Source of the DNA: Catellatospora vulcania
GTDB taxonomy: Bacteria; Actinomycetota; Actinomycetes; Mycobacteriales; Micromonosporaceae
NCBI RefSeq assembly: GCF_009720385.1
Contig: NZ_WARX01000007.1
Location: 62,001-126,000 of the forward strand
Reading direction: 5' to 3'
DNA: 64,000 nucleotides
The notes below the pieces were generated by a model. It was not told the DNA's origin. It searched no databases and worked only from the letters and a program-made list of their open reading frames with translations. This document shows positions 1 through 64,000 of the stretch, in pieces. Both the position numbers and the translations under genes were made by a program. Positions within the stretch are counted from its first letter, which is position 1; each line of letters begins with the position of its first letter.

Positions 1-2
1 CG

Positions 3-1400
<1,398 letters not shown>

Positions 1401-1446
1401 GCGCGCTGTCCGGGTATGCCGTGAGCGAGCGCAGCGGGGAGGCGGC

Positions 1447-2019
1447 GTGAGCGAGCTGGAGGCGGGGTTTGCTATGGCGAAGGTGCTGCTGGTCGACGAC
1501 CGGCAGGACAACCTGATCGCGCTGGAGGCGATGCTGCAGGGGCTGCCGGTGGACCCGGTCGCGGTCAACAGCGGCGAGGCGGCGCTCAAGCGGCTGCTCG
1601 TCGACGACTTCGCGGTGATCCTGATGGACGCGCAGATGCCGGGCCTGGACGGGTTCGAGACGGCGGGGCACATCAAGCGCCGTGAGCGCACCCGGCACAT
1701 CCCGATCATCTTCCTGACCGCGGCCGACCGGGACGCCCGGCTGGCGCTGCGCGGGTACGCGGCGGGTGCGGTCGACTACCTCACCAAGCCGTTCGATCCG
1801 TGGGTGCTGCGGGCCAAGGTGGCCATCTTCGTCGACCTGTGGGTCAAGACGCAGCAGCTGCGCCAGCAGGCCCAGCAGTGGGCCCGGCTGTCGGGCGCGG
1901 CCCAGGACGCGGTACGCCTGCTCGAAGAGCCCGGCCTGGACAACGTCGAACAGGCCCGCGAGGCGCTGCGTGCCGCCCTGCCGCACGACCCCGAGCCGCT
2001 GGCCCGACGCACCCGCTGA
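1447..2019 (+). CDS. Single-domain response regulator with C-terminal coiled tail
   Basis: Receiver domain of 190 codons: acidic pocket VLLVDDRQDN, phospho-acceptor Asp61 in ILMDAQMPGLDG, Thr in FLTAADRD and Lys in YLTKPF. After the receiver (about 10-130) a Gln/Ala-rich helix (KTQQLRQQAQQWARL) continues with no DNA-binding domain, so output is probably by protein interaction. The GTG at 1447 follows GGGGAGG; an in-frame ATG at 1474 (MAKVLLVDD) is an equally possible start. It lies 46 bases after the hybrid kinase on the same strand and is probably co-transcribed with it. This layout is common for actinobacterial hybrid kinases that feed partner-switch phosphatases such as the neighbouring gene; that link is inference. 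Confidence 0.93.
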   Translation: MSELEAGFAMAKVLLVDDRQDNLIALEAMLQGLPVDPVAVNSGEAALKRLLVDDFAVILMDAQMPGLDGFETAGHIKRRERTRHIPIIFLTAADRDARLALRGYAAGAVDYLTKPFDPWVLRAKVAIFVDLWVKTQQLRQQAQQWARLSGAAQDAVRLLEEPGLDNVEQAREALRAALPHDPEPLARRTR

Positions 2020-2029
2020 CGTCCGCGGG

Positions 2030-4378
2030 TCAGCGGGCGGAGATCTCCAGGGCGAGCAGGCACGCCTCGTCGTCGCGCTCCGGCGGGGTGAGCTGCCACA
2101 GCCCCGCGGTGCCGTCCTTGCGGTGCGCGGCCGCGACCCGGGTCGCGAACTCGGCCAGCGGGTCGCGCTTGCGCTTGTGCAGGACCCCGTCGGTGAACGA
2201 CACGAAGCTGTCGCCGGGTTGCAGGCGCAGCGTGTGGGTGTCGAAGCGCTGGCCGTCGAGCAGGCCCAGCAGCGGCCCGGCCGGGGAGTCGACGACGCCG
2301 GCGACGCCGTCGCGCACCAGCAGCGGCTGCAGGTGGCCCGCCGACGCCCAGCGCAGCGTCTCGTCGGCCGGCTGGTAGTGCCCGATCAGCAGGCTGGCCA
2401 GCGGCCCGTCGGGGGCGCCCATGAGCATGCCGTTGACGATGCGCAGGATCTCGGCGGGGGCGGTGCCGGCCGCGCCGAGGGTCACCACCGGGAACCGCAG
2501 CCGCACCACCGCGGCGGCGGCGACCAGGCCGGTGCCGAACGCGTCGCCGATGACGAACAGCAGCGACCCGTCGTCGAGCCGCTCGGCGTCGCAGAAGTCG
2601 CCGCGCAGCTGCGTACGCGGGGACGTCGCCGCGTAGTGGCGGCCGGTGACCGCCGCCCCGGGGGTGTGCAGGACCAGGTCGCGGCTCGGGTAGAGCAGGC
2701 GGGTCAGGTTGGCGGTCAGCGACTGCTCGGTGGCGAGCTGGATCTGCCGGGACGCCGCGATGGTCTCGCTGCGGGTCCAGCGGTCCTCGGCGGCGTGCTG
2801 CTCGCTGACGTCGTGCAGGACCAGCCGGATCAGGCGTACGTCCTCGCCGGCGAGGTCGGCCTCGGCGAACACCCGCACCGGCACCACGCCGTGTTTGGTG
2901 TTCAGCCGCAGCAGCGCCAGGTCGGGCCGGCCCTGGGCGAGCCCGGCGAGCAGCTCACGCAGCAGCCCCCGGTCGGCGGCGGCGAAGAACGACCCGAACT
3001 TGTCCAGCGTCGTCGGGCCGTGCGCCTCGTCGCGGCCGACGAGCCCGTACAGGCCGGGCGACCAGACGGCGTCGCCGGCCTGCAGATCCCATTCGGCCCA
3101 GCCGGAGCGGCTGAGCGTCTCCAGCCGCGCCATCCGGGCGTCGTTGCTGACGGTGGCGTCGATGCGCTCCCAGGAGGCCAGCAGCGCGTCGCCGACGCGG
3201 GCCGCGCGGCGATTCAGGATCACCCGCCGGGGCCTGCCGTTGACCAGCGCGTCCTCGACGACGCCGTCGCGGGCGAAGGGCACGTCCTTGGTGAGCAGCT
3301 CGACGTAGGCGTCGAAGACGCCGTTGACGCGCAGCCGCGGGTAGACGTCGAGCAGCAGCCGCCCGACGGTGTCGCCGTCGGAGGCGCGCACCGCGGGCCC
3401 GGCCGCGGCGATGACGAAGTCGGCGACCGTGCCGTCGGCGTCGCGCACCGGGGTGAGCAGGTGACCCCGGCCGCCCATGACGTCGAGCGCGCTGGCCAGC
3501 CACACCGGCAGCCGGGCGGCGTCGGTGTCGGCGGTGGGCCACAGCCGGCGGATCGCGCGGCCGGCCCCGGCGGCGAGCCGGTCCAGGTAGGCGCGGTCGA
3601 CGGCGGTGAACTCGCGGGGCTCACCCCAGACCAGCGACAGCGCGCCGACGACCTGATCGCCGACGGCCAGCGGGTACACGGCACGAGCCGGGCCGGAGCC
3701 GATCAGGACGAAGTCGTGCGGCTGCACGCCGTCGAGCAGCAGCGGCCGCCGGGTGCGCACCGCCGCGCCGATGGTGGTGTTCAGGGAGCTGGGGGAGCGC
3801 TGCCATTCGCTGGCGACCTGGGCCGGCCAGCCGTGGCTGGCGACCAGGCGCACCGCGCCGTCGGCCTCGGCGGCGAACACCGCGGCGGCCGCGCCCGGCG
3901 GGTCGCCGAGCCCGATGGTGACCAGCACGTCGGCGACCGTGGCGAAGTCGTGGGCGGCATCGAGCGCGGCCAGGCATTTGCGCAGCACCCGGGCACGGGC
4001 CTGGGGCAGCGGCCGGTCCGGGCCGTCGTCGAGGCCGACCGTGGCGCGCAGGCCGGACGCGTTCTGGCCGGGCGCGCCGAGGTCCGGGGCGGCTGCCGCG
4101 GGCGGGTCCTGGCCCTCGGCGGTGTCGGGCACGGTCGCGCCGACGAGGTCGGCGGCCAGGTCGATGACGCTGATGTTGCGCTGCTGGGACATCGCCGACA
4201 GGCGGCCGAAAGCCGTCTCGGGGTCGCAGCCGTGCCGTTCGGCGAGCAGACCCTTGGCCTGTTCGATGAGGCCACGGGTGCGCATCGCCTTGCGCAGGCC
4301 GGCGAGTTCGGCCTCCAGGCGCTGCACGCGCGTCACCCAGTCTGCCTCCGCGGGCCGAGGTTCGGCTTGCCGTGCCAT
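2030..4378 (-). CDS. ANTAR-GAF-PAS-SpoIIE protein phosphatase (PP2C family)
   Basis: A protein of about 782 residues, probably a cytosolic Ser/Thr phosphatase acting on a phosphorylated STAS antagonist. An N-terminal ANTAR domain (about 20-75) has the signature RGLIEQAKGLLAERHGCDPE followed by SQQRNISVIDLAADLV; ANTAR domains bind dual-hexaloop RNA. GAF-like (about 125-290) and PAS-like segments follow. The C-terminal SpoIIE/PP2C domain (about 560-780) keeps metal-binding acids in RGDFCDAERLDDGS, FVIGDAFGTG and FTDG. I prefer the ATG at 4378 (MARQAEPRP); 15 upstream codons are also open. It is convergent with the receiver gene (10 bases apart) and points away from the STAS gene. ANTAR at the N-terminus of a SpoIIE phosphatase is less usual than ANTAR at the end of a response regulator. 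Confidence 0.9.
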   Translation of the reverse strand: MARQAEPRPAEADWVTRVQRLEAELAGLRKAMRTRGLIEQAKGLLAERHGCDPETAFGRLSAMSQQRNISVIDLAADLVGATVPDTAEGQDPPAAAAPDLGAPGQNASGLRATVGLDDGPDRPLPQARARVLRKCLAALDAAHDFATVADVLVTIGLGDPPGAAAAVFAAEADGAVRLVASHGWPAQVASEWQRSPSSLNTTIGAAVRTRRPLLLDGVQPHDFVLIGSGPARAVYPLAVGDQVVGALSLVWGEPREFTAVDRAYLDRLAAGAGRAIRRLWPTADTDAARLPVWLASALDVMGGRGHLLTPVRDADGTVADFVIAAAGPAVRASDGDTVGRLLLDVYPRLRVNGVFDAYVELLTKDVPFARDGVVEDALVNGRPRRVILNRRAARVGDALLASWERIDATVSNDARMARLETLSRSGWAEWDLQAGDAVWSPGLYGLVGRDEAHGPTTLDKFGSFFAAADRGLLRELLAGLAQGRPDLALLRLNTKHGVVPVRVFAEADLAGEDVRLIRLVLHDVSEQHAAEDRWTRSETIAASRQIQLATEQSLTANLTRLLYPSRDLVLHTPGAAVTGRHYAATSPRTQLRGDFCDAERLDDGSLLFVIGDAFGTGLVAAAAVVRLRFPVVTLGAAGTAPAEILRIVNGMLMGAPDGPLASLLIGHYQPADETLRWASAGHLQPLLVRDGVAGVVDSPAGPLLGLLDGQRFDTHTLRLQPGDSFVSFTDGVLHKRKRDPLAEFATRVAAAHRKDGTAGLWQLTPPERDDEACLLALEISAR

Positions 4379-4523
4379 GATTCGTACTCTGCCCATCGCC
4401 AGTCGCGCCGAAACGGTGATCACGTCATTGTCCGGCAGGAGCGTGACCGTGCGTACGGCGGGTGCGCGAACGGCGCTGGGCGTGCGTTAATGGAACTGTT
4501 TTCAGGCGGCGGAGGGATGTGGG

Positions 4524-4838
4524 ATGGACCGGGGTTTCGGTGTCGAACGGGTGGTGGACGCCGACCGGATCGTGGTCAGGGTCCGCGGCGAGATCGACCT
4601 GATGACTGCGGGAAGTCTGCGCGACGAGCTGTGCGACGCGGTCAAGCAGTCCCCCGAGGTCGTGGTCGACCTTGCCGGTGTGGGCTTCCTCGACTCGACC
4701 GGCGTGCGGGCGCTGTTCGACGCCTACCGCACCGCCAACGAGCTCGGTCACCGCTTCTACGTGACCGGGGCCCGCCAGTGGGTGGCCAAGGTGCTCGACG
4801 TGACCGGTGTCGGCAAGCTGCTGGCCCCGCCCGCCTGA
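4524..4838 (+). CDS. STAS-domain anti-sigma factor antagonist
   Basis: A compact 104-residue STAS protein. The phosphorylation motif is intact (VVDLAGVGFLDSTGVRALFD, with Ser in DST), so it can be switched by an anti-sigma kinase and a SpoIIE phosphatase. The ATG at 4524 is preceded by GGAGGGATGTGGG, a strong ribosome binding site. It is divergent from the SpoIIE phosphatase gene and followed by the STAS/HATPase fusion and a SigF-type sigma factor. It is probably the antagonist (SpoIIAA/RsbV role) of a partner-switching module. A 14-base palindrome follows two bases after the stop. Confidence 0.93.
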   Translation: MDRGFGVERVVDADRIVVRVRGEIDLMTAGSLRDELCDAVKQSPEVVVDLAGVGFLDSTGVRALFDAYRTANELGHRFYVTGARQWVAKVLDVTGVGKLLAPPA

Positions 4839-4840
4839 GC

Positions 4841-4854
4841 GTCCCCCGGGGGAC
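4841..4854. terminator. Perfect 14-bp palindrome after the STAS gene
   Basis: GTCCCCCGGGGGAC is fully self-complementary and starts two bases after the STAS stop codon. It could be the stem of a terminator without a U-tract, or an operator for the next gene. The sequence does not decide between them. Confidence 0.4.
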
Positions 4855-4924
4855 CTGGCTGACGTTTTTCGGAAATATCACCGGCGCAGGCTTCGTCGCC
4901 GTGCCAGAGGGGCACGTGAGGAGT

Positions 4925-5650
4925 ATGTCCATGCTGGTGTGCCATGTGCGGCGGCAGCAGCCCTTCGCGCTCGTCGCGATGGCCGGAACCCTCGACCAGG
5001 ACACACTGATCCAGGCGGGGGTCACCCTGGCCGACGTGCTGGCTGCCCAGCCGGAGGCCGTCGTGCTCGACCTGGCCGACACGCGGTGTGCCGACGAGCG
5101 GCTCGTGCCGTGGCTGCACCGTGCCGCGGTCAGCGCTTCCCGCTGGCCCGGTGTGCCGATCATGGTCGCCGCGCCGCCGTGCCCCGTGCCGGTGGCCCAT
5201 CCGGGCCTTTCCGTCTACGACGACGCCGCGCTGGCGGAGAAGGCCGCCGAGGCGCTGCCGGTCAGCCCGCGCCGCTCGGTGACCCTGCCGCCGACCCCGG
5301 CCAGCTGTGCCCGTGCCCGTGACCTGGCCCAGCGCGCCTGTACGGCGTTCGGGCTGCCGCGGCTGGGGCAGCTCGCCCAGCTGCTCGCCTCCGAGCTGGC
5401 CGCGAACGTGGTCACGCACGCGCGCACCGAGATGGAGCTGACGCTGCGCCGCGCCGGTGACGGCGTGATCGTGGCGATCCGCGACGGGGACCCGCGGCTG
5501 CCGCACGAGTCCGGCCCGGAGGACCGCGGGGCGGGCCTGGAGCTGGTGTCAGCGATGGCCACCGATTGGGGCAGCCTGTTGACCAGCGGCGGAAAGGTCG
5601 TCTGGGCGCTGGCTTCGGTCGCCGGTCCGCGGCGCGCCGAGGCTTCCTGA
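4925..5650 (+). CDS. STAS-like/HATPase fusion, putative anti-sigma kinase
   Basis: A 241-residue protein with two parts. Residues 1-110 resemble a STAS fold, but the usual Asp-Ser phosphosite region reads LDLADTRCADERLVPWL, so the phosphorylatable Ser is absent. Residues 120-235 are an HATPase_c_2 (RsbW/SpoIIAB type) domain with N-box LLASELAANVVTHAR, RDGDPRLP and GAGLELVSAMATDWG. The likely role is a serine kinase/anti-sigma factor for a STAS partner. The ribosome binding site GAGGAG (4918-4923) is best spaced for the third codon, ATG at 4931, so the true start may be two codons in. It sits between the STAS gene and a SigF-type sigma gene, which supports the assignment. Confidence 0.85.
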   Translation: MSMLVCHVRRQQPFALVAMAGTLDQDTLIQAGVTLADVLAAQPEAVVLDLADTRCADERLVPWLHRAAVSASRWPGVPIMVAAPPCPVPVAHPGLSVYDDAALAEKAAEALPVSPRRSVTLPPTPASCARARDLAQRACTAFGLPRLGQLAQLLASELAANVVTHARTEMELTLRRAGDGVIVAIRDGDPRLPHESGPEDRGAGLELVSAMATDWGSLLTSGGKVVWALASVAGPRRAEAS

Positions 5651-5794
5651 GGCCGTTCGCGCGTACAATTGGAGTCCTGCCGTGCGAACGGCAGACACGG
5701 CGCTCTAGCAGCAGGGCGCCGCGGCCCGCCAGGAACAGCCTGCCGGCCCGTGCGGTGCACGGGTGACGCGGTGCAGGCGATGGCAGGTGTAACG

Positions 5795-6604
5795 ATGCGA
5801 ACCGCTACCGTTTCGTCCCCGAAGTCCGCCGCGAGCCCGATCGACGTGCTGGCGAGGTTCGAGGACCCTTTGCTGCTGCTCCACCGGCTCCCGGACGGCG
5901 ACACCGGCCGCGGCAGGCTGCGTGACGAGATCATCTGCGGCTGCGCCCCGGTGGCGCGCCGCCTGGCCATGCGCTTCCGCAACCGGGGTGAGGACGTCGA
6001 AGACCTCGTCCAGGTGGCCACGATCGGCCTGATCAAGGCCGTGGACCGCTTCGACCCCGAGCGCGGGGTGCCGTTCGCCAACTACGTCATGCCGACGATG
6101 CTGGGCGAGATCAAGCGCTACTTCCGTGACCGGACCTGGACCCTGCACGTGCAGCGGTCCCTGCAGGAGCTGCACCTGGCGGTGTGCCGGGCGATACCGG
6201 AGCTGAGCCAGTCACTGCAGCGCACGCCGAGCGCCGAGGACGTCGCCGTGCATCTGGGCGTCACCGAGGAGGAAGTGCTGCGCGGCATGCAGTGCGCGGC
6301 CGCGTACACCGCCAGCTCGCTCAACGCGCCCGCGTCCGGCGACGAGGGCGACGGCGAGCTGCAGGACCTGCTGGGTGGGACCGACGACACCCTGGAGGCG
6401 CTGCCCGAGCGGGAGGCGCTGCGGCAGGCGATCGACACCCTGCCCGAGCGGGACCAGGTCATCCTGCGGATGCGTTTCGTGGACAACCTGACCCAGTCGG
6501 AGATCGCCGACCAGGTGGGCGTCTCCCAGATGCACGTCTCTCGTCTGCTGGCGCGTGCCTTCCAGACCCTGCGGCAGGAGCTGACCACCGCCGACGCGGT
6601 ATGA
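5795..6604 (+). CDS. SigB/SigF-family RNA polymerase sigma factor
   Basis: A group 3 sigma-70 factor (about 269 residues) of the stress/sporulation type. Region 2 reads EDVEDLVQVATIGLIKAVDRFDPERGV and FANYVMPTMLGEIKRYFRD. Region 3 follows (TPSAEDVAVHLGVTEEEV), then region 4 with LPERDQVILRMRFVDNLTQ and the helix-turn-helix SEIADQVGVSQMHVSRLL. I chose the ATG at 5795 because AGGTG lies five bases upstream; an ATG at 5780 is also in frame. Upstream genes encode STAS, HATPase and SpoIIE proteins, so activity is probably set by partner switching. A strong terminator hairpin follows. Confidence 0.95.
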   Translation: MRTATVSSPKSAASPIDVLARFEDPLLLLHRLPDGDTGRGRLRDEIICGCAPVARRLAMRFRNRGEDVEDLVQVATIGLIKAVDRFDPERGVPFANYVMPTMLGEIKRYFRDRTWTLHVQRSLQELHLAVCRAIPELSQSLQRTPSAEDVAVHLGVTEEEVLRGMQCAAAYTASSLNAPASGDEGDGELQDLLGGTDDTLEALPEREALRQAIDTLPERDQVILRMRFVDNLTQSEIADQVGVSQMHVSRLLARAFQTLRQELTTADAV

Positions 6605-6640
6605 GTGCGACGGCAGGTGTGAGTGCGACGGCATGAGTTC

Positions 6641-6668
6641 ACGGCGCCCCCTCAGGAGGGGGCGCCGT
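6641..6668 (+). terminator. Terminator hairpin after the sigma factor gene
   Basis: Perfect 13-bp inverted repeat ACGGCGCCCCCTC / GAGGGGGCGCCGT around AG. There is no U-tract, which is usual for actinobacterial terminators. It sits 36 bases after the sigma stop and can also end the minus-strand small gene that follows. Confidence 0.8.
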
Positions 6669-6676
6669 GACCCGGT

Positions 6677-6901
6677 TCAGTCCGGGGGCTCGCCCGCCAC
6701 GTCGTGCGGGTCCCGGTCCGGGTCGTCGGACTCGCCTGCGGCGGTGCCCAGGTCGTCCAGCCCCGGTGGAGGCAGCTCACGCTCGGGCTCGGGTTCGGGC
6801 AGCGGCTCCTGCTCGGGCGGTGGCTCGAAATCCTCGGCCGGCGGGGTGAACCTCGGTCCGCACAGGCGGGCCGACCCCCCCCGCCCGCCCCCGACCCACA
6901 C
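6677..6901 (-). CDS. Small acidic Pro/Glu-rich hypothetical protein
   Basis: A 74-codon frame starting at GTG, downstream of argS on the same strand. After a Gly/Arg-rich start, the product is almost entirely Pro, Glu and Asp (EPPPEQEPLPEPEPE), with no recognisable domain and no signal peptide. It would be a disordered acidic protein. The start has only a weak ribosome binding site and a run of eight C lies at its 5' end. The gene could be a chance frame, but the coherent acidic composition and the position between argS and a shared terminator favour a real gene. Confidence 0.45.
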   Translation of the reverse strand: MWVGGGRGGSARLCGPRFTPPAEDFEPPPEQEPLPEPEPERELPPPGLDDLGTAAGESDDPDRDPHDVAGEPPD

Positions 6902-6958
6902 CCGGTCGGCCCGCGCCGTGCCCGCCTGACCGGCGGACCGCGGCGCGGGCCGACCGGC

Positions 6959-8677
6959 TCACATGCGTTCGGGGGCCTCGATACCGAGCAGGTCCAGGCC
7001 CTGCGCGACGACCCGCGCGGTCAGGTCGCACAGCAGCAGGCGGCTGGCCCGGACGGGGCCGTCGGCCTTGAGCACCGGGCAGCTGTCGTAGAACGCCGTG
7101 TACGCCCCGGCCAGGCCCTGCAGGTAGCCGGCGAGCCGGTGGAACTGCATCGTGGCGCCCGCGTCCGCGACGACCGCGGCGAAGCCCAGCAGCTCCATCG
7201 CGAGCGCCCGCTCGGCGGGGGAGTCGAGCAGCACCGCGGCCGCCCGGTCCGGCACGACCCCGCCCCTCCGGAAGATCGAGTTGATCCGGGCGTACGTGTA
7301 CTGCAGGTAGGCCCCCGTGTCGCCGGAGAACGACAGCATCCGGTCCCAGTTGAAGCTGTAGTCCTTGATCCGGTCGCTGGACAGGTCGACGTACTTGATC
7401 GCGCCGATGCCGACCATGCGGGCGACCTCGGCCCGGGTGTCGGCGTCGAGGTCCGGATTGTTCTCCACGATGGCCGCGGCCCGCGCCACCGCCTCGTCGA
7501 GCAGGTCCATCAGCATGACGGCGTCCCCGGCCCGCGACGCCAGCTTCTTGCCGTCCGCGCCCAGCACCTGGCCGAAGCCGACGTGCACGGCCCGGGCCGG
7601 TTCGCTCAGCCAGCCCGCCTCGCGCGCGGTCTGGAACACCATCTCCAGGTGCTGATGCTGCGGCGAGCCGACCACGTACAGCAGCCGGGTCGCCTTCAGG
7701 TCCTGGGTCCGGTGCCGGATCGCGGCCAGGTCCGTCGCGCCGTAGCCGTAGCCGCCGTCGCGTTTGCGCACGATGATCGGCATCGGCTCGCCGTCGCGGC
7801 CGGTGAAGCCCTGCGGGAACACGCACAGCGCGCCGTCGCTCTCGCGGAGCAGGCCGAGGCCGTCGAGGGCGTCCACGACGGGGGCGAGCATGTCGTTGTA
7901 GTACGACTCGCCGCAGAAGTGCTCCGCGGTCAGGGTGACGCCCAGCTTGGTGTACACGGCCAGGCAGTGCTTCTCGCTCTCGTCGACCAGCAGCCGCCAC
8001 AGCCGCAGCGTGGCCGGGTCGCCGGACTGCAGCGCCACCACCCGCTGCCGGGACCGCTCGGCGAACGCCGGGTCGGCGTCGAACTTCATCCGCGCCGACT
8101 GGTAGAAGGCGTTGAGGTCGCCGATCGACAGGTCGTGCGCCGCGTCGGTCTCGCCCAGGTCGAGCAGGTGCTCGATGAGCATGCCGAACGGGGTGCCCCA
8201 GTCGCCGACGTGGTTGGCCCGCCGTACGTCGTGGCCGAGCCAGTCCAGGGTCCGCGCGGCGGCGTCGCCGATCACGGTGGTGCGCAGGTGCCCGGCGTGC
8301 ATCTCCTTGGCCACGTTCGGCGCGGAGTAGTCGATGACCACGGTCTCCGGTGCGGCGGTCGTGGGCACGCCGAGCCGCTCGTCGCGGCTCATCGCGGCGA
8401 GCAGCCCTGCCAGGGCGTCGTCGCGCAGCTTCAGGTTGATGAACCCCGGCCCGGAGATCTCCGCGGTGGCGACCAGGTCGGCCAGGTCGGCACGGCCCAG
8501 CGCGTCGGCGGCGATCTCGCGCGGCGCCCGACCGAGCCGCCGGGCCAGCGGCAGCGCGCCGTCGGCCTGGAAGTCGGCGTGCTGCGACCGGCGCACCACC
8601 GGATCCACCGCCTCGCCCGCCACCGCCGCGAAAGCGGCCGCCAACCGGTCGTTGAGCAGACTCTCCAGATCAGTCAC
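6959..8677 (-). CDS. argS: Arginyl-tRNA synthetase
   Basis: Class I aminoacyl-tRNA synthetase that charges tRNA-Arg in the cytoplasm; 572 residues, normal for bacterial ArgRS. The N-terminal Add1 domain (about 1-110) includes SGPGFINLKL. The catalytic HIGH variant is in PNVAKEMHAGHLRTTVIGD, and the KMSKS-equivalent region reads GADGKKLASRAGD. The C-terminal DALR anticodon-binding domain follows LQYTYARINSIFRRGG. The start is GTG at 8677. The only Shine-Dalgarno-like stretch (AGAGAG) lies inside a possible small hairpin, and a terminator-like stem-loop and a short Arg-codon ORF lie upstream, suggesting attenuation control. This is the clearest essential housekeeping gene in the window. Confidence 0.98.
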   Translation of the reverse strand: MTDLESLLNDRLAAAFAAVAGEAVDPVVRRSQHADFQADGALPLARRLGRAPREIAADALGRADLADLVATAEISGPGFINLKLRDDALAGLLAAMSRDERLGVPTTAAPETVVIDYSAPNVAKEMHAGHLRTTVIGDAAARTLDWLGHDVRRANHVGDWGTPFGMLIEHLLDLGETDAAHDLSIGDLNAFYQSARMKFDADPAFAERSRQRVVALQSGDPATLRLWRLLVDESEKHCLAVYTKLGVTLTAEHFCGESYYNDMLAPVVDALDGLGLLRESDGALCVFPQGFTGRDGEPMPIIVRKRDGGYGYGATDLAAIRHRTQDLKATRLLYVVGSPQHQHLEMVFQTAREAGWLSEPARAVHVGFGQVLGADGKKLASRAGDAVMLMDLLDEAVARAAAIVENNPDLDADTRAEVARMVGIGAIKYVDLSSDRIKDYSFNWDRMLSFSGDTGAYLQYTYARINSIFRRGGVVPDRAAAVLLDSPAERALAMELLGFAAVVADAGATMQFHRLAGYLQGLAGAYTAFYDSCPVLKADGPVRASRLLLCDLTARVVAQGLDLLGIEAPERM

Positions 8678-8694
8678 GTGAACTCAGCTCTCTT

Positions 8695-8719
8695 GAGAAA
8701 ACAGGCAGGAAGGCCCGCC
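8695..8719 (-). terminator. Terminator-like hairpin with T-rich tail just upstream of argS
   Basis: Read on the minus strand: GGCGGG, loop CCTT, CCTGCC (six pairs, one G-U), followed directly by TGTTTTCTC. It ends about 18 bases before the argS start codon and lies after the leader ORF at 8807-8911. This position fits an attenuator rather than an end-of-gene terminator. A GACGCC (plus coordinates 8786-8791) earlier in the leader is complementary to GGCGTC (8722-8727), which abuts the hairpin. Confidence 0.55.
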
Positions 8720-8806
8720 GGGACGCCATCGCGCCGGACACGGACCATCACGAGGATCAGACAGCAGAAGATGCGGAGAAAGGCAGGCGTCGCGCGCGGG
8801 AAAGCG

Positions 8807-8911
8807 TCAGCGAGCTGCCACGATTCGTCGTCGCTCGATCACGACGACGAGACCCGCCGGGCGCACGACGCCACGGCCACAACGGCCGGCATGCGCAACA
8901 GCGGAAAACAT
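8807..8911 (-). CDS. Putative argS leader peptide (34 aa, Arg-rich, three consecutive CGA codons)
   Basis: An ATG-started frame of 34 codons ending VVVIERRRIVAAR, with seven Arg residues. The central three are consecutive CGA codons (plus-strand 8825-8833), a codon seldom used in this GC-rich sequence. A -10-like TAGGCT (8918-8923) lies six bases before the ATG, so the message may be leaderless; no clear -35 is visible and the Shine-Dalgarno is poor. About 90 bases downstream is a terminator-like hairpin, then argS. The arrangement matches ribosome-mediated attenuation, in which stalling at Arg codons would favour argS read-through. Another overlapping frame here is also Arg-rich, so conservation is needed to be certain. 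Confidence 0.5.
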   Translation of the reverse strand: MFSAVAHAGRCGRGVVRPAGLVVVIERRRIVAAR

Positions 8912-8944
8912 GCACCGAGCCTATCCCACCCCACCACCGAGAAA

Positions 8945-8990
8945 GGAAGGGCACCTTGTTAACCAAATGCGTAGAGGAAGGCGCCCTTCC
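8945..8990. repeat. GGAAGGGCACCTT hairpin repeat, copy 1
   Basis: Arms GGAAGGGCACCTT (8945-8957) and AAGGCGCCCTTCC (8978-8990) with one G-U type mismatch and a 20-base loop. It belongs to the same family as the hairpins at 18345 and 33282. Unlike those, it lies in a divergent region between the argS leader and a methyltransferase start (GTG 9003). The 325-base gap 8678-9002 holds only this element, the leader ORF and the terminator-like hairpin. Confidence 0.8.
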
Positions 8991-9002
8991 TAACATGGGC
9001 AG

Positions 9003-9755
9003 GTGACTGACACGGCGGATGGGCGGTACCGGTTCTACGGCGAGCTGGCGCGGTGGTGGCCGCTGATCTCGCCGGTCGACGAGTACGCCGAGGAGATGGC
9101 GTTCACGGCGCGGTTGCTGCGGTCGGCGTCGATCCCGGTGCGCGAGGTGCTGGAGCTGGGCAGCGGCGGCGGCCACAACGCCGCACACCTGCGCGAGCAG
9201 TTCACCATGACGCTGTCGGACCTGTCCGCCGAGATGGTCGCCATGTCGCGGCGGCTGAACCCGGGCTGCGAGCACCACGTCGGCGACATGCGCACGCTGC
9301 GGCTGGGCCGCACCTTCGACGCGGTGTTCCTGCACGACGCGGTGTCATACATGACCACCGAGGACGACCTGCGCCAGGCGATCGCCACCGCGTACGCCCA
9401 CTGCCGGCCCGGCGGCGCGGCCGTGCTGCTGCCCGACGAGACGACGCAGACCTACGAACCCGGTGCCGACCACGGCGGCGTCGACGGCCCGGACGGGCGC
9501 GGGGTGCGTTTCCTGGAATGGTCGTGGGACCCCGACCCCGCCGACACCTGGACCGTCACCGAGTACGCCTTCCTGCTCCGCGAGGCCGACGGCAGCGTGC
9601 GCACCGTGCACGAGACGCATCGCACCGGCGTCTTCGCCCGCGAGGTGTGGCTGAAGCTGCTCACCGAGGCCGGGTTCATCCCCGAACTCGTGATCGAGCA
9701 GACCACCGAGGACCGCACCCCCCGCGACTGCTTCATCGCCCACCGCCCCGCGTGA
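9003..9755 (+). CDS. Class I SAM-dependent methyltransferase
   Basis: A 250-residue methyltransferase with the Rossmann-type SAM site VREVLELGSGGGHNAAHLRE (motif I near residue 45). The acidic loop MTLSDLSAEMVAMSRRLNPG and the motif IV region FDAVFLHDAVSYMTTEDDLR follow. The C-terminal half is beta-rich and the substrate cannot be predicted. The start is GTG at 9003, 12 bases after the hairpin repeat, with no strong Shine-Dalgarno. It is divergent from argS and followed on the same strand by the DUF6153/DUF305 pair, with a 73-base gap. Confidence 0.9.
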   Translation: MTDTADGRYRFYGELARWWPLISPVDEYAEEMAFTARLLRSASIPVREVLELGSGGGHNAAHLREQFTMTLSDLSAEMVAMSRRLNPGCEHHVGDMRTLRLGRTFDAVFLHDAVSYMTTEDDLRQAIATAYAHCRPGGAAVLLPDETTQTYEPGADHGGVDGPDGRGVRFLEWSWDPDPADTWTVTEYAFLLREADGSVRTVHETHRTGVFAREVWLKLLTEAGFIPELVIEQTTEDRTPRDCFIAHRPA

Positions 9756-9828
9756 CGCCGCCCGGGCATGCCGCCGGGGTGCGGGGAGCGGGGGGTGCGG
9801 CGTCGGGCGATCGGATACGGTGGGCGGC

Positions 9829-10371
9829 ATGCGGCGGCTGTCGACGGCCCGACCGGGCCGGACGGCCCGGGTGTTGCTGCTGCTCGTGACACTGGTCGGC
9901 CTCGCCGCGATGCACACCCTCGGGCACGGCACCGCGGCCCACGCCGCCATGACGCCGATGCCCGCGCACGCGACCGCCGCCGAGGGCACAGCCACGATGG
10001 CCGACGGCACAGTCACGATGGCCGACGGCACAGTCACGATGGCCGACGGCACCGCCACGATGGCCGACGGCACCGCCACCACGGCGGGCGCACCGGCCGA
10101 GGTCGTGCCGTGGAGCGGTTGCCCCGACGGCCACTGCGCTCGGCTGTCGGCGCCGCCCGCGCGCCACGATGCCGGCATGGACTGGTGGGACGTGTGCGTG
10201 GCGGTGCTGACCGCCCTCGGCGTGCTGCTGGTGCTGTTCTGGCTGGCGGGAGTGGTGTCGCGGCGTCGTGCCGCGGGACTGTCTCACTTCCGCGCGGGTG
10301 CGGCGTCGCGCGGGCCGCCCGTACGCGGACTCGGTCTCACCCTGGCCACGGTGTCGGTGATGCGGCACTAG
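9829..10371 (+). CDS. DUF6153-like membrane protein with Thr-Met-Ala-Asp repeats
   Basis: About 180 residues: an N-terminal hydrophobic segment (RVLLLLVTLVGLAAMHTLGHG), a His/Met-containing extracytoplasmic part, then WSGCPDGHCARL, and a second membrane segment (VCVAVLTALGVLLVLFWLAGVV) before an Arg-rich tail. The layout matches small DUF6153 proteins that commonly precede DUF305 genes, as here. A 21-base unit is repeated about 4.5 times, giving G-T-(A/V)-T-M-A-D repeats; their Met and Asp could bind metal. I chose the ATG at 9829 (MRRLSTARPGR). Function unknown; a copper or periplasmic metal role is inferred from neighbours. Confidence 0.8.
   Translation: MRRLSTARPGRTARVLLLLVTLVGLAAMHTLGHGTAAHAAMTPMPAHATAAEGTATMADGTVTMADGTVTMADGTATMADGTATTAGAPAEVVPWSGCPDGHCARLSAPPARHDAGMDWWDVCVAVLTALGVLLVLFWLAGVVSRRRAAGLSHFRAGAASRGPPVRGLGLTLATVSVMRH
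9985..10089 (+). repeat. 21-bp in-frame tandem repeat
   Basis: Units GGCACAG(C/T)CACGATGGCCGAC at 9985, 10006, 10027 and 10048, plus a degenerate fifth unit from 10069. The period is a multiple of three, so copy-number change keeps the frame. The spacing and in-frame position rule out CRISPR. Confidence 0.9.
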
Positions 10372-10447
10372 GACCCCCGTTGCCGCGCTCCGGCGCGGCA
10401 GGTCCTGCCGTACACCCTTCTGCCGACACCGAGAGGTCGATTCGATC

Positions 10448-11059
10448 ATGTTCAGGAACACCCTGCTGCGCGCTGCCCTGATACCGGCCGCCGCAGCCGT
10501 CACCGCCCTGGTCCTCACCGGCTGCGGCGCCGGCCACTCCGGTATGGACCACGGCTCCGGCACGCCGCCCACGGCGACCGCCAGTTCGGCGATCGGCTCG
10601 TTCAACGAGGCCGACGTGGCGTTCGCCCAGGCGATGATCCCGCACCACCAGCAGGCGGTGCGGATGGCGCGGCTCGCACCCGACCGCGCCGCCGACGCCG
10701 AGGTCAAGGCCCTGGCCGAGCAGATCAGGGCGGCCCAGGATCCGGAGATCGCCACCATGACCGGCTGGCTGCAGACCTGGCAGCGGCCCACGGCCATGCC
10801 CGGCCACGAGTCCGGCCACCAGGGCATGCCCGGCATGATGAGCGACGCCCAGCTGGCGGCCCTGGAGGCCGCGTCGGGCCGGGACTTCGACCGCATGTTC
10901 AGCGAGCTGATGATCGCGCACCACGAGGGTGCGGTCACCATGGCGCAGCAGGAACTCGCGAACGGCGCGAACCCCGCCGCCAAGGAGCTGGCCGGGCAGA
11001 TCGTCACGGCCCAGCAGGCCGAGATCGCGACGATGAAGGCGCTGCTGGCGCGACTGTGA
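10448..11059 (+). CDS. DUF305 family lipoprotein
   Basis: A 203-residue secreted lipoprotein: signal peptide with lipobox LVLTGC (Cys near 26), a short Gly/Met/His linker (GHSGMDHG), then a DUF305 (ferritin-like four-helix) domain. The domain contains two copies of the signature: DVAFAQAMIPHHQQAVRMA and FDRMFSELMIAHHEGAVTMA. The paired HH motifs and scattered Met residues suggest metal binding at the membrane surface. It follows the DUF6153 gene on the same strand (76 bases), a frequent pairing. Nearby DUF4396 and a CsoR-like palindrome support a copper-related role, which is inference. Confidence 0.93.
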   Translation: MFRNTLLRAALIPAAAAVTALVLTGCGAGHSGMDHGSGTPPTATASSAIGSFNEADVAFAQAMIPHHQQAVRMARLAPDRAADAEVKALAEQIRAAQDPEIATMTGWLQTWQRPTAMPGHESGHQGMPGMMSDAQLAALEAASGRDFDRMFSELMIAHHEGAVTMAQQELANGANPAAKELAGQIVTAQQAEIATMKALLARL

Positions 11060-11151
11060 ACCAGGCCGGGTGGCGCGGTTCGGGGCCGCGCCATCCGGGT
11101 GCCCGGCCGGCGTCCGTGCGCCTGTTGCCGGCATCCCGGCGTCGGCCGGCC

Positions 11152-11167
11152 CCGTCCGACGGGACGG
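11152..11167. terminator. Possible bidirectional terminator stem
   Basis: CCGTCC-GACG-GGACGG, a six-pair GC stem with a four-base loop, between the convergent DUF305 and DUF4396 genes. It is short and has no U-tract. Confidence 0.35.
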
Positions 11168-11185
11168 AGGCGTCCACGGCAGGGG

Positions 11186-11704
11186 TCAGTGGAACCGGTG
11201 CACGACGGCGTGGCCCTTGCCGCGGGAGATCAGCCAGCGGTTGACGGGGACGGTGAGCACGAACGCGACCAGCAGCGATAAGGCCAGCGCGGCCCAGAAC
11301 AGCCCGCTGCTCAGCCCGGCGTCCATGGCGCCGGGCACGCCGACCATGATCGCGTTGTCGATCAGCTCCATCACCGCGATGGACACCGTGTCCGCGGCGA
11401 GCGCGACCTTCAGCGCCTGCCGGAAGCCGACCCCGGCGCGCAGCACGCCGCGCATGGTCAGCGCGTATCCGAACACGAACGCCAGGGCGACCGACAGCAC
11501 CACCGTCGGCCCGGCCGTCCAGCCCAGCGCGGTGCCGACGACCATGCCCAGCACCTCGCCGATGGCGCAGCCGGTGAGGCAGTGCAGCGTCGCCGAGGCG
11601 GCCATGCGCCAGGTCGCGACAGCAGCGTGCTGGTGGGTGGCGTGCTCCTCGCGGACCGGGTCGTCGGTGACGTGGCCGTGGGCGGCATGGTCGTGGTGAT
11701 CCAT
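11186..11704 (-). CDS. DUF4396 membrane protein with His-rich N-terminus
   Basis: A polytopic protein of about 172 residues. A His-rich cytoplasmic or periplasmic tail (MDHHDHAAHGH, ATHQHAA) is followed by about four membrane helices carrying the family motif ATLHCLTGCAIGEVLGMVVGT. A second conserved stretch reads VSIAVMELIDNAIMVGVPGAM. The His tail and the Cys pair suggest metal binding. The ATG at 11704 is preferred over one four codons upstream. A perfect ATACCCCC-C-GGGGGTAT palindrome lies 21 bases upstream of the start, so CsoR-type copper control is likely. Its substrate is not known. Confidence 0.88.
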   Translation of the reverse strand: MDHHDHAAHGHVTDDPVREEHATHQHAAVATWRMAASATLHCLTGCAIGEVLGMVVGTALGWTAGPTVVLSVALAFVFGYALTMRGVLRAGVGFRQALKVALAADTVSIAVMELIDNAIMVGVPGAMDAGLSSGLFWAALALSLLVAFVLTVPVNRWLISRGKGHAVVHRFH

Positions 11705-11724
11705 GCCGCCCAGCATACCTCCGA

Positions 11725-11741
11725 ATACCCCCCGGGGGTAT
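11725..11741. promoter_or_regulatory. CsoR-like operator palindrome
   Basis: ATACCCCC C GGGGGTAT: perfect 8-bp arms around one base. It fits the G/C-run-flanked-by-AT pattern of CsoR/RcnR operators. It lies in the 39-base gap upstream of the DUF4396 gene and next to the stop of the methyltransferase on the same strand. Confidence 0.65.
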
Positions 11742-11743
11742 GG

Positions 11744-12541
11744 TCAGACGTGGCAGATGATCTCGCCGTGCGGCACCGCGAACCAGCCGTCCTCGGCCGC
11801 CACCCACTCCCGCCAGCCCTCGGCCATCCGCCGCAGATCGGCCTCGGTGGCCAGGCCCTGCGCGACGGCCTGCGCGGCCAGCGCCGACTGCACGACGCGC
11901 TCGGCCCACATACCGCCCCACCAGGCCCGCTCCTCGGGGGAGGCGTAGCACCAGACGCTCGCGGTCGCGGTGACGTCGGTGAACCCCGCCGCCCGCGCCC
12001 AGGAGTGCAGCCGCCGCCCGGCGTCGGGCTCCCCGCCGTTGCCGCGGGCGATCCGCCGGTACAGCGCCAGCCACTCGTCGAGGGCCGGGATCAACGGATA
12101 CCAGGTGAACGCGGCGTAGTCGCCGTCGCGGGCGGCCACCACCCCGCCGGGCCGGCACACCCGGCCCATCTCGCGCAGCGCGCCCACCGGGTCGGCCAGA
12201 TGCTGCAGCACCTGGTGGGCGTGCACCACGTCGAAGGAGCCGTCGGCCAGGTCGAGGGCCTGCACGTCGGCGACCAGGAAGTCGACGTTGGCGGTGCCGC
12301 GCGCGGCGATCTCGGCGCGGGCCAGCCCGAGGGCGTCGTCGGTGAGTTCCAGAGCAGTGAGCCGGCCCGGGGCGACCGCGTCGGCCAGGTCGGCGGTGAT
12401 GGTGCCCGGACCGCAGCCCACATCCAGGACCGCCTGGCCGGGCCGCAGGTGGGGGAGCAGGTACGCGGCGGAGTTGGCCGCGGTGCGCCAGCGGTGCGAC
12501 ACCAGCACCGTCTCGTGGTGTCCGTGCGTGTACGTCGTCAT
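11744..12541 (-). CDS. UbiE-like SAM-dependent methyltransferase
   Basis: A 265-residue methyltransferase. SAM site AVLDVGCGPGTITADLADAV is followed by LTALELTDDALGLAR, VDFLVADVQALDLADGSFDVV and the catalytic-region motif VHAHQVLQHLADPVGALREM with CRPGGVVAARDGD. The C-terminal cap (about 165-265) is Trp-rich and probably binds a small hydrophobic substrate. It starts with ATG at 12541. Its 3' end almost touches the CsoR-like palindrome of the next gene. The substrate cannot be told from sequence. Confidence 0.92.
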   Translation of the reverse strand: MTTYTHGHHETVLVSHRWRTAANSAAYLLPHLRPGQAVLDVGCGPGTITADLADAVAPGRLTALELTDDALGLARAEIAARGTANVDFLVADVQALDLADGSFDVVHAHQVLQHLADPVGALREMGRVCRPGGVVAARDGDYAAFTWYPLIPALDEWLALYRRIARGNGGEPDAGRRLHSWARAAGFTDVTATASVWCYASPEERAWWGGMWAERVVQSALAAQAVAQGLATEADLRRMAEGWREWVAAEDGWFAVPHGEIICHV

Positions 12542-12608
12542 GGGTGATCCCTCCTACCAGGAGAGTCTAGAGATCGTGTCCCGTAATGTAGGAGGTGAAT
12601 CCTGGATA

Positions 12609-12656
12609 ATGGACATGTTTAAGGAATGTGCAGGTCAGGGAACGCTTAGTCGGTGA
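12609..12656 (+). CDS. Possible 15-codon leader ORF coupled to the AI-2E family gene
   Basis: AGGAGGTGA (12590-12598), a full match to the 16S 3' end, is followed after 10-13 bases by ATG at 12609. The frame encodes MDMFKECAGQGTLSR and its TGA overlaps the GTG of the transporter gene as GTGA (12653-12656). This looks like a translational-coupling leader. The spacing from the ribosome site is somewhat long and no function is known. Confidence 0.35.
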   Translation: MDMFKECAGQGTLSR

Positions 12657-13753
12657 CAAACGGGCGTCGAGTGAGCGCAGCCGATGTCTTCCGCTGGGCG
12701 GTGGCCGGTTCGTGCGGCGTCGCCCTGGTGGGAGTGGCCCTGGCCGCCGTCTGGTCGGTGCGCGGGATCCTCGTGCTGGTCCTCGTGTCGCTGTTCGTGG
12801 CGGTCAGCCTCGACCCCGCGGTCCGCTGGCTGGTCCGCCACCACGTCCGCCGCCCGTACGCGGTCACCATCATCCTGCTCGCCCTGCTGGCGCTGCTCGC
12901 CCTGCTGATCCTCGGCATCGGGCCGCCGCTGGCCCGCCAGGCCGGGCAGCTCACCGACGACCTGCCCGGCCACATCCAGGCCCTCGACGATCGCTCACGG
13001 GCTTTCCGCGAGCTCAGCGCCCGCTACGGGCTCGGCGACCGGCTCAACGAACTCGCCGCCACGGTGCCCGAACGCGTCGGCGCGAGCCTGCTCAGCCTGT
13101 TCCGCACCTTCCTCGGCGTGCTCGCCGCCGCCTTGACCGTGCTCGTGCTGTCGCTGTACTTCCTGGCCGACATGCCGCGGCTGCGCCGCCGGATCCAGCT
13201 GATGGCGCCCGACCGGCAGCGCGAGCGCACCCGCCGCATCGTCGACGTGGTGGTCGACAAGGTCGGCACATACATGATCGGCAATCTGGTGATCTCGCTG
13301 ATCGCGGGTGTCGTCGCGTACGCCGGCCTGCTGGTCCTCGGCATCCCGTTCGCGCTGCCGCTCGCGCTGATCGTCGCCGTGACCGACCTGATCCCGCTGG
13401 TCGGGGCGACGCTGGGCACCGCGGTCTGCGGTCTGGTCGCGGCCGTCGCGGCCGGCGTGTGGCCCGCGGCGGTCGGCATCGTCGTCTGGCTGTTGATCTA
13501 CCAGCAGATCGAGAACTACGTCATCGTGCCGAAGGTGATGAAGCAGAGCCTGGACATGCCCGCGCTCGCGGTGCTGCTGGCCAGCCTGGTCGGCGCGGGC
13601 CTGCTGGGCCTGATCGGCGCGCTGATGGCCATCCCGATCGCGGCCATGGTCAAGACGGTGCTGGCCGAACTGCGCGAGCCGCTGCCGCCCGAGCACGCAC
13701 CCCCGACCGCCGACGATTCGGATCACGGTCTGCCGGGTACGCACCCGTCCTGA
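12653..13753 (+). CDS. AI-2E family transporter (YdiK/PerM-like permease)
   Basis: A 366-residue polytopic membrane protein with the AI-2E exporter family layout. Two pairs of N-terminal helices (VSLFVAVSLDPAVRWLVRHH; ILLALLALLALLILGIG) precede a long extracytoplasmic amphipathic segment (about 95-150). A helix with LYFLADMPRLRRRIQ follows, then the conserved C-terminal block LIPLVGATLGTAVCGLVA, YQQIENYVIVPKVM and LLGLIGALMAIPIAAMV. Family members export small molecules or ions; the substrate here is unknown. The GTG at 12653 overlaps the stop of a short upstream ORF. A YihY gene follows after 22 bases and is probably co-transcribed. Confidence 0.93.
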   Translation: MTNGRRVSAADVFRWAVAGSCGVALVGVALAAVWSVRGILVLVLVSLFVAVSLDPAVRWLVRHHVRRPYAVTIILLALLALLALLILGIGPPLARQAGQLTDDLPGHIQALDDRSRAFRELSARYGLGDRLNELAATVPERVGASLLSLFRTFLGVLAAALTVLVLSLYFLADMPRLRRRIQLMAPDRQRERTRRIVDVVVDKVGTYMIGNLVISLIAGVVAYAGLLVLGIPFALPLALIVAVTDLIPLVGATLGTAVCGLVAAVAAGVWPAAVGIVVWLLIYQQIENYVIVPKVMKQSLDMPALAVLLASLVGAGLLGLIGALMAIPIAAMVKTVLAELREPLPPEHAPPTADDSDHGLPGTHPS

Positions 13754-13775
13754 CATCCGAGCACCGGAGGACACC

Positions 13776-14726
13776 GTGTCCCTGCGCCCGCCGCCCGCCG
13801 ACCGTGCGCCCGACCGCCCCGGCGAGCTGACCCGCCGCGACTGGTGGGATGTGCTCAAACGCACCGCCAAGGAGTACCAGCAGGACAATCTCGGCGACTG
13901 GGCCGCGTCGCTGACCTACCGGGCGGTGATGTCGCTGTTCCCCGCCGTCCTGGTGCTCGTCGCGGTGCTCGGCCTGACCGGCGCGGACACCGCGCAGCGC
14001 GCCGCGGCTGAGGTCGGCTCGTTCACGCCCGGCGCGGTGCGGGACGTGCTCAACAACGCGCTCACCGAACTGCAGCGCGGCCAGGGCGCCGCGGGCCTGG
14101 TCGCGGTGGTCGGCGTGCTGCTGGCGCTGTGGTCGGCCTCGGGCTACGTGTCGGGGTTCATGCGGGCCAGCAACGTCATCTACGACGTGCCGGAGGGGCG
14201 GCCGATGTGGAAGACGCTGCCGATCCGGCTCGGCGTCACGGTCGTGTCCGTGATCGCGATCGTCGCCGTCACCGTCGCGCTGGTCTTCACCGGCCCGGTC
14301 GCCGCCCGCACCGGGGAGTACCTGCACCTGGGCACCGGGGTGGTGCGGGTCTGGGACATCGCGAAATGGCCCCTGGTCATCGTCGTGATCGCGCTCATCT
14401 TCGCGCTGCTCTACTGGGCCTCGCCCAACGCCCGGCAGGGCGGCTGGCGCTGGATCACCCCCGGCAGCCTGCTCGCCGTGTTCATCTGGCTGCTCGCCTC
14501 GGCCGCCTTCGCCCTGTACGCCGCGAACTTCGGCTCCTACAACAAGATCTACGGCAGCCTGGCGGGCATCATCGTCTTCCTCATCTGGCTCTGGATCAGC
14601 AACGTCGCGCTGCTGCTGGGCGCCGAGTTCGACGCCGAGCTGCACCGTGCGCGTGCGATCGCCGCGGGCCATCCCGCCGACGAGGAGCCCTACGTCGAAC
14701 TCCGCGACGCGCCGGAGGGAGACTGA
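13776..14726 (+). CDS. YihY/virulence factor BrkB family membrane protein
   Basis: A 316-residue protein with six membrane helices after a Pro-rich cytoplasmic N-terminus. It has the family signature DNLGDWAASLTYRAVMSLFPAV, then GLVAVVGVLLALWSASGYV, and the C-terminal core GSYNKIYGSLAGIIVFLIWLWISNVALLLGAEFDAEL. The biochemical function of this family is not settled; the old RNase BN assignment was wrong. The start is GTG at 13776 with GGAGGACACC upstream. It follows the AI-2E family gene closely (22 bases) and is convergent with the next gene (3 bases apart). Confidence 0.93.
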   Translation: MSLRPPPADRAPDRPGELTRRDWWDVLKRTAKEYQQDNLGDWAASLTYRAVMSLFPAVLVLVAVLGLTGADTAQRAAAEVGSFTPGAVRDVLNNALTELQRGQGAAGLVAVVGVLLALWSASGYVSGFMRASNVIYDVPEGRPMWKTLPIRLGVTVVSVIAIVAVTVALVFTGPVAARTGEYLHLGTGVVRVWDIAKWPLVIVVIALIFALLYWASPNARQGGWRWITPGSLLAVFIWLLASAAFALYAANFGSYNKIYGSLAGIIVFLIWLWISNVALLLGAEFDAELHRARAIAAGHPADEEPYVELRDAPEGD

Positions 14727-14729
14727 GGC

Positions 14730-16292
14730 CTACGGCGCGGTCGGCATCGGGTAGATGCGGTAGCCGCCGACCGACACGGGCACGGACGTCGGCATACGCC
14801 GGGCCAGCTCCGCGTCCAGGGGTGAACCGGTGGCAGCCACCACCGCCTCCGCCCGCGCCCGCCAGTAGGGTTCGTAGCGGTTGAAGCCCCGTCCGAGCTG
14901 CTCGTCCACCACACCGCAGACGGTTTGCTCCGTGCTGAGGTAGCTGATCCAGTTGCACGTCCAGTACTCGCCGTGGACATAGCGGTAGCCGGAGTTCCGC
15001 AGGGCCGCCACGACCTGCCGCTGGCCCTCGCCCGCGGTGTGGTAGCCGGGTACCTGCCGGGCCAGGCCGATGCTCGCCGCGAGCATCGTGAGCGCCAGCG
15101 CGACCACGGGCAGCGCGGCCGGAACGGCCCACACCGTACGGGCCCGGATGACGCGCCACAGCGGCCACAGCGCCGCGGGCAGGGAGATGCCCAGCAGGGC
15201 CAGGTAACGTGCGCTCTCGATCGGGGTGTCGGCCGCGGCCGGGCTGCGCACGTAGCTCAGCAGGCTGAGCAACCCGCCCACGGCCAGCACGAGGCGCATG
15301 ATCTCCTGAGCGCGACCCTGCCCGGCCTCGGCGCCGTCGCCACCGGCCGTGCGCAGCCGCCGCAGCCCGCGCACGGACCCGACGATCGCCGCCGCCAGCA
15401 GCAGTACGAACACCGGAGCCCACCACAGCGACCAGCCTTCGCAGCGGCTTGGCGAGCACAGCCCCATGCCCATCGGCAGGCCGAACCACGCTCCGCCGTG
15501 GAGCCGGTCGAGCAGCGGCGCGTCGGTGCCGGCGCCGTTCAGCCCGAGGAAGACGGCGACGGAGTTGTCCTGCCATCCCGCGGTGAGATTGTCGATCACC
15601 AGCGGCAGGGCGCCGACCAGCGCGCCGGCGAGCAGCACGGCGGTTCGCCGTCCGGTGAGCACCCGGGCGGACAGCAACGCCACGAGCGCGCCGAGCAGAT
15701 ACGGCACCGGCAGCCAGTGGTTCCATACGATCAACCCGAACAGCAGCCCCCAGCCGCCGAAGGCGTACGGGGAGGTCAGGCGGCGGGTCATCAGCCCGTG
15801 GGTGAGCAGCAGGAGCCCGGCGACCATGGGGGCGGATTCGGGGTAGCCGCCGCCGGCGATCAGCTGGTTCTTCACCACCCGGTCGGCCCCGAAGGCGAGC
15901 AGCCCCACGGCGACGACGGCCAGGCCGGGCGAGAACAGCCGCCGGACCAGCACGAACATCACCGTCAGGAAGCACGCGAAAAGCAGGATGGTCGGCACTC
16001 GCAGCGCGGTGACCGAGGTGCCGAACAGCGCCACGACGGGGGCGGCCAGGTACGCCTCGATGGTGCCCATGTAGTGCTGGCCGTAGAAGTAGATCGGCAG
16101 CTCCCGGCCCTCGCTGATGTGCAGCGCCGCGAGTCCCATGGTTGCTTCGTCACTGTTGGTGTTCGGCGTCGAGAAGGCGGTGAGCCACGTTCGCCAGCCG
16201 ACACCGAGCGCACCGGCCAGCAAGGCCGCGCCGCTGTACCGGTCGAGGCGAGGAAGGCGCAGAGAATCGAGGCGAGCGCCGCTCCCCGTCAA
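14730..16292 (-). CDS. Polytopic membrane protein, probable GT-C fold glycosyltransferase (family 39-like)
   Basis: About 520 residues with roughly ten membrane helices. The first extracytoplasmic loop has the acidic motif of GT-C enzymes (STPNTNSDEATMGLAALHI) followed by YFYGQHYMGTIEAYLAAP, as in dolichyl-phosphate-mannose-type transferases. A soluble C-terminal region (about 400-520) carries several Cys and Tyr residues. It would transfer a sugar from a lipid carrier outside the membrane. The TTG at 16292 is my choice because a GGGGGG run lies about six bases upstream; the frame is open further upstream, so the start is uncertain. The 290 bases to the divergent gene at 16583 hold no other gene that I can support. 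Confidence 0.8.
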   Translation of the reverse strand: MTGSGARLDSLRLPRLDRYSGAALLAGALGVGWRTWLTAFSTPNTNSDEATMGLAALHISEGRELPIYFYGQHYMGTIEAYLAAPVVALFGTSVTALRVPTILLFACFLTVMFVLVRRLFSPGLAVVAVGLLAFGADRVVKNQLIAGGGYPESAPMVAGLLLLTHGLMTRRLTSPYAFGGWGLLFGLIVWNHWLPVPYLLGALVALLSARVLTGRRTAVLLAGALVGALPLVIDNLTAGWQDNSVAVFLGLNGAGTDAPLLDRLHGGAWFGLPMGMGLCSPSRCEGWSLWWAPVFVLLLAAAIVGSVRGLRRLRTAGGDGAEAGQGRAQEIMRLVLAVGGLLSLLSYVRSPAAADTPIESARYLALLGISLPAALWPLWRVIRARTVWAVPAALPVVALALTMLAASIGLARQVPGYHTAGEGQRQVVAALRNSGYRYVHGEYWTCNWISYLSTEQTVCGVVDEQLGRGFNRYEPYWRARAEAVVAATGSPLDAELARRMPTSVPVSVGGYRIYPMPTAP

Positions 16293-16582
16293 AGAAATCC
16301 CCCCGAGATGAAAAGCATCGGCCGCGCGCCGTGAACGGCCCGGCGGCCGGATGTCCAACAGATGCAACCAGTCCGGCCAGGGACTGTCAAACGCGCACGA
16401 CGACCGGCATTGACCGGTGGACACGGCCCCGGCCTCCGGCGGGCGCTGACAGGCCGGGCCCGAGATGACTACGGTGGTCGGTGTCCGCACCAGGGACGCA
16501 GGTGTGCCCACCCGGGACGCCGGACCCTGTCGCCGCCGTCTCCTGAGCCCATCGTGCCGCCGCTGAAACCCGAGGACCCGAC

Positions 16583-18286
16583 TTGCGCATCAGACACTTC
16601 TGGCCGCTGTCCGCGCGGCCCGGAAGAATCAGTGGGAGCGGCTCGGCGGCCGACGGCGGCCAGGGGCCGGAGCGGGATGAACGCGCCGACGGCCCGGTGG
16701 GAGCAAGCGCCGCCGCGCGGACCGCGACCATCCTTTCCGGTCTGGTCGTGCTGCTCCTGCTCGCCGCGCCGGGCGACGCCCACCGGCTCACCACACCCGC
16801 GGCGTTCCTGCGTATCCCGGTGGACGGGCTGGTCGGCATCCTCCTCGTGGTCATGGCGCCGGCCAGGGCCAGACGCATCGTCGCGCTGCTCGTCGGGGCC
16901 GTGCTCGGCCTGCTGTGCATCCTGAAGATCGTCAGCGTGGGCTTCTCGTACTTCCTCGACCGCCCGTTCGAGCCGATGGCCGACGGGCCCTTCCTCGCCG
17001 CAGGGCTGGACTACCTGCGGCAGTCGGCAGGTGACGCCACCGCGAACGCGGCCCTGGCGGCTGCCGTGATGCTCGCCCTCGTCGTGCTCGCCGGCATGGC
17101 GGTGTCCTTCCGGCGCATCGCCATGATCGTGGCCCGGCGCCGGCCCGCCGCGGCCGGCGCCGTGAGCGTGCTCGCCGCGGCGGGGCTGCTCGCCGCGGCC
17201 GCGGGCGTGCAGGTCGTGCCGGGCGTGCCGGTCGCCTCCCGGGACGCCTACGACCTGGTACGCCAGACACAGGCCGGCGTGCAGGACAAGCAGACGTTCG
17301 CGGCGCAGATCGCCACGGACGCCTTCGGCCACACCCGGGGTGCGGACCTGCTGTCCGCGCTGCGCGGCAAGGACGTCGTCATCGCGTTCGTCGAGAGCTA
17401 CGGCCGGGTCGCCCTGGACGAGCCGGACCTGGCCGTGCCCACCAGTGCCCTGCTCGACGACGCGGCCGGCAGGCTGCGGGCGTCCGGGTACACCTCACGC
17501 AGCGGCTGGCTGACCTCGCCCACCACCAGCGGCGGCAGCTGGCTGGCCCAGGCCACCCTGCTGTCCGGCTTGTGGATCAACAACCAGCAGCGGTACCAGG
17601 CGTTTCTGGACAGTGACCGATTCACCCTGCCCAGTGCGTTCGGGCGGGCCGGCTGGCGGACGGCCGCGCTCATGCCGGCCACCACCGAGCCGTGGCCCGA
17701 GGGCAAGGCGCGGTACGGCTACGACCGGCTCTACGCCCGTCCCGACCTCGGCTACCAGGGCCCGGCGTACGGCTACTCCGTCGTGCCGGACCAGTACACG
17801 CTGTCCACCTTCCAGCAGCGCGAACGGGCGGCCCGCGACCGCGCTCCGGTCATGGCGGCGATCCCGCTCATCTCCAGCCACTCACCCTGGAAACCCCTGC
17901 CCGAACTCCGGAGCTGGGACGACGTCGGCGACGGCACAGCCTTCACGATTCCGGCGCCGGCTGCCGACGACGGCGCACGCGCGGCCTACCGGGACGCCAT
18001 CGCCTACTCGCTGCGCACCCTCGTCTCCTATGTCGAGACCTACGCCGGCGACGACCTCGTCCTGGTCTTCCTCGGCGACCACCAGCCCGGCCCCGAGGTC
18101 ATCGGCGAGGACACCAACCGCGACGTGCCGATCACGATCCTCGCGCACGACGGGGCCGTCATGGACCGGACGGCGGCCTGGGGGTGGCAGGACGGGCTCA
18201 GGCCGGGCCCCTCCGCGCCCGTCTGGCGGATGGACACCTTCCGCGACCGCTTCCTCACCGCCTTCGGCCCGGCCGAACACCGCTGA
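16583..18286 (+). CDS. Membrane-anchored sulfatase/alkaline-phosphatase-fold protein
   Basis: 567 residues: a variable cytoplasmic N-terminus, four or five membrane helices (about 45-210), then an extracytoplasmic alkaline-phosphatase-fold domain. Within it, VIAFVESYGRV is the first metal-site strand. SPTTSGGSWLAQATLLSG (about 312-330) is the likely nucleophile region, and VLVFLGDHQPGPEV gives late metal ligands. This resembles sulfatase/LTA-synthase-like phosphotransferases acting on cell-envelope glycopolymers. The start is TTG at 16583; no better start is visible. It is divergent from a GT-C-like protein, so a joint role in envelope decoration is plausible but inferred. A hairpin repeat ends the unit. 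Confidence 0.85.
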   Translation: MRIRHFWPLSARPGRISGSGSAADGGQGPERDERADGPVGASAAARTATILSGLVVLLLLAAPGDAHRLTTPAAFLRIPVDGLVGILLVVMAPARARRIVALLVGAVLGLLCILKIVSVGFSYFLDRPFEPMADGPFLAAGLDYLRQSAGDATANAALAAAVMLALVVLAGMAVSFRRIAMIVARRRPAAAGAVSVLAAAGLLAAAAGVQVVPGVPVASRDAYDLVRQTQAGVQDKQTFAAQIATDAFGHTRGADLLSALRGKDVVIAFVESYGRVALDEPDLAVPTSALLDDAAGRLRASGYTSRSGWLTSPTTSGGSWLAQATLLSGLWINNQQRYQAFLDSDRFTLPSAFGRAGWRTAALMPATTEPWPEGKARYGYDRLYARPDLGYQGPAYGYSVVPDQYTLSTFQQRERAARDRAPVMAAIPLISSHSPWKPLPELRSWDDVGDGTAFTIPAPAADDGARAAYRDAIAYSLRTLVSYVETYAGDDLVLVFLGDHQPGPEVIGEDTNRDVPITILAHDGAVMDRTAAWGWQDGLRPGPSAPVWRMDTFRDRFLTAFGPAEHR

Positions 18287-18344
18287 CGGTCACCGCCGGC
18301 CCCGATACCGCACGCCTGACCAGGGCGAACCTCGGGTGACCGTT

Positions 18345-18393
18345 AAGAAGGGCACCTTCTGCTACACATAGCGTTGTGCAGGTGCCCTTCCTT
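18345..18393. repeat. AAGGGCACCT hairpin repeat, copy 2 (bidirectional terminator)
   Basis: Arms AAGAAGGGCACCT (18345-18357) and AGGTGCCCTTCCTT (18380-18393), loop containing ACACATAGCG. It lies between convergent genes. The MFS gene's last codons and stop (18362-18364) fall inside it, so the element has become part of that coding sequence. Its loop is nearly identical to copy 3 at 33282. Confidence 0.85.
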
Positions 18394-19603
18394 CGTTCAG
18401 GCGGAGCTGGCGGACGGGGCGCAGGGCGAGCAGGGCGGCGCAGCCGAGGACGCCGATGAGGGCGGAGGCGCCGAGGACCTGGTCGGCGCCGATGAGGGCG
18501 GCGGCGGGGCCGGCGAGGACCTGGCCGATGGGGATGCCGGCGACGGAGCCGGCGACCTCGTAGGCCGAGACGCGGTTGAGGACGTCGCCGGGGACCTGGG
18601 TCTGCACGCTGGTGGCCCACATGACCGACCAGAACGCCCAGGCCGCGCCGCCGACCGCGTGGGCCGCGAGCAGCAGCGCGAACGGCGCGTGCAAGGCGAC
18701 CGACAGCGGGATCAGGGTGAAGCCGAACATGGCCAGGCCGCCGGCGGCCAGTGGCCGGGCGGGACGGACCCGCATGGCGACCAGGCCGCCGAGCACGGTG
18801 CCGGCGCCCATCGCCGACATGGCCCAGCCGTACGCGCTCTCGCCCAGGTAGCCGGTGATGACGCCGGAGCTGAGCGGGATGTACGGCCCGAACAGGGTCA
18901 CGCCGAACACCACCCAGATGCCGATCACGCTCCACATCCAGCTGCGCGCGCGGAACTCCTGCCAGCCTTCGCGCAGGTCGCGGCGGATCGTGACGTCGGG
19001 GCGGGGGGCGCGTACGACGGCCGGCAGGCGCAGGGCCAGCAGGCACAGCGCGCTGACGGCGAAGGTGGCGGCGTTGATGGCGTACACGGTGCCCGGCCCG
19101 GTGAGCACGACCAGCGTCGCCGACAGTGCGGGGCCGAGCATCTGCGCCCCCGCGTCGGCGACCCGCAGGATCCCGTTGGCGCGCTGCACGTCGACGGCGA
19201 CGCGCGGCACCATGCTGGCGACGCCGGGCTGGAACATGGCGGCGGCAGCCCCGGCCAGCGCCGACATCGTCACCAGCAGCCACAGCGGCGAGTTCCCGGT
19301 GATCAGGGCGATCGCGACGACGGACTGGGTGAGCACGCGCGCCGCGTCCGCGCCGATCATCAGGCGGCGGGCGCCGAAGCGGTCGGCGAACACGCCGCCG
19401 AACAGGATGAGGGCGACCAGCGGCGTCATCCACGAGGCGAGCACCAGCCCGACGCCGGAGTCGCCGTGCCCGGCCGAGCGCACCGCGAGCGCCACGGCGA
19501 CGGGCAGCATGCCGTCGCCGAGCAGGGCGACGGCGCGGGCGACGAAGTACAGGCTGAAATCACGGGTCCACATACGACCGCTACCGGGGGGCACGACTGT
19601 CAT
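18362..19603 (-). CDS. MFS transporter
   Basis: About 413 residues with the 12-helix pattern of drug-efflux-type MFS proteins. Helix 1 is RDFSLYFVARAVALLGDGML, and the loop 2-3 motif is present in variant form (FADRFGARRLMIGAD). Near-duplicate halves meet around residue 210 (WSVIGIWVVFGVTLFGPYI). The start at 19603 (MTVVPPGSG) is a choice among several Met codons (19573, 19612). The C-terminus runs through the hairpin repeat. It is divergent from an ArsR regulator (100-base gap), which probably controls it. The substrate is unknown; export of a drug or metabolite is the usual role. Confidence 0.9.
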   Translation of the reverse strand: MTVVPPGSGRMWTRDFSLYFVARAVALLGDGMLPVAVALAVRSAGHGDSGVGLVLASWMTPLVALILFGGVFADRFGARRLMIGADAARVLTQSVVAIALITGNSPLWLLVTMSALAGAAAAMFQPGVASMVPRVAVDVQRANGILRVADAGAQMLGPALSATLVVLTGPGTVYAINAATFAVSALCLLALRLPAVVRAPRPDVTIRRDLREGWQEFRARSWMWSVIGIWVVFGVTLFGPYIPLSSGVITGYLGESAYGWAMSAMGAGTVLGGLVAMRVRPARPLAAGGLAMFGFTLIPLSVALHAPFALLLAAHAVGGAAWAFWSVMWATSVQTQVPGDVLNRVSAYEVAGSVAGIPIGQVLAGPAAALIGADQVLGASALIGVLGCAALLALRPVRQLRLNEGRAPAQRYV

Positions 19604-19653
19604 GCTGATCATGAACCCAAAACTGTTAAGACTCCTTCCCGATTTCCCGAAAA

Positions 19654-19672
19654 ACTTGTGTACAACTTGACA
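19654..19672. promoter_or_regulatory. Candidate operator/promoter between MFS and ArsR genes
   Basis: Direct repeat AACTTG at 19654 and 19664 (ten bases apart, one helical turn), with the embedded palindrome TTGTGTACAA (19656-19665) and a TTGACA -35-like hexamer at 19667. It sits in the divergent gap, where an ArsR dimer would be expected to bind. Confidence 0.4.
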
Positions 19673-19702
19673 GGCATATAACCGGTAGGGCATGTTCAGA
19701 GC

Positions 19703-20014
19703 GTGGCGGTGGTGGGCGCGTTCGCGGTGCTGGGTGAGGCGAGCCGACTGCGCATCCTTGAGCACCTGCGCGGCGCCGAGTGCAGCGTCGGCGAACTCGT
19801 CGACCGGCTCGGCATGAGCCAGCCCGCCGTTTCCAAGCACCTGCGGGTGCTGCGCGAGGCGGGCTTCGTGAGCAGCCGCATCGCCGCCCAGCAGCGGATC
19901 TACCGCATCGAACCGGAGCCGTTCGCCGAGCTGGAGCACTGGCTGGCGCAGTACCGCCGGCTGTGGGACCGCCACCTCGACGCGCTGGAACGGCATCTCG
20001 ACAACCAGGAGTGA
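19703..20014 (+). CDS. ArsR family transcriptional regulator
   Basis: A 103-residue winged-helix repressor: FAVLGEASRLRILEHLRGAE, then the helix-turn-helix CSVGELVDRLGMSQPAVSKHLRVLREAGFV and a wing (SSRIAAQQRIYRIEP). No metal-binding CxC motif is present, so it is not a classical arsenic sensor. It belongs to the SRPBCC-associated ArsR type, and an SRPBCC gene follows after six bases. The start is GTG at 19703. It is divergent from the MFS exporter, which it probably represses together with its own operon. Confidence 0.95.
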   Translation: MAVVGAFAVLGEASRLRILEHLRGAECSVGELVDRLGMSQPAVSKHLRVLREAGFVSSRIAAQQRIYRIEPEPFAELEHWLAQYRRLWDRHLDALERHLDNQE

Positions 20015-20020
20015 CGAACC

Positions 20021-20560
20021 ATGAACGCCATCGACCCCGGCCCGATCTGGCCGGTCGAGTGCCACGCCTCCGGCGGGCGCTGGACCCTGGTGCTGCACCG
20101 CGACCTGGCGCACCCGCCCGCGAAGGTGTGGGCCGCACTCACCGAACCCGGGCAGCTCGCCCGGTGGGCGCCCTACCTGGCCGACCGTGACCTGGGCAGC
20201 ACCGGCGCGGCGACGCTCACGATGATCGACGGTGAGCACACCGAGGACCTGTCCGCGACCGTGCAGCGCGCCGAGCCGCCGCACCTGCTGGTCCACACCT
20301 GGGGCGAGGACCTGCTGCGCTGGGAGCTGGCGCCCACCGCCGGCGGCACCCGGCTGACCCTGCGGCACACCATGGCCGACCGCGACTGGGTGCCCAAGGT
20401 GGCCGCGGGCTGGCACCTGTGCCTGGTGGTCGCCGGGCATCTGCTCGACGGCGACCCGGTGCCGCCGATCCGCGGCCACGAGGCCAAGAACCACGGCTGG
20501 GTCGAACTCGACGAGGCGTACAGCCGCGAACTGGGCATCGCCACCGACGAGGCGCCGTGA
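20021..20560 (+). CDS. SRPBCC (AHSA1/START-like) domain protein
   Basis: A 179-residue helix-grip protein: HRDLAHPPAKVWAALTEPGQLARWAPYLADRDL is the typical N-terminal helix-grip start, then LTMIDGEH, LLVHTWGEDLLRWEL and LTLRHTMADRDW, ending in a long helix. This fold binds hydrophobic small molecules. It is coupled to the ArsR gene (six-base spacing); in such pairs the SRPBCC protein is thought to help sense or bind a ligand. The start is ATG at 20021 with CAGGAGTGACGA upstream, a strong ribosome binding site. Confidence 0.93.
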   Translation: MNAIDPGPIWPVECHASGGRWTLVLHRDLAHPPAKVWAALTEPGQLARWAPYLADRDLGSTGAATLTMIDGEHTEDLSATVQRAEPPHLLVHTWGEDLLRWELAPTAGGTRLTLRHTMADRDWVPKVAAGWHLCLVVAGHLLDGDPVPPIRGHEAKNHGWVELDEAYSRELGIATDEAP

Positions 20561-20666
20561 CGCCTGCGGTGTTCCCGCCGGGCCTGGAAACGTATACGCT
20601 GCTGCGCTGCGAGGCCGGTCGACAACGACCACCATGTCGTATGCGAGCAGGAGTGTTTGAGCGGCG

Positions 20667-21494
20667 ATGAACGTAGACAACGGTTACCTGAAGGTCATGT
20701 CGTGGAACCTCTGGCTGGCCGGCCGGTTCATCGACGACGCCCGGCCCAAGCAGCTCGCGTTCCTGCGCGAGCAGGCGCCCGACGTGGTCGGCCTGCAGGA
20801 GACGATGGGCGAGGCGGCCCGTGAGCTGGCCGAGGACCTCGGCTGGCACCACCACCAGGGCGGCAGCTGCGGCATCATCTCGCCCCACCCGATCACCGCG
20901 CGGTACGGCGACGAGTCCCTGCGCGGCGTCGGCGCGCGTGTCCGGCTGCCCACCGGCCGTGAGCTGGTCGCGTGGAGCGCGCACCTGAACTACGAGCCGT
21001 ACGGGCCCTACGACTTCCACCTGTCCGGGATGACCGTCCCGCAGGTGCTGGCGCGGGAGGAGGAGGCGGGCCGCCCGCGGCAGATCGCCGACATCATCGA
21101 CGCGATGCGCCCGGCGCTGGCCGAGCGCGATCTGCCGGTGCTGCTCACCGGCGACTTCAACGTGCCCTCGCACCTGGACTGGCCGAACCTGCCGTGGCAG
21201 GTCAGCGTCGCCGTGGAGCGGGCCGGGCTGCGTGACTCCTACCGGGTGGTGCACCCCGACGCCGCGGCCAAGCCCGGCCACACCTGGTCGCCGCTCAACC
21301 ACTGGCACGAGCAGCGCGAAGGCGTGCTCGAACCGCAGGACCGCATCGACTTCGTGCACTACGCGGGGCCCCTGCGGCCGGTGGCGTCCGACACCGTCGG
21401 CGTGGGCGAGCCTCGGGCGATGCCGCACCATGCCGACAATGAGTGGACCTCGGACCACTGGGCGGTGCTGAGCACGTTCGTTTTGGAGGCCTGA
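20667..21494 (+). CDS. Endonuclease/exonuclease/phosphatase family protein
   Basis: 275 residues of the EEP (DNase I-like) fold: VMSWNLWLAGRF, the catalytic Glu in DVVGLQETMG, HLNYEPYGP, the Asp-Asn pair in LLTGDFNVPSHLD and the C-terminal DHWAVLST. All expected catalytic positions are visible. The substrate could be a sugar phosphate, nucleic acid or phospholipid. The ATG at 20667 follows GAGCGGCG. Its stop overlaps the start of the HAD gene as TGATG, so the nuclease, HAD and PfkB genes form one translationally coupled operon. Confidence 0.92.
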   Translation: MNVDNGYLKVMSWNLWLAGRFIDDARPKQLAFLREQAPDVVGLQETMGEAARELAEDLGWHHHQGGSCGIISPHPITARYGDESLRGVGARVRLPTGRELVAWSAHLNYEPYGPYDFHLSGMTVPQVLAREEEAGRPRQIADIIDAMRPALAERDLPVLLTGDFNVPSHLDWPNLPWQVSVAVERAGLRDSYRVVHPDAAAKPGHTWSPLNHWHEQREGVLEPQDRIDFVHYAGPLRPVASDTVGVGEPRAMPHHADNEWTSDHWAVLSTFVLEA

Positions 21495-22150
21495 TGCGGT
21501 TCGACCTCGGCTCGTTCGACGCCGTCCTGCTCGACATGGACGGCACCCTGGTCGACACCGAGTCGCTGTGGATCGAGGCGGTGCTCGGCGTCGCCGCCGA
21601 GCTGGGCGCGGACCCGCTGGACCAGGCCCGGCTCATCGGCGGCACGGTGGCCTCGATCGTGGCGGTGGTCGGCGCGGCCACCGGCGGGCGGCACGCGGCC
21701 GCCGACCTGGACCTGTGGATCGACCAGGCGGTCAAGCAGAAGGTGGCCGAGGTCGGCGTGCGGCTGCGCCCCGGCGCGCGGCGGCTGCTCGACGACCTGA
21801 CCGCGACCGGTATGCCGTGCGCGCTGGTCACCTCGTCGGGCCGGGCCGACACTGAGATCATCCTCGACGTGCTCGGCCGGGCGGCGTTCGCGTACACCGT
21901 CACCGCCGATGACGTGCCGCGGCACAAGCCCGACCCGCTGCCGTACGCGACTGCGGCGGCACTGCTCGGCGTGGACCCGTCACGTTGCGTGGCCATCGAG
22001 GACAGCCTGGCCGGGCTGGCTTCCGCCGAGGGCGCGGGCTGCACCACGGTCGCCGTTCCCCACCTTCAGAACATTCCGGACGCTCCGCGCCGCAACGTAT
22101 TGACCAGCCTCGAAATGGTCACCGTAACGCCGGTTAAGGTAACTCGATGA
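21494..22150 (+). CDS. HAD-superfamily hydrolase (beta-phosphoglucomutase/phosphatase type)
   Basis: 218 residues with all HAD motifs: DAVLLDMDGTLVDTES (nucleophile Asp and acid/base Asp), motif II CALVTSSGRADTE, and motif III/IV HKPDPLPYA with CVAIEDSLAGLASAEGAG. The helical cap between motifs I and II is of the C1 type used on sugar phosphates. The ATG at 21494 overlaps the nuclease stop. Its own stop overlaps the PfkB gene as ATGA (22147-22150). A role in sugar phosphate dephosphorylation next to a phosphofructokinase-type kinase is plausible. Confidence 0.94.
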   Translation: MRFDLGSFDAVLLDMDGTLVDTESLWIEAVLGVAAELGADPLDQARLIGGTVASIVAVVGAATGGRHAAADLDLWIDQAVKQKVAEVGVRLRPGARRLLDDLTATGMPCALVTSSGRADTEIILDVLGRAAFAYTVTADDVPRHKPDPLPYATAAALLGVDPSRCVAIEDSLAGLASAEGAGCTTVAVPHLQNIPDAPRRNVLTSLEMVTVTPVKVTR

Positions 22151-23070
22151 TTCTCACCGTCACGCCCAACGCCGCGCTTGACGTCACGTACCAAGTCGAC
22201 GCGCTCACCCCGTACGCGACGCACCGGGTCGCGGCGGTCGCCGAGCGCGCCGGCGGCAAGGGCGTCAACGTGGCCCGGGTGCTGCACGGTCTCGGCACCC
22301 CGGTGCTGGCCACCGGCCTGGCCGGGGGACCCACCGGGCAGCGGCTGCGCGAGCTGCTCGTCGCCGACGACGTCGCCGAGGCATTCCTGCCGGTGACCGG
22401 CGACGCCCGGCGCACCGTCGTCGTCGCCGACCGGGCCGACGCCACCGGCTTCTGGGAACCCGGCCCGAACGTGTCCGGTGCGGAATGGTCGGCGTTCACC
22501 GCGCACTTCGCCGCCCTGCTCGGCGGGGTGAAGGTCGTCGTGCTGTCCGGCTCGCTGCCACCCGGCGTGCCCGCTACGGCGTACGCGGAACTGCTGGCCC
22601 TGGCCCACGCCGCCGGCGCCGCCACGATCCTCGACGCCGACGGCGACCCGCTGCGGCAGGGGCTGCGCGTGCAGCCCGACCTGGTCAAACCCAACGCAGC
22701 CGAGCTGCACGCGCTCACCGGCATCCGCGTCGACGGCCCCGACGCGGCCCGCGCCGCCGTCGCCGCGCTGCGCGAGCTGGGTGCGGGAGACGTGGTCGCC
22801 TCGCTCGGCGGCGGCGGCCTGGTCGCGGTCAGCGCCGAAGGCGTATGGCGTGCCCGGCTGCCCGCACCGCTCACCGGCAACCCGACCGGGGCCGGCGACG
22901 CCTGCGTGGCCGCCCTGGCCCGCGGCCTGCTCGCCGGCCAGCCCTGGCCGGAGCGCCTGCGCGACGCCGTGGCCCTGTCCGCGGCAGCGGTGCTGTCGCC
23001 GGTCGCCGGCGCCGTCGACCCCGACGTCTATGAGCGCCTGCGCGCCGAGGTCATCGTCGACGCCTGCTGA
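22147..23070 (+). CDS. PfkB family sugar kinase, 1-phosphofructokinase type
   Basis: A 307-residue ribokinase-fold enzyme with the hexose-phosphate-kinase N-terminus MILTVTPNAALDVTYQVDAL and sugar-site AGGKGVNVARVLHGLG. VVLSGSLPPGV, VKPNAAELHALTG and the catalytic GNPTGAGDACVAALARG (anion hole plus base Asp) complete the set. This pattern is closest to 1-phosphofructokinase/tagatose-6-phosphate kinase. No PTS gene is nearby, so the substrate is uncertain. The start overlaps the HAD stop (ATGA). It is the last gene of the operon. Confidence 0.92.
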   Translation: MILTVTPNAALDVTYQVDALTPYATHRVAAVAERAGGKGVNVARVLHGLGTPVLATGLAGGPTGQRLRELLVADDVAEAFLPVTGDARRTVVVADRADATGFWEPGPNVSGAEWSAFTAHFAALLGGVKVVVLSGSLPPGVPATAYAELLALAHAAGAATILDADGDPLRQGLRVQPDLVKPNAAELHALTGIRVDGPDAARAAVAALRELGAGDVVASLGGGGLVAVSAEGVWRARLPAPLTGNPTGAGDACVAALARGLLAGQPWPERLRDAVALSAAAVLSPVAGAVDPDVYERLRAEVIVDAC

Positions 23071-23207
23071 CGTACGCCGCCGGGCAGACGGACCGGAATC
23101 CGCATTAAACCGGATGTCTGCTGACCATTCTTGACAAGATGGTTGAGCAGGCTGCCACCCATGCCGACGGGTCATCACGGGGGCGCGGGATGGTGCACAG
23201 GAGCCGG

Positions 23208-25298
23208 ATGTCGCTGAGAAGCGATCGGGTTCTGGTCGTCTTCGCACTCGGCTGCCTCGGGTGGCTGGCGCTGTACGCCGCACTGACCTACCTGGGCCAG
23301 GACAGACCCGGCCTGGCCCGGTTCACCGGCGAGGTGCTGTACCTGGTGCCGGTGGCCACCCTGCTCGGATTGAGCATCTACGCCGCCCGGCGCACCACGG
23401 GCCGGACCAGGACCGCGTGGCGGCTGCTGGTCGCCTCCAACGTGGCCTGGGTGTGCGGGGACACGGTCTGGGCGTACTACGTGTACAACACCCCCGGCGG
23501 CGACCCTCCGGTGCCGACGCTGGCCGATGCCTTCTACCTGCTGCGCTTCCTGCTGACCATGCCCGCCATCATGATCGCGCTGGGGTTGAAGCTGCGCGGG
23601 CTGCTCGACGCGCTGCTGGTGGCCGCGGCCGGGGCGGCGATCGGCTGGCAGCTGGTCATCAGCCCGTTGGTGCCGGCCAGCTGGGACCCCGACGCGTTCG
23701 TCACGTTCCTGTACCCGGTCTTCTCGGTCGTCATCTTCAGCGTGCTGGTCGCGCTGATGCTGACCGGCGCGCGGCGGGTGCCCGCCGCGATGGTCCTGTT
23801 CACCGTGGCGTTCGGGTTCGCCGTGGTGATGGACGGGGTGTACGCCTACGTCAGCGTGCTGCACCAGTACACCAGCTCCACCTGGCTGAACGTGGGCTGG
23901 CAGGCCGAAATCCTGCTGCTGTGCCTGGCGGCGCTGGTCGCGGCGCGGCACTCCCGCGACGAAGAGGACCAGCCGACCCACGAGGTGACCTTCCTGCCCG
24001 CCCTGGTCGCCGTGCTCGTCGTCGGCGGCCTCGCCGCAGCCGACCTGATCCTGTCCGGGCACCTCAGCCGGGTGACCCTGTCGGTGGCCATGCTGCTGCT
24101 GATCGGCCTGCTGGTACGCCAGATCGTCGCCTCCCGCGACCGGACGCGGCTCACCGAGCAACTGCGTAGCGCCGCCATCACCGACGCGCTGACCGGTGTC
24201 TACAACCGCCGCTTCTTCGAAGAGATGCTCGCCGCAGACACGGACGGGCACGGCGCCCCGCGGAGCGTCGTGCTGGTGGACCTCGACCACTTCAAGGCCA
24301 TCAACGACACCCACGGCCATATGGTGGGCGACGCGGTGCTGGCCGAGGTCGCCGAAAGGCTGCGGCGCTCTCTGCGGGCCGGCGACCTGCTGTGCCGTTA
24401 CGGCGGGGAGGAGTTCGTCTGCCTGCTGCCGCGCACCGACGCGACGGCGGCCCGGGAGCTGGCCGAGCGGCTCCGGGTCGACCTTCGCTCCACCCCCGTG
24501 ACCGTGCCCGGCGTCGCCGAGCCGCTGGCGCTGACGGCGTCGTTCGGCGTCGCCTGCGCCGGCCCCGCCGACTCCGGGCAGCTCCGCGTCGACCAGCTCG
24601 TCGACGACGCGGACCGGGCGCTGTACCGGGCCAAGGCGCAGGGCCGCGACCGCGTGCTCGGCTGCGGCCCGCGCGAGCAGGCCGAGGCCGTGCCCCTGCT
24701 CGATCTGCCACCGGAGCTGGTCTGGTTCGCCGACGAACTCGACCGGATCCGCGGGGACGGCGCGCGCAGCGCGGCGGTCGGCGACTGGGCCTGGCGGACG
24801 GCCGCCGCGCTCGGCCTGGACGAGGCGACCCGGTTGCACATCGCCGCCGCGGCCCGCCTGCACGGCATCGGCTGTCTCAGCGTCGGCTGCCCGCCACCGG
24901 CTCCCGGCGGCGCGGACGCGGACCGCGACAACGCGGCCCGCGCCGGGCCGGAGCAGGCCGCCCGCCTGCTCGCCGACCTGGCGCACCGGCCGGAACTGGA
25001 ACCGCTGCTCGCCGCCGCGCACGAGCGCCACGACGGCTCCGGCTACCCGCGCGGGCTCGCCGGGTCCGGCATCCCCATCGGGGCGCGGATCATCGCGGTG
25101 TGCGACGGCTGGGCCGACGCCTGTCGCGGCGCGACGCCCGCGTCCGGGGCGGGCCAGGCTCGACGGGTGCTGCGCGAGGAGCGGGGCACCCGGTACGACC
25201 CCGCGGTCGTGGACGTCCTCCTCGCCCTGGCCGCCGAGGGCGCGCTCACCGAACCAGTGCCGGCGCGTCCAGGCGGGCCGGCTGCCGCGGCCGGATGA
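23208..25298 (+). CDS. Membrane diguanylate cyclase (GGEEF) with degenerate HD-GYP domain
   Basis: About 696 residues. Eight or so N-terminal helices (about 10-300) form a membrane sensor with Trp/Tyr-rich loops. The GGEEF domain (about 325-490) has intact VDLDHFKAINDTHGH, the active-site RYGGEEF and the inhibitory RxxD site (RAGD) five residues before it. The C-terminal part (about 505-680) resembles HD-GYP: HERHDGSGYPRGL is present but the metal-binding HD reads ARLHGIG, so phosphodiesterase activity is doubtful. I favour the ATG at 23208, with AGGAG five bases upstream, over 23139. It probably makes cyclic di-GMP in response to a membrane signal. Confidence 0.92.
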   Translation: MSLRSDRVLVVFALGCLGWLALYAALTYLGQDRPGLARFTGEVLYLVPVATLLGLSIYAARRTTGRTRTAWRLLVASNVAWVCGDTVWAYYVYNTPGGDPPVPTLADAFYLLRFLLTMPAIMIALGLKLRGLLDALLVAAAGAAIGWQLVISPLVPASWDPDAFVTFLYPVFSVVIFSVLVALMLTGARRVPAAMVLFTVAFGFAVVMDGVYAYVSVLHQYTSSTWLNVGWQAEILLLCLAALVAARHSRDEEDQPTHEVTFLPALVAVLVVGGLAAADLILSGHLSRVTLSVAMLLLIGLLVRQIVASRDRTRLTEQLRSAAITDALTGVYNRRFFEEMLAADTDGHGAPRSVVLVDLDHFKAINDTHGHMVGDAVLAEVAERLRRSLRAGDLLCRYGGEEFVCLLPRTDATAARELAERLRVDLRSTPVTVPGVAEPLALTASFGVACAGPADSGQLRVDQLVDDADRALYRAKAQGRDRVLGCGPREQAEAVPLLDLPPELVWFADELDRIRGDGARSAAVGDWAWRTAAALGLDEATRLHIAAAARLHGIGCLSVGCPPPAPGGADADRDNAARAGPEQAARLLADLAHRPELEPLLAAAHERHDGSGYPRGLAGSGIPIGARIIAVCDGWADACRGATPASGAGQARRVLREERGTRYDPAVVDVLLALAAEGALTEPVPARPGGPAAAAG

Positions 25299-25304
25299 GG
25301 CGCG

Positions 25305-25841
25305 CTACCGGCCCGCGGCTCTGCGCCGCCGCAGCCCCGCTGCCGCGAGTCCGGCAACGATGATCACGAGCAGCGCACCGGCCACGAACAACCAGGGACT
25401 CGATGTCCGGGCAGGGCCCGGCTCGGCCACGGCAGGCGTCGGGTCCGTCGTGAGTGTGGACACCGGGGAAGCTGACGGCGGCGCCGGAGCCGGGACGACG
25501 CCGTTGCACAGCCCGGTGACGCCGTTGCTGGTGTTCACGCGGTACCGGATGCCGACGCGGAACTCGTAGCCGCAGCTGGCCTCGCTGCGGCCGACGCGCA
25601 GCGCGACCGTCTCGCCGATCGCGGCGTCGCCCTTCTCGACAGAGTCGACCACGAGCCGGATCGCCTGGTCCGTCACCTGCTCGACGGTGCCGACGACAAT
25701 GCGCTGGGCGTGGCTGTCCTGCTCCGGCCCGGCGGCCCAGGCGCAGGAGCAGGCCCAGGCCGGCTCCGCGGGTGCGATCACTGTGACGAGGCTGAGACCG
25801 ATGGCGGCCAGGGCGAGAAAGATGGCGGCACGCAGCTTCAT
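25305..25841 (-). CDS. Secreted, membrane-anchored TIMP/NTR-like protein
   Basis: 178 residues: a signal peptide ending near PAWA, then a mature N-terminus starting CSCAWA, the hallmark of tissue-inhibitor-of-metalloproteinase/NTR-like domains (N-terminal Cys-x-Cys). Further Cys residues occur in EASCGYEF and VTGLCNG. A Pro/Thr-rich linker (about 118-145) leads to a C-terminal membrane helix (WLFVAGALLVIIVAGLAAAGL) and an Arg-rich tail. It is probably displayed on the cell surface. Bacterial members of this fold are poorly studied. It is convergent with the diguanylate cyclase gene (six bases). Confidence 0.8.
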   Translation of the reverse strand: MKLRAAIFLALAAIGLSLVTVIAPAEPAWACSCAWAAGPEQDSHAQRIVVGTVEQVTDQAIRLVVDSVEKGDAAIGETVALRVGRSEASCGYEFRVGIRYRVNTSNGVTGLCNGVVPAPAPPSASPVSTLTTDPTPAVAEPGPARTSSPWLFVAGALLVIIVAGLAAAGLRRRRAAGR

Positions 25842-25952
25842 GGCCGTTCCGACGGGGCCGCCCCGCCGGAGGTTCCGTAGGACAATGCCCGTACCGCACA
25901 GTGGACGGCGAGAATGGAATCCGCGCCGTCGGCGGTGTCACGGGGGGACCTC

Positions 25953-26690
25953 ATGATCGTAATCGCGCATGTCAGCGACACCCATTTCGACGGCGGGCCG
26001 CGCAACGCCGAACGGGCCGGGCGGGTGCTGGCCTACCTGGCCGCGCTGCCGCACCCGGTCGACGCCGTGCTGGTCACCGGCGACATCACCGACAACGGCC
26101 TGCCGCACGAGTACGAGCAGGCCGGCAAGGTCCTGGCAGCAGTGCCCGGGGCGCTGACCCTGCCCGGCAACCACGACGTGCGCGCGGCCTACCGGGCGGG
26201 ACTGCTCGGCGAGCCCGCCGCCGACGGTCCGGTCAACCGTGCGGTCGTCGTCGGCGGGGTGACCCTGGCGCTGTGCGACTCCAGCATCCCGGGCCGCGAC
26301 GACGGCCGCCTCGACGACGAGACGCTCGACTGGCTGCGCGGCGTCCTCGCCGGAACCGACGGCCCGGCGCTGGTCTGCCTGCACCACCCGCCGGTGGAGC
26401 TGCGCTCCCCGTTCATCGACTCGCTGCGGCTGCACGAGGCGCAGCCGCTGGCCGACCTCGTCGCCGCCCACCCGAACGTGGTGGCCGTGCTCTGCGGGCA
26501 CGCGCACACCCCGGCCGCGACGACCTTCGCGGGCAGGCCGCTGCTGGTCGCACCCGGGGTCGCCTCGCGGCTGCGACTGCCCTGGGAGGGCGAGGATCCG
26601 CCGCTGGACTACGAAGCCGCACCGGGCCTGGCCTTTCACGTGCTCGACGACGACCTGCGGCTGACCACGCACTACCGGTTCCTGGCCTGA
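25953..26690 (+). CDS. Calcineurin-like metallophosphoesterase
   Basis: 245 residues, close to the Icc/CpdA class. Metal motifs are complete: HVSDTHFDG (D-x-H), LVTGDITDNG (GD), LPGNHDVR (GNHD), VCLHHPPV and LCGHAHTPA (GH-x-H). Likely substrates are cyclic nucleotides or phosphodiesters. The ATG at 25953 has GGGGGGACCTC in front; a longer frame from 25914 is less likely. It is followed after 23 bases by an SRPBCC gene on the same strand. Confidence 0.93.
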   Translation: MIVIAHVSDTHFDGGPRNAERAGRVLAYLAALPHPVDAVLVTGDITDNGLPHEYEQAGKVLAAVPGALTLPGNHDVRAAYRAGLLGEPAADGPVNRAVVVGGVTLALCDSSIPGRDDGRLDDETLDWLRGVLAGTDGPALVCLHHPPVELRSPFIDSLRLHEAQPLADLVAAHPNVVAVLCGHAHTPAATTFAGRPLLVAPGVASRLRLPWEGEDPPLDYEAAPGLAFHVLDDDLRLTTHYRFLA

Positions 26691-26713
26691 CCGGTGACCA
26701 CTACGCTGTCGCG

Positions 26714-27175
26714 ATGGCCGTCGCACACCTCGCCCACTCCTGGCGCGTCGACTCCCCGCCGGAGACCGTTTTCGCGCACCTGACCGAGCCGCAGCACTAC
26801 ATCGGGCTGTCGCCGCTGCTCGTCGAGGTGCGCGACGTCCGTCACGGCACCGACGAGCAGGGCGGGCCGGTCACCGACTATGTCGCCGTCGAGCGGTTCC
26901 GGTTCCTGAAGGTGCTGCGCTGGGACAACCTGATCCGGGTACGCATGCGCGTGGTCGAACCCGGCACGGCGCTCCGCCAGAGTGTGGTCAGCCCGGGTGG
27001 GGTGCGTCTGGACTGGACCGTGCGGCTCGCCCCCGACGGCGCGGGCACGACGGTGGACGACCAGATGGAGATCCACATGGCCGCGCCGATGCGCGGTTTC
27101 GTCACCGGCCAGGCCCGCGGCGTCCAACTCCACCGCGCCGCCGAGCTGACCCGCCGCATGGCCCGCCCCGTCTGA
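26714..27175 (+). CDS. SRPBCC family protein
   Basis: 153 residues of the polyketide-cyclase/START-like fold: AHSWRVDSPPETVFAHLTEP at the N-terminus, then LLVEVRDVRHG, VAVERFRFLKVL and a final long helix (RAAELTRRMARPV). It probably binds a hydrophobic ligand. The ATG at 26714 is chosen by domain fit. It is downstream of the metallophosphoesterase with a 23-base gap, so possibly in the same transcript. A large imperfect hairpin follows. Confidence 0.85.
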   Translation: MAVAHLAHSWRVDSPPETVFAHLTEPQHYIGLSPLLVEVRDVRHGTDEQGGPVTDYVAVERFRFLKVLRWDNLIRVRMRVVEPGTALRQSVVSPGGVRLDWTVRLAPDGAGTTVDDQMEIHMAAPMRGFVTGQARGVQLHRAAELTRRMARPV

Positions 27176-27201
27176 CGGCGGCCCGTCCGCCCGCCCGCCT
27201 C

Positions 27202-27276
27202 GATCGTCGGACCTGCCGGGCATACGTGCGAAAGCGGGTTCAAGATACGCCCAGATGCCGGGCAAGCCGGACGATC
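27202..27276. terminator. Structured 75-base imperfect hairpin between convergent genes
   Basis: Outer stem GATCGTC/GACGATC (27202-27208, 27270-27276), and inner arms TGCC-G-GGCAT / ATGCC-G-GGCA with a G-G mismatch. The large loop contains GCGAAAGC and GGG...CCC mini-stems. Most likely a bidirectional terminator. The length and 7-bp outer stem mimic a tRNA, but no T-arm or anticodon arm fits. Confidence 0.5.
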
Positions 27277-27294
27277 TCAGGTAGGGCGTGCGGG

Positions 27295-27726
27295 TCAGCG
27301 GGGGACCGCGGCCTGTTCGAGCAGCGCGGTGACGTGGGGGTCCGCGGACGGCGTGGACAGGTCGCCGGCGAACGCCGCCAGCGCGTGCTCACCGAGGCTG
27401 AGCTGAAGGCGCAGCCCGCGCCAGGCGTGCAGGTTGGGGTGCGGCAGGTCGGTGCAGGCCACGGCCGGGGTCAGCAGCGCGATGACGCGGTCGAGGTCGG
27501 CCGGGGTGAGCGAGTAGGACGCCGAGCCGCCGGTATGCCCGCACACGCTGGCGAGCACGACCGCGGGCAGGAAGCCGTCGCCGACCGCGACCCGCGCGAA
27601 CACGGGCCGTCCGGCCACGAGGCGGGCCACGCCGAACGCGGCCGGCGGCTGCCAGCCGGGGATCGCCGCCTCGAAGCGTTGCCGTGCCGCGTCCAGGTCC
27701 GCGATGGTGCGCCACTGCTCGAGCAT
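27295..27726 (-). CDS. Hypothetical protein
   Basis: 143 residues starting MLEQWRTIADLDAARQRFEA. It has mixed helix and strand content (VARLVAGRPVFARVAVGDGF, VVLASVCGHTGGSASYSLTPADLDRVIALL), no membrane helix and no signal peptide. I do not recognise a family. The ATG at 27726 is preferred; an upstream in-frame start at 27774 adds a less plausible Gly/His-rich segment. It is a single gene on the minus strand with the structured hairpin beyond its end. Confidence 0.7.
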   Translation of the reverse strand: MLEQWRTIADLDAARQRFEAAIPGWQPPAAFGVARLVAGRPVFARVAVGDGFLPAVVLASVCGHTGGSASYSLTPADLDRVIALLTPAVACTDLPHPNLHAWRGLRLQLSLGEHALAAFAGDLSTPSADPHVTALLEQAAVPR

Positions 27727-27810
27727 GTGGCGATGATGGCACGTGCCCCTGCCCGCTGTCGCGGCTGATCCCACCTCAGTGGCGGCGACACGGCACGTGA
27801 GGTGCGTACA

Positions 27811-28458
27811 TCATGTTCCGGAAGGCGGCGTGGCGGCGAGCGGGATGCGGGCCACCGGCGTCCACCGGTATCCGGCCGCCCGGGTGTCCTGCGCGACGTC
27901 GAGCAGGTGCACCTCGCGTACCGTCAGCGTGGCGTGGCCGGGGCGCACCTGCCGCAGCGCGGACTGCACCCGGCCGGAGTCGCCCGATCCGGTGGCGTAC
28001 GCGAGCGTGAGATGGCCCGGCATGGCCTGGTACGCCACGGCTTCGCTGCCCAGCACGTCGGAGATCGCGGTACGGCAACGCGCGTGCACGGTGTGCAGCG
28101 GCTCGCCGGGCAGGTCGCCGTCCAGGTCGGCGAGCACGACGGTGACGCTGGCCAGCGCGGACCCTGCGGTCAGCGTGAACGCGGGCACATCGGACAGCGC
28201 CTCGGTGAGCCGGGCGGTGAGCTTGTCGCGCTCGCCGGGGCCGATCTCGGCGGCGGGGATGCCCATCACCGGCTGGACGGTGACGTGCAGCCACGGGTCG
28301 GGCACCGGGGTGAGGAAGCCGAACGGGGCCATGGCCGCCCGGCAGCCGCGCACGAGCCGGTGCAGACCCTGGTCTTGATCCAGGTCGGGGAGCAGGTACA
28401 CGTGCAGCCGGGTCCAGCCCGCGGGCCAGACCCGGTCGCCGGTGAGGAACGGCTTCAC
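27811..28458 (-). CDS. 2'-5' RNA ligase/2H phosphoesterase family protein
   Basis: 215 residues with the two H-x-T-type signatures of the 2H superfamily: WLHVTVQPVMGI (about residue 59) and PGHLTLAYATG (about 165). LHVYLLPDLDQDQGLH provides the first strand. Members hydrolyse or ligate 2',5'/cyclic phosphodiesters of RNA or small molecules. The GTG start at 28458 overlaps the stop of the VOC gene (GTGA), so the two are translationally coupled. The substrate is not predictable. Confidence 0.88.
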   Translation of the reverse strand: MKPFLTGDRVWPAGWTRLHVYLLPDLDQDQGLHRLVRGCRAAMAPFGFLTPVPDPWLHVTVQPVMGIPAAEIGPGERDKLTARLTEALSDVPAFTLTAGSALASVTVVLADLDGDLPGEPLHTVHARCRTAISDVLGSEAVAYQAMPGHLTLAYATGSGDSGRVQSALRQVRPGHATLTVREVHLLDVAQDTRAAGYRWTPVARIPLAATPPSGT

Positions 28459-28823
28459 CGGCCGCGCGGCGGCTGCCACAGCTCGAAGCGGTTGTCCTCG
28501 GCGTCGTACGCCCAGCCGAACCGCCCGAACTCCCCGTCCTCGACCTCCTCGGCGACCCTGACCCCGGCGGCCCGCAGCTGGGCGAGCATGGCGTCCAGAT
28601 CGTCCACCCGGAAGTTCATCATGTACGGCTGGTCGGGGCTGTCGAGGTAGTCGGTGTCCTTCTCCAGGACCGTCCACGTCGTCGTGCCGCCCGCGTGCCA
28701 GCGGAAAGTGTGGCCGCCCCACTCGCTCACATCGATGCCGAGATGGGTAACGTACCAGGCCCGCAGGGCTTCGGCATCGCGGGCGCGGAGGAAGACGCCG
28801 CCGATACCTGTTACTCGCTGCAT
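28455..28823 (-). CDS. VOC (glyoxalase/bleomycin resistance-fold) protein
   Basis: 122 residues, one VOC module pair: GIGGVFLRARDAEALRAWYVTHLGID, FRWHAGGTTTWTV, MNFRVDDLDAMLAQLRAAGV and the C-terminal FGWAYDAEDNRFELWQPP with a metal-ligand-type Glu. It is a metal-dependent dioxygenase/isomerase fold or a binding protein. The ATG at 28823 is clear. Its stop overlaps the start of the 2H phosphoesterase. It is divergent from the aldehyde dehydrogenase (76-base gap). Confidence 0.92.
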   Translation of the reverse strand: MQRVTGIGGVFLRARDAEALRAWYVTHLGIDVSEWGGHTFRWHAGGTTTWTVLEKDTDYLDSPDQPYMMNFRVDDLDAMLAQLRAAGVRVAEEVEDGEFGRFGWAYDAEDNRFELWQPPRGR

Positions 28824-28899
28824 TCGGGAATTCTGACACGAAATTCGCCAACCGGGCCGGACCTTGGCGGACCCCGCCCGCGGGGGCCATGATGCTGGC

Positions 28900-30432
28900 A
28901 TGCTTCGTTCGATGATCGACGGCGCACCGGTCACCGCCGGCGCCCGGATCCAGGACAGCCGCAACCCCGCCGACCTGGACGACGTCGTCGCGCAGGTCGT
29001 GCTCGCCGACCCGGCCGTGGTCACCGCGGCGGCCCGGTCGGCGCGCGCCTCGCAGCAATCCTGGGCCGACGTGCCCGCGCCGGTCCGCGGCCAGGTGGTG
29101 GCGAACATCGGCGCGCTGGTCGAGGCCAACGCCGAGGCGCTGGCGCGGCTGGTCACCCGCGAGATCGGCAAGCCGCTGGCCGAGGCACGCGGCGAGGTCC
29201 AGGAGATCGTCGACACCTGCCGCTTCTTCCTCGGCGAGGGCCGCCGCCTCTACGGCCAGACCGTGCCCTCGGAGATGCCGGACAAGCAGCTGTTCACCTT
29301 CCGCGAGCCGGTCGGCACCGCAATGATCATCACGGCGGGCAACTTCCCGGTCGCCGTGCCGTCCTGGTACCTGGTGCCCGCGCTGCTGTGCGGCAACACC
29401 GTCGTGTGGAAGCCCGCGCTGTACGCCGCAGCCGCCGCCGACGCCCTCTACCAGCTGTTCGTGCGGGCCGGGCTGCCCGCCGGGGTGCTGAACATCGTGC
29501 ACGCCGACGGCGCGGAGACCTTCGCCGGTCTGTCCCAGGCCCTGGACGAGGGCCTGGTGCAGAAGGTCGGCTTCACCGGCTCGACCGAGGTCGGCCGCGC
29601 CATCGGCGAACTGTGCGGCCGCCACCTGCAGAGCCCCTGCCTGGAGCTGGGCGGCAAGAACCCGATGGTGGTCACCGAGGACGCCGACCTGGACCTGGCG
29701 GTCGAGGGCGCGCTGTTCGCCGGGTTCGGCACCGCGGGCCAGCGCTGCACGTCACTTGGCACCGCCATCGTGCACGAGACGGTGCACGACGAGTTCCTGC
29801 GCCGGTTCACCGCGGCGACGGCCGCCGCCGCGATCGGCGACCCGACCCGCGACGTCCTGTACGGGCCGATGCTCGACGAGCGCTTCGCCGCCTCGTACGA
29901 GAAATGCCTGGGCTGGATCTCCGGTGAGCACCGGGTGCACGGCGCGACCGGCCGGATCACCGCGGACAACCCGCGCACCGGCTTCGTCGGCGACCCGGCA
30001 AGCGGCCTGTACTACCACCCGGTGATCGTCGACGCGGTCCGCCCCGGCGACGACATCTTCGACCACGAGACGTTCGGCCCGCTCGTCGGCGTGACCACCT
30101 ACGGCTCCCTCGACGAGGCGATCGAGCTCGCCAACGCCCCCGGGTACGGGCTGTCCAGCGCCATCTACACCACGGACCCGAAGAAGGCGTTCACGTTCCG
30201 CCGCGGCATCGGCGCGGGCATGGTCAGCGTCAACAACTCGACCTCCGGCGCGGAGGCACACCTGCCCTTCGGCGGCAACGGCCGCTCCGGCAACGGCAGC
30301 CGCCAGTCCGGCATGTGGGTGCTCGACCAGTTCACCCGCTGGCAGGCCCTGAACTGGGACTACTCCGGCCGGTTGCAGAAGGCGCAGATGGAGGTCGCAG
30401 TCGTGCCCGCCGACCTGGACTACCGGATCTAG
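28900..30432 (+). CDS. Aldehyde dehydrogenase family protein
   Basis: 510 residues, NAD(P)-dependent oxidation of an aldehyde in the cytosol. Motifs: cofactor region ITAGNFPVAVPSWYLVPALLCGN, KPALYA, GFTGSTEVGRAIGE, general base Glu in CLELGGKNPMVV and nucleophile Cys in GTAGQRCTSLGTAIVH. DHETFGPLVGV and FGGNGRSGNG follow at the C-terminus. The AGQRCT-type active site resembles ALDH7/semialdehyde dehydrogenases of lysine catabolism, but the substrate is not certain. I chose the ATG at 28900 (MLRSMIDGAPV) over 28864. Confidence 0.95.
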   Translation: MLRSMIDGAPVTAGARIQDSRNPADLDDVVAQVVLADPAVVTAAARSARASQQSWADVPAPVRGQVVANIGALVEANAEALARLVTREIGKPLAEARGEVQEIVDTCRFFLGEGRRLYGQTVPSEMPDKQLFTFREPVGTAMIITAGNFPVAVPSWYLVPALLCGNTVVWKPALYAAAAADALYQLFVRAGLPAGVLNIVHADGAETFAGLSQALDEGLVQKVGFTGSTEVGRAIGELCGRHLQSPCLELGGKNPMVVTEDADLDLAVEGALFAGFGTAGQRCTSLGTAIVHETVHDEFLRRFTAATAAAAIGDPTRDVLYGPMLDERFAASYEKCLGWISGEHRVHGATGRITADNPRTGFVGDPASGLYYHPVIVDAVRPGDDIFDHETFGPLVGVTTYGSLDEAIELANAPGYGLSSAIYTTDPKKAFTFRRGIGAGMVSVNNSTSGAEAHLPFGGNGRSGNGSRQSGMWVLDQFTRWQALNWDYSGRLQKAQMEVAVVPADLDYRI

Positions 30433-30476
30433 CTCACCCGAGCGGCGTGGGCCCGGTGGCGACCACCGGCGTGCTG

Positions 30477-30683
30477 CTAACCGCGCTTGCGCGCGGCGAG
30501 TCCGCCGACGATCGCGAGAGTGGCGCCGGCGAGGATGAGTGCGTAGCACAGGAGCTGCAGGATTCCGCCGCCGATGTTGGGGCCGCCCCAGGTCGAGGGG
30601 AATTCACGGCTCGCCCAGAAATTGACGAGCGCGCCGACCACGCCGACAACCGCTGCGATCGCGCCGAGCCACATGAGCCGCAT
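30477..30683 (-). CDS. Small two-helix membrane protein
   Basis: 68 residues with two membrane helices (LGAIAAVVGVVGALVNFWA; LQLLCYALILAGATLAIVGGLA), joined by a short polar Gly/Pro loop (STWGGPNIGGG) and ending in ARKRG, a cytoplasmic positive tail. ATG at 30683 with GGAAGGAAA upstream supports expression. No known family recognised. It is convergent with the aldehyde dehydrogenase. Confidence 0.75.
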   Translation of the reverse strand: MRLMWLGAIAAVVGVVGALVNFWASREFPSTWGGPNIGGGILQLLCYALILAGATLAIVGGLAARKRG

Positions 30684-30782
30684 CGTGGGTTTCCTTCCAG
30701 GCGATCCAGGCCGGACCGCCGCATGGACGACAGGCTATCGCGCGGACGCTAGTGACAGGGGCTGCGGCGGGATGCCGGCTGC

Positions 30783-31370
30783 TCACCCGACCGGCGCGGG
30801 CCCGGTGACGACCACCTTGCCGTCCGCGCCGGTCGCGGTCACCGTCGCGCCCTCGACGATCGCGCCCGGCGACCAGATGGCGAAGTAGACGCCATCGTGC
30901 GTGCCGCGCAGCACCTCGCCGGAGACCAGCCGCGCCTCGATCGCCGTCGCGCCGGCGGGCAGCGCGCCCATCAGCACCTTCGGCTTGGCGACGGCGTCCC
31001 AGCCGCCGAAGAAGTGCAGCCCCTGCGCGGGCGGCTCCTCGATGATCGACCCGAAGCCCTGATAGTGGCCGTACTGGTTGCCTTCGCAAACGTAGACCCA
31101 GCGCGGGGCGTCCGACACGGACATGCGCAGCCAGTCGTCGCCGCTCTGCATCGCGAGGCGTTCGGTCAACGTGCCGCGCGGCTCCGGGCCCTCCCCGGTG
31201 GCGAGGCAGTCGGCAGCGGCCTGTGCCTGCGGGACCGGCTGCTCCTGAGCGTCCCTCCCGGGCATCTTCACCAGCCACACCGCCCCGGCGAGCATGAGCC
31301 CGCACAAGACCAGCAGGAACCGGGCGGGCAGGGACGTGCCCGTGGCACTGTCGAGACTGCGGACGGTCAC
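30783..31370 (-). CDS. Membrane-anchored hypothetical protein
   Basis: 195 residues: a short cytoplasmic start, one membrane helix (ARFLLVLCGLMLAGAVWLV, about 16-34), then an extracytoplasmic domain with two Cys (ADCLATG, VYVCEGNQ) that could form a disulphide. The rest is beta-rich (WVYVCEGNQYGHYQGFGSII; EARLVSGEVLRGTHDGVYFAIWSPG). I do not recognise the family. It lies on the same strand as the small two-helix protein, 99 bases upstream of it. Confidence 0.78.
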   Translation of the reverse strand: MTVRSLDSATGTSLPARFLLVLCGLMLAGAVWLVKMPGRDAQEQPVPQAQAAADCLATGEGPEPRGTLTERLAMQSGDDWLRMSVSDAPRWVYVCEGNQYGHYQGFGSIIEEPPAQGLHFFGGWDAVAKPKVLMGALPAGATAIEARLVSGEVLRGTHDGVYFAIWSPGAIVEGATVTATGADGKVVVTGPAPVG

Positions 31371-31461
31371 GGGCGCTCCCTGCGGTGGACGGACGACCCA
31401 CGGTAGGCGACCAGCGCACCCTGCGCTGACCCACGAGCGGGCAAGCCGTCAGGCGAGCTGT

Positions 31462-31671
31462 CTACTCACGTCTTCGGCGCACCAGAGCGAGGATGTCGAA
31501 GGGCCGCACGCCGAGGCGGTCGCCGGAGCGTTTCCCGGAGGTAACCTCGACGATCGGGAAGCCGGTCACAGTCACTGCGATGATGGGACCCTCGCCGTCC
31601 TCCGTGGCGACAACATCACCCAGCCGTACGCCGGTGCCGTCGGCGATCACCCAGAACGACGGCGCGCTCAT
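31462..31671 (-). CDS. Small hypothetical protein of a wHTH-linked cassette
   Basis: 69 residues, beta-rich: WVIADGTGVRLGDVVATEDG, IIAVTVTGFPIVEVTSGKR and a basic end (LALVRRRRE). There is no membrane helix and the family is unknown. The ATG overlaps the stop of the upstream 57-codon gene (ATGA, 31668-31671), so the two are translationally coupled. A divergent winged-helix regulator gene lies about 460 bases away. Such small pairs next to a solitary GntR-type wHTH often sit in integrated elements, but no integrase is seen here. Confidence 0.72.
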   Translation of the reverse strand: MSAPSFWVIADGTGVRLGDVVATEDGEGPIIAVTVTGFPIVEVTSGKRSGDRLGVRPFDILALVRRRRE

Positions 31672-31841
31672 GACATGTCGTCGAGGTCAGCGCGCAGGCG
31701 CGTGAGCACTTCGAGTAAGACGCTTGTTGAAGTGTTCCAAGCGATCAGGTTTGGAAAGTCGCGGGCGACCCGATCAACGGGGGTCAGCTCACGCGCTTGT
31801 TCGTCGGCCCACGCGGGCCGTGAGGTCGTGGGTGTGTGCAC
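31668..31841 (-). CDS. Small hypothetical protein, coupled to the next gene
   Basis: 57 codons from a GTG at 31841, which has GGAGGCACCC directly upstream, the best ribosome binding site in the area. The product is soluble and helical (RPAWADEQARELTPVDRVARD; TSVLLEVLTRLRADLDDM). A longer frame from 31955 exists, but its N-terminal part is Arg-rich and unlikely to be coding. Its stop overlaps the next gene's start. Unknown function. Confidence 0.65.
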   Translation of the reverse strand: MHTPTTSRPAWADEQARELTPVDRVARDFPNLIAWNTSTSVLLEVLTRLRADLDDMS

Positions 31842-32020
31842 GGGTGCCTCCGTCCGTCCAGAACGCACCCGCCGCACCGTCAAACTGCTGATACGGCGAG
31901 GGCCTTGAAGGCGGGTGGCCAAACGCAGGGCGCGGCCACCCGTTGAGCCGACCAACGGCAGCAGGAAGGCTCGTGCTGCCTGGCGAGTTTGCCGACCTGC
32001 CCGACAGCGACAACAGTCTC

Positions 32021-32090
32021 TGCTAACTCTGCTAGCAGTGTCAACTGGAAGGCTGTGATCAGTGCTGGCAGTGCTAGACGGTTAGCCGCT
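32021..32090. promoter_or_regulatory. Operator-like GCTAGC repeats upstream of the wHTH regulator
   Basis: The AT-richer stretch has the self-complementary CTGCTAGCAG (32029-32038), preceded by TGCTAAC (32021) and followed by AGTGCTGGCAGTGCTAGAC (32061-32079) and GTTAGC (32081-32086). Related GCTA-type half-sites on both strands suggest an autoregulated promoter. The remaining part of the 31842-32133 gap shows no gene. Confidence 0.45.
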
Positions 32091-32133
32091 GTCGGTGCTT
32101 TGATGGCGGGGCCGACCTGCCAGGAGTACAGCC

Positions 32134-32349
32134 ATGCCCATCAGCCCGCCGTACGCCGCGAACATCGTCGCGGACATCCGACGCCAGATCTCGGCCGGAG
32201 AACTCAAATCCGGCGATCAGCTGCCCAGCCTGCCCGCGCTCAGGGACCACTACGGTTGCAGCCTGGGGAGCGTGCGCAACGCGTTGGACCGGCTCAAGGC
32301 CAGCAGCGAACTGATCTCGCACCAGGGCATCGGTTATTTCGTGCCGTAG
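32134..32349 (+). CDS. Solitary GntR-type winged-helix regulator
   Basis: A 71-residue protein that is only the DNA-binding domain: YAANIVADIRRQISAGELKSGDQLPSLPALRDHYGC then SLGSVRNALDRLKASSELISHQGIGYFV. It lacks any effector domain, as in regulators of actinobacterial conjugative elements. ATG at 32134. Palindromic half-sites lie just upstream. It may control the divergent pair of small genes. Nothing else of a mobile element (no integrase or Tra gene) is visible. Confidence 0.88.
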   Translation: MPISPPYAANIVADIRRQISAGELKSGDQLPSLPALRDHYGCSLGSVRNALDRLKASSELISHQGIGYFVP

Positions 32350-32424
32350 CTGGTGTGTGGGGCTGTCACACGGCGGGCCCGAGGCGGGATGTGGTGATGG
32401 CCGCCGGGCTGCGATGGTGGGAGT

Positions 32425-33279
32425 GTGAACGCCTATCCGCCGCCGACGCCCGAGACCCTCGACTGGCTGCACCGCACTCTCGGAACTCCGATCAATTCGG
32501 TGACCCCGCTGGTCGGCGGCATCGCGCACGCCGTCAGCGCCGTCGACACCGCCGACGGGCGGCGGTACGCGCTGCGCCGCTGGTGCCGGCCCGGCTGGCA
32601 GGTCGAGGACCCGTGGTTCACCCCGGCGAACGAGGTCGCCGCGCTGACTGCCCTGTCCGGCACCGGCCTGCCCGTGCCCGAGGTCGTCGCAGTGGACCCG
32701 ACGGGCGCGTACACCGACTTCCCGGCCCTGCTGATGACCTGGCTGCCGGGCACGATGCTGCCCAGCGCCACGCACCGCGCAGCCGCCGAACCGCCGCCGT
32801 CGACGGACATGCTGCGCCAGCTCGTCACCGCCGCACGCACCGTGCACGCCGCCGACGGCACGGGCGTCGCCCCGTGGGAGCCGTACGTCGTGCTCGCCGA
32901 AGCGCGGCCGCCGCAGGCCAGCACCAGGCCCGAGCTGTGGGAGCGGGCGATCGCGGCGGGCGCAGCCATCGGGCCGCCCGCCCGGTCCACTCTGATCCAC
33001 CGCGACTACCACCCGGGTAACACGCTCTGGCACGACGGCCGCCTCACCGGCATCGTCGACTGGACCAACGCGTCCCGCGGCAGGCCCGGCTACGACTTCG
33101 GCTACCTGCGCGTCAACCTGCTCATCACCCACGGCCAGGACACCGCCGACGCCCTGCTTCCGCTGCTCGACGACCACGACCCGGCCGCCGACCTGCTCGC
33201 GTTCCTCGACATGGAGTGGGAAGGCCCGCACGCCGCCCCGCTGCCCGTCATGGAGTCCTACCTGGCACGCCTGTTGTGA
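32425..33279 (+). CDS. Aminoglycoside phosphotransferase (APH)-fold kinase
   Basis: 284 residues with the APH/choline kinase fold. Brenner's motif LIHRDYHPGNTLWHDGRL carries the catalytic Asp, and GIVDWTNASRGRPGYDFGYL carries the metal-binding Asp. RRYALRRWCRPGW provides an N-lobe nucleotide-site Arg/Lys region. The acceptor is unknown; most chromosomal members are not proven resistance enzymes. The start is GTG at 32425. A copy of the hairpin repeat follows three bases after the stop. Confidence 0.88.
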   Translation: MNAYPPPTPETLDWLHRTLGTPINSVTPLVGGIAHAVSAVDTADGRRYALRRWCRPGWQVEDPWFTPANEVAALTALSGTGLPVPEVVAVDPTGAYTDFPALLMTWLPGTMLPSATHRAAAEPPPSTDMLRQLVTAARTVHAADGTGVAPWEPYVVLAEARPPQASTRPELWERAIAAGAAIGPPARSTLIHRDYHPGNTLWHDGRLTGIVDWTNASRGRPGYDFGYLRVNLLITHGQDTADALLPLLDDHDPAADLLAFLDMEWEGPHAAPLPVMESYLARLL

Positions 33280-33281
33280 TG

Positions 33282-33327
33282 GGAAGGGCACCTTCTACAA
33301 CACATAGCGATGTGAAGGTGCCCTTCC
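33282..33327. repeat. GGAAGGGCACCTTC hairpin repeat, copy 3 (bidirectional terminator)
   Basis: Perfect 14-bp arms GGAAGGGCACCTTC (33282-33295) and GAAGGTGCCCTTCC (33314-33327), with loop ACACATAGCGATGT carrying an inner CACAT/ATGTG pairing. It is between convergent genes, two to three bases past the APH-fold gene stop. Confidence 0.88.
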
Positions 33328-33340
33328 TTCGCCGTAGGGG

Positions 33341-34297
33341 TTAGAGCGGAGCGCCTGCGTCGAGTGCGGCGCGGGCCTCGGCGGAGGACGGTCCGTCCTG
33401 GTCACGGACCTGTTCCAGCGCGGCCCGGTACGCCGTGGACAGCGCATCGGTGGCGGGGACAGGCACGGCGGGGGTGACGCCGACGCTCTCCCAGTTCGTG
33501 CCGGAGACCGGGTTGACGGCGCGGGCTACCGAGATCGTCGCCTCCAGGTGCGGGTGCAGGCGGAAGCCCTCGCGCGGGTGTGCGCCGCCGCGGGTCTGCT
33601 CGCCGACGACGGTGCCGCGGCCGGTCTGCTGCACGTCGTACGCGAGCGCCTCGCCGCCGGAGAAGGTGGCCCCGCTGGTCAGCACGTACAGCGGCCGGTC
33701 GCGACCGAACCGGCGGCCGGGCACGTGCGCGTGGGTCCACGACTGTCGGACCTGGCCGGTGGCGCGTTCGAACATCCCGGTCAGCTGCACCGGCTCGTGG
33801 TCCCACAGGTAGCTCATGAACAGGCCCACGGCGGACGGCTCGCCGCCCAGGCAGCCGCGCAGGTCCACGATCAGCGCCTGCACGGGCGCGAGCAGGGTGA
33901 ACGCGGCCGCGTAGACGTCGCCGACGAGGACCGCCGGGAACAGCACCGGCGTGATCTCCAGCAGGCCGACGTCGCCCGGCAGGCGGCGCGCTCCGGCGAT
34001 CCCGCCGCAGGTGCGCTCGGCCCACTGCGCCATCGCCGCGTACTCGGCCGCGTCGTCGCCCGGGGCCTGCTCCGGCTGGGGCTCGGCGTGGTGGAGCAGC
34101 CGTAGGTGCTTGTCGCCGTTGACGGCCTGGAGGTCGGCGGTGACCGCGGCGGCGAGTGCGGCGGGGTCGGTGGGGTAGCCGTCGCGGCGGGCCGCGAGCC
34201 GCGCGGAGATCTCCGCGGCCGCGTCGGGGAACACGTAGCGGTCCTCGATCAGGGTCCGCAGCCGGTCGACGAGTCCGGTCATCTCAGGGTTCTGCAT
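33341..34297 (-). CDS. S41 family (tail-specific) peptidase
   Basis: 318 residues. The C-terminal catalytic core has VQALIVDLRGCLGGEPSAVGL and the nucleophile region YVLTSGATFSGGEALAYD (Ser in TFSGGE), followed by GTVVGEQTRGGAHP. The N-terminal part (about 1-80, LVDRLRTLIEDRYVFPDAA) is the helical cap of interphotoreceptor-retinoid-binding-protein-like S41 enzymes. There is no PDZ domain and no signal peptide, so it may act in the cytosol. ATG at 34297. It is divergent from an ArsR regulator across a 24-bp perfect palindrome, which probably controls both genes. Confidence 0.92.
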   Translation of the reverse strand: MQNPEMTGLVDRLRTLIEDRYVFPDAAAEISARLAARRDGYPTDPAALAAAVTADLQAVNGDKHLRLLHHAEPQPEQAPGDDAAEYAAMAQWAERTCGGIAGARRLPGDVGLLEITPVLFPAVLVGDVYAAAFTLLAPVQALIVDLRGCLGGEPSAVGLFMSYLWDHEPVQLTGMFERATGQVRQSWTHAHVPGRRFGRDRPLYVLTSGATFSGGEALAYDVQQTGRGTVVGEQTRGGAHPREGFRLHPHLEATISVARAVNPVSGTNWESVGVTPAVPVPATDALSTAYRAALEQVRDQDGPSSAEARAALDAGAPL

Positions 34298-34325
34298 GGC
34301 GTCCAGGTAAGCACGCCGCTTGACA

Positions 34326-34349
34326 AAGCGTCAAGAGTTCTTGACGCTT
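34326..34349. promoter_or_regulatory. Perfect 24-bp operator palindrome
   Basis: AAGCGTCAAGA GT TCTTGACGCTT: perfect 11-bp arms around two bases, ending five bases before the ArsR-type gene's ATG and 28 bases from the S41 gene's start. A TTGACA (34320-34325) abuts it. It is the expected binding site for the adjacent repressor. Confidence 0.85.
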
Positions 34350-34354
34350 GAGTC

Positions 34355-34909
34355 ATGACAGCACGCGACAACGACTCCGAGGACCCACCGGCGGCAGAGC
34401 GGGACGCGCCGGTCATGCAGGTGACCTCGCCGGAGCACTACAGGGCGCTGGCCCACCCGATGCGCCACCGGCTGCTGTTCGCCCTGGAGCGGCCCGCCAC
34501 GGTCAGCCGGCTCGCGGCGGCGCTGCGTACCAACAAGGGCAATGTGGCCCACCACCTGAAGGTGCTGGTGGACGCCGGGTTGGTGCGGCCCGCGGGCACC
34601 CGGACCGTGCGCGGCGGCACCGAGCAGTACTACGCCCGCCCGGCCCGCGCGCTGCACTACACCGGCCCGGCAGCCGCGGAGAACACGGCGGTCGCGTTCC
34701 AGGCGCTCGGGGCGGAGATCGCCGCCGCCGCGCCCGACCCGCTGCTGGTGCTGCGCCACGTGCGGCTCACCGCCGAGCAGGTGCGTGAACTCACCGCGAC
34801 GCTGACCGCGCTGGCCGAGGACACTCCTGACGCCGGAGACGACGGCATGCGGTACGGCCTGCTGCTCGGTCTCTACCGGCCGCACGATCCGGACAGTCCG
34901 CTGGATTGA
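34355..34909 (+). CDS. ArsR/helix-turn-helix transcriptional regulator
   Basis: 184 residues. The winged helix lies at about 27-110: HYRALAHPMRHRLLFALERPA, TVSRLAAALRTNKGNVAHHLKVLVDAGLV and a wing RTVRGGTEQYYARPARAL. The C-terminal half (about 115-184) is helical and may bind an effector. ATG at 34355, five bases after a perfect palindrome, so autorepression is very likely. The divergent S41 peptidase gene is the probable second target. Confidence 0.93.
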   Translation: MTARDNDSEDPPAAERDAPVMQVTSPEHYRALAHPMRHRLLFALERPATVSRLAAALRTNKGNVAHHLKVLVDAGLVRPAGTRTVRGGTEQYYARPARALHYTGPAAAENTAVAFQALGAEIAAAAPDPLLVLRHVRLTAEQVRELTATLTALAEDTPDAGDDGMRYGLLLGLYRPHDPDSPLD

Positions 34910-34989
34910 TCGACGATCTCTTCATCAGCGTTTTCTCAGCTTGGCGCAGTTGAGGTGGGCAGAACGCGTAAGGAGAGGTGGTCGTCTAC

Positions 34990-37149
34990 ATGAGCGCACA
35001 ATGGCGTGAGCGGTTGCGGACGGACGTGCCCGCGTCCCTGGTGGTGGTGCTGGTGGCGCTGCCGCTGTCGCTGGGCATCGCGGTGGCGTCCGGCGCCCCG
35101 GTGATGGCGGGTTTGATCAGCGCGGTGATCGGCGGGATCGTCGCCGGGGCGCTCGGCGGGTCCGTGGTGCAGGTGAGCGGCCCGGCGGCCGGGCTGACAC
35201 TGATCGTGGCGCAGACCGTGGCGACCTTCGGCTGGCGTGGGGCCTGCGCGGTCACCGTCGCGGCGGGCGTGCTGCAGCTGCTGCTCGGCGCGTCCCGGGT
35301 GGCGCGGGCGGCACTGGCCGTCTCACCGGCCATCGTGCACGGCATGCTCGCCGGGGTCGGCGTCGTGATCGTCCTGTCGCAGGTGCACGTGCTGCTCGGC
35401 GACGCCCCGCAGGCGTCGGCGCTGGCCAACCTGCGCGCCCTGCCGTCGGAGCTGCTGCACAACCACACCCCGGCGGTGTTCGTCGGCGTGCTCACCCTCG
35501 CCGTGCTGTGGGGCTGGCGGGCGGTGCCGACCCTGGCCGGGCTCGTGCCCGCGCCGCTCGCGGCGATCGTCGTCGGCACCGCCGTCGCCGCGGCGACCGG
35601 GTGGGACCTGCAGCGGGTGGACATCCCCGACGACCTGCTCGCCTTCGACGCCGGCCCGATCTGGCCCGACGCGTCCCCGTCGACGTTCCTGGCCGCGGTC
35701 GGCGCGGTGGCGCTCGTCGCCGGCGTCGAGTCGCTGCTGTGCGCGGTCGCGGTGGACCGGATGCACGACGGCCCCCGGGTCAACCTGGACCGGGAGCTGG
35801 CCGGGCAGGGCGCGGCCAACATCGTCGCCGGGGCGCTCGGCGGCCTGCCGGTCGCCGGGGTGATCGTGCGGTCGACCACCAACGTCAAGGCCGGCGGCCG
35901 GTCGCGGCTGTCCACGGTGCTGCACGGCGTGTGGATCCTGGTGCTGGTGCTCGCCGCCGCGCCGGTCATCGAGCTGATCCCGCTGCCCGCGCTGGCCGCG
36001 CTGCTGGTCTACACCGGGGTGCAGATGGTCAACCTGACCCACGCCCAGTCGGTGCACCAGCACCGGGAGATTCCGGTCTACCTGCTCACCATGCTGGCCG
36101 TGGTGGTGCTGGGCCTGTTCGAGGGCGTCCTGGTCGGCATGGCGTGCGCGCTGCTGCTGTCGATCTGGCGGCTCACCCACGCCACGGTGCGGGCCTACCA
36201 GGACGAGCACGGCTGGCACGTCGCCATCGAGGGCTCGCTGACCTTCCTCGCGGTGCCGCAGCTGGCCCGTGCCCTGGCCCAGGTGCCCGCCGGGGCCGCG
36301 GTCGGCGTCGAGCTCAACGCCGACTTCATGGACCACGCCGCGGTGACCGCGCTGCACGACTGGCGCACCGGCCACGAGCGCGGCGGCGGCAACGTCGAGG
36401 TGCACGAACTGCACCATCACTGGTACGCCGACGCGATCACCGGCCAGCGCTCCCCGGCCCGCAAGATGCACCCCACGGCCTGGCTGCTGCCCCGGGTGCA
36501 CCGCGCGGTGCCGCACGGGGCCCGTGAGCGCCTGGCCCGCGGCGCGCGGCTGTTCCACCGCCACGGGGCCCGCCGGGTCGGACCGCTGCTGGCCGAGCTG
36601 GCCCGCACCGGCCAGCAGCCCACCCAGCTGTTCATCACCTGCGCCGACTCGCGCATCGTGCCCAGCATGATCACGTCGACCGGCCCGGGGGACCTGTTCA
36701 CCGTGCGCAACGTCGGCAATCTGGTGCCTCGGCACGGGGTCGACGACCACGACGGCAGCGTGCCCGCCGCGATGGACTTCGCGCTGCACGTGCTGCAGGT
36801 GCGCACCATCACGGTGTGCGGGCATTCCGGCTGCGGGGCGCTGGCCGCGCTGCTACGCCCGGCCACCCACTCGACGCCGATGCCGGACCTGCTCCGCTGG
36901 CTGCGCCACGCCCAGCCCAGCCTGCACCGGGTGCGGCCGGGGACCGGCGGCGAGGGCGACCACCTGACCCGGCTCTGCCAGCAGAACGTGGTCCAGCAGC
37001 TGGAGAACCTGATGACGTACCCGGCGGTGGCCGAACGGGTCCGCGACGGACACCTGGAACTGGTCGGCATGTACTTCGACATCGCCACCAGCCGGATCCA
37101 CCTGCTCGACCCGACCCACACCCGGTTCACGGCCGTGTCCAGCCACTGA
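34990..37149 (+). CDS. SulP anion transporter-STAS-beta-carbonic anhydrase fusion
   Basis: About 719 residues in three parts. Residues 1-400 are a SulP/SLC26 transporter core with about 11-14 helices (SLVVVLVALPLSLGIAVASGAP; QVSGPAAGLTLIVA; NIVAGALGGLPVAGVIVRSTTNV). Residues 405-475 resemble STAS (HVAIEGSLTFLAVPQLARAL). Residues 520-719 are a beta-carbonic anhydrase with zinc ligands in TCADSRIVPS and VCGHSGCGALAAL. It probably imports bicarbonate and converts it to CO2, or the reverse, at the inner membrane face. A similar fusion is known in Mycobacterium tuberculosis (Rv3273). I chose the ATG at 34990 with AGGTGG eight bases upstream. Confidence 0.95.
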   Translation: MSAQWRERLRTDVPASLVVVLVALPLSLGIAVASGAPVMAGLISAVIGGIVAGALGGSVVQVSGPAAGLTLIVAQTVATFGWRGACAVTVAAGVLQLLLGASRVARAALAVSPAIVHGMLAGVGVVIVLSQVHVLLGDAPQASALANLRALPSELLHNHTPAVFVGVLTLAVLWGWRAVPTLAGLVPAPLAAIVVGTAVAAATGWDLQRVDIPDDLLAFDAGPIWPDASPSTFLAAVGAVALVAGVESLLCAVAVDRMHDGPRVNLDRELAGQGAANIVAGALGGLPVAGVIVRSTTNVKAGGRSRLSTVLHGVWILVLVLAAAPVIELIPLPALAALLVYTGVQMVNLTHAQSVHQHREIPVYLLTMLAVVVLGLFEGVLVGMACALLLSIWRLTHATVRAYQDEHGWHVAIEGSLTFLAVPQLARALAQVPAGAAVGVELNADFMDHAAVTALHDWRTGHERGGGNVEVHELHHHWYADAITGQRSPARKMHPTAWLLPRVHRAVPHGARERLARGARLFHRHGARRVGPLLAELARTGQQPTQLFITCADSRIVPSMITSTGPGDLFTVRNVGNLVPRHGVDDHDGSVPAAMDFALHVLQVRTITVCGHSGCGALAALLRPATHSTPMPDLLRWLRHAQPSLHRVRPGTGGEGDHLTRLCQQNVVQQLENLMTYPAVAERVRDGHLELVGMYFDIATSRIHLLDPTHTRFTAVSSH

Positions 37150-37203
37150 CCGATGCGGCGGGCGGTCGCGGGACGGCGCGACCGCCCGCCGCGGTCATCG
37201 GGC

Positions 37204-38097
37204 TCAGGGCCGGGCGGTGACGGACGTGAGAGCTTCGGTGAACGCCAGCGCGAGGTCGGTGGAGGCGCCGGCGGGCAGGGCGGCGTAGACGTGGCGGACC
37301 GGTGGGTCGCGCAACTCGCGTACCGCGATGTCGGGGCGCAGCGCCCGCACGAGGAGCCCGGGGACCAGGGTGACGCCGAAGCCGGCGGCGACGAAGGCCT
37401 GCTTGCCGAGCCAGCCGCCGCACTCGATGTCGACGCGCGGGGTGAACCCGGCCCGCGCGCAGGCGTTGACCAGCATCGCGGCCGCCCCGGCGTAGTCCTC
37501 GACCCAGGTCTCGCCGGACAGCTCGGCCAGGTCGATCACGTCGCGTCCGGCCAGCGGGTGCCCGGCGGGCAGGGCGGCGTGCAGCGGATCGTCGAGCAGG
37601 TGCACCAGGCGTACGCCGTCGTGCGCGGGCAGGCCCGGCGGGTAGTCGGTGACCACGGCCAGGTCCAGCCCGCCCTCCAGCAGCCGGGGGAGCAGCTGCG
37701 GGGACACGCCGGTCGCGAACGTGACCCGGGTGCCCGGGTAGGCGGCCGCGAACGCGGTCAGCGCCCGGGGCATCAGGTCGGCGCTCGCGGTAGGTACCGC
37801 GCCGACCCGCAGCACCGGAGCCCGGCTGCCCTGGGCGATCGCCACCTCCTCGACGGCCTGGTCCACCCGGGACAGGATCGCCGCGGCGTGGCCGAGCAGC
37901 ACCTCGCCGGTCGGCGTGGGCCGTACGCCGCGGGCGTGGCGGCGCAGCAGGGGGCCCTTGAGCTGCGCCTCCAGCACGGCGATCTGGCGGGACACGGCCG
38001 ACTGGGTGTAGCCGAGGGCCGAGGCCGCCGCGCTGATCGAGCCGAGCCGGCACACCTGCTGGAACGAGCGCAACGCGGTGAGATCCACGGCGGCCAT
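37204..38097 (-). CDS. LysR family transcriptional regulator
   Basis: 297 residues. The N-terminal helix-turn-helix reads LTALRSFQQVCRLGSISAAA, SALGYTQSAVSRQIAVLEAQ. The C-terminal PBP2-type effector domain (about 92-295) includes LRVGAVPTASADLMPRALTAF and LDLAVVTDYPPGL. It starts MAAVDLTALRSF at 38097. It is divergent from a RidA/dehydrogenase operon, and the gap contains an ATCGCA-N12-TGCGAT inverted repeat, so it probably regulates those genes. Confidence 0.95.
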   Translation of the reverse strand: MAAVDLTALRSFQQVCRLGSISAAASALGYTQSAVSRQIAVLEAQLKGPLLRRHARGVRPTPTGEVLLGHAAAILSRVDQAVEEVAIAQGSRAPVLRVGAVPTASADLMPRALTAFAAAYPGTRVTFATGVSPQLLPRLLEGGLDLAVVTDYPPGLPAHDGVRLVHLLDDPLHAALPAGHPLAGRDVIDLAELSGETWVEDYAGAAAMLVNACARAGFTPRVDIECGGWLGKQAFVAAGFGVTLVPGLLVRALRPDIAVRELRDPPVRHVYAALPAGASTDLALAFTEALTSVTARP

Positions 38098-38131
38098 GCT
38101 AGGCCGCACATGCGCGGCACGCATGGCTGCC

Positions 38132-38155
38132 ATCGCAAGTATGCGTTGGTGCGAT
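38132..38155. promoter_or_regulatory. LysR-type operator candidate
   Basis: Interrupted inverted repeat ATCGCA-N12-TGCGAT in the LysR-RidA divergent gap, with T-rich/A-rich edges compatible with the T-N11-A rule. Confidence 0.5.
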
Positions 38156-38205
38156 ACCCGGACCCGGGAGAGGATCACGGGGCAGCACACGAGACGGGAG
38201 TGACG

Positions 38206-38613
38206 ATGACGCACGTCGTACGTTTGCCGGCGCCGGACGGGATGGCGCCGGCCACCGGATACAGCCACGTCGCCTGGGGCACGGGCCGCCTGATCGCGGT
38301 CTCCGGCCAGGTGGCCCTGGACGAGCACGGCGAGCTGGTCGGCCCCGGCGACCCGGCCGCGCAGGCCCGGCAGGTGTTCGAGAACCTGCGCCGCTGCCTC
38401 GCCGCGGCGGGCGCGAGCTTCGCCGACGTGGTGAAACTCGGCTACTTCGTCGTCGACGCCGCGCACATGCCCGCCGTACGGGCCGCCCGCGACGAGTTCA
38501 TCGACGCCGCACAGCTGCCGGCCAGCACGGCGGTGCAGGTCGCCGCTCTGGTCGCGCCCGAGTTCCTGCTGGAGATCGAGGCCTGGGCGGTCGTCGCGCC
38601 CGAGCGCGCATGA
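38206..38613 (+). CDS. RidA family (YjgF/UK114) protein
   Basis: 135 residues of the RidA fold: GTGRLIAVSGQVALDEHGELVGPGD, QARQVFENLRRCLAAAGASFADVVKLGYFV and ALVAPEFLLEIEAWAVV. The Arg that binds the carboxylate of the enamine substrate in true RidA is replaced (PEFLLEIEA, not R-x-x-V-E-I), so it may be another subfamily. The ATG at 38206 has GGGAG five bases upstream. Its stop overlaps an ATG (38610) of the next locus. It is controlled in all likelihood by the divergent LysR protein. Confidence 0.92.
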   Translation: MTHVVRLPAPDGMAPATGYSHVAWGTGRLIAVSGQVALDEHGELVGPGDPAAQARQVFENLRRCLAAAGASFADVVKLGYFVVDAAHMPAVRAARDEFIDAAQLPASTAVQVAALVAPEFLLEIEAWAVVAPERA

Positions 38614-38623
38614 CCGCGTCGCG

Positions 38624-39466
38624 GTGTGCGGCCTGGGCCGGATGGGCTCGGCCATGGCGCAGACCCTGCTCGACGCCGGACACCAGGTCACCGTCTGGAA
38701 CAGAAGCCCGGAAGCGAGCGCTGCCCTGGTGGCACACGGTGCGACGGCCGCGCCGAGCCCCGCCGCGGCGGCCTCGTCGAGCGCGATCGTGGTGCTGATG
38801 CTGTTCGACGGAGCGGCCTGCGAACAGGTGCTGTCCGGACCGGACGGTGTGCTCGCGGGCGCGGCACCGGGCACGACCGTGGTCAACCTGAGCACCATCG
38901 GCCCGGAGGAGTCGACGGCACTCGCGGCGCGGGCCGGCGCGGTCGGGCTGCGTTACGTTGAGGCTCCGGTGCTGGGCTCGGTGCCCGCGGTGCGCGGCGG
39001 CTCGCTGACCGTGCTCGCCGGCGGTGAACCGGCCGACGTGGCCGCCGCCGAGCCGGTGCTGGCAGTCTGGTCGCACGCCGGACGGCTGCGGCACACCGGC
39101 CCGGTCGGCGCCGCGACGGCGCTGAAGCTGGTGGCGAACCTCGCCCTGGGCGTGGTCGCGGCGGGCATGCGCGACGCGGTCGTCCTCGGCGAGGACTTCG
39201 GCCTGCCCCGCGACCTGGTGCTGGACACCCTCGCGCTGGGCGCGTTCGAGCGCATCGCCGGACGCGGCCGCGACCGGCTCGGCGCGGACGACTACGACGG
39301 CGCGCCATTCACGCTCGGTGCGCTGGAGAAGGACCTCGGCTTGGCACTGGACCGGGCACGCCGGCCGCTGCCGGTGGCGGGCGCGGCCCGCGAGGTCGCC
39401 GCGGCGGGCGTCGCCGCGGGTGATGCGAACCGCGACATCTCGGTGCTGGCCCGCACCACCGCCTGA
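38624..39466 (+). CDS. NAD(P)-dependent oxidoreductase (3-hydroxyisobutyrate dehydrogenase family), irregular 5' end
   Basis: 280 residues from GTG 38624. The Rossmann start VCGLGRMGSAMAQTLLDAGHQVTVWNRSP (GxGxxG) is followed by VVLMLFDGAACEQVL, VVNLSTIGPEES, the substrate-site YVEAPVLGSVPAVRGGSLTVLAGG and the catalytic Lys region ALKLVANLALGVV. It probably reduces or oxidises a beta-hydroxy acid or imine. The frame begins inside the first beta strand. The natural start ATGA at 38610, overlapping the RidA stop, is in another frame; one missing base between 38613 and 38620 would restore MT-x-VAVCGLG. So the gene may have a frameshift or use GTG with a shortened strand. Confidence 0.82.
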   Translation: MCGLGRMGSAMAQTLLDAGHQVTVWNRSPEASAALVAHGATAAPSPAAAASSSAIVVLMLFDGAACEQVLSGPDGVLAGAAPGTTVVNLSTIGPEESTALAARAGAVGLRYVEAPVLGSVPAVRGGSLTVLAGGEPADVAAAEPVLAVWSHAGRLRHTGPVGAATALKLVANLALGVVAAGMRDAVVLGEDFGLPRDLVLDTLALGAFERIAGRGRDRLGADDYDGAPFTLGALEKDLGLALDRARRPLPVAGAAREVAAAGVAAGDANRDISVLARTTA

Positions 39467-39523
39467 GCGGCGACCGGCCGTTCGCCCACCGGCCGCGACC
39501 ATCCGATCGCGGTGTGGGCCGCA

Positions 39524-39550
39524 GCCGTGTCCGTGGCCGGAAGACACGGC
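39524..39550. terminator. Bidirectional terminator hairpin
   Basis: GCCGTGTC (39524-39531) pairs with GACACGGC (39543-39550) around an 11-base loop. The right arm is part of a 13-bp tandem repeat GGCCGGAAGACAC (39535 and 39548), so a second pairing with 39556-39563 is possible. It lies between convergent genes. Confidence 0.6.
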
Positions 39551-39581
39551 CGGAAGACACGGCCCGGAGCCGTCGTGCGGG

Positions 39582-39986
39582 TCAGCCCTTCGCGCCGCCG
39601 GTGAACGGCGCCTCGCCCGGCTTGTTCGCGCGGAAGCGCAGCGCCGACCAGGTGTCGTCGACGGCGACCTGCCCGTTGGGCCGCAGGCCGTACTCGGCGA
39701 CGATCGGCCACAGCGTGTCCCGGTTGACGTCGCTGCGGTTGCCTTTCGGGTAGGCGACCCACAGCACGCCCGGCCCCGCCAGCTCGTCGCGGTGCGCGGT
39801 CAGCTCGCGGTGGGCCGCCGCGGCGTCCTCGGCGAAGATGACGGCGACTGCGGCCCCGCCCAGCGCCGCCGACCGGGTCGCCCCGTCGGGCAGCGGGCCG
39901 AGCAGCGCGGACTGCTCGTCCGACCCGGTCCAGTAGGTGCTGTTCGGCTTGATCAGCAGCTTCGCGGCAGTGGTCTTCTCGGTCAT
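39582..39986 (-). CDS. DUF3052 family protein
   Basis: 134 residues: TAAKLLIKPNSTYWTGSDEQ, a domain with AVAVIFAEDAAAAHRELTAHR, then LWVAYPKGNRSDVNRDTLWP and GLRPNGQVAVDDTWSALRFR. This last segment is the signature of DUF3052. Small cytosolic proteins of this family have no settled function. ATG at 39986. It is immediately downstream (16 bases) of the DHFR-like gene and probably in one operon with it. Confidence 0.88.
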   Translation of the reverse strand: MTEKTTAAKLLIKPNSTYWTGSDEQSALLGPLPDGATRSAALGGAAVAVIFAEDAAAAHRELTAHRDELAGPGVLWVAYPKGNRSDVNRDTLWPIVAEYGLRPNGQVAVDDTWSALRFRANKPGEAPFTGGAKG

Positions 39987-40002
39987 GGTCGTGGTCTCCG
40001 GA

Positions 40003-40548
40003 TCAGGCTTCGGCGGGGGCGGGGGCGGGGGCGTAGACCACGTTCAGCACGCCGGTCTTGAACGTCTCGGACGACACCAGCGTCAGCGGAACCGTCTCGC
40101 CGTCGTCGAACAGGCGCTGGCCGTGGCCGACCACGATCGGGTGGATCAGCAGGTGCAGCTCGTCGAGCAGGCCGGCCCGCAGCAGCGAGCGCACCAGCAC
40201 CACGCTGCCGGTGATGCCGAGGTTCTTGCCCGGCTCGGCCTTGAGCGCCGCCAGCTCGTCGAGGTCGCGTACGACCTCGGTGTTCTCCCAGGTCGGGTCC
40301 TGCAGCGTGCTGGACACGACGACCTTGCGCTTGCCGTTCATCACGGCCGCGAACTCGTCCTCGCTCTTGGGCCAGTACTCGGCGAAGCCGTCGTAGGTGG
40401 TGCGGCCCAGCAGCATGACGTCCGAGCCCTCCATCAGCGCGCCGACGGCCGCGCCCATGGCGTCGTCGAAGTACGGGAAGTGCCAGGTGTGGGGGTCCTG
40501 GACGACGCCGTCCAGTGACACGAACAGCCCAGCGACGATCTTCCTCAT
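40003..40548 (-). CDS. Dihydrofolate reductase family protein (RibD C-terminal-like)
   Basis: 181 residues: MRKIVAGLFVSLDGVVQDP is the typical start, followed by DVMLLGRTTYDGFAEYWP, KRKVVVSSTLQDPTW, NLGITGSVVLVRSLLRAGLLDELHLLIHPIVVG and a final TFKTGVLNVVY strand. These stand-alone NADPH-binding reductases are not true folate enzymes; the substrate is unknown. The ATG at 40548 has CCGGAGGTCATC upstream, a strong site. Upstream codons are open but not convincing. DUF3052 follows on the same strand. Confidence 0.92.
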   Translation of the reverse strand: MRKIVAGLFVSLDGVVQDPHTWHFPYFDDAMGAAVGALMEGSDVMLLGRTTYDGFAEYWPKSEDEFAAVMNGKRKVVVSSTLQDPTWENTEVVRDLDELAALKAEPGKNLGITGSVVLVRSLLRAGLLDELHLLIHPIVVGHGQRLFDDGETVPLTLVSSETFKTGVLNVVYAPAPAPAEA

Positions 40549-40809
40549 GATGACCTCCGGTCGGTGCCAGCGCCGTGCCCGGTTGGCCCGGCTGCTGTAC
40601 ACCCACTCTGACGAACGGGCCTCCGGAAACTCATCGGTCCCGGGAAGAAAATTTTGTCGGCTCGCCCGAATGGGCACTGACCTGCGTAGACATGGTCGAC
40701 AGGGGGAGACCGATGAATCCGGGTGCCGCCGACCGTCCTATCTGACGAAGGTGCCCCGTGCCCGGACCGCGACCGGCGGCGGGCGGGCGCGCCGCGGAGG
40801 AGGCGAGCG

Positions 40810-41238
40810 GTGCGCGAGCACGGGCGGGAGTCGTACGCGGTGCTGGTCCTCGGCCCCGCACTGGGACCGGGGGACCTGGCCGCGCTGTGCGCCCGGGTCG
40901 ACGACGCCTCCCGCGACGTGCCGGCGGGCAGCGCCCTGGTGGTGCTCTGCGACGTCGGCGCCCTGGCCCGGCCGGACCTGGCCGGGCTGGACGTGCTGGC
41001 CCGGCTGCGGCTGCACACCTCCCGGGCCGGTGGCACGCTGCGGCTGTGGCGGGCCGGCGCGCACCTGCGGCTGCTGCTGGAGCTGACCGGACTGCGCAGC
41101 GTGCTGCCGTCGCACCCGGGCGGCTCAGCCGACGAGTTCGGCCTCCTTGCCCCGCACGAGCACGGGGGGCAGGCCGAACAGCGGGAACAGCCGCTCGGTG
41201 TCGAGGAAGTTGTTGACCCCGGCGATCCGTCCGGCTGA
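40810..41238 (+). CDS. STAS-like domain protein
   Basis: 142 residues from a GTG with GAGGAGG in front. Residues 5-105 look like a STAS fold (YAVLVLGPALGPGDLAALCARV; SALVVLCDVGALARPDLAGLDVLARLRL; GTLRLWRAGAHLRLLLELTGL). The phosphosite region reads DVGALARPDLAG, without the usual Asp-Ser. The last 35 codons are Gln/Glu/Gly-rich and overlap the 3' end of the convergent ECF sigma gene by 114 bases, so this tail is unusual and the gene may recently have lost its original stop. A role in anti-sigma control is inferred from the fold only. Confidence 0.7.
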   Translation: MREHGRESYAVLVLGPALGPGDLAALCARVDDASRDVPAGSALVVLCDVGALARPDLAGLDVLARLRLHTSRAGGTLRLWRAGAHLRLLLELTGLRSVLPSHPGGSADEFGLLAPHEHGGQAEQREQPLGVEEVVDPGDPSG

Positions 41239-42108
41239 GATCTCCAGGACGATGAGCGCCCACGGCTCATGGCGGTCCGGGTCCTCGGTGGGCCGGTACT
41301 GCCCGAAGGCGGGCAGGCCGTTGGCGACGACGGGCACCAGCCGCGAGCCCCGGCAGCCGCAGCCGAGGCCGAGCATCCAGGTGCGGATGTCGTCGACCCC
41401 ACGGAACCACAGGTCCAGCGGCGGCATGGACAGCGTCGCGTCCTCGTGCAGCAGCGTGGCCAGGGCGTCGAGGTCGTAGCGCTCGAACGCCTCGACATAC
41501 CGCGCGAGCAGGGCGGCCTGGTCGGCGTCGGTCGGGGCCAGCACGTCGGCGTCGGTGGCGCTGACCGCGCTCAGGCTGGCCCGGGCCCGCTGCAGCGCGC
41601 TGTTGACCGAGGCCACGGTCAGGCCGAGCAGCTCGGCGGTCTCGGCGGCGCTCCAGGCCAGCACCTCGCGCAGGATCAGCACCGCGCGCTGCTTGGGGGC
41701 GAGGTGCTGCAGCGCCGCGACGAAGGCGAGCCGGACCGACTCGCGGGCCACGGTCAGGTCCGCCGGGTCGGCGGTGTCGGGCAGCAGCCGGTCGTCGGGT
41801 GCGGGGCCGACCCACACCGACTCGGCCAGCGGCACGGGCGCGCTGGTGACCCGTTCGGGCGCGCCGGCCGAGGCCAGGTCCATGGGACGGGCCCGGCGCT
41901 GCGCGCTGCCGAGCATGTCCAGGCAGACGTTGGTGGCGATGCGATACAGCCACGAGCGGACCGCCGAGCGGCCCTCGAACTGCTCGTAGCCCTTCCAGGC
42001 GCGGATCAGGGTCTCCTGCACCGCGTCCTCGGCCTCGAACGCCGAACCCAGCATGCGGTAGCAGTAGGCGGTCAGTTCCCGCCGGTGCGCCTCGAGCATC
42101 TCCTCCAC
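41125..42108 (-). CDS. ECF sigma factor with C-terminal SnoaL-like domain (SigX5/SigG type)
   Basis: 327 residues. Sigma-2 (about 5-75): LTAYCYRMLGSAFEAEDAVQ and WLYRIATNVCLDML. Sigma-4 (about 130-185): LQHLAPKQRAVLILREVLAW and the helix-turn-helix AAETAELLGLTVASVNSALQRAR. The C-terminal 125 residues form a SnoaL-like domain (YVEAFERYDLDALATLLHED; MPPLDLWFRGVDDIRTWML) that in related sigma factors tunes activity in place of an anti-sigma factor. ATG at 42108. No anti-sigma gene is adjacent. Targets are unknown. Confidence 0.94.
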   Translation of the reverse strand: MEEMLEAHRRELTAYCYRMLGSAFEAEDAVQETLIRAWKGYEQFEGRSAVRSWLYRIATNVCLDMLGSAQRRARPMDLASAGAPERVTSAPVPLAESVWVGPAPDDRLLPDTADPADLTVARESVRLAFVAALQHLAPKQRAVLILREVLAWSAAETAELLGLTVASVNSALQRARASLSAVSATDADVLAPTDADQAALLARYVEAFERYDLDALATLLHEDATLSMPPLDLWFRGVDDIRTWMLGLGCGCRGSRLVPVVANGLPAFGQYRPTEDPDRHEPWALIVLEISAGRIAGVNNFLDTERLFPLFGLPPVLVRGKEAELVG

Positions 42109-42209
42109 GTCCGCGAACCTACACCCGCCGCCCGACAGGACCTGTCACCGCGACGGCGTACCGGGGCGGTTGCCGAGGGGCAGCGGGCGGGCGACGTATT
42201 CTTCGGGCG

Positions 42210-42926
42210 ATGGACAGCCGCGATATCTGCACGGACCGACGCCTCACCGACTTCCTGGTCGAGTACCTGGGGGAGTGGACCGAGGCGGAAGGCCTGACCG
42301 TGGTCGGCAGCCTGGCCCGGACCCGGCCGGGGTGGGACGGCCAGGTCCGCGACGTGGTCGGGGTGTCGACACCGCACGGCGGGGTGCTGTCCGTCGCGCC
42401 ACATGCCGTCACCGCGGTACGCGACGCGGTGCGGACCTGGGGCGACGTGGCTGACCGGTTGCCCGGGGCGCTCGGGCGGCCGGAGGCGACCGCGTACCGC
42501 GGGGTGTTCCGGTGGACCGAGGCCCCCACCGGGCTGCCGGACGCGGGCGAGTGGGTGCCGGCGCTGGACCCGCGGGTGCCGGAGTGGCTGCACCCGTTCG
42601 GCGGGCAGGTGCTGATCAGCTTCGACGACGCGGGCCGGTACGCGGCGGGCGTGGGCGTGAAACGGCACAACACCGCCGGTATGGAGATCTCGGTCGGCAC
42701 CGAGGAGGCGCACCGGGGGCGCGGCCTGGCCACAGCGCTGGTCGCGCAGGCGGCGCGCTGGATCCTCGCACAGGGTGCGGTGCCGATCTACCTGCACGAC
42801 CCGGCGAACACGGCCTCGGACCGCACCGCGCGCAGCGCCGGATTCCCGGACCTCGGCTGGCACATCGTCGGCGTCGGCGGCCGCCCGCTGAGCGAGCCGC
42901 GCTCGGAGCAGTCGACGCCCGGCTGA
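42210..42926 (+). CDS. GNAT family N-acetyltransferase
   Basis: 238 residues. The C-terminal half is GNAT: GVGVKRHNTAGMEISVGTEEAHRGRGLATALVAQAARWI contains the acetyl-CoA pyrophosphate loop (RGRGLA), followed by PIYLHDPANTASDRTARSAGF. The N-terminal 130 residues are not clearly recognised and may form a second, degenerate GNAT lobe or a substrate domain. ATG at 42210. The substrate is unknown. It is divergent from the ECF sigma factor (101 bases). Confidence 0.9.
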   Translation: MDSRDICTDRRLTDFLVEYLGEWTEAEGLTVVGSLARTRPGWDGQVRDVVGVSTPHGGVLSVAPHAVTAVRDAVRTWGDVADRLPGALGRPEATAYRGVFRWTEAPTGLPDAGEWVPALDPRVPEWLHPFGGQVLISFDDAGRYAAGVGVKRHNTAGMEISVGTEEAHRGRGLATALVAQAARWILAQGAVPIYLHDPANTASDRTARSAGFPDLGWHIVGVGGRPLSEPRSEQSTPG

Positions 42927-43002
42927 CCACGCCCGACTGACGCCTGCCGGCAACAGTCACCTGGTGAACGCATGCCGGTGACGGCTCGCTAACCTGTCGA
43001 TC

Positions 43003-43452
43003 ATGGCGGATTGGGTGCTCCGGCCTGCTGCGGCGGCCGATGTCGAGACGGTGGCCGAGTTGCGGGCCGTGGTGCTGCGGGCGGACCTGGAACGGCTCGG
43101 ACGCTACGACGAGCACCGGGTGCGGCAGCGGCTGCGCGACCGGTTCGCGCCCGAGCAGACCTGGGTGATCGAGGTGGCGGGCACGTTCGCCGGGTGCGTG
43201 TCGCTGCGCCCGGCCGAGGACACCCACTGGCTGGAGAACTTCTACCTGGCCCCCCACCTGCACGGCGGCGGCATCGGCGCGGCCGTGCTGGCGGGCTTGC
43301 TGGAGCAGTGCGATCGTGACGGCACCGTGGTCCGGCTGCAGGTGCTGCAGGGCAGCCCAGCCCGTCGGCTGTACGAGCGGCACGGCTTCACGGCCGAGTC
43401 CGAGGACCCGGTCGACGTGTTCATGGTGCGCCGCCCGGCCCCGCGTGACTGA
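43003..43452 (+). CDS. GNAT family N-acetyltransferase
   Basis: 149 residues, one GNAT domain: VLRPAAAADVETVAELRAVV, EVAGTFAGCVSLRPAEDTHWLENFYLAPHLHGGGIGAAVLAGLLEQ (acetyl-CoA loop HGGGIGAA) and LQVLQGSPARRLYERHGFTAES. ATG at 43003. Its 3' end overlaps the end of the minus-strand hydrolase fragment by 32 bases. The substrate cannot be assigned. Confidence 0.93.
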   Translation: MADWVLRPAAAADVETVAELRAVVLRADLERLGRYDEHRVRQRLRDRFAPEQTWVIEVAGTFAGCVSLRPAEDTHWLENFYLAPHLHGGGIGAAVLAGLLEQCDRDGTVVRLQVLQGSPARRLYERHGFTAESEDPVDVFMVRRPAPRD

Positions 43453-43792
43453 TCAGGTGTGATCGGACCGCGTCGAGGAAGGCGTCGGGCGCGTCGCGGT
43501 GGACGCAGTGACCCACCGGAATGGTCAGCAGGCGGCCGCGGGGGAAACGGGCTGCCATCGCGGCGATGCGGTCCCGGGGCAGGAAGCTGTCCGGGCCGCC
43601 GCGCACCGTCAGCACCGGGCAGGTGATCGAGTCGACCGCGTCCCACCAGGCCGGATCGGGGGCGTTGAGCTGGCCCACGATGTGCCGCCGGATCTCGTGA
43701 TCGGGCACCGTGAAACCCATCGGGTCCGGCGGCGGCGTCTCCTCCAGGACCAGCCCGGACACCCGCAGCTCGTCGGGGACGCCGGGCATCAT
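43421..43792 (-). pseudogene. Alpha/beta hydrolase, C-terminal fragment
   Basis: 123 codons that match only the last part of an alpha/beta hydrolase: the strand after the nucleophile elbow (LRVSGLVLEETPPPDPMG), the cap region, the acid strand CPVLTVRGGPDSFLPRD and the catalytic-His region LLTIPVGHCVHRDAPDAFL. The oxyanion hole and nucleophile elbow, normally within the first 110 residues, are missing. Homologous coding stops at about 43792, exactly where the plus-strand P-loop gene begins. A deletion or insertion at this junction truncated the gene. It could still be transcribed but cannot be an active hydrolase. Confidence 0.75.
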
Positions 43793-44405
43793 GGGCCACG
43801 TGGCTGAGACGGTGAGAGATACGCAGGCGGGTCATGCGCCCACACTGTTCCTGATGGTGGGTCTGCCCGGATCCGGGAAGACCGTGCGAGGGCGGGAACT
43901 GGCGGCGGAGCGCGGAGCCCTGCTGCTCACCGCCGACGACTGGGCGCTGTCCCTGCTCGGCCAAGAAGACCGTCACCAGGAACGGCCCGACGGCAAGCGG
44001 TGGCTGCTGGAAGGCCGACTCATCGCACTGGCCATCGACGCCCTGCGCCTGCGGCTCAGCGTCATTCTCGACTTCGGACTCTGGTCGCGCGACGAGCGCT
44101 CCGCCCTGCGCTGGATGGCCGCTTCAGCGGGAGCGTCATGCGAGGTCGTGTACCTGCCGGTGGAACGCGAGGTGCAGTGGAGCCGGATTCAGAATCGCTG
44201 GAAACACGCGCCTGAGCAGACATTCCCCATGGCCGAGGCGGAGCTCGACTCCTGGAGAGAGCAGTTCGAGGTGCCCGACGCAGACGAGCTCTCCGGTTCG
44301 TCTCTGCCCTCCCCGCCGCCCGGGGACGAGAGCTGGTTCGCCTGGGCCCAGCGATTTTGGCCCTCCCTCGCACAAAGCCTGAGCGGGCGGCTCACCGAGA
44401 GCTGA
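43791..44405 (+). CDS. P-loop (AAA_33/zeta-toxin-like) kinase
   Basis: About 204 residues. Walker A is LFLMVGLPGSGKTVRGRELA near residue 20, then LLLTADDWALSLLG, RLIALAIDALRLRLSVILDFGLWSRDERSALRW and SCEVVYLPVEREVQWSRIQNR. This matches AAA_33 ATPase/phosphotransferases that act on small molecules, RNA ends or nucleotides. The start is uncertain: ATG 43791 or GTG 43800, neither with a good ribosome site. Codon use is less GC-rich than around it and the gene abuts a truncated hydrolase, both signs of recent acquisition. No antitoxin gene is seen. The 269 bases after it hold no gene I can support. Confidence 0.82.
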   Translation: MGHVAETVRDTQAGHAPTLFLMVGLPGSGKTVRGRELAAERGALLLTADDWALSLLGQEDRHQERPDGKRWLLEGRLIALAIDALRLRLSVILDFGLWSRDERSALRWMAASAGASCEVVYLPVEREVQWSRIQNRWKHAPEQTFPMAEAELDSWREQFEVPDADELSGSSLPSPPPGDESWFAWAQRFWPSLAQSLSGRLTES

Positions 44406-44674
44406 CGGCATGCCGCATCGACCAACTGTTTGGCCAACCCGGCATGTCACCGCTGTTTGACGCCACGTCACAGCTTGAACAGCCCGAGTTCGTGCCGTCC
44501 GTCGATGTCGATGTCGATGGCGCATGGGGTGTCGTCGGGCGCTTGATGGCGGCCTGGACGTTCGGCTCGGATCTCAACGCCTTGCCGGATCGCTCATACT
44601 CGATTCGGGCACCCGCCGCATTCGACCACCTGCCGCACCGGAATGACCTGTGCGGCTCGACCTTGGAGCGACGC

Positions 44675-45061
44675 ATGCGCGAGATCGTCAATACGGCCGA
44701 AGCCCCCAGCTCGCCGTTGTACAGCCAGGCCGTGAAGGCAGGCAACATGGTTTACGTGTCGGGCCTGGTCGGCGTGGACGTCGCCACCGGCGCGCTGGCC
44801 GGGACGACGATCCAGGAGCAGACCCGACAGGCCCTGGCCAACTGCCGCGCAGTTCTGCGGGCGGCCGGGGCAGCCTGGGACGACATCGTCGAGGTGGGCG
44901 TGCTGCTGGCCCGCCCGGTCGACTTCGCCGGTATGAACGAGGAGTACGCAACCTGGTTCCCCGGCACGCCACCGACACGCTACGTGGCCAAGCTCGGTGT
45001 CGAACTGCCCGGCGTCCTGGTGTCGATCCGGATGACCGCGTTCAGCGGCGAGACGGCATGA
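44675..45061 (+). CDS. RidA family protein
   Basis: 128 residues: MREIVNTAEAPSSPLYSQAVKAG, MVYVSGLVGVDVATGALAG, QTRQALANCRAVLRAAGAAWDDIVEVGVLL and the C-terminal VELPGVLVSIRMTAF. The typical RidA substrate Arg is not in its usual place (PGVLVSIRM), so deaminase activity on imines is uncertain. The ATG at 44675 has GGAGCG four bases upstream. It is the second RidA homologue in the window and shares little with the first beyond the fold. The 184 bases after it show no gene. Confidence 0.9.
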   Translation: MREIVNTAEAPSSPLYSQAVKAGNMVYVSGLVGVDVATGALAGTTIQEQTRQALANCRAVLRAAGAAWDDIVEVGVLLARPVDFAGMNEEYATWFPGTPPTRYVAKLGVELPGVLVSIRMTAFSGETA

Positions 45062-45245
45062 CGTGATCGCTCGCGGCAGGTGTGGTCACCGAACCCGCGA
45101 GTGTCGTCAGGTCGTCGGGTAGGTGCAGGCTGCCGTTGTCGAGCCGGCGGTCGGCCGAGAACGCAGATGGCGCAGGCGCTGAACACGGAACGTCGACACG
45201 TCCGCCATCTTGGGATCCGGCTGGTCTGCGACCACCGCAGATCGT

Positions 45246-45836
45246 TCACAGGGCGGTCGGAATACACGCCTCGACGTGTTCGATGATCTCCTCGGCCGTT
45301 CGGGATCGTCCGGCAGGCCAGTAGATCATGTCGCTGATGTGCAGACATCCGGTTCGCCGCGCCAAGCCCTCCAGCCTCCATGAGGTGGATCGTTCGTCCC
45401 CGCCTTCAGCGGTCAGGAGTGTGCGCACAATGTCGGTCGCGGCGTCCTTCGTAAGCGGATCAGGCAGCCGTCCAGACCGTACGTAGTCGAAGTAGTCCTC
45501 GGCGGCGACGCCGAAGTTCGCCCACCGTTCCCGGACGGCGTCCGTGACCCGCTCGGCGAGCTCGAGGGCTTCGACGGCGTCATCGACCTCGGCAAGGACC
45601 TCGCCGTCGTCGGCGTCGGGAACCAGTGGCGGGAACTCCAACAGATCGCCGAAATGCTCACCGCCGACGTCCCAGCTCAGGTACAGCACCACCGTGTACC
45701 GGCCGTTGCCGCGAGGCTCGATGGCCACCCACCGGATGCCGCGACGCTCCTGGTGGAAGGCCGGGCCGAGAAACTGTTCGATCGAGACCGACCGGCGCAG
45801 GGCGCCGATCGCGAACGACTCGCTCAGGTATCGCAC
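45246..45836 (-). CDS. Hypothetical protein
   Basis: 196 residues, soluble and acidic. A beta-rich N-terminal half (RRGIRWVAIEPRGNGRYTVVLYLSWDVG) is followed by helices (AVEALELAERVTDAVRERWANFG; AATDIVRTLLTAEGG). No catalytic motif, signal peptide or membrane helix is seen and I do not recognise the family. The N-terminal part resembles proteins that recur as immunity-like or cytosolic hypotheticals, but this is only an impression. ATG at 45836. Confidence 0.72.
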   Translation of the reverse strand: MRYLSESFAIGALRRSVSIEQFLGPAFHQERRGIRWVAIEPRGNGRYTVVLYLSWDVGGEHFGDLLEFPPLVPDADDGEVLAEVDDAVEALELAERVTDAVRERWANFGVAAEDYFDYVRSGRLPDPLTKDAATDIVRTLLTAEGGDERSTSWRLEGLARRTGCLHISDMIYWPAGRSRTAEEIIEHVEACIPTAL

Positions 45837-45999
45837 GGGGCGAGGCTAACCCAGTCCGCCAGCTGCCTGAGTAGGCATTGTCTGTCGACGCATCGCACTG
45901 ACCAGGTTTCGTTGGTGCGGCTGGAGACCGGCATCGACCACGGCCATGGAATCCGTGCTGGGCTGGCGGGCTCGACCAGTCGTCCGTCGGCGCGCCGGT

Positions 46000-46515
46000 C
46001 TACGTGGACTTTGACCCTGGTTGCGCGACCCAGCCGGCGACGAGCGCCAGCCCGGAGTCGCGGTGCCTGGCCACGAACCCGAATGGCCGGTCCAGCAGCA
46101 GCCGCACCTGCAGCGGGCGCTTCGACGGCGGCGCGCCCGTGTACTGGACCTCGATCGCGGTCGCCACGACCGCCTCGAACCCTTTCGCGGTGAACGACGC
46201 AGTCAAGTTTTGCGCTGCAGCGCCGACGAGCAGCGGGACGTCACTTATGCCCGGCAGTTGCTGCCCGAACACTTCCGACACCGTACGCAGTCCGAACAGG
46301 TCGGCGTGCGCGAGCAGGTTGTGTGACGATCGCACGGTGAACTGGGGCAGGCTCACCAGCAGCCCTGGGCTGTCGTCGTACGACCAGTCGAGGTCCACGG
46401 ACACGCCTGGCGCGGTGTCGCCCTGCGCGAGCTGCGAGCCGCGCCGTGCCGGCGCCGCCGATCGGGTGTCGAGGGCGGCGGCGAGGACCGCGGCGGCCGG
46501 GGCGTCGGGCATCAC
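46000..46515 (-). pseudogene. Serpin, C-terminal fragment
   Basis: About 171 codons that match the last third to half of a bacterial serpin: VSLPQFTVRSSHNLLAHADL, LFGLRTVSEVFGQQLPGISD (helix and shutter region), LTASFTAKGFEAVVATAIEV (the reactive-loop hinge region) and the C-terminal strand block LLDRPFGFVARHRDSGLALV. A complete serpin has about 380-420 residues. The N-terminal body is missing and the upstream sequence switches to a histidine-kinase fragment on the other strand. The frame itself has no stop, so the loss may be recent. Confidence 0.72.
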
Positions 46516-46535
46516 CGTCCAGCGGTCCTACGGCC

Positions 46536-46620
46536 GTACCGGGCATCGACGGGTACGCCGGTGAGCTGATCCAGGTCTGGGCGAACCTCATCGACAACGC
46601 GATCGACGCGATGGCCGGGT
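46536..46620 (+). pseudogene. Histidine kinase ATPase N-box fragment
   Basis: About 28 codons reading GYAGELIQVWANLIDNAIDAM, which is the N-box of HATPase_c histidine kinases of the type with linked GAF or cyclic-nucleotide-binding domains. No H-box precedes it and no G-boxes follow; the frame ends shortly after in an unrelated sequence. It is a gene relic sandwiched between the serpin fragment and the lectin-like gene. Confidence 0.6.
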
Positions 46621-46754
46621 GCGTTAGCCGTGTCGTTCGAAGCTGAGTCGGTTTTCGAGCGTGTCAAAGACCGCTTCGATCCCATGGTTGAGGAACACGT
46701 GGAGTGCGGTCACGGCTGGGCCGGCGGGGTGTGGCCCGCCGGCCCAGACTCCGC

Positions 46755-47864
46755 CTATGCGGCCATGGGGATGCCGTGGTCGGAGGCGTTCCAGGCCGGC
46801 CCGGTGCCGTTGCCGCTCAGCCACAGTTCCCACAGCGTGCCCGTGGTACCGCGGCCGTACACGCGCAGCGCGCCGACCGAGACGATGGCGGCCGGGTCGC
46901 CGGTGAACACCGCGCCGTACGGGTTGCCTGTCACCCAGGAACAGGCCGAGCAGGCCAGGCGGTCCTCGCGGAGGGCGTTGCCGGAGTACCGGGAGTACAC
47001 CCGCAGCGTGCCCGACGCGAGCACCGCGGCCGGTTTGCCGATCATCGAGCCGCCGGCGTGCTCGGATACGGACCAGGGGCCGGCCACATTGCCCAGCCAC
47101 AGCTCCCAGAGCGTGCCGGTGGTGCCGCGGCCGAACACCCGCAGCGCGCCGAACGCCACGATCGCGGTCACGTCGCCGGTGAAGGCCGCGCCGCCCGGCG
47201 TGCCGATGGTCCACGACCCCGCAGTGCTCGGCAGCACATCCTCGCGGAGCAGATTGTTCGTGTACCGGCTGTACACCCGCAGTTTGTTCCAGCTGTCCAC
47301 CACCGCCGACGGGTTGCCGATGATGGCCGCCCCACCGTGGCTGGCGTGGTGCCAGTCGCCGTCCGAACCGATCCAGGCCTCCACCAGCGCCCCGGCGGAA
47401 GTGCGGCCGAACACCCGCGTCGTGCCGTAGTGGACCGCGGCGAAGTCGCCGGCGAACACCAGCCCGGGAACCGGCGTGCTGACGCTCCAGCTTCCGCCGC
47501 TGCTCAGCCGGTCCTCCCGCATCTGGCCGTTCTCGTACCGGGAGTAGACCCGCAGTCCGCTCGGGGTCACCACCGCGGTCGGCTCGCCGATGATGTCTGC
47601 GCCGCCGTGGTCGGCGGTGTGCCAGCCGTTGTCCAGCCAGCGTTCCATCAGCCGGCCGGTGGGGCTGCGGAAGAAGACCCGGAGCACCTCGTAGGTGACG
47701 GGGTCCGCGTCGGCCGTGGCCTGGGGGGCCGCCATCTTCTGGCCGATCTGGTCGATCTGGACGGCGGTCGGCGCGGCGTTGGCCGGACCCGCGAACCCGA
47801 TCGCGCACACCGCGGTGGCGAGTCCGACGGCGAGCCGGACGAGGACCGACGATCGATTGTCCAT
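46755..47864 (-). CDS. Secreted seven-repeat beta-propeller, PLL-lectin-like
   Basis: 369 residues with a signal peptide (AVGLATAVCAIGFAGPANA). The mature part consists of seven repeats of about 45-50 residues, each with an LRV(Y/F) strand. Two forms alternate: YSRY(T/S)(N/G)N-LRED and FGRGTTGTLWELWL. Trp and Gly positions repeat (LWELWLGNVAGPWSVSEHAGG). Seven such units and this length match the Photorhabdus PLL family of seven-bladed propeller lectins that bind fucose or O-methylated sugars. ATG at 47864 with AAGGAGGAAC upstream. It is divergent from a SARP/BTAD regulator with a 101-base shared promoter gap. Confidence 0.82.
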   Translation of the reverse strand: MDNRSSVLVRLAVGLATAVCAIGFAGPANAAPTAVQIDQIGQKMAAPQATADADPVTYEVLRVFFRSPTGRLMERWLDNGWHTADHGGADIIGEPTAVVTPSGLRVYSRYENGQMREDRLSSGGSWSVSTPVPGLVFAGDFAAVHYGTTRVFGRTSAGALVEAWIGSDGDWHHASHGGAAIIGNPSAVVDSWNKLRVYSRYTNNLLREDVLPSTAGSWTIGTPGGAAFTGDVTAIVAFGALRVFGRGTTGTLWELWLGNVAGPWSVSEHAGGSMIGKPAAVLASGTLRVYSRYSGNALREDRLACSACSWVTGNPYGAVFTGDPAAIVSVGALRVYGRGTTGTLWELWLSGNGTGPAWNASDHGIPMAA

Positions 47865-47965
47865 TGTTCCTCCTTATCGTGATGTCGACTGTTGCCTTTC
47901 TCAGCATCGGCCGAACCGTCACGGTGGGATCACCGTTTTTTCAGGGTCGGCCACAGGGGGAAGTG

Positions 47966-50950
47966 ATGCTGACAAGCCGCTTTACCGTGGTGCTGGCGGC
48001 GGCCGGCTATGGCAAGACGACAGCGGTCCGGTCCTGGCTCGGCAATGCCGAGCACACCTGGCTGAGCCCACCGACCTGGGATGGTCCATCGGCGACGGCA
48101 CCGATCGTCGTGATCGATGATCTGCACCTCGCGGCCGAGCTGCCCGTGCTGCGCCCGGCACCGACCACCCGGCTGGTGCTGCTGACCCGCCAGCCGCCCA
48201 CGCCGGCGATCCTGCGGTGGGCCGGCGGCGTTCCGGTCGAGGTCGGGCCGGGCAAGCTCGCCCTGTCACGGCAGCGCACGATTCGGCTGCTCCACCAGCG
48301 GTACGGCATCGCCGAGCCGGAAGCCACGCACGTGCACCAGCTGACGGCCGGCTGGCCGGCCCTGGTGCTGCTGGCCGGCGCGGCGCTGGCCGGCGACCGG
48401 GTCGGAACCGATCAGCTGGCCATGCCAGGCAACCCCATCGCGGAGTACGTCGACACCGAAGTGCTGGCCCCCCTGTCGACGGTCGCCCGGCGCCTGGTCA
48501 CGGACTGTGCCCGAATCGAGGCGGTCTCTCCCGAGATGGCCCGCGAGTTGGGCCACCGCGACGCCGAGCGGACCCTGGCCTGGCTGGCGCGGCTCGGCCT
48601 GGTCGTTCCGGCCACACCAGACCATCAGTGGCACCGGCTGGTGCCGCTGCTCGCCGCAGTGGTCCGCGCCCAGCACCCGCCCCGGCGGCGGGTGCTCCGG
48701 GTGGCCGCCGATTGGCATGTCCAGCACGGCCGGTCCGCCGAAGCCCTGCGCCTGCATCTGGCCGCCGACGACCCCGACAGCTGTGCGGCGCTGCTCAGCG
48801 GGTCCGGCAGCGCGTTGCTCGCAGGCGGGGCGGCCGTGGACGTCGCCGCCACGATCCGGTCCCTGCCCGCCGGCTACCGCAACGAACGGCTCACCCTGCT
48901 GCTCGGCGAGGCCCTGGCGATCACCGGTGACACCGCTGCCGCCGTAGACACCTACGCGACACTCGACGACGGCTCCGAGGAGCTGCCGGCCGGGTTCGCG
49001 TGGCGATACGGCGCCGCCCTGTACTACGCGGGCACCGCTGGCGACGCCCTGGCCGTCCTTCGCCGCGGCCGGCTCACCGGCGCCGATTCGGCCGACGAGG
49101 CGCAACTGCTGGCCTGGACCGCTGCGGCGCACTGGCTGGCCGGCGACGCCGCCGCGAGCCGGGAGGCCGCGCACCGCGCGCATCGGACGGCTGAGGCGAC
49201 CGGGGATCCCCGGGCCCGCTCGGCGGCGTACGTGGCGCTGGCTCTGGTAGCCAATCTCGACGGCGGCCAGGCTGTCCTGCACACCCACTACGAGCGGGCC
49301 CTCGCCCTGGCCGAGACCGCCGGTGACGTGGTGCAGGCGATCCGGATCCGGACGAACCTGGCCGTCGCGCTGGAACGCGAGGCGCGGTACGCCGACGCGC
49401 TCGCGGTGCTGACCCCGGCGGTGACCGACGCCGACCGGATCGGGCACACCGCCAACCTGGCCCTCGCGCTCGGTAACCTGGCCAGCCTGCTGTCCCAGCT
49501 CGGCAGACTGGACGAGGCGGTCACGACCTATGAGCGCTGCGTGGCCGCGTACCAGAAAATGGGTTCCAGAAAGGTCTCCTACCCGCTGTCGGGACTCGGC
49601 ATCCTGTATCGCCTACGTGGCCGGACCAGCCAGGCGCTGGCCGCCTTCGAGGAAGCCGCCCGCATCGCGGCCGAGGACGAGAACCGGCTGGGCCTGATCC
49701 CGGCCCTGGCCGGCCTGGCCCGTACCCTCGCCGCCGAAGACCCCGACCGGGCAACCGAACACGCCGCCCGGGCGCTGAAACTCGCGACCGGCCCGCTGCT
49801 CTGTCCGGCCCAGCTCGCGCACGGCTGGGTGGCGCTGGCCGCCGGTGATCTCGCCACCGCCGTCGACTGGGCCCAGCACGCGGCTGCGGCCGCCCGGGCA
49901 CACCGCGACGCCGGCGGCCTCGCCGAGGCCCTGGAACTGCGCGGCGCGGCCAGCACCGACCCCCGCGAGGCCCGCCAGGCGTACTGCGAGGCGCTGGCCA
50001 TCCACCGCGACGCCGGCGCCGAGGTCCACGCGGACCTGGTCCGGGTCGCGCTCGGCCGACTGCCCGGCGCGGCAGCCGACGTGCAGTCGCGGGCCCGCCT
50101 CGCCGCCGGCCGGCTCGCCGAACTGCACGTGGTGGTGCCGGATGCGGACGGTCCGGTGGTGCAGATCCGGGCGATGGGCCAGTTCCGGGTGGTGGTCGAC
50201 GGCGAGCCGGTGCCGGCCGCGAGCTGGCAGTCCCGCAAGGCCCGCGACCTGCTCCGGATCCTGATCACCCGCCGCGGTCGCCCGACGTCCCGGGAGGAAC
50301 TCGCCGAACTGCTCTGGGAACCCACCCCGGACGAGGCCGACAAGGTCGGCCACCGGCTGGCCGCACTGCTGTCCATCCTCCGAGGCGTCCTCGACCCGGG
50401 CCGACGGGCCGCCACCGACCACTTCATCACCGCCGATGCCACCAACCTCGCACTCAACCTCGACCGGCTGGTGATCGACGTGGAGTCCTTCCTCGACGAC
50501 GCCCGGCACGGCCTGCGCCTGCACGCCCGCGGGGCATCCGACCAGGCCGGCCCGCTGCTCCGGGCCGCCGAGGCCAGCTACGCCGAAGTGTTCGCCGGGG
50601 ACCCTTACGACACCTGGTTGCAGGCGCTGCGGGAGGAGGCCCGCGCGGTGTACCTGCACGTGACCCGGGTCCTCGCCGAGCTGAGCCGCCGGGCCGGGGA
50701 CTGCGATGACGCGGTGCGCTACCTGCTCCGGATTCTCAGCCACGACCCCTACGACGAGCAGTCCCACCGCGATCTGGTGACCGTGCACCTGGACGCGGGC
50801 CGGTACGGCGAGGCCCGCCGGGGGTACGACCGGTACGCGGCGGCCATGGCCGAGCTGGGCCTGCCCGCGCCGGCCGCTTTGGCATCATCGGCAGCGGTGC
50901 TGGCCCGCAACAGCATCGTGGCGGTGTCGGGGCACAGCCGTTCGGAGTGA
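47966..50950 (+). CDS. ATPase-TPR-BTAD (SARP-type) transcriptional regulator
   Basis: About 994 residues. The P-loop AAAGYGKTTAVRSWL near residue 15 and the Walker B APIVVIDDLHL define an STAND/MalT-like NTPase. TPR-like helices fill about 250-690 (RYADALAVLTPAVTDADRIG; GRLDEAVTTYERCVAAYQKM). The C-terminus has the OmpR-type winged helix (ARDLLRILITRRGRPTSREE) followed by a bacterial transcriptional activator (BTAD) domain (AVYLHVTRVLAELSRRAGDCDDA; DPYDEQSHRDLVTVHLDAG). The order differs from AfsR-type SARPs, where the DNA-binding domain is first. I favour the ATG at 47966 (AGGGGGAAG just upstream); longer starts reach 47864. It probably controls the divergent lectin gene. Confidence 0.88.
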   Translation: MLTSRFTVVLAAAGYGKTTAVRSWLGNAEHTWLSPPTWDGPSATAPIVVIDDLHLAAELPVLRPAPTTRLVLLTRQPPTPAILRWAGGVPVEVGPGKLALSRQRTIRLLHQRYGIAEPEATHVHQLTAGWPALVLLAGAALAGDRVGTDQLAMPGNPIAEYVDTEVLAPLSTVARRLVTDCARIEAVSPEMARELGHRDAERTLAWLARLGLVVPATPDHQWHRLVPLLAAVVRAQHPPRRRVLRVAADWHVQHGRSAEALRLHLAADDPDSCAALLSGSGSALLAGGAAVDVAATIRSLPAGYRNERLTLLLGEALAITGDTAAAVDTYATLDDGSEELPAGFAWRYGAALYYAGTAGDALAVLRRGRLTGADSADEAQLLAWTAAAHWLAGDAAASREAAHRAHRTAEATGDPRARSAAYVALALVANLDGGQAVLHTHYERALALAETAGDVVQAIRIRTNLAVALEREARYADALAVLTPAVTDADRIGHTANLALALGNLASLLSQLGRLDEAVTTYERCVAAYQKMGSRKVSYPLSGLGILYRLRGRTSQALAAFEEAARIAAEDENRLGLIPALAGLARTLAAEDPDRATEHAARALKLATGPLLCPAQLAHGWVALAAGDLATAVDWAQHAAAAARAHRDAGGLAEALELRGAASTDPREARQAYCEALAIHRDAGAEVHADLVRVALGRLPGAAADVQSRARLAAGRLAELHVVVPDADGPVVQIRAMGQFRVVVDGEPVPAASWQSRKARDLLRILITRRGRPTSREELAELLWEPTPDEADKVGHRLAALLSILRGVLDPGRRAATDHFITADATNLALNLDRLVIDVESFLDDARHGLRLHARGASDQAGPLLRAAEASYAEVFAGDPYDTWLQALREEARAVYLHVTRVLAELSRRAGDCDDAVRYLLRILSHDPYDEQSHRDLVTVHLDAGRYGEARRGYDRYAAAMAELGLPAPAALASSAAVLARNSIVAVSGHSRSE

Positions 50951-51016
50951 ATCCACCGCACGGCCGTAGGACTGCGTGGCTGCGCTCCAGTCGCCGGTGA
51001 ACGCAGCGAGTTCGGC

Positions 51017-51054
51017 GATGCCCCGACTACGATGCCCCGACTACGATGCCCCGA
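51017..51054 (+). repeat. 14-bp tandem repeat at a start codon
   Basis: GATGCCCCGACTAC twice (51017, 51031) and a partial third GATGCCCCGA (51045) that runs into the ATG of the AAC(3)-like gene. Copy number would move or change the translation start region. Confidence 0.85.
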
Positions 51055-51869
51055 TGGATCAGACCATGCCGTACACCACCGCCACGCTCGCCGCCGACCT
51101 GCGTGAGCTGGGCCTGTCGTCCGGTGACGTGGTGCTGCTGCACGCGTCGCTCAAGAGCGTCGGGTTCACGGCCGGTGGCACGCACGCCGTCGTGCAGGCG
51201 TTCCTGGACGTGCTCGGTCCGGACGGCACCCTGGTCGTGCCGACCCACACCCCGGACAACACCGACCCGGCGGTATGGCAGCACCCGCCGGTGCCCGAGG
51301 CGTGGTGGCCGGTGATCCGCGAGCAGACCCCGGGCTTCGACCCGGCGCGCACCCCCAGCCGCTGGATGGGCGCGCTCGCCGAGGCGGTCCGCACCTGGCC
51401 GGGCGCGAGACGCAGCGACCACCCGCAGGTGTCCTTCGCCGCGCTCGGCCGGCACGCCGCGGACATCGTCGCCGAACACGTGCTCGACGACGCGCTGGGC
51501 GAGCGCTCACCGCTGGGCGCGGTGTACCGCCTCGACGGCAAGGTGCTGCTGCTGGGCTGCGGGCACGACTCGAACACGTCGTTGCACCTGGCCGAATGCC
51601 GACAGCAGCAGCCGCCGATGATGCGCACCGGCTCGTCGGTGCGGCGGCCGGACGGCACCAGCCACTGGGTCACCTGGACCGAGGTGGACCCGGACGAGAG
51701 CGACTTCACGCAGCTCGGCGAGGATTTCGAGGCCACCGGCGCGATGCGGGTCGGCCCGGTGGGCGGGGCGGTGGCACGGCTGGGACGGCAGCGCGCGCTC
51801 GTCGACTTCGCGACCGGCTGGATGGCCGAGCACCGCGTCGGCGCGAACGAATCGGCTGCTCATTCCTGA
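51054..51869 (+). CDS. AAC(3)-family N-acetyltransferase
   Basis: 271 residues of the antibiotic acetyltransferase (AAC(3)) family: DVVLLHASLKSVGFTAGG, LVVPTHTPDNTDP, GALAEAVRTWPGARRSDHPQVSFAALG and VLLLGCGHDSNTSLHLAE. The HPQVSFAA and GHDSNTSLHLAE motifs are those of enzymes that acetylate the 3-amino group of 2-deoxystreptamine drugs, though many chromosomal copies act on other amines. The ATG at 51054 is the last base of a tandem repeat; a second ATG at 51066 is also possible. Confidence 0.92.
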   Translation: MDQTMPYTTATLAADLRELGLSSGDVVLLHASLKSVGFTAGGTHAVVQAFLDVLGPDGTLVVPTHTPDNTDPAVWQHPPVPEAWWPVIREQTPGFDPARTPSRWMGALAEAVRTWPGARRSDHPQVSFAALGRHAADIVAEHVLDDALGERSPLGAVYRLDGKVLLLGCGHDSNTSLHLAECRQQQPPMMRTGSSVRRPDGTSHWVTWTEVDPDESDFTQLGEDFEATGAMRVGPVGGAVARLGRQRALVDFATGWMAEHRVGANESAAHS

Positions 51870-51922
51870 TTGGGCATACCCTTTTCTCAGGCCGCCGGTG
51901 AGGTCGCGGCTCAGGGGAGGGG

Positions 51923-53851
51923 ATGACTGTGTCCGCACCGTCCGATGCCGCCACCGTGACCGCCGTCGAGACGACACCCGCGACCGGCTCAGTGCTGCCG
52001 CAGATGCGGACCATGTGGTGGGAGCACGGGATGCGCGCCCGTGCCGACGCCGGGCTGCGCACCCTGGCCCAGGCGCTGCCGCGGCTGGTCGGCACCGCGC
52101 TGCGCATCGCCTGGCGCGCCGACCGGGTCCGCACGGCGATCGTGCTGTCCTGCACGGTGCTGGCCGGGGTCATGTCGACCGCGGGTCTGCTCGCCACGCA
52201 GCAGGTGCTGGTCGGCCTGTTCTCCGCCGCGCCGACGCCGGACCGGGTGGCCACGGCGCTGCCCGCCCTGATCGTGCTGGCCGGGGCTGCGGCGCTGCGC
52301 GCGGGCATGGGCATCGCCACCGGGTACGCCCTCAACGGCTTGACGCCGCGGGTGGACCGGGCGGTGCAGCGGCAGCTGTTCGAGGCGACGACGGCGGTGC
52401 GGCTGGACGCGTTCGACGAGGACGCGTTCGCCGACGACATGGAACGTGCCGCGCGCGGCATGGAGTCGGTGATCGGCCTGGTCAACGCGATGATGGCGCT
52501 GGCCGCGGGCACGATCGGGGTGCTGGCGGTGGCGGTGGCGCTGGTCGTCGTGCACCCGCTGCTGCTGGGCGCGATGCTGCTGGCGACGGTGCCCAACGCG
52601 TGGGCGGCGCTGAAGGCCGGGCACCTGGAGTACCAGACGTACCTGGCCGGGTCGGTGCGGCGACGCCGGATGTGGATCCTGAACCGGCTGATGGCCGACC
52701 GGATGACCGCGGCGGAGCTGCGCGCGTACGGGCTGCGCGGGTTCCTGCTCGGCCAGTACGACACGGTCATGGAGACCGAGACGCGGATCCAGCTCGACCT
52801 GGCCCGCCGCGTCACCACGACCAACGCGCTCGGCGCGCTGGCGGGCGGCCTCGCCACGGGTGCGGTGTACGGGCTGCTCGGCTGGCTGCTGCTGGACGGC
52901 GCGATCCCGCTGTCGGCCGCGGCCACCGCCGTGATCGCGCTCCAGGCCGCCCGGCACTCGCTGGCCACGGTGACGTACCAGGTCGACTCGCTGTACATGG
53001 AGGGGCGGCACTTCGACGACTACACCGAGTTCATGGAGCGGGCGAAGACACACGTGCCCGCCGCGGACGGTGTCCTGCCCGCGGGGGAGCTGGAGACGTT
53101 GGAGGTCGACGCGGTCAGCCTGAGCTATCCCGACCGGGACGCCCCCGCGGTCGACGGGGTGTCGCTGGCCGTGCACGCCGGGCAGACGGTGGCGTTCGTG
53201 GGGGAGAACGGCTCCGGCAAGACCACCCTGGCCGCGGTCATCGCCGCGCTGCGCGAGCCGTCGGCGGGCACGGTGTCCTGGAACGGTGTGCCGTTCGCCG
53301 AGCTGGACGCCGACCAGCTGCGCGCCCGCATCACGGTGGTGTCGCAGGACTACTGGAAGTGGCCGTTCACCGCCGAGGTGAACATCCGCCTCGGCGAGGC
53401 GGGGGCTCCGGTGGAGCGCGAGCGCATCGAGGCGGCGGCGCGCCGCGCGGTGGCCCACGACATGATCGTGCAGTTGCCGTTCGGGTACGACACGCTGCTG
53501 GACCGCACCTTCGCCGACGGGCAGGACCTGTCCGGCGGGCAGTGGCAGCGCATCACCGCGGCGCGCGGCTTCCTGCGCGACGCGGACCTGCTCATCATGG
53601 ACGAGCCGTCCTCGGCGCTGGACCCGCGCGCCGAGGACGCCCTGTTCCAGGCGATCCGGGACCGGCAGGGCCGGCGGACCACCATCCTCATCACGCACCG
53701 GCTGGCCAACGTACGCCACGCCGACGTCATCCACGTGCTGCACGAGGGACGGCTCGTGCAGTCAGGCCGCCACGACGAGCTGATGGCGGCGGGCGGGCGT
53801 TATGCGGAGCTGTTCACGCTCCAGGCCCACGGCTACCTCGCCGCCGGGTGA
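51923..53851 (+). CDS. ABC transporter, fused permease-ATPase (exporter)
   Basis: 642 residues. A six-helix permease (about 65-345) is followed by an ATPase: Walker A AFVGENGSGKTTLAAVIAAL (about 427), Q-loop VVSQDYWKWPFT, signature DLSGGQWQRITAARGF (about 536), Walker B DLLIMDEPSSALDP (about 557) and H-loop ILITHRLANV. This half-transporter exporter type works as a homodimer. The WKWP-type Q-loop is seen in lantibiotic- and peptide-type exporters, but no precursor peptide gene is visible here. ATG at 51923 with GGGGAGGGG just upstream. Confidence 0.95.
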   Translation: MTVSAPSDAATVTAVETTPATGSVLPQMRTMWWEHGMRARADAGLRTLAQALPRLVGTALRIAWRADRVRTAIVLSCTVLAGVMSTAGLLATQQVLVGLFSAAPTPDRVATALPALIVLAGAAALRAGMGIATGYALNGLTPRVDRAVQRQLFEATTAVRLDAFDEDAFADDMERAARGMESVIGLVNAMMALAAGTIGVLAVAVALVVVHPLLLGAMLLATVPNAWAALKAGHLEYQTYLAGSVRRRRMWILNRLMADRMTAAELRAYGLRGFLLGQYDTVMETETRIQLDLARRVTTTNALGALAGGLATGAVYGLLGWLLLDGAIPLSAAATAVIALQAARHSLATVTYQVDSLYMEGRHFDDYTEFMERAKTHVPAADGVLPAGELETLEVDAVSLSYPDRDAPAVDGVSLAVHAGQTVAFVGENGSGKTTLAAVIAALREPSAGTVSWNGVPFAELDADQLRARITVVSQDYWKWPFTAEVNIRLGEAGAPVERERIEAAARRAVAHDMIVQLPFGYDTLLDRTFADGQDLSGGQWQRITAARGFLRDADLLIMDEPSSALDPRAEDALFQAIRDRQGRRTTILITHRLANVRHADVIHVLHEGRLVQSGRHDELMAAGGRYAELFTLQAHGYLAAG

Positions 53852-53866
53852 CGCCGTCGGGCGGGC

Positions 53867-54418
53867 TCAGGCCGCCGACCCGTAGCCGTGTGCCTTGATC
53901 CGCTGTGCGGCGTGCTCGTAGACGGCGGGGTCGGCCGCCGGCAGCGTGCCCAGGCCGTCGACATACCGGTTGTACATGCAGAACGCCGCCGCGATGAGCA
54001 CCGTGTCGTGCACCTCCAGGTCGTCGGCGCCCTCGGCGCGGGCGGCGTCGACCAGCGCCGCGGTCACCTTGCGGCCGTCCTGCTGCACGGCGGCCGCGAT
54101 CCGCAGCAGCGCCCGCATTTTCGGGCTGATGTCGGCGCTGTCGAGGTCCGCGCGGACCTGCTGCACCAGCGTCATACCGGCGTCGAAGTGCGCGGCGGCG
54201 AAGGCCGAGTGCGACGAGCAGCAGAACACGCACTCGTTGAGCCCGGACACGTAGGCCGCGATCAGCTCCCGCTCGCCCGCGCTCAGCGTCGGGTGCGGGG
54301 CGTGCAGCAGCGCCTCGGCCAGCGCGTTGAGCGGACCCGCGGTCTCCGGCCGGAACCGCATCGGGCCGTTGATGCCGGGGAACATCCGCTCGTCCACGCC
54401 CAGGTCGATGTGTGCCAT
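53867..54418 (-). CDS. AhpD-like carboxymuconolactone decarboxylase family protein
   Basis: 183 residues, all-helical. The AhpD core is ALLHAPHPTLSAGERELIAAYVSGLNECVFCCSSHSAFA, with the redox C-x-x-C (CVFC) and a following His. A second half reads MRALLRIAAAVQQDGRKVTAAL and DTVLIAAAFCMYNRYVDGLG. This matches the uncharacterised peroxidase-related branch that reduces peroxides. ATG at 54418 has GAGGAGAACCCCG upstream. It is convergent with the ABC exporter. Confidence 0.92.
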   Translation of the reverse strand: MAHIDLGVDERMFPGINGPMRFRPETAGPLNALAEALLHAPHPTLSAGERELIAAYVSGLNECVFCCSSHSAFAAAHFDAGMTLVQQVRADLDSADISPKMRALLRIAAAVQQDGRKVTAALVDAARAEGADDLEVHDTVLIAAAFCMYNRYVDGLGTLPAADPAVYEHAAQRIKAHGYGSAA

Positions 54419-54635
54419 CGGGGTTCTCCTCGGTGCTCGGTCTCGGGGCCGGCGACGGCACAGCCCTCCGGCATTCTCCCGGCCGGGCCCGGTGGCGCGC
54501 TTCTTCGATGTTGCTCTTCTGGCGTCCGGGCGCGCCGCGATCCGTCCCGAGCCGGGCACCTGCCCGGATGCCCGGCGGACGGGTTGCGCATTTTCGGCGC
54601 TGGCCCCGGCCCGGTCGCGCTGCCACGCTGGCGTC

Positions 54636-55802
54636 ATGTCCGATGTGGAGCTTATGGGCGATCAGGCGGGGCGGCTGGCCGCGACGATGGTGGCGCAGCT
54701 GCGCGAGCTGGTCGAGTGCGAGTCGCCGCCGGGCGCGCTGCCGCAGCTGGGCGCCTGTGCAGACCTGCTGGCTGCCTGGGGCACGGCGGTGCTGGGCCGC
54801 CCGCCCCGCCGGGTGGTCCGCGACGGGCTGCCGCACCTGCTGTGGGCGGCCGAGGACCAGCGGGTGCTGCTGCTGGGCCACTACGACACGGTGTGGCCGG
54901 CCGGCACCGTCGAGCAGTGGCCGTTCACGGTGCGCGGTCCCATCGCGACCGGGCCGGGGGTGTGCGACATGAAGTCCGGCATCGTGCAGATGCTCACGGC
55001 CCTGTCGCTGCTGCCCGACACCTCGCGGGTCGGCCTGTTGCTGACCTGCGACGAGGAGACCGGCTCGGTCACGTCCCGCTCGCTCATCGAGCAGCAGGCG
55101 CTGCGCTCCCGGGCAGTGCTGGTCGGCGAGCCCAGCACCGAGGACGGAGCGCTGAAGGTGGCCCGCAAGGGCGGCTCGATGTACCGCATCGCGGTGCGCG
55201 GCCGCGCCGCCCACGCGGGCGTGGAACCGCACCGCGGCGTCAACGCCGCCGTGGAACTGGCCCATCAGGTGCTGGCCGTGCGCTCGTTCGCGGCCGGCGA
55301 CACCAGCGTCACCCCGACGGTCCTGTCCGCGGGCACGATGACCAACCAGGTTCCGGAGTCGGCGGTGTTCTGCGTCGACGTGCGTGCCTGGACCCGCGAC
55401 GAGCTGGAACGGGTGGACCGCCTGGTGCGTGCCATGACCCCGCTGCTGCCGGAGGCCGTGCTCACCGTCGGCGGCGGTCTCAACCGCTACCCGCTGCCCG
55501 AACAGGTCGCCCTGCCGCTGCTGGACCTGGCCCGGCAGGCCGGACGCCGGCTCGGCCTGGCCGAGCTGCGCGGCGCGCACGCCCCCGGCGCGTCCGACGC
55601 CAACTTCACCGGATCGCTGGGGGTGGCCACCCTCGACGGCCTCGGCGGCGTCGGCGGCGGCTCCCACGCGCGCAGCGAGTGGGTCGACGTGTCCCAGATG
55701 CCGGCGCGGGCAGCGCTGCTGGCCGGGTTGGTCGCCGCCGTGCTGGAGCAGCCGCGCGGCCGGTCCCGGCGCGCGGCCGCCACGGGCGCCGCCACTGGAT
55801 GA
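54636..55802 (+). CDS. M20 family metallopeptidase (carboxypeptidase G2/ArgE-like)
   Basis: 388 residues with the M20 zinc-site set: LLLGHYDTVWP (His, Asp), GVCDMKSGIVQ, LTCDEETGSVTSR (Glu-Glu), LVGEPSTEDG and the dimerisation domain RGRAAHAGVEPHRGVNAAVELAH. GGGSHARSEWVDV supplies the last His. The layout matches glutamate carboxypeptidase-type enzymes that cleave a C-terminal Glu or acyl group. ATG at 54636 is chosen by domain fit; the longer upstream frame is not convincing. Next on the same strand is a GCS2-type ligase. Confidence 0.93.
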   Translation: MSDVELMGDQAGRLAATMVAQLRELVECESPPGALPQLGACADLLAAWGTAVLGRPPRRVVRDGLPHLLWAAEDQRVLLLGHYDTVWPAGTVEQWPFTVRGPIATGPGVCDMKSGIVQMLTALSLLPDTSRVGLLLTCDEETGSVTSRSLIEQQALRSRAVLVGEPSTEDGALKVARKGGSMYRIAVRGRAAHAGVEPHRGVNAAVELAHQVLAVRSFAAGDTSVTPTVLSAGTMTNQVPESAVFCVDVRAWTRDELERVDRLVRAMTPLLPEAVLTVGGGLNRYPLPEQVALPLLDLARQAGRRLGLAELRGAHAPGASDANFTGSLGVATLDGLGGVGGGSHARSEWVDVSQMPARAALLAGLVAAVLEQPRGRSRRAAATGAATG

Positions 55803-55917
55803 TCCGTCCACATCGGTGTGTCGAAGGCCGGGTCGGCCTGCTCGCGGGCGACCGGCCGGTACGCTCCGGGCGGCCGTGTCGTGCGGCCCCGACCCGAAGC
55901 CGGAGGCGACGACCGCC

Positions 55918-57033
55918 ATGTCTGTGACCACTCTGCCGAGCGCGGCACCGCCCCGTTTCGGCGTGGAGGAGGAGTTCCTCGTCGTCGACGCGGTGACCCG
56001 CGTCCCGGCGCCCCGCGCGGCCGAGGTCGTCGAGAAGGCGTCGGCGACGCTGGGCGCCCGGGTGTCCGGTGAGATCACCACGTTGCAGCTGGAGACCCGG
56101 ACCGATCCGTGCACCACGCTGGCGGAGCTGGCAGGCCAGCTGCGGCAGGCCCGCCGGGTGGCCGCGGCCGCCGCGGAGGCGACCGGGTTGCGGCTGATGT
56201 CCGCCGGCTCTGCGGCCGTCGCCGGTCCCGTCCCGCCGCCGATGACCACCGGACCCCGCCAGAGCCGAGGCATCGCCGCGTTCCGTGGCCTGCACGACGA
56301 GCTGGCCATCTGCGCCCTGCACGTGCACGTCGAGCTGCCTGACCGCGACCTGGCCGTCGCCGTGTCCAACCACCTGCGGCCCCACTTGCCGGTCCTGCTG
56401 ACGCTGACCGCGAACTCGCCGTTCTGGGCCGATCGCGACACCGGGTACGCCAGCTGGCGCACCATGACCTGGCCGCGCTGGCCGGTGGCGGGTCCGCCAC
56501 CGCGCTTCGACTCCGCCGCCCACTACGACCAGGTGGTCGACACCCTGCAGGAGGCCGGTGCGCTGGTCGACCGGGGCACCGTCTTCTGGGACGTGCGCCC
56601 CTCGGCCGCCCACCCGACGCTGGAGATCCGGGTCGCCGACGCGGCGCTGACCGCAGACGAGGCGGTGCTCTACGCGGTGCTGGTCCGGGCTCTGGTGACC
56701 CACCTGTCGGCGGCCGCCGGGCGCGGCGAACCCGCCCCCGACGTCCCCGGCGAGCTGCTGCGCGCCGCGTACTGGCGGGCGGCCCGCGACGGTCTGGACG
56801 GCGAGGGCCTGGACCTGGCCACCGGACGGCTGCGCCCGGCCGCGGACCTGGCCCGCGCGCTGGTGGCCCTGGTCGAGCCGCAGCTGCGCGCCAACGGCGA
56901 GCACGAGCACGTCACGGCGGCCCTGGACCGCCTGCTGGCCGACGGGTCCGGCGCGCGCCGCCAGCGCTCGGCCGCGGTGCACGGCGGCCTGGCCGGGGTC
57001 GTGGACTACGTCGCCGAGCAGACGGTGCGCTGA
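55918..57033 (+). CDS. GCS2-type carboxylate-amine ligase (YbdK/EgtA-like)
   Basis: 371 residues of the glutamate-cysteine-ligase 2 family: RFGVEEEFLVVDAVTRVPAP (metal-binding Glu residues), GEITTLQLETRTDPCTT, LHVHVELPDRDLAVAVSN, LLTLTANSPFWADRDTGYAS and FWDVRPSAAHPTLEIRVAD. It forms an amide bond between a glutamate gamma-carboxyl group and an amine, often cysteine. Actinobacterial members may serve ergothioneine or other thiol pathways; no egt genes are nearby. ATG at 55918. Confidence 0.93.
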   Translation: MSVTTLPSAAPPRFGVEEEFLVVDAVTRVPAPRAAEVVEKASATLGARVSGEITTLQLETRTDPCTTLAELAGQLRQARRVAAAAAEATGLRLMSAGSAAVAGPVPPPMTTGPRQSRGIAAFRGLHDELAICALHVHVELPDRDLAVAVSNHLRPHLPVLLTLTANSPFWADRDTGYASWRTMTWPRWPVAGPPPRFDSAAHYDQVVDTLQEAGALVDRGTVFWDVRPSAAHPTLEIRVADAALTADEAVLYAVLVRALVTHLSAAAGRGEPAPDVPGELLRAAYWRAARDGLDGEGLDLATGRLRPAADLARALVALVEPQLRANGEHEHVTAALDRLLADGSGARRQRSAAVHGGLAGVVDYVAEQTVR

Positions 57034-57119
57034 CCCGGAACTGGGCAATCCGGCGTAAGCGCGGCCCGTGGTCGGTGGGCGATGCTGGAACGGCAGCGAT
57101 CCGACCCCGGGAGGCCCCC

Positions 57120-57773
57120 GTGCACGCCGTCGCCACCGTCCCGTTCCACCTGGACCGCCTCGAACCGGCGGAGATGAGCCGCACCGCCCGCGACTTCGCC
57201 GACCGGATGGCCGCCCGCCGCTCGGTGCGGCAGTTCTCGCCCGAGCCGGTGCCGATGGACGTCGTCGAACAGGCCGTACGCGCCGCCGCGACCGCGCCCA
57301 GCGGCGCCAACCTGCAGCCGTGGCGTTTCGTGGTCATCACCGACCCGGTGCGCAAGCGGGCGCTGCGGCACGCGGCGGAGGCCGAGGAGCGGGAGTTCTA
57401 CAGCCGCCGCGCGCCGCAGGAGTGGCTCGACGCGGTCTCCGGCATGGGCACTGACTGGCACAAGCCGTTCCTGGAGACCGCTCCCGTGGTCATCGTCGTG
57501 TTCGAGGTCCACCAGGGCCCGCACACGCCCAAGCCGTACTACGTCAAGGAGTCGGTCGGCATCGCCGTCGGCATGCTGATCACCTCCCTGCACCTGGCGG
57601 GGCTGGCCACGCTCACGCACACGCCGAGCCCGATGCGCTTTCTCAACGAGATCTGCGAGCGCCCGGCCGAGGAGCGGGCGTACGTGGTGATGCCCGTCGG
57701 CCGTCCCGCCGACGGGGTCACCGTGCCCGACCTGTCCCGCAAGCCGCTACCGGAGGTGCTGGTCCACCGCTGA
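57120..57773 (+). CDS. Nitroreductase family flavoprotein
   Basis: 217 residues with the FMN-site start MAARRSVRQFSPEPVPMDVV, then AATAPSGANLQPWRFVVITDP. A lid helix region (EFYSRRAPQEWLDAVSG), VGIAVGMLITSLHLAGLATLTHT and YVVMPVGRPADGVTVPDLSRKP follow. The lid and SGANLQPW segment are like iodotyrosine-deiodinase/BluB-type members, so a dehalogenase or ring-reducing role is possible. GTG at 57120 has GGGAGG about six bases upstream. Its end overlaps that of the convergent monooxygenase by 27 bases. Confidence 0.92.
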   Translation: MHAVATVPFHLDRLEPAEMSRTARDFADRMAARRSVRQFSPEPVPMDVVEQAVRAAATAPSGANLQPWRFVVITDPVRKRALRHAAEAEEREFYSRRAPQEWLDAVSGMGTDWHKPFLETAPVVIVVFEVHQGPHTPKPYYVKESVGIAVGMLITSLHLAGLATLTHTPSPMRFLNEICERPAEERAYVVMPVGRPADGVTVPDLSRKPLPEVLVHR

Positions 57774-59324
57774 GCGCCCCAGGTCCGCGGCGAAGAACTC
57801 GTGCAGGGGGCGGACGTGCCGGTCCTCGCGCCGCCACTCGGCCAGCAGGTCCTCCAGCAGGTGCAGCTCGGCCACCAGCTCGCCGCCGCGGTACCGGCGG
57901 ATCACCGGGTGGATGAACGCGCTCTCGGCGGCCCGGTCGGGCTGCGGGTGCCGCTCGATGGCGAACACGTCGCCGTACTCGTCGCGGCCCCACCGCAGCC
58001 CGAACGTGTACAGGTGCGGCTCGTCGCCGAAACGTTCGACCGCGTGGTCCTCGGGCAGGTCGTGGTAGTGCCGCACCGGCCCGCCCGCCGGGTCGACGAC
58101 CAGCGCGTCGACGAGGAACTCGAACTGCGTCCACAGGGCCGAGCTCCAGTTGACCCGGTCCAGCACGGCCGCCGTCAGCGCCCCGGCCTCGGCGGCCACC
58201 TCGTCGTAGGGCAGCGGCACGCCGTCGTACCGCTCCTGGAGCAGCCGGGTCAGGGTGCGCAGGTTGTACCGGAAGCCGTCGATGAACGCCGAGGACGCCT
58301 TCTTGAAGTCCCGGTCCTGGGCGAGGGTGCCGGCGAAGTAGAGCCCGTCGACGTCGGCGGACTGCCAGTCGGGCCGGGTCACCGGCATGCGGCCGTTCGG
58401 GGTCATCCGGGGCCGGCAGCCGTCGCCGAAGACGGACGTGTCCATCGCGAAGCCGGTGCAGCGCAGCACCGACTCGTACTCCATGACCGCGGTCTCCCCG
58501 TCGGCGTGGGTGTAGGTCAGGTGCACCTCGAAGCGCTCGCCGACCGGGCGGATCTCGTCGATGACGCAGTCGAGCACCGAGTGCAGCGTCTTGAACTGGT
58601 AGCTGTCCAGCACCGCCCCGTGGTGTCCGCGCACGTCGCCGGGGTGTTTGGTGTTCCAGGCCAGCCGCAGCGGCCGCGGGCTCGCCAGGTGGATCATCGC
58701 GGCGTGGCCGAGCAGCGCCGACGCGGTCTCGAACGCCGAGTTGCCCTTGCCGAGGATCAGCACCCGGTGGTCGGCGTAGTCGGCGGGATCGGTGCTCATC
58801 GCCTCGTACCCGACGGCGTGCTCGATGCCGGGCACGTCGGGAATGTTGGGCCGGCCCCAGCCCGTCGCCACGATCAGGCACCGGGCCGAGACGGTCCCGT
58901 CGGCGGTGTGCACCGTGAACCCGTCGTCGGCGCGGTCGATGCGCCGGACGTCGGTGTCGTAGCGGACGTTGAGCTTGTGGTGGCGGCCGAAGTCGGCGAG
59001 GTATCGGACCAGGTCGTCGGCGTGCGGGTAGTACTCCCGGCTGTAGTCGGCGAACGGCAGGTCGGCGGGTTCGTGCAGCAGCGAGTTCCAGTCCCAGCGC
59101 AGCCGGATCTCCGGGTCGGTGCTGACGGAGTGGACCTTGTTGAGGGAGATGAGCTTGCGGTGGCGCGGGTGGTGCCGGAAGAAACCGGCGGGCTCCGATG
59201 CCCGCTCCAGGGTGAGGTAGTCGGCTCCGGCCTGCTGGAGGTAGTAGCTCAGCTGGAGCCCGGCGGGTCCGGCGCCCACGATCACGTACTGGTGGCGGAC
59301 CTCGGCCGGTGCACTGTCTGTCAT
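57747..59324 (-). CDS. FAD/NAD(P)-dependent flavin monooxygenase-like oxidoreductase
   Basis: 525 residues. The FAD-binding motif YVIVGAGPAGLQLSYYL lies near residue 15 and the NADPH motif RVLILGKGNSAFETASAL near 190. LIVATGWGRPN closes the first Rossmann fold. VDGLYFAGTLAQDRDFKKAS is the late FAD contact. The C-terminal 150 residues, with EFLVDALVVDPAGG and LYTFGLRWGRDEYGDVFA, match the FOXRED2-like extension rather than a plain monooxygenase. ATG at 59324 has GGAGTGTCC upstream; 12 more codons are open. Substrate unknown. Confidence 0.9.
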   Translation of the reverse strand: MTDSAPAEVRHQYVIVGAGPAGLQLSYYLQQAGADYLTLERASEPAGFFRHHPRHRKLISLNKVHSVSTDPEIRLRWDWNSLLHEPADLPFADYSREYYPHADDLVRYLADFGRHHKLNVRYDTDVRRIDRADDGFTVHTADGTVSARCLIVATGWGRPNIPDVPGIEHAVGYEAMSTDPADYADHRVLILGKGNSAFETASALLGHAAMIHLASPRPLRLAWNTKHPGDVRGHHGAVLDSYQFKTLHSVLDCVIDEIRPVGERFEVHLTYTHADGETAVMEYESVLRCTGFAMDTSVFGDGCRPRMTPNGRMPVTRPDWQSADVDGLYFAGTLAQDRDFKKASSAFIDGFRYNLRTLTRLLQERYDGVPLPYDEVAAEAGALTAAVLDRVNWSSALWTQFEFLVDALVVDPAGGPVRHYHDLPEDHAVERFGDEPHLYTFGLRWGRDEYGDVFAIERHPQPDRAAESAFIHPVIRRYRGGELVAELHLLEDLLAEWRREDRHVRPLHEFFAADLGRSAVDQHLR

Positions 59325-59447
59325 GGACACTCCTGTGAAAGGGATGCCTTGACCTTTCATTACTCATATGGATACGTCAATCGGCTCGGCCTGGCGTGTT
59401 GCGCGGTGGCGGCCCGGTTCGCCACATACAGCCCATATCATGGCAAG

Positions 59448-60401
59448 GTGGGCGAGGTGCCGGAGGAGACCGTGCGTGAGCTGTACACGGCCCTGCCTGA
59501 TGGGTTCACCGCAGCGCGTGACGCGGCGGCGACCGCGGCCAAGGCGGCCGGGCACGCCGCGCAGGCCACGGCGATCAAGCGGCTGCGCCGGCCCACGGTT
59601 GCCGCGTGGCTGGTCAACCTGCTGGCCCACCGGGCGCCCGAGCGCATCGCCGAGCTGAGCGCGCTGGCCGCCGCGCTGCGCGACGCCCAGCGGCAGCTGC
59701 GCGGCGCGGACCTGCGGGCGCTGACCGTGCAGCGCCGCGACTTGCTGTCGGCGCTGACCGAACAGGCCGCAGACCTGGCGGTACGCGCCCAGCCCGCGCG
59801 GAGCCCGGCGAAGCTCCCGCTGGCCGAGGTCGAGCAGACCCTCGCCGCCGCGCTCGCCGACGACGACGTCGCCGTCCAGGTCCGTGCCGGGACTGTCACG
59901 AAGGCCGTGTCCTACACCGGGTTCGGCGCGGCGTCGCCGCTCGGCGACGAACCCGATGACAATGAACCCTCAGGCGAAACCGTGCACACGGCCCGCCGCA
60001 CGGCAGCCAGGACCGCCGTGCGGAAGAGTCCCGCCGCGCCTGCCGCGCCTGCCGCGCCGGTCGAGGCGGTGGCGGCAGTGGCGGCACAGCGGGTCGCCCG
60101 CACGGCTGCGCCGCCCGCTGTGCCGGTCGGGCTGCGGCGGGAGCTGGCCTCGGCGCGTGAGGCCGAACAGCGGGCGCGGGACGAGGTGGACCGGGCCCGG
60201 GCGGCCGAGACGGCGACCGCCGATGAGCTGGCGCAGCTCAGGACGGCGCTGGCGGCGCTGGAGGAGCGGCGGGCCAGGGCGCAGCAGGAGGCGAACGGGC
60301 AGCGCGCGGCCCGTACGGCGGCGGATCGGGCGCTCGCGGCGGCCGTGCGCCGCACCGCGAAGGCGCAGGCGGCGATCGACGCCCGCGCGGCGAGGTCATG
60401 A
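59448..60401 (+). CDS. Hypothetical protein with C-terminal coiled coil
   Basis: 317 residues, Ala/Arg-rich. The N-terminal 130 residues are helical and conserved-looking (ETVRELYTALPDGFTAARDA; IKRLRRPTVAAWLVNLLAHR; LPLAEVEQTLAAALADDDVA). A Pro/Ala linker (about 165-225) leads to a strongly heptad-patterned coiled coil (about 228-315; ELASAREAEQRARDEVDRAR). There is no signal peptide or membrane segment. The start is GTG 59448 or 59457. I recognise no catalytic motif; a structural or DNA-associated role is possible. Confidence 0.82.
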   Translation: MGEVPEETVRELYTALPDGFTAARDAAATAAKAAGHAAQATAIKRLRRPTVAAWLVNLLAHRAPERIAELSALAAALRDAQRQLRGADLRALTVQRRDLLSALTEQAADLAVRAQPARSPAKLPLAEVEQTLAAALADDDVAVQVRAGTVTKAVSYTGFGAASPLGDEPDDNEPSGETVHTARRTAARTAVRKSPAAPAAPAAPVEAVAAVAAQRVARTAAPPAVPVGLRRELASAREAEQRARDEVDRARAAETATADELAQLRTALAALEERRARAQQEANGQRAARTAADRALAAAVRRTAKAQAAIDARAARS

Positions 60402-60451
60402 CAGCGGCCCGGTCCAGGGCCGGGCTCGGCACACAGCAGGAGGAGCAGGCG

Positions 60452-60835
60452 ATGTTCGGCAGGACACGGGCGTTCTCGGGGTTCTCGGTCGACGACACCG
60501 ACCAGGCGAAGCGGTTCTACGGCGAGACGCTGGGCCTGGAGGTCACCGATCTCGGCGGCGGCATGCTGCGGCTGGAACTGGCCGGCGGCGGCCAGGTGCT
60601 GATCTATCCGAAGCCCGACCACGAGCCGGCGACGTACACCATCCTGAACTTCCCGGTGACGCACCTGGAGGCCGCGATGGGGGAGCTGGCCGAACGCGGC
60701 GTCGAGTTCGAGCGGTACGACACCGACGACCTGAAGACCGACGGCGAGGGGGTGTCCGACGCCGACACGGGTCCGCGGATCGCCTGGTTCAAGGATCCGG
60801 CGGGCAACATCCTGTCGGTGCTGGAGGAGGACTGA
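60452..60835 (+). CDS. VOC family protein
   Basis: 127 residues: SGFSVDDTDQAKRFYGETLGLEVTDLGGG, VLIYPKPDHEPATYTILNFPV, a second half HLEAAMGELAERGVEFERYD and the closing strand IAWFKDPAGNILSVLEE. It is a glyoxalase/dioxygenase-fold protein with the metal-type Glu at the end. ATG at 60452 is preceded by AGGAGGAGCAGGCG, a very strong ribosome binding site. It lies 50 bases downstream of the coiled-coil gene. Confidence 0.93.
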   Translation: MFGRTRAFSGFSVDDTDQAKRFYGETLGLEVTDLGGGMLRLELAGGGQVLIYPKPDHEPATYTILNFPVTHLEAAMGELAERGVEFERYDTDDLKTDGEGVSDADTGPRIAWFKDPAGNILSVLEED

Positions 60836-60927
60836 CCCCGCGTACCTCTGGCGGGGCCGCCCGCGGGCCATTACGGTGACGCCCCAGGACGTGTCACCGG
60901 CGGCGGCTGCCAGACGGGGAGATTCGC

Positions 60928-62583
60928 ATGGCCGGGGCGGGACCGGGCGTGGCCCGTCGTTCGATCGTGGGCGGGCTCGTGCTCGCGTTGCTGCTGCCGC
61001 TGGCGGCGTGCACCGGCGGCGTCCCGCGGCGCGAGGACGAGCGGCCGGTGCTGTCGCCGGAGCAGACCGCGGCCGCGCTGGCCTCGCCGGATCCGGCGGA
61101 GCGCCGCCGCGGGGCCTGGTCGGTGCTGGCCAATCTGGGCGTGGCCGTCTACACCCCGGCGGGCGAGCCGGTGCTGGCCGGGGTGCGCCCGGGTGCGGAC
61201 GGCGTGCACGTGCTCCTGGCGCAGGTGGACACGCTCGCCGACATGGCGGGCACGGCCCGCGAGCCGATGCTGACGTTCGCGCGGCGGCTTTCCGCGCTGG
61301 GGGTGCGGCGCGAGCCGGCCGAGCTGCTGGAGCTGTACCGCACGGCGTACTGGCAGGCCCGGGACAGGTGGCTGGTGCGGCTGTTCCAGGCGCGAAAGGT
61401 GGACTTCGCCGGGGACGGCGAGCTGGGCCCGTCGGTCGACGCGCTGTCGGAGTGGCTGCTGCTGCTGGACGGGTTCGTGACCCCGGACGTGGCGGCGCGG
61501 GTGCCCGAGCGCGCGCCGATGGGCGCCGGTCAGCGTGCCGCGCCGGAGGCGGCGGGCTGGGGTGTGGTGTACGCGGCGGGCGGCGGGGAGCTGTCGCTGG
61601 GTGGCGCGCCCGCGATGGCGTACGCCCAGGCGATGTTGCGCTGGCAGGATGTGCGGATCCGGATTTCGCCGCAGACGGCCCGGCTGGCCCAGGGTGCGGG
61701 CGGGCCCGGTGACGCGCTGGACGTGGTGGCGACGGTGGACACGGCGCAGGCCGCGGCGGCCGGGTTCGGGCCCCAGCCGCTGTTGACGGCGAACGCGGCA
61801 CCCGGCGTGGTGGAGGTGGCCTGGTTGCCGCCTGCGCAGCTGGCCGGGCATGTGGAGTTGGGGGAGGGCGGCTGGTCGCCGCGGCGTGCCGTCACCGACG
61901 CCGCGGGCCGGGCGACGGCGCGGTTGCGGGCCGCCGCGGACCCGGGCGAGCCGGCCGATCCCGAGCGTGCCGTCACCGGGGTGCTGCAGGCCGCGCCGAT
62001 GGACAACCTGGCGCTGTTCCGCGCGGTGTTCGCCGGTGCGCCGGAGGGCCTGGCCGCGTTCCTGGCGCCGATGCCGCGGCAGGCGGGCGCGCTGCCGGTG
62101 ACCGTGAGCTGGCACGGCAAGGAGGACTGCGCGACGTTCACCGACGGCGAGTGGACCGGCACTGCGACGGTGTCGGGCACGCTCCGGGTGGCCGGCGCGA
62201 CGCTGCGGCCGGTCGGCGGTGATGTGACGTTCCGGCTGGTCGTTGCCGGTGGCAACGTGGTCGACGGCGAGGTGGGCCAGCTGACCGAGCTGTCCGGCAA
62301 GGCAGGCGGCAAGCAGGTCGCGGCGACGCTGGACGGCGGTGGCCGACCGGCGGGCTCCGCCGCGGCGGCGAGCCTCGCGTACACCGGCAGCACCCTGGAA
62401 TGGGGTGTCGGCGACCGGCCGGTCACCACGACACGGCTGGCGGTCGACGGGCGGTTCACGCCGCGGGCCGGTGACTGCTCGACGCTGACCGGTGACCTGT
62501 CGCTGTCGGTTCGCGGAGCGCGAGCCGCCGACGGGATCTCCGGCACCCTCACGGCAGGGTTCACGGCCACCAGCGCCGGATGA
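60928..62583 (+). CDS. Large lipoprotein of unknown function
   Basis: 551 residues with a lipoprotein signal peptide (RRSIVGGLVLALLLPLAAC, Cys near 28). The N-terminal domain (about 50-330) is helical and Ala-rich (SPDPAERRRGAWSVLANLGVAVYTPAG; LLELYRTAYWQARDRWLVRLF). From about 395, beta-rich segments with Gly and Thr dominate (WTGTATVSGTLRVAGATLRPV; CSTLTGDLSLSVRGAR). Two late Cys residues (DCATF, DCSTL) may pair. I do not recognise a family. ATG at 60928 with GGGGAGATTCGC upstream. It is on the outer face of the membrane. Confidence 0.82.
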   Translation: MAGAGPGVARRSIVGGLVLALLLPLAACTGGVPRREDERPVLSPEQTAAALASPDPAERRRGAWSVLANLGVAVYTPAGEPVLAGVRPGADGVHVLLAQVDTLADMAGTAREPMLTFARRLSALGVRREPAELLELYRTAYWQARDRWLVRLFQARKVDFAGDGELGPSVDALSEWLLLLDGFVTPDVAARVPERAPMGAGQRAAPEAAGWGVVYAAGGGELSLGGAPAMAYAQAMLRWQDVRIRISPQTARLAQGAGGPGDALDVVATVDTAQAAAAGFGPQPLLTANAAPGVVEVAWLPPAQLAGHVELGEGGWSPRRAVTDAAGRATARLRAAADPGEPADPERAVTGVLQAAPMDNLALFRAVFAGAPEGLAAFLAPMPRQAGALPVTVSWHGKEDCATFTDGEWTGTATVSGTLRVAGATLRPVGGDVTFRLVVAGGNVVDGEVGQLTELSGKAGGKQVAATLDGGGRPAGSAAAASLAYTGSTLEWGVGDRPVTTTRLAVDGRFTPRAGDCSTLTGDLSLSVRGARAADGISGTLTAGFTATSAG

Positions 62584-62637
62584 GGGCAGGCTGCGGCCGC
62601 ACGGTCGACGGTCGCACTGTACGATGTGGACCGTTCT

Positions 62638-62651
62638 CGAACATGTGTTCT
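62638..62651. promoter_or_regulatory. LexA (SOS)-box-like palindrome
   Basis: CGAACATGTGTTCT matches the Gram-positive/actinobacterial LexA box CGAACRNRYGTTYG at 13 of 14 positions and contains the perfect inverted repeat GAACA-TG-TGTTC. It is 33 bases upstream of a TTGACA hexamer in the 285-base gap before the globin operon. Confidence 0.55.
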
Positions 62652-62659
62652 AAAACACA
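62644..62659. promoter_or_regulatory. CRP/FNR-type palindrome overlapping the LexA-like box
   Basis: TGTGTTCTAAAACACA fits TGTG-N8-CACA (CRP family consensus TGTGA-N6-TCACA, two mismatches). It overlaps the preceding site by eight bases, so two regulators could compete. Confidence 0.45.
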
Positions 62660-62683
62660 CACCGTATATTAACCGACTACTGG

Positions 62684-62712
62684 TTGACACCAAAGTGATG
62701 CATCTATATATC
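62684..62712 (+). promoter_or_regulatory. Housekeeping-type promoter for the globin operon
   Basis: TTGACA (62684-62689), 17-base spacing, TATATC (62707-62712) in the most AT-rich stretch of the window. The expected start of transcription is near 62719, giving a leader of about 150 bases. Confidence 0.55.
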
Positions 62713-62728
62713 CTGCTAGTGCGCGGAT

Positions 62729-62770
62729 AACCAGTGGTTTGATTGGCGGCCTTCGGGCAAACCGCTGGTT
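62729..62770 (+). promoter_or_regulatory. Leader stem-loop (possible attenuator) of the globin operon
   Basis: AACCAGTGGTTTG (62729-62741) pairs with CAAACCGCTGGTT (62758-62770), 13 pairs with one G-U, and is followed by TTGCC so that the 3' side ends in a short T run. It lies about ten bases into the predicted transcript and 98 bases before the first gene. Confidence 0.6.
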
Positions 62771-62868
62771 TTGCCGGTGTGCTCCACCACGTCCGAACCG
62801 GGTGCGGGCCCGGACCGGGCGAATGCCGGCTCCGCGCAGCTCACCACTGCGATGACGGAGGCGGAACA

Positions 62869-63264
62869 ATGTCAGACAGTCCAGGAGCGACCACCACGGC
62901 CAGCGCGTACGACCTCATCGGCGGCGCGCCGTCGGTGCGCGAGGCGGTTGACCGGCTCTACACCTACCTGCTCGCCGACGAGCAGCTCGCCGACTACTTC
63001 GACGGGATCGACCTGCCCAGGCTCAAGAGCCACATGGTCGCGCTGCTCACCCACGTGCTCGGCGGCCCCACCGGCTATCCGGTGGAGAACCTCGGCCCCG
63101 CGCACGCCCGGCTGAACATCAGCGCGGCGCACTACGAGCGGGTCGCGCAGTACGCCGCCGGGGTGCTGTTCGAACTGCACGTCCCGATGGACGTCATCCT
63201 CCAGGTCGGACAGGTGCTGGCCAGCGTGCAGCCCCTGATCGTGGCCGAGCCGGCGGCGGCCTGA
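62869..63264 (+). CDS. Truncated haemoglobin (group I-like)
   Basis: 131 residues of the 2-over-2 globin fold: YDLIGGAPSVREAVDRLYTYLLADEQLADYF carries the B-helix Tyr. LPRLKSHMVALLTHVLGGPTGYPVENLGPAHARLNIS carries the proximal His (PAHARLNI). A final long helix follows (PMDVILQVGQVLASVQPLIV). It binds haem and probably converts nitric oxide to nitrate. ATG at 62869 with GGAGGCGGAACA upstream. The next gene begins two bases after its stop, so the two globins form one operon. Confidence 0.93.
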   Translation: MSDSPGATTTASAYDLIGGAPSVREAVDRLYTYLLADEQLADYFDGIDLPRLKSHMVALLTHVLGGPTGYPVENLGPAHARLNISAAHYERVAQYAAGVLFELHVPMDVILQVGQVLASVQPLIVAEPAAA

Positions 63265-63266
63265 GG

Positions 63267-64000
63267 ATGGACGCCGCGCGCCTGCAACGCAGCTTCGCCG
63301 TCGTGTCCGCACACGGCGACCGTGCCGCCCAGCACTTCTACGCCTTCCTCTTCGTGGCGTACCCGGAGCTGCGCGACCTGTTCCCGGTGTCCATGGCCGG
63401 CCAGCGGGACAAGCTGCTGCAGGCGCTGGGGCACGTCGTGTCGCACGTCGACCGGCTCGACCAGGCCGTGCCGTTTCTGGAAGGGCTGGGCCGCGATCAT
63501 CGCAAGTTCTCGGTGGTCGGGGCGCACTACGGACAGGTCGGGCAGGCGCTGCTGGCCACCCTGGAGCACTTCCTGGGCGACCAGTGGACCGACGACCTGG
63601 CCGCACAGTGGTCGGCGGCGTACGACCTGGTGTCGGGCACCATGCTGCGGGCGGCCGAGCACGCCGCCCGCAGCCAGCCCGCCTGGTGGACCGCGGACGT
63701 GCTGGAGCACGAGCGACGCGGCCCCGACCTGGCCGTGTTCACGGTGCGCCCGACCATGCCGCTGACCTACCGGCCCGGACAGTCGGTGGCACTGGAGTGC
63801 CCGCTGCGGCCGCGGGTCTGGCGCTTCCTGTCGCCCGCGAACACGCCGCGGGCCGACGGCACCATCGAATTCCACGTCCGCGCCCAGTCCGGCGGCGAGC
63901 TCAGCCCGGCCCTGGTGCATCAGCTGCGCGAGGGCGACCAGGTGCGGCTCGGGGCGCCGGTCGGACGGCAGCTCACCCTCACCCCCGGTGGCGGCCGGGA
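63267..64000 (+). CDS. Flavohaemoglobin-like protein, 3' truncated by window edge
   Basis: At least 244 residues, running off the end. The N-terminal globin (about 1-135) has the B10 Tyr in AAQHFYAFLFVAYPELRDLF, the proximal His in LGRDHRKFSVVGAHY (about 78) and a normal H-helix. A ferredoxin-reductase-type FAD domain begins near 145 (WWTADVLEHERRGPDLAVFT; PLTYRPGQSVALECPLRP). This is a globin-coupled reductase close to bacterial Hmp-type nitric oxide dioxygenases. ATG at 63267, two bases after the truncated haemoglobin gene, with CTGAGG upstream. Confidence 0.92.
   Translation, partial: MDAARLQRSFAVVSAHGDRAAQHFYAFLFVAYPELRDLFPVSMAGQRDKLLQALGHVVSHVDRLDQAVPFLEGLGRDHRKFSVVGAHYGQVGQALLATLEHFLGDQWTDDLAAQWSAAYDLVSGTMLRAAEHAARSQPAWWTADVLEHERRGPDLAVFTVRPTMPLTYRPGQSVALECPLRPRVWRFLSPANTPRADGTIEFHVRAQSGGELSPALVHQLREGDQVRLGAPVGRQLTLTPGGGR

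Follow-up and report, generated by a model that had tools for sequence, protein, structure and literature searches.

The nearest functional parallel to the locus described here is an auxiliary tryptophanyl-tRNA synthetase gene under ribosome-mediated transcriptional attenuation (Vecchione and Sello 2010, cited in PMC4787780). As far as the citing text goes, the two cases share an auxiliary synthetase and ribosome-mediated attenuation; the amino acid is tryptophan there, and would be arginine here. Related leaders are described from Streptomyces lividans, in which short open reading frames with cognate codons likewise precede leuS, trpS, alaS, and thrS. Those of leuS, trpS, and thrS are transcribed leaderless, several of the leaders are without a typical terminator, and the eight leaders listed in the available portion of that study depend on Leu, Trp, Ala, Ile, Met, and Thr, none of them on Arg (PMC8079986). 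Candidate leader peptides before actinobacterial synthetase genes, comparable to the one examined here, also come from the classical attenuators of Streptomyces trpS and leuS; the same survey, in the sections available, states that conserved RNA structures were not observed upstream of arginine operons (PMC1262725).

The nearest arginine-codon sensor, judging from the accessible part of its description, is orf34 of Salmonella speF. It too has 34 codons, and two consecutive Arg codons sense arginine through ribosome slowing. It differs in the gene controlled (ornithine decarboxylase), in the machinery (Rho, RBS unfolding, and RNase G), and in belonging to another phylum (PMC6386406). No description of a leader peptide for argS was found among the mainly open-access papers searched.

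The window analyzed here, 64,000 nucleotides of the Catellatospora vulcania genome, probably contains such a system: a ribosome-mediated attenuator that is specific for arginine and lies in the 5' leader of an auxiliary arginyl-tRNA synthetase gene (probability roughly 0.8, from sequence comparison). Very probably, the arginine-rich leader, which is found in many Micromonosporaceae, a family of soil bacteria, lets the cell switch on a backup argS when charged tRNA-Arg is low.

An arginine-codon leader before an accessory argS

The relevant features, all on the minus strand, are the following.

8918..8923, minus strand: −10-like box TAGGCT, 6 nt 5' of the leader ATG (leaderless layout), read from the sequence
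8807..8911, minus strand: leader open reading frame of 34 codons, ATG at 8911 to TGA at 8807 by translation, proposed name argL
8825..8833, minus strand: putative sensor run CGA-CGA-CGA (Arg27-29) near the leader end, from codon counts across leaders
8782..8819, minus strand: candidate hairpin P1, GGCAG (8819-8815) with CTGCC (8786-8782), drawn by eye on a 13-locus alignment
8776..8786, minus strand: pyrimidine-rich element CTGCCTTTCTC, possibly a Rho or anti-SD element
8695..8719, minus strand: terminator-like hairpin GGCGGGCCTTCCTGCC with tail TGTTTTCTC (stem 8719-8704, tail 8703-8695)
6959..8677, minus strand: accessory argS, 572 aa, GTG start at 8677 (TIGR00456, 463 bits)

The original prediction had picked out the 34-codon frame with TAGGCT six nucleotides before it (8911-8807, box 8923-8918), the three consecutive CGA codons (8833-8825), a hairpin with a U-rich tail, and a pair of complementary hexamers, and each of these is indeed present at its place in the window. 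The frame specifies the peptide MFSAVAHAGRCGRGVVRPAGLVVVIERRRIVAAR, read from the ATG at 8911 to the TGA at 8807 on the minus strand. The hexamers are GACGCC (8791-8786) and GGCGTC (8727-8722), and the argS GTG lies 17 nt past the tail TGTTTTCTC. The leader looks like more than a chance frame: over both strands, the window holds three frames of this leaderless type, and one of them contains RRR.

The gene served by the arginine-codon leader is concerned with the same amino acid as the codon run (argS, TIGR00456 463 bits). It is a second, accessory gene, a point that the first reading of the sequence had overlooked: the same genome has a canonical argS at another place (G000:C1; TIGR00456, 377 bits), with 36% and 29% identity to the window argS in two stretches. 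A listed 349-aa open reading frame ends 9 nt before the longest frame of this canonical argS. The attenuated tryptophanyl-tRNA synthetase gene is reportedly trpRS1 of Streptomyces coelicolor; the second canonical synthetase in the same genome that goes with a trpRS1-like auxiliary gene is found here as well.

The arrangement suggests the following course of events. Transcription would begin at the leader ATG. If charged tRNA-Arg ran short, as on failure of the main ArgRS, the ribosome would stall at CGA, and the leader end would be available for pairing with the RNA that follows the stop codon; that pairing would allow transcription or translation to continue into argS. With arginine plentiful, the ribosome at the stop codon would mask the leader end, an alternative fold would form, and argS would be off.

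Conservation of the leader

Matches to argS were sought in 121 genomes of the family, 11 of the genus, 160 of Micromonospora, and 296 of the class. They were obtained in 81 of the 121 family genomes (E <= 1e-100, a hand count from the table), in all 11 of the genus, in 119 of the 160 Micromonospora genomes, and in 91 of the 296 class genomes. A named set comprised the best 80 of 579 relatives, the top matches being Catellatospora. Upstream regions were fetched for 69 of the 81 family genomes at E <= 1e-100, for 93 of 123 listed Micromonospora matches (88 after deduplication), and for 50 of 96 listed class matches (48 of them new). Removal of regions with identical last 150 nt (L036-L038, L162, L226, L231, L235, and L243) reduced 290 upstream regions to 282; near-duplicates stay between the named and unnamed sets (for example, L039/L170 and L049/L117).

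A leaderless-type frame with RRR precedes argS at 103 of these 282 loci, which are related, so that the counts are not independent events. The reverse strand gave 0/282, and 20 dinucleotide shuffles averaged 1.15, with no more than 4 in any one of them. Runs of other residues at the same 282 loci numbered nine for S, five for V, and one for A. The RRR leader is present in all 11 Catellatospora genomes and at 64 of 88 Micromonospora loci, where a further nine have shorter Arg leaders and six have a gltX tail. Among the remaining Micromonosporaceae and the named near loci, 28 of 72 have it, with six shorter Arg leaders and two gltX tails in addition. (The short-leader class, S, with 15 loci and the gltX class, X, with eight were assigned by hand.) It is absent from the 63 distant named loci (0/63) and the 48 class loci (0/48).

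The layout recurs closely. In 100 of the 103 RRR leaders, TANNNT and the start are 6-7 nt apart, within the 5-9 nt that the search rule itself required, and the distance from the Arg run to the stop is 5-7 codons in 88 of 103. The peptides diverge across lineages (VIERRRIVAAR, SRVARRRVPAAR, GALRRRRSRDRLR, MHSTFSERRRRLHGRR), and the Arg run and spacings are kept. The leader is conserved by layout, not by peptide. The claim that an Arg-codon leader peptide with a leaderless layout belongs to argS is supported by its conservation in relatives, with codon-type changes; a lack of conservation of the frame or of its CGA codons, which would have counted against the claim, was not observed.

Eight aligned Catellatospora leaders allow a finer view. 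The frame is kept, with gaps of only 3 and 12 nt, and the tail RRRI(V/M/T)AAR is conserved, as is the element CTGCCTTTCTC, with few changes. Over the first 24 codons, difference rates at positions 1, 2, and 3 are 0.124, 0.224, and 0.233, which suggests that the peptide is unconstrained there. In the tail, the rates are 0.052 and 0.078 at positions 1 and 2, and third positions show 0/308 differences. This points to a constraint on RNA or codons beyond the amino acids, an RNA-level constraint mixed with the coding constraint.

Some relatives depart from the pattern. Where the leader is missing, a TANNNT box often stands directly before argS itself (24 of the 171 near loci). In L013-L020, L026, L045, L048, L049, and others, which have no leader, argS follows a TAGATT-like box at a distance of 6-8 nt and so looks leaderless. 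Two short leaders with CGA pairs (L124 and L142), noticed by eye, were missed by the search rules. At L121, the last 150 nt before argS keep the leader start and the post-leader hairpin, and the Arg part and stop are apparently deleted; this seems to be a natural loss of the sensor by internal deletion.

Codon choice in the arginine run

Codons were counted in 70 distinct 16-residue tails from the 103 loci. The original prediction had given weight to CGA, and this is borne out: CGA is the first codon of the Arg run in 63 of the 70 distinct leaders, against 61 of 3754 Arg codons (1.6%) in the argS genes of the same loci and 7 of 225 Arg codons elsewhere in the leaders. The whole run is mixed (CGA 118, CGG 78, CGC 53, CGT 6, and AGG 1 of 256 codons), indicating that the residue is kept throughout and that only the opening codon is nearly invariant. 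The one run with AGG favors selection on the residue, not solely on an RNA motif.

The tRNA-Arg anticodons in the genome of the window are ACG (two places), CCG, CCT, TCT, and a weak GCG match. Of 60 tRNA places, 56 were read, one with an unclear anticodon, and TCG was seen in none; the four others, at 81-87 nt, are as long as class II tRNAs. CGA is decoded by tRNA-Arg(ACG) in its inosine form. Given that no TCG was seen among the places read, CGA should be decoded by the inosine tRNA, and tRNA-Arg(ICG) is probably its only reader in this genome. CGA is poorly translated by the tRNAs for CGU/C/A, and in the Salmonella his leader it strongly raises de-attenuation, according to the portion of the study available (PMC4046918).

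Three observations concern the tRNA complement itself. A 1.3-kb array of eight tRNA genes (L335; G000:C3:563780-565060) includes an extra tRNA-Arg(ACG) and is possibly an additional set of mobile origin. Also unusual is the weak tRNA-like match at L348 (G000:C4:481530-481650), whose Arg anticodon is GCG. Within the window, ARAGORN called a tRNA-Ala(ggc) at 24902-24994 on the minus strand; the genome-wide RF00005 matches do not include it, and it is probably a false call.

Alternative explanations

The strict conservation of the tail raises the question of whether a conserved RNA element (GCGACGACG...GGCAGCTCGCTGA), protein-bound or folded, acts alone, with the Arg codons as a by-product. The absence of third-position differences in the Catellatospora tail would fit such an element, as would the invariant columns that form a block in the alignment of 13 loci. 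Other lineages, however, keep an in-frame Arg run with CGC, CGG, CGT, and AGG codons and with other flanks; the start box and the stop stay at their spacing, and the reverse strand yields nothing at 282 loci. An RNA acting alone is therefore unlikely.

Far less probable still are two simpler accounts. Arg codons are common in GC-rich sequence, and the terminator hairpin, taken by itself, does not outdo shuffled sequence, as expected if the leader were a chance small frame in GC-rich DNA; against this stand the 103 loci, where shuffles never gave more than four, and the rarity of CGA elsewhere. Control of argS by a T-box or another known riboswitch has a similarly slight claim. Aminoacyl-tRNA synthetase genes are often under T-box control, but no Rfam family, the T-box included, matches the window at gathering score, and the T-box was rejected on that ground. 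The arginine-sensing leader peptide accounts best for the frame, its layout, and its codons.

A gltX tail in place of the leader

At eight loci (L021, L022, L158, L159, L161, L167, L171, and L180), argS is preceded by a frame ending in LGRERT(L/V)ARLRAALDRLS, in the place of the leader. The two such genomes tested contain two gltX (glutamyl-tRNA synthetase) genes each, the second, full-length and directly before argS (L330 and L328); the five other genomes tested, including that of the window, contain one gltX each.

The tail of this second gene, gltX2, is distinctive in its codons. Over the last 19 codons at the eight loci, CGA makes up 16 of 40 Arg codons, and in the body of the gene it makes up 11 of 259; the last 22 codons of seven housekeeping gltX genes have CGA at 0 of 39. 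Identical codons occupy 15 of 16 same-residue positions in the gltX2 tail, versus fractions of 0.20-0.67 in nine upstream windows. The eight loci are close relatives and represent one lineage. An ArgS tree built from 110 of the 282 loci (quick method, SH-aLRT only) places all eight in a single Micromonospora branch, alongside short leaders with a similar tail. The tail may have given rise to the leaders or have replaced one. One of the leaders, at L160, is a 48-residue frame with the gltX2 C-terminus, ending about 123 nt before argS; the single gltX found in that genome lies elsewhere, and the leader looks like a remnant after loss of gltX2.

These features suggest an evolutionary course for the Micromonospora lineage, for and against which the odds seem evenly balanced: the native Arg-rich tail of gltX2, recoded with CGA, would sense arginine for argS, stand-alone leaders such as that of L160 would be relics after loss of the gene body, and CGA, decoded by the inosine tRNA, would be a general sensing codon.

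Possible routes from sensor to argS expression

The arginine-sensing half of the system is well supported. The output is another matter. The original prediction had proposed an intrinsic terminator, for which support is poor: a U-tailed hairpin occurs at 5 of the 103 RRR-leader loci (L001, L006, L034, L178, and L266) and at 3 of 11 in the genus (L001, L006, and L034), with only L034 at the aligned place of that in the window. The window hairpin itself has a z of −0.71, and 44 of 200 shuffles fold equally well. As a common output, an intrinsic terminator was rejected on the count of 5 in 103. The accompanying antiterminator, GACGCC with GGCGTC, is not borne out in general: the hexamers are complementary in the window, but by eye the register differs in L033, L004, L034, and L005, although a shifted version of the pairing is drawable in L033 and L034.

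Over 48 hand-chosen loci, a duplex between the leader end and the 60 nt that follow it exceeds shuffles weakly (mean z −0.82; p <= 0.05 at 5/48); in the window, that duplex does not exceed them, with a z of +0.36 and 119 of 200 shuffles equally good. The candidate P1 (GGCAG/CTGCC) can be drawn by eye in Catellatospora relatives, and would compete with a ribosome sitting at the leader stop. GGCAGC is invariant, leaving P1 no covariation, and the fold of 8818-8767 has a z of −1.24, with 26 of 200 shuffles equally good.

In Micromonospora, a hairpin just past the stop is 97.2% paired over 86 sequences, versus 17-63% when slid. Two-sided changes fill 7 of 774 cells, and 0 of 500 shuffles were as high on pairing and these cells; for the number of pairs changed, 49 of 500 were as high. 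A rival pairing between the leader end and the 5' arm of this hairpin is 96.9% paired and nearly invariant (column shuffles average 96.8%, 86 of 500 as high), with two-sided change in two cells and with one pair that fails 15 times. An in-leader hairpin, P0, is not supported as drawn: it is 58.4% paired, and a shift of one column raises this to 63.2% and increases the two-sided changes. Also rejected was a switch that masks the SD sequence. Between the stalled and stop states, accessibility rose by more than 0.02 at 11 and fell at 13 of 41 chosen loci, with the start codon misplaced for L039.

For the output stage, slightly favored is a variant of the preferred reading, whose odds overlap with those given above: the same leader sensor with Rho-dependent termination or translational control as output. 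The scarcity of U-tailed hairpins and a C/U-rich stretch 3' of the leader stop argue for it, as do two precedents in the accessible parts of their descriptions: Salmonella speF orf34, which combines consecutive Arg codons with Rho and RBS unfolding (PMC6386406), and actinobacterial cys operon leaders reported without obvious terminators (PMC1262725). On the other side, the window does have a terminator-like site, with counterparts at two more of the 11 genus loci, and no consistent SD accessibility switch is predicted. Rho or translation is at least as likely an output as intrinsic termination, and the output step may differ between lineages.

Implications

With an argS leader of this kind, the amino acids that leader peptides sense ahead of synthetase genes would come to include arginine. 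Its tie to a backup ArgRS suggests a defense in case the main enzyme fails or is inhibited. Since CGA opens the run almost without exception, it can be tested directly whether slow inosine decoding was chosen as a sensor, and the gltX2 tails offer a rare view of how a leader peptide may originate.
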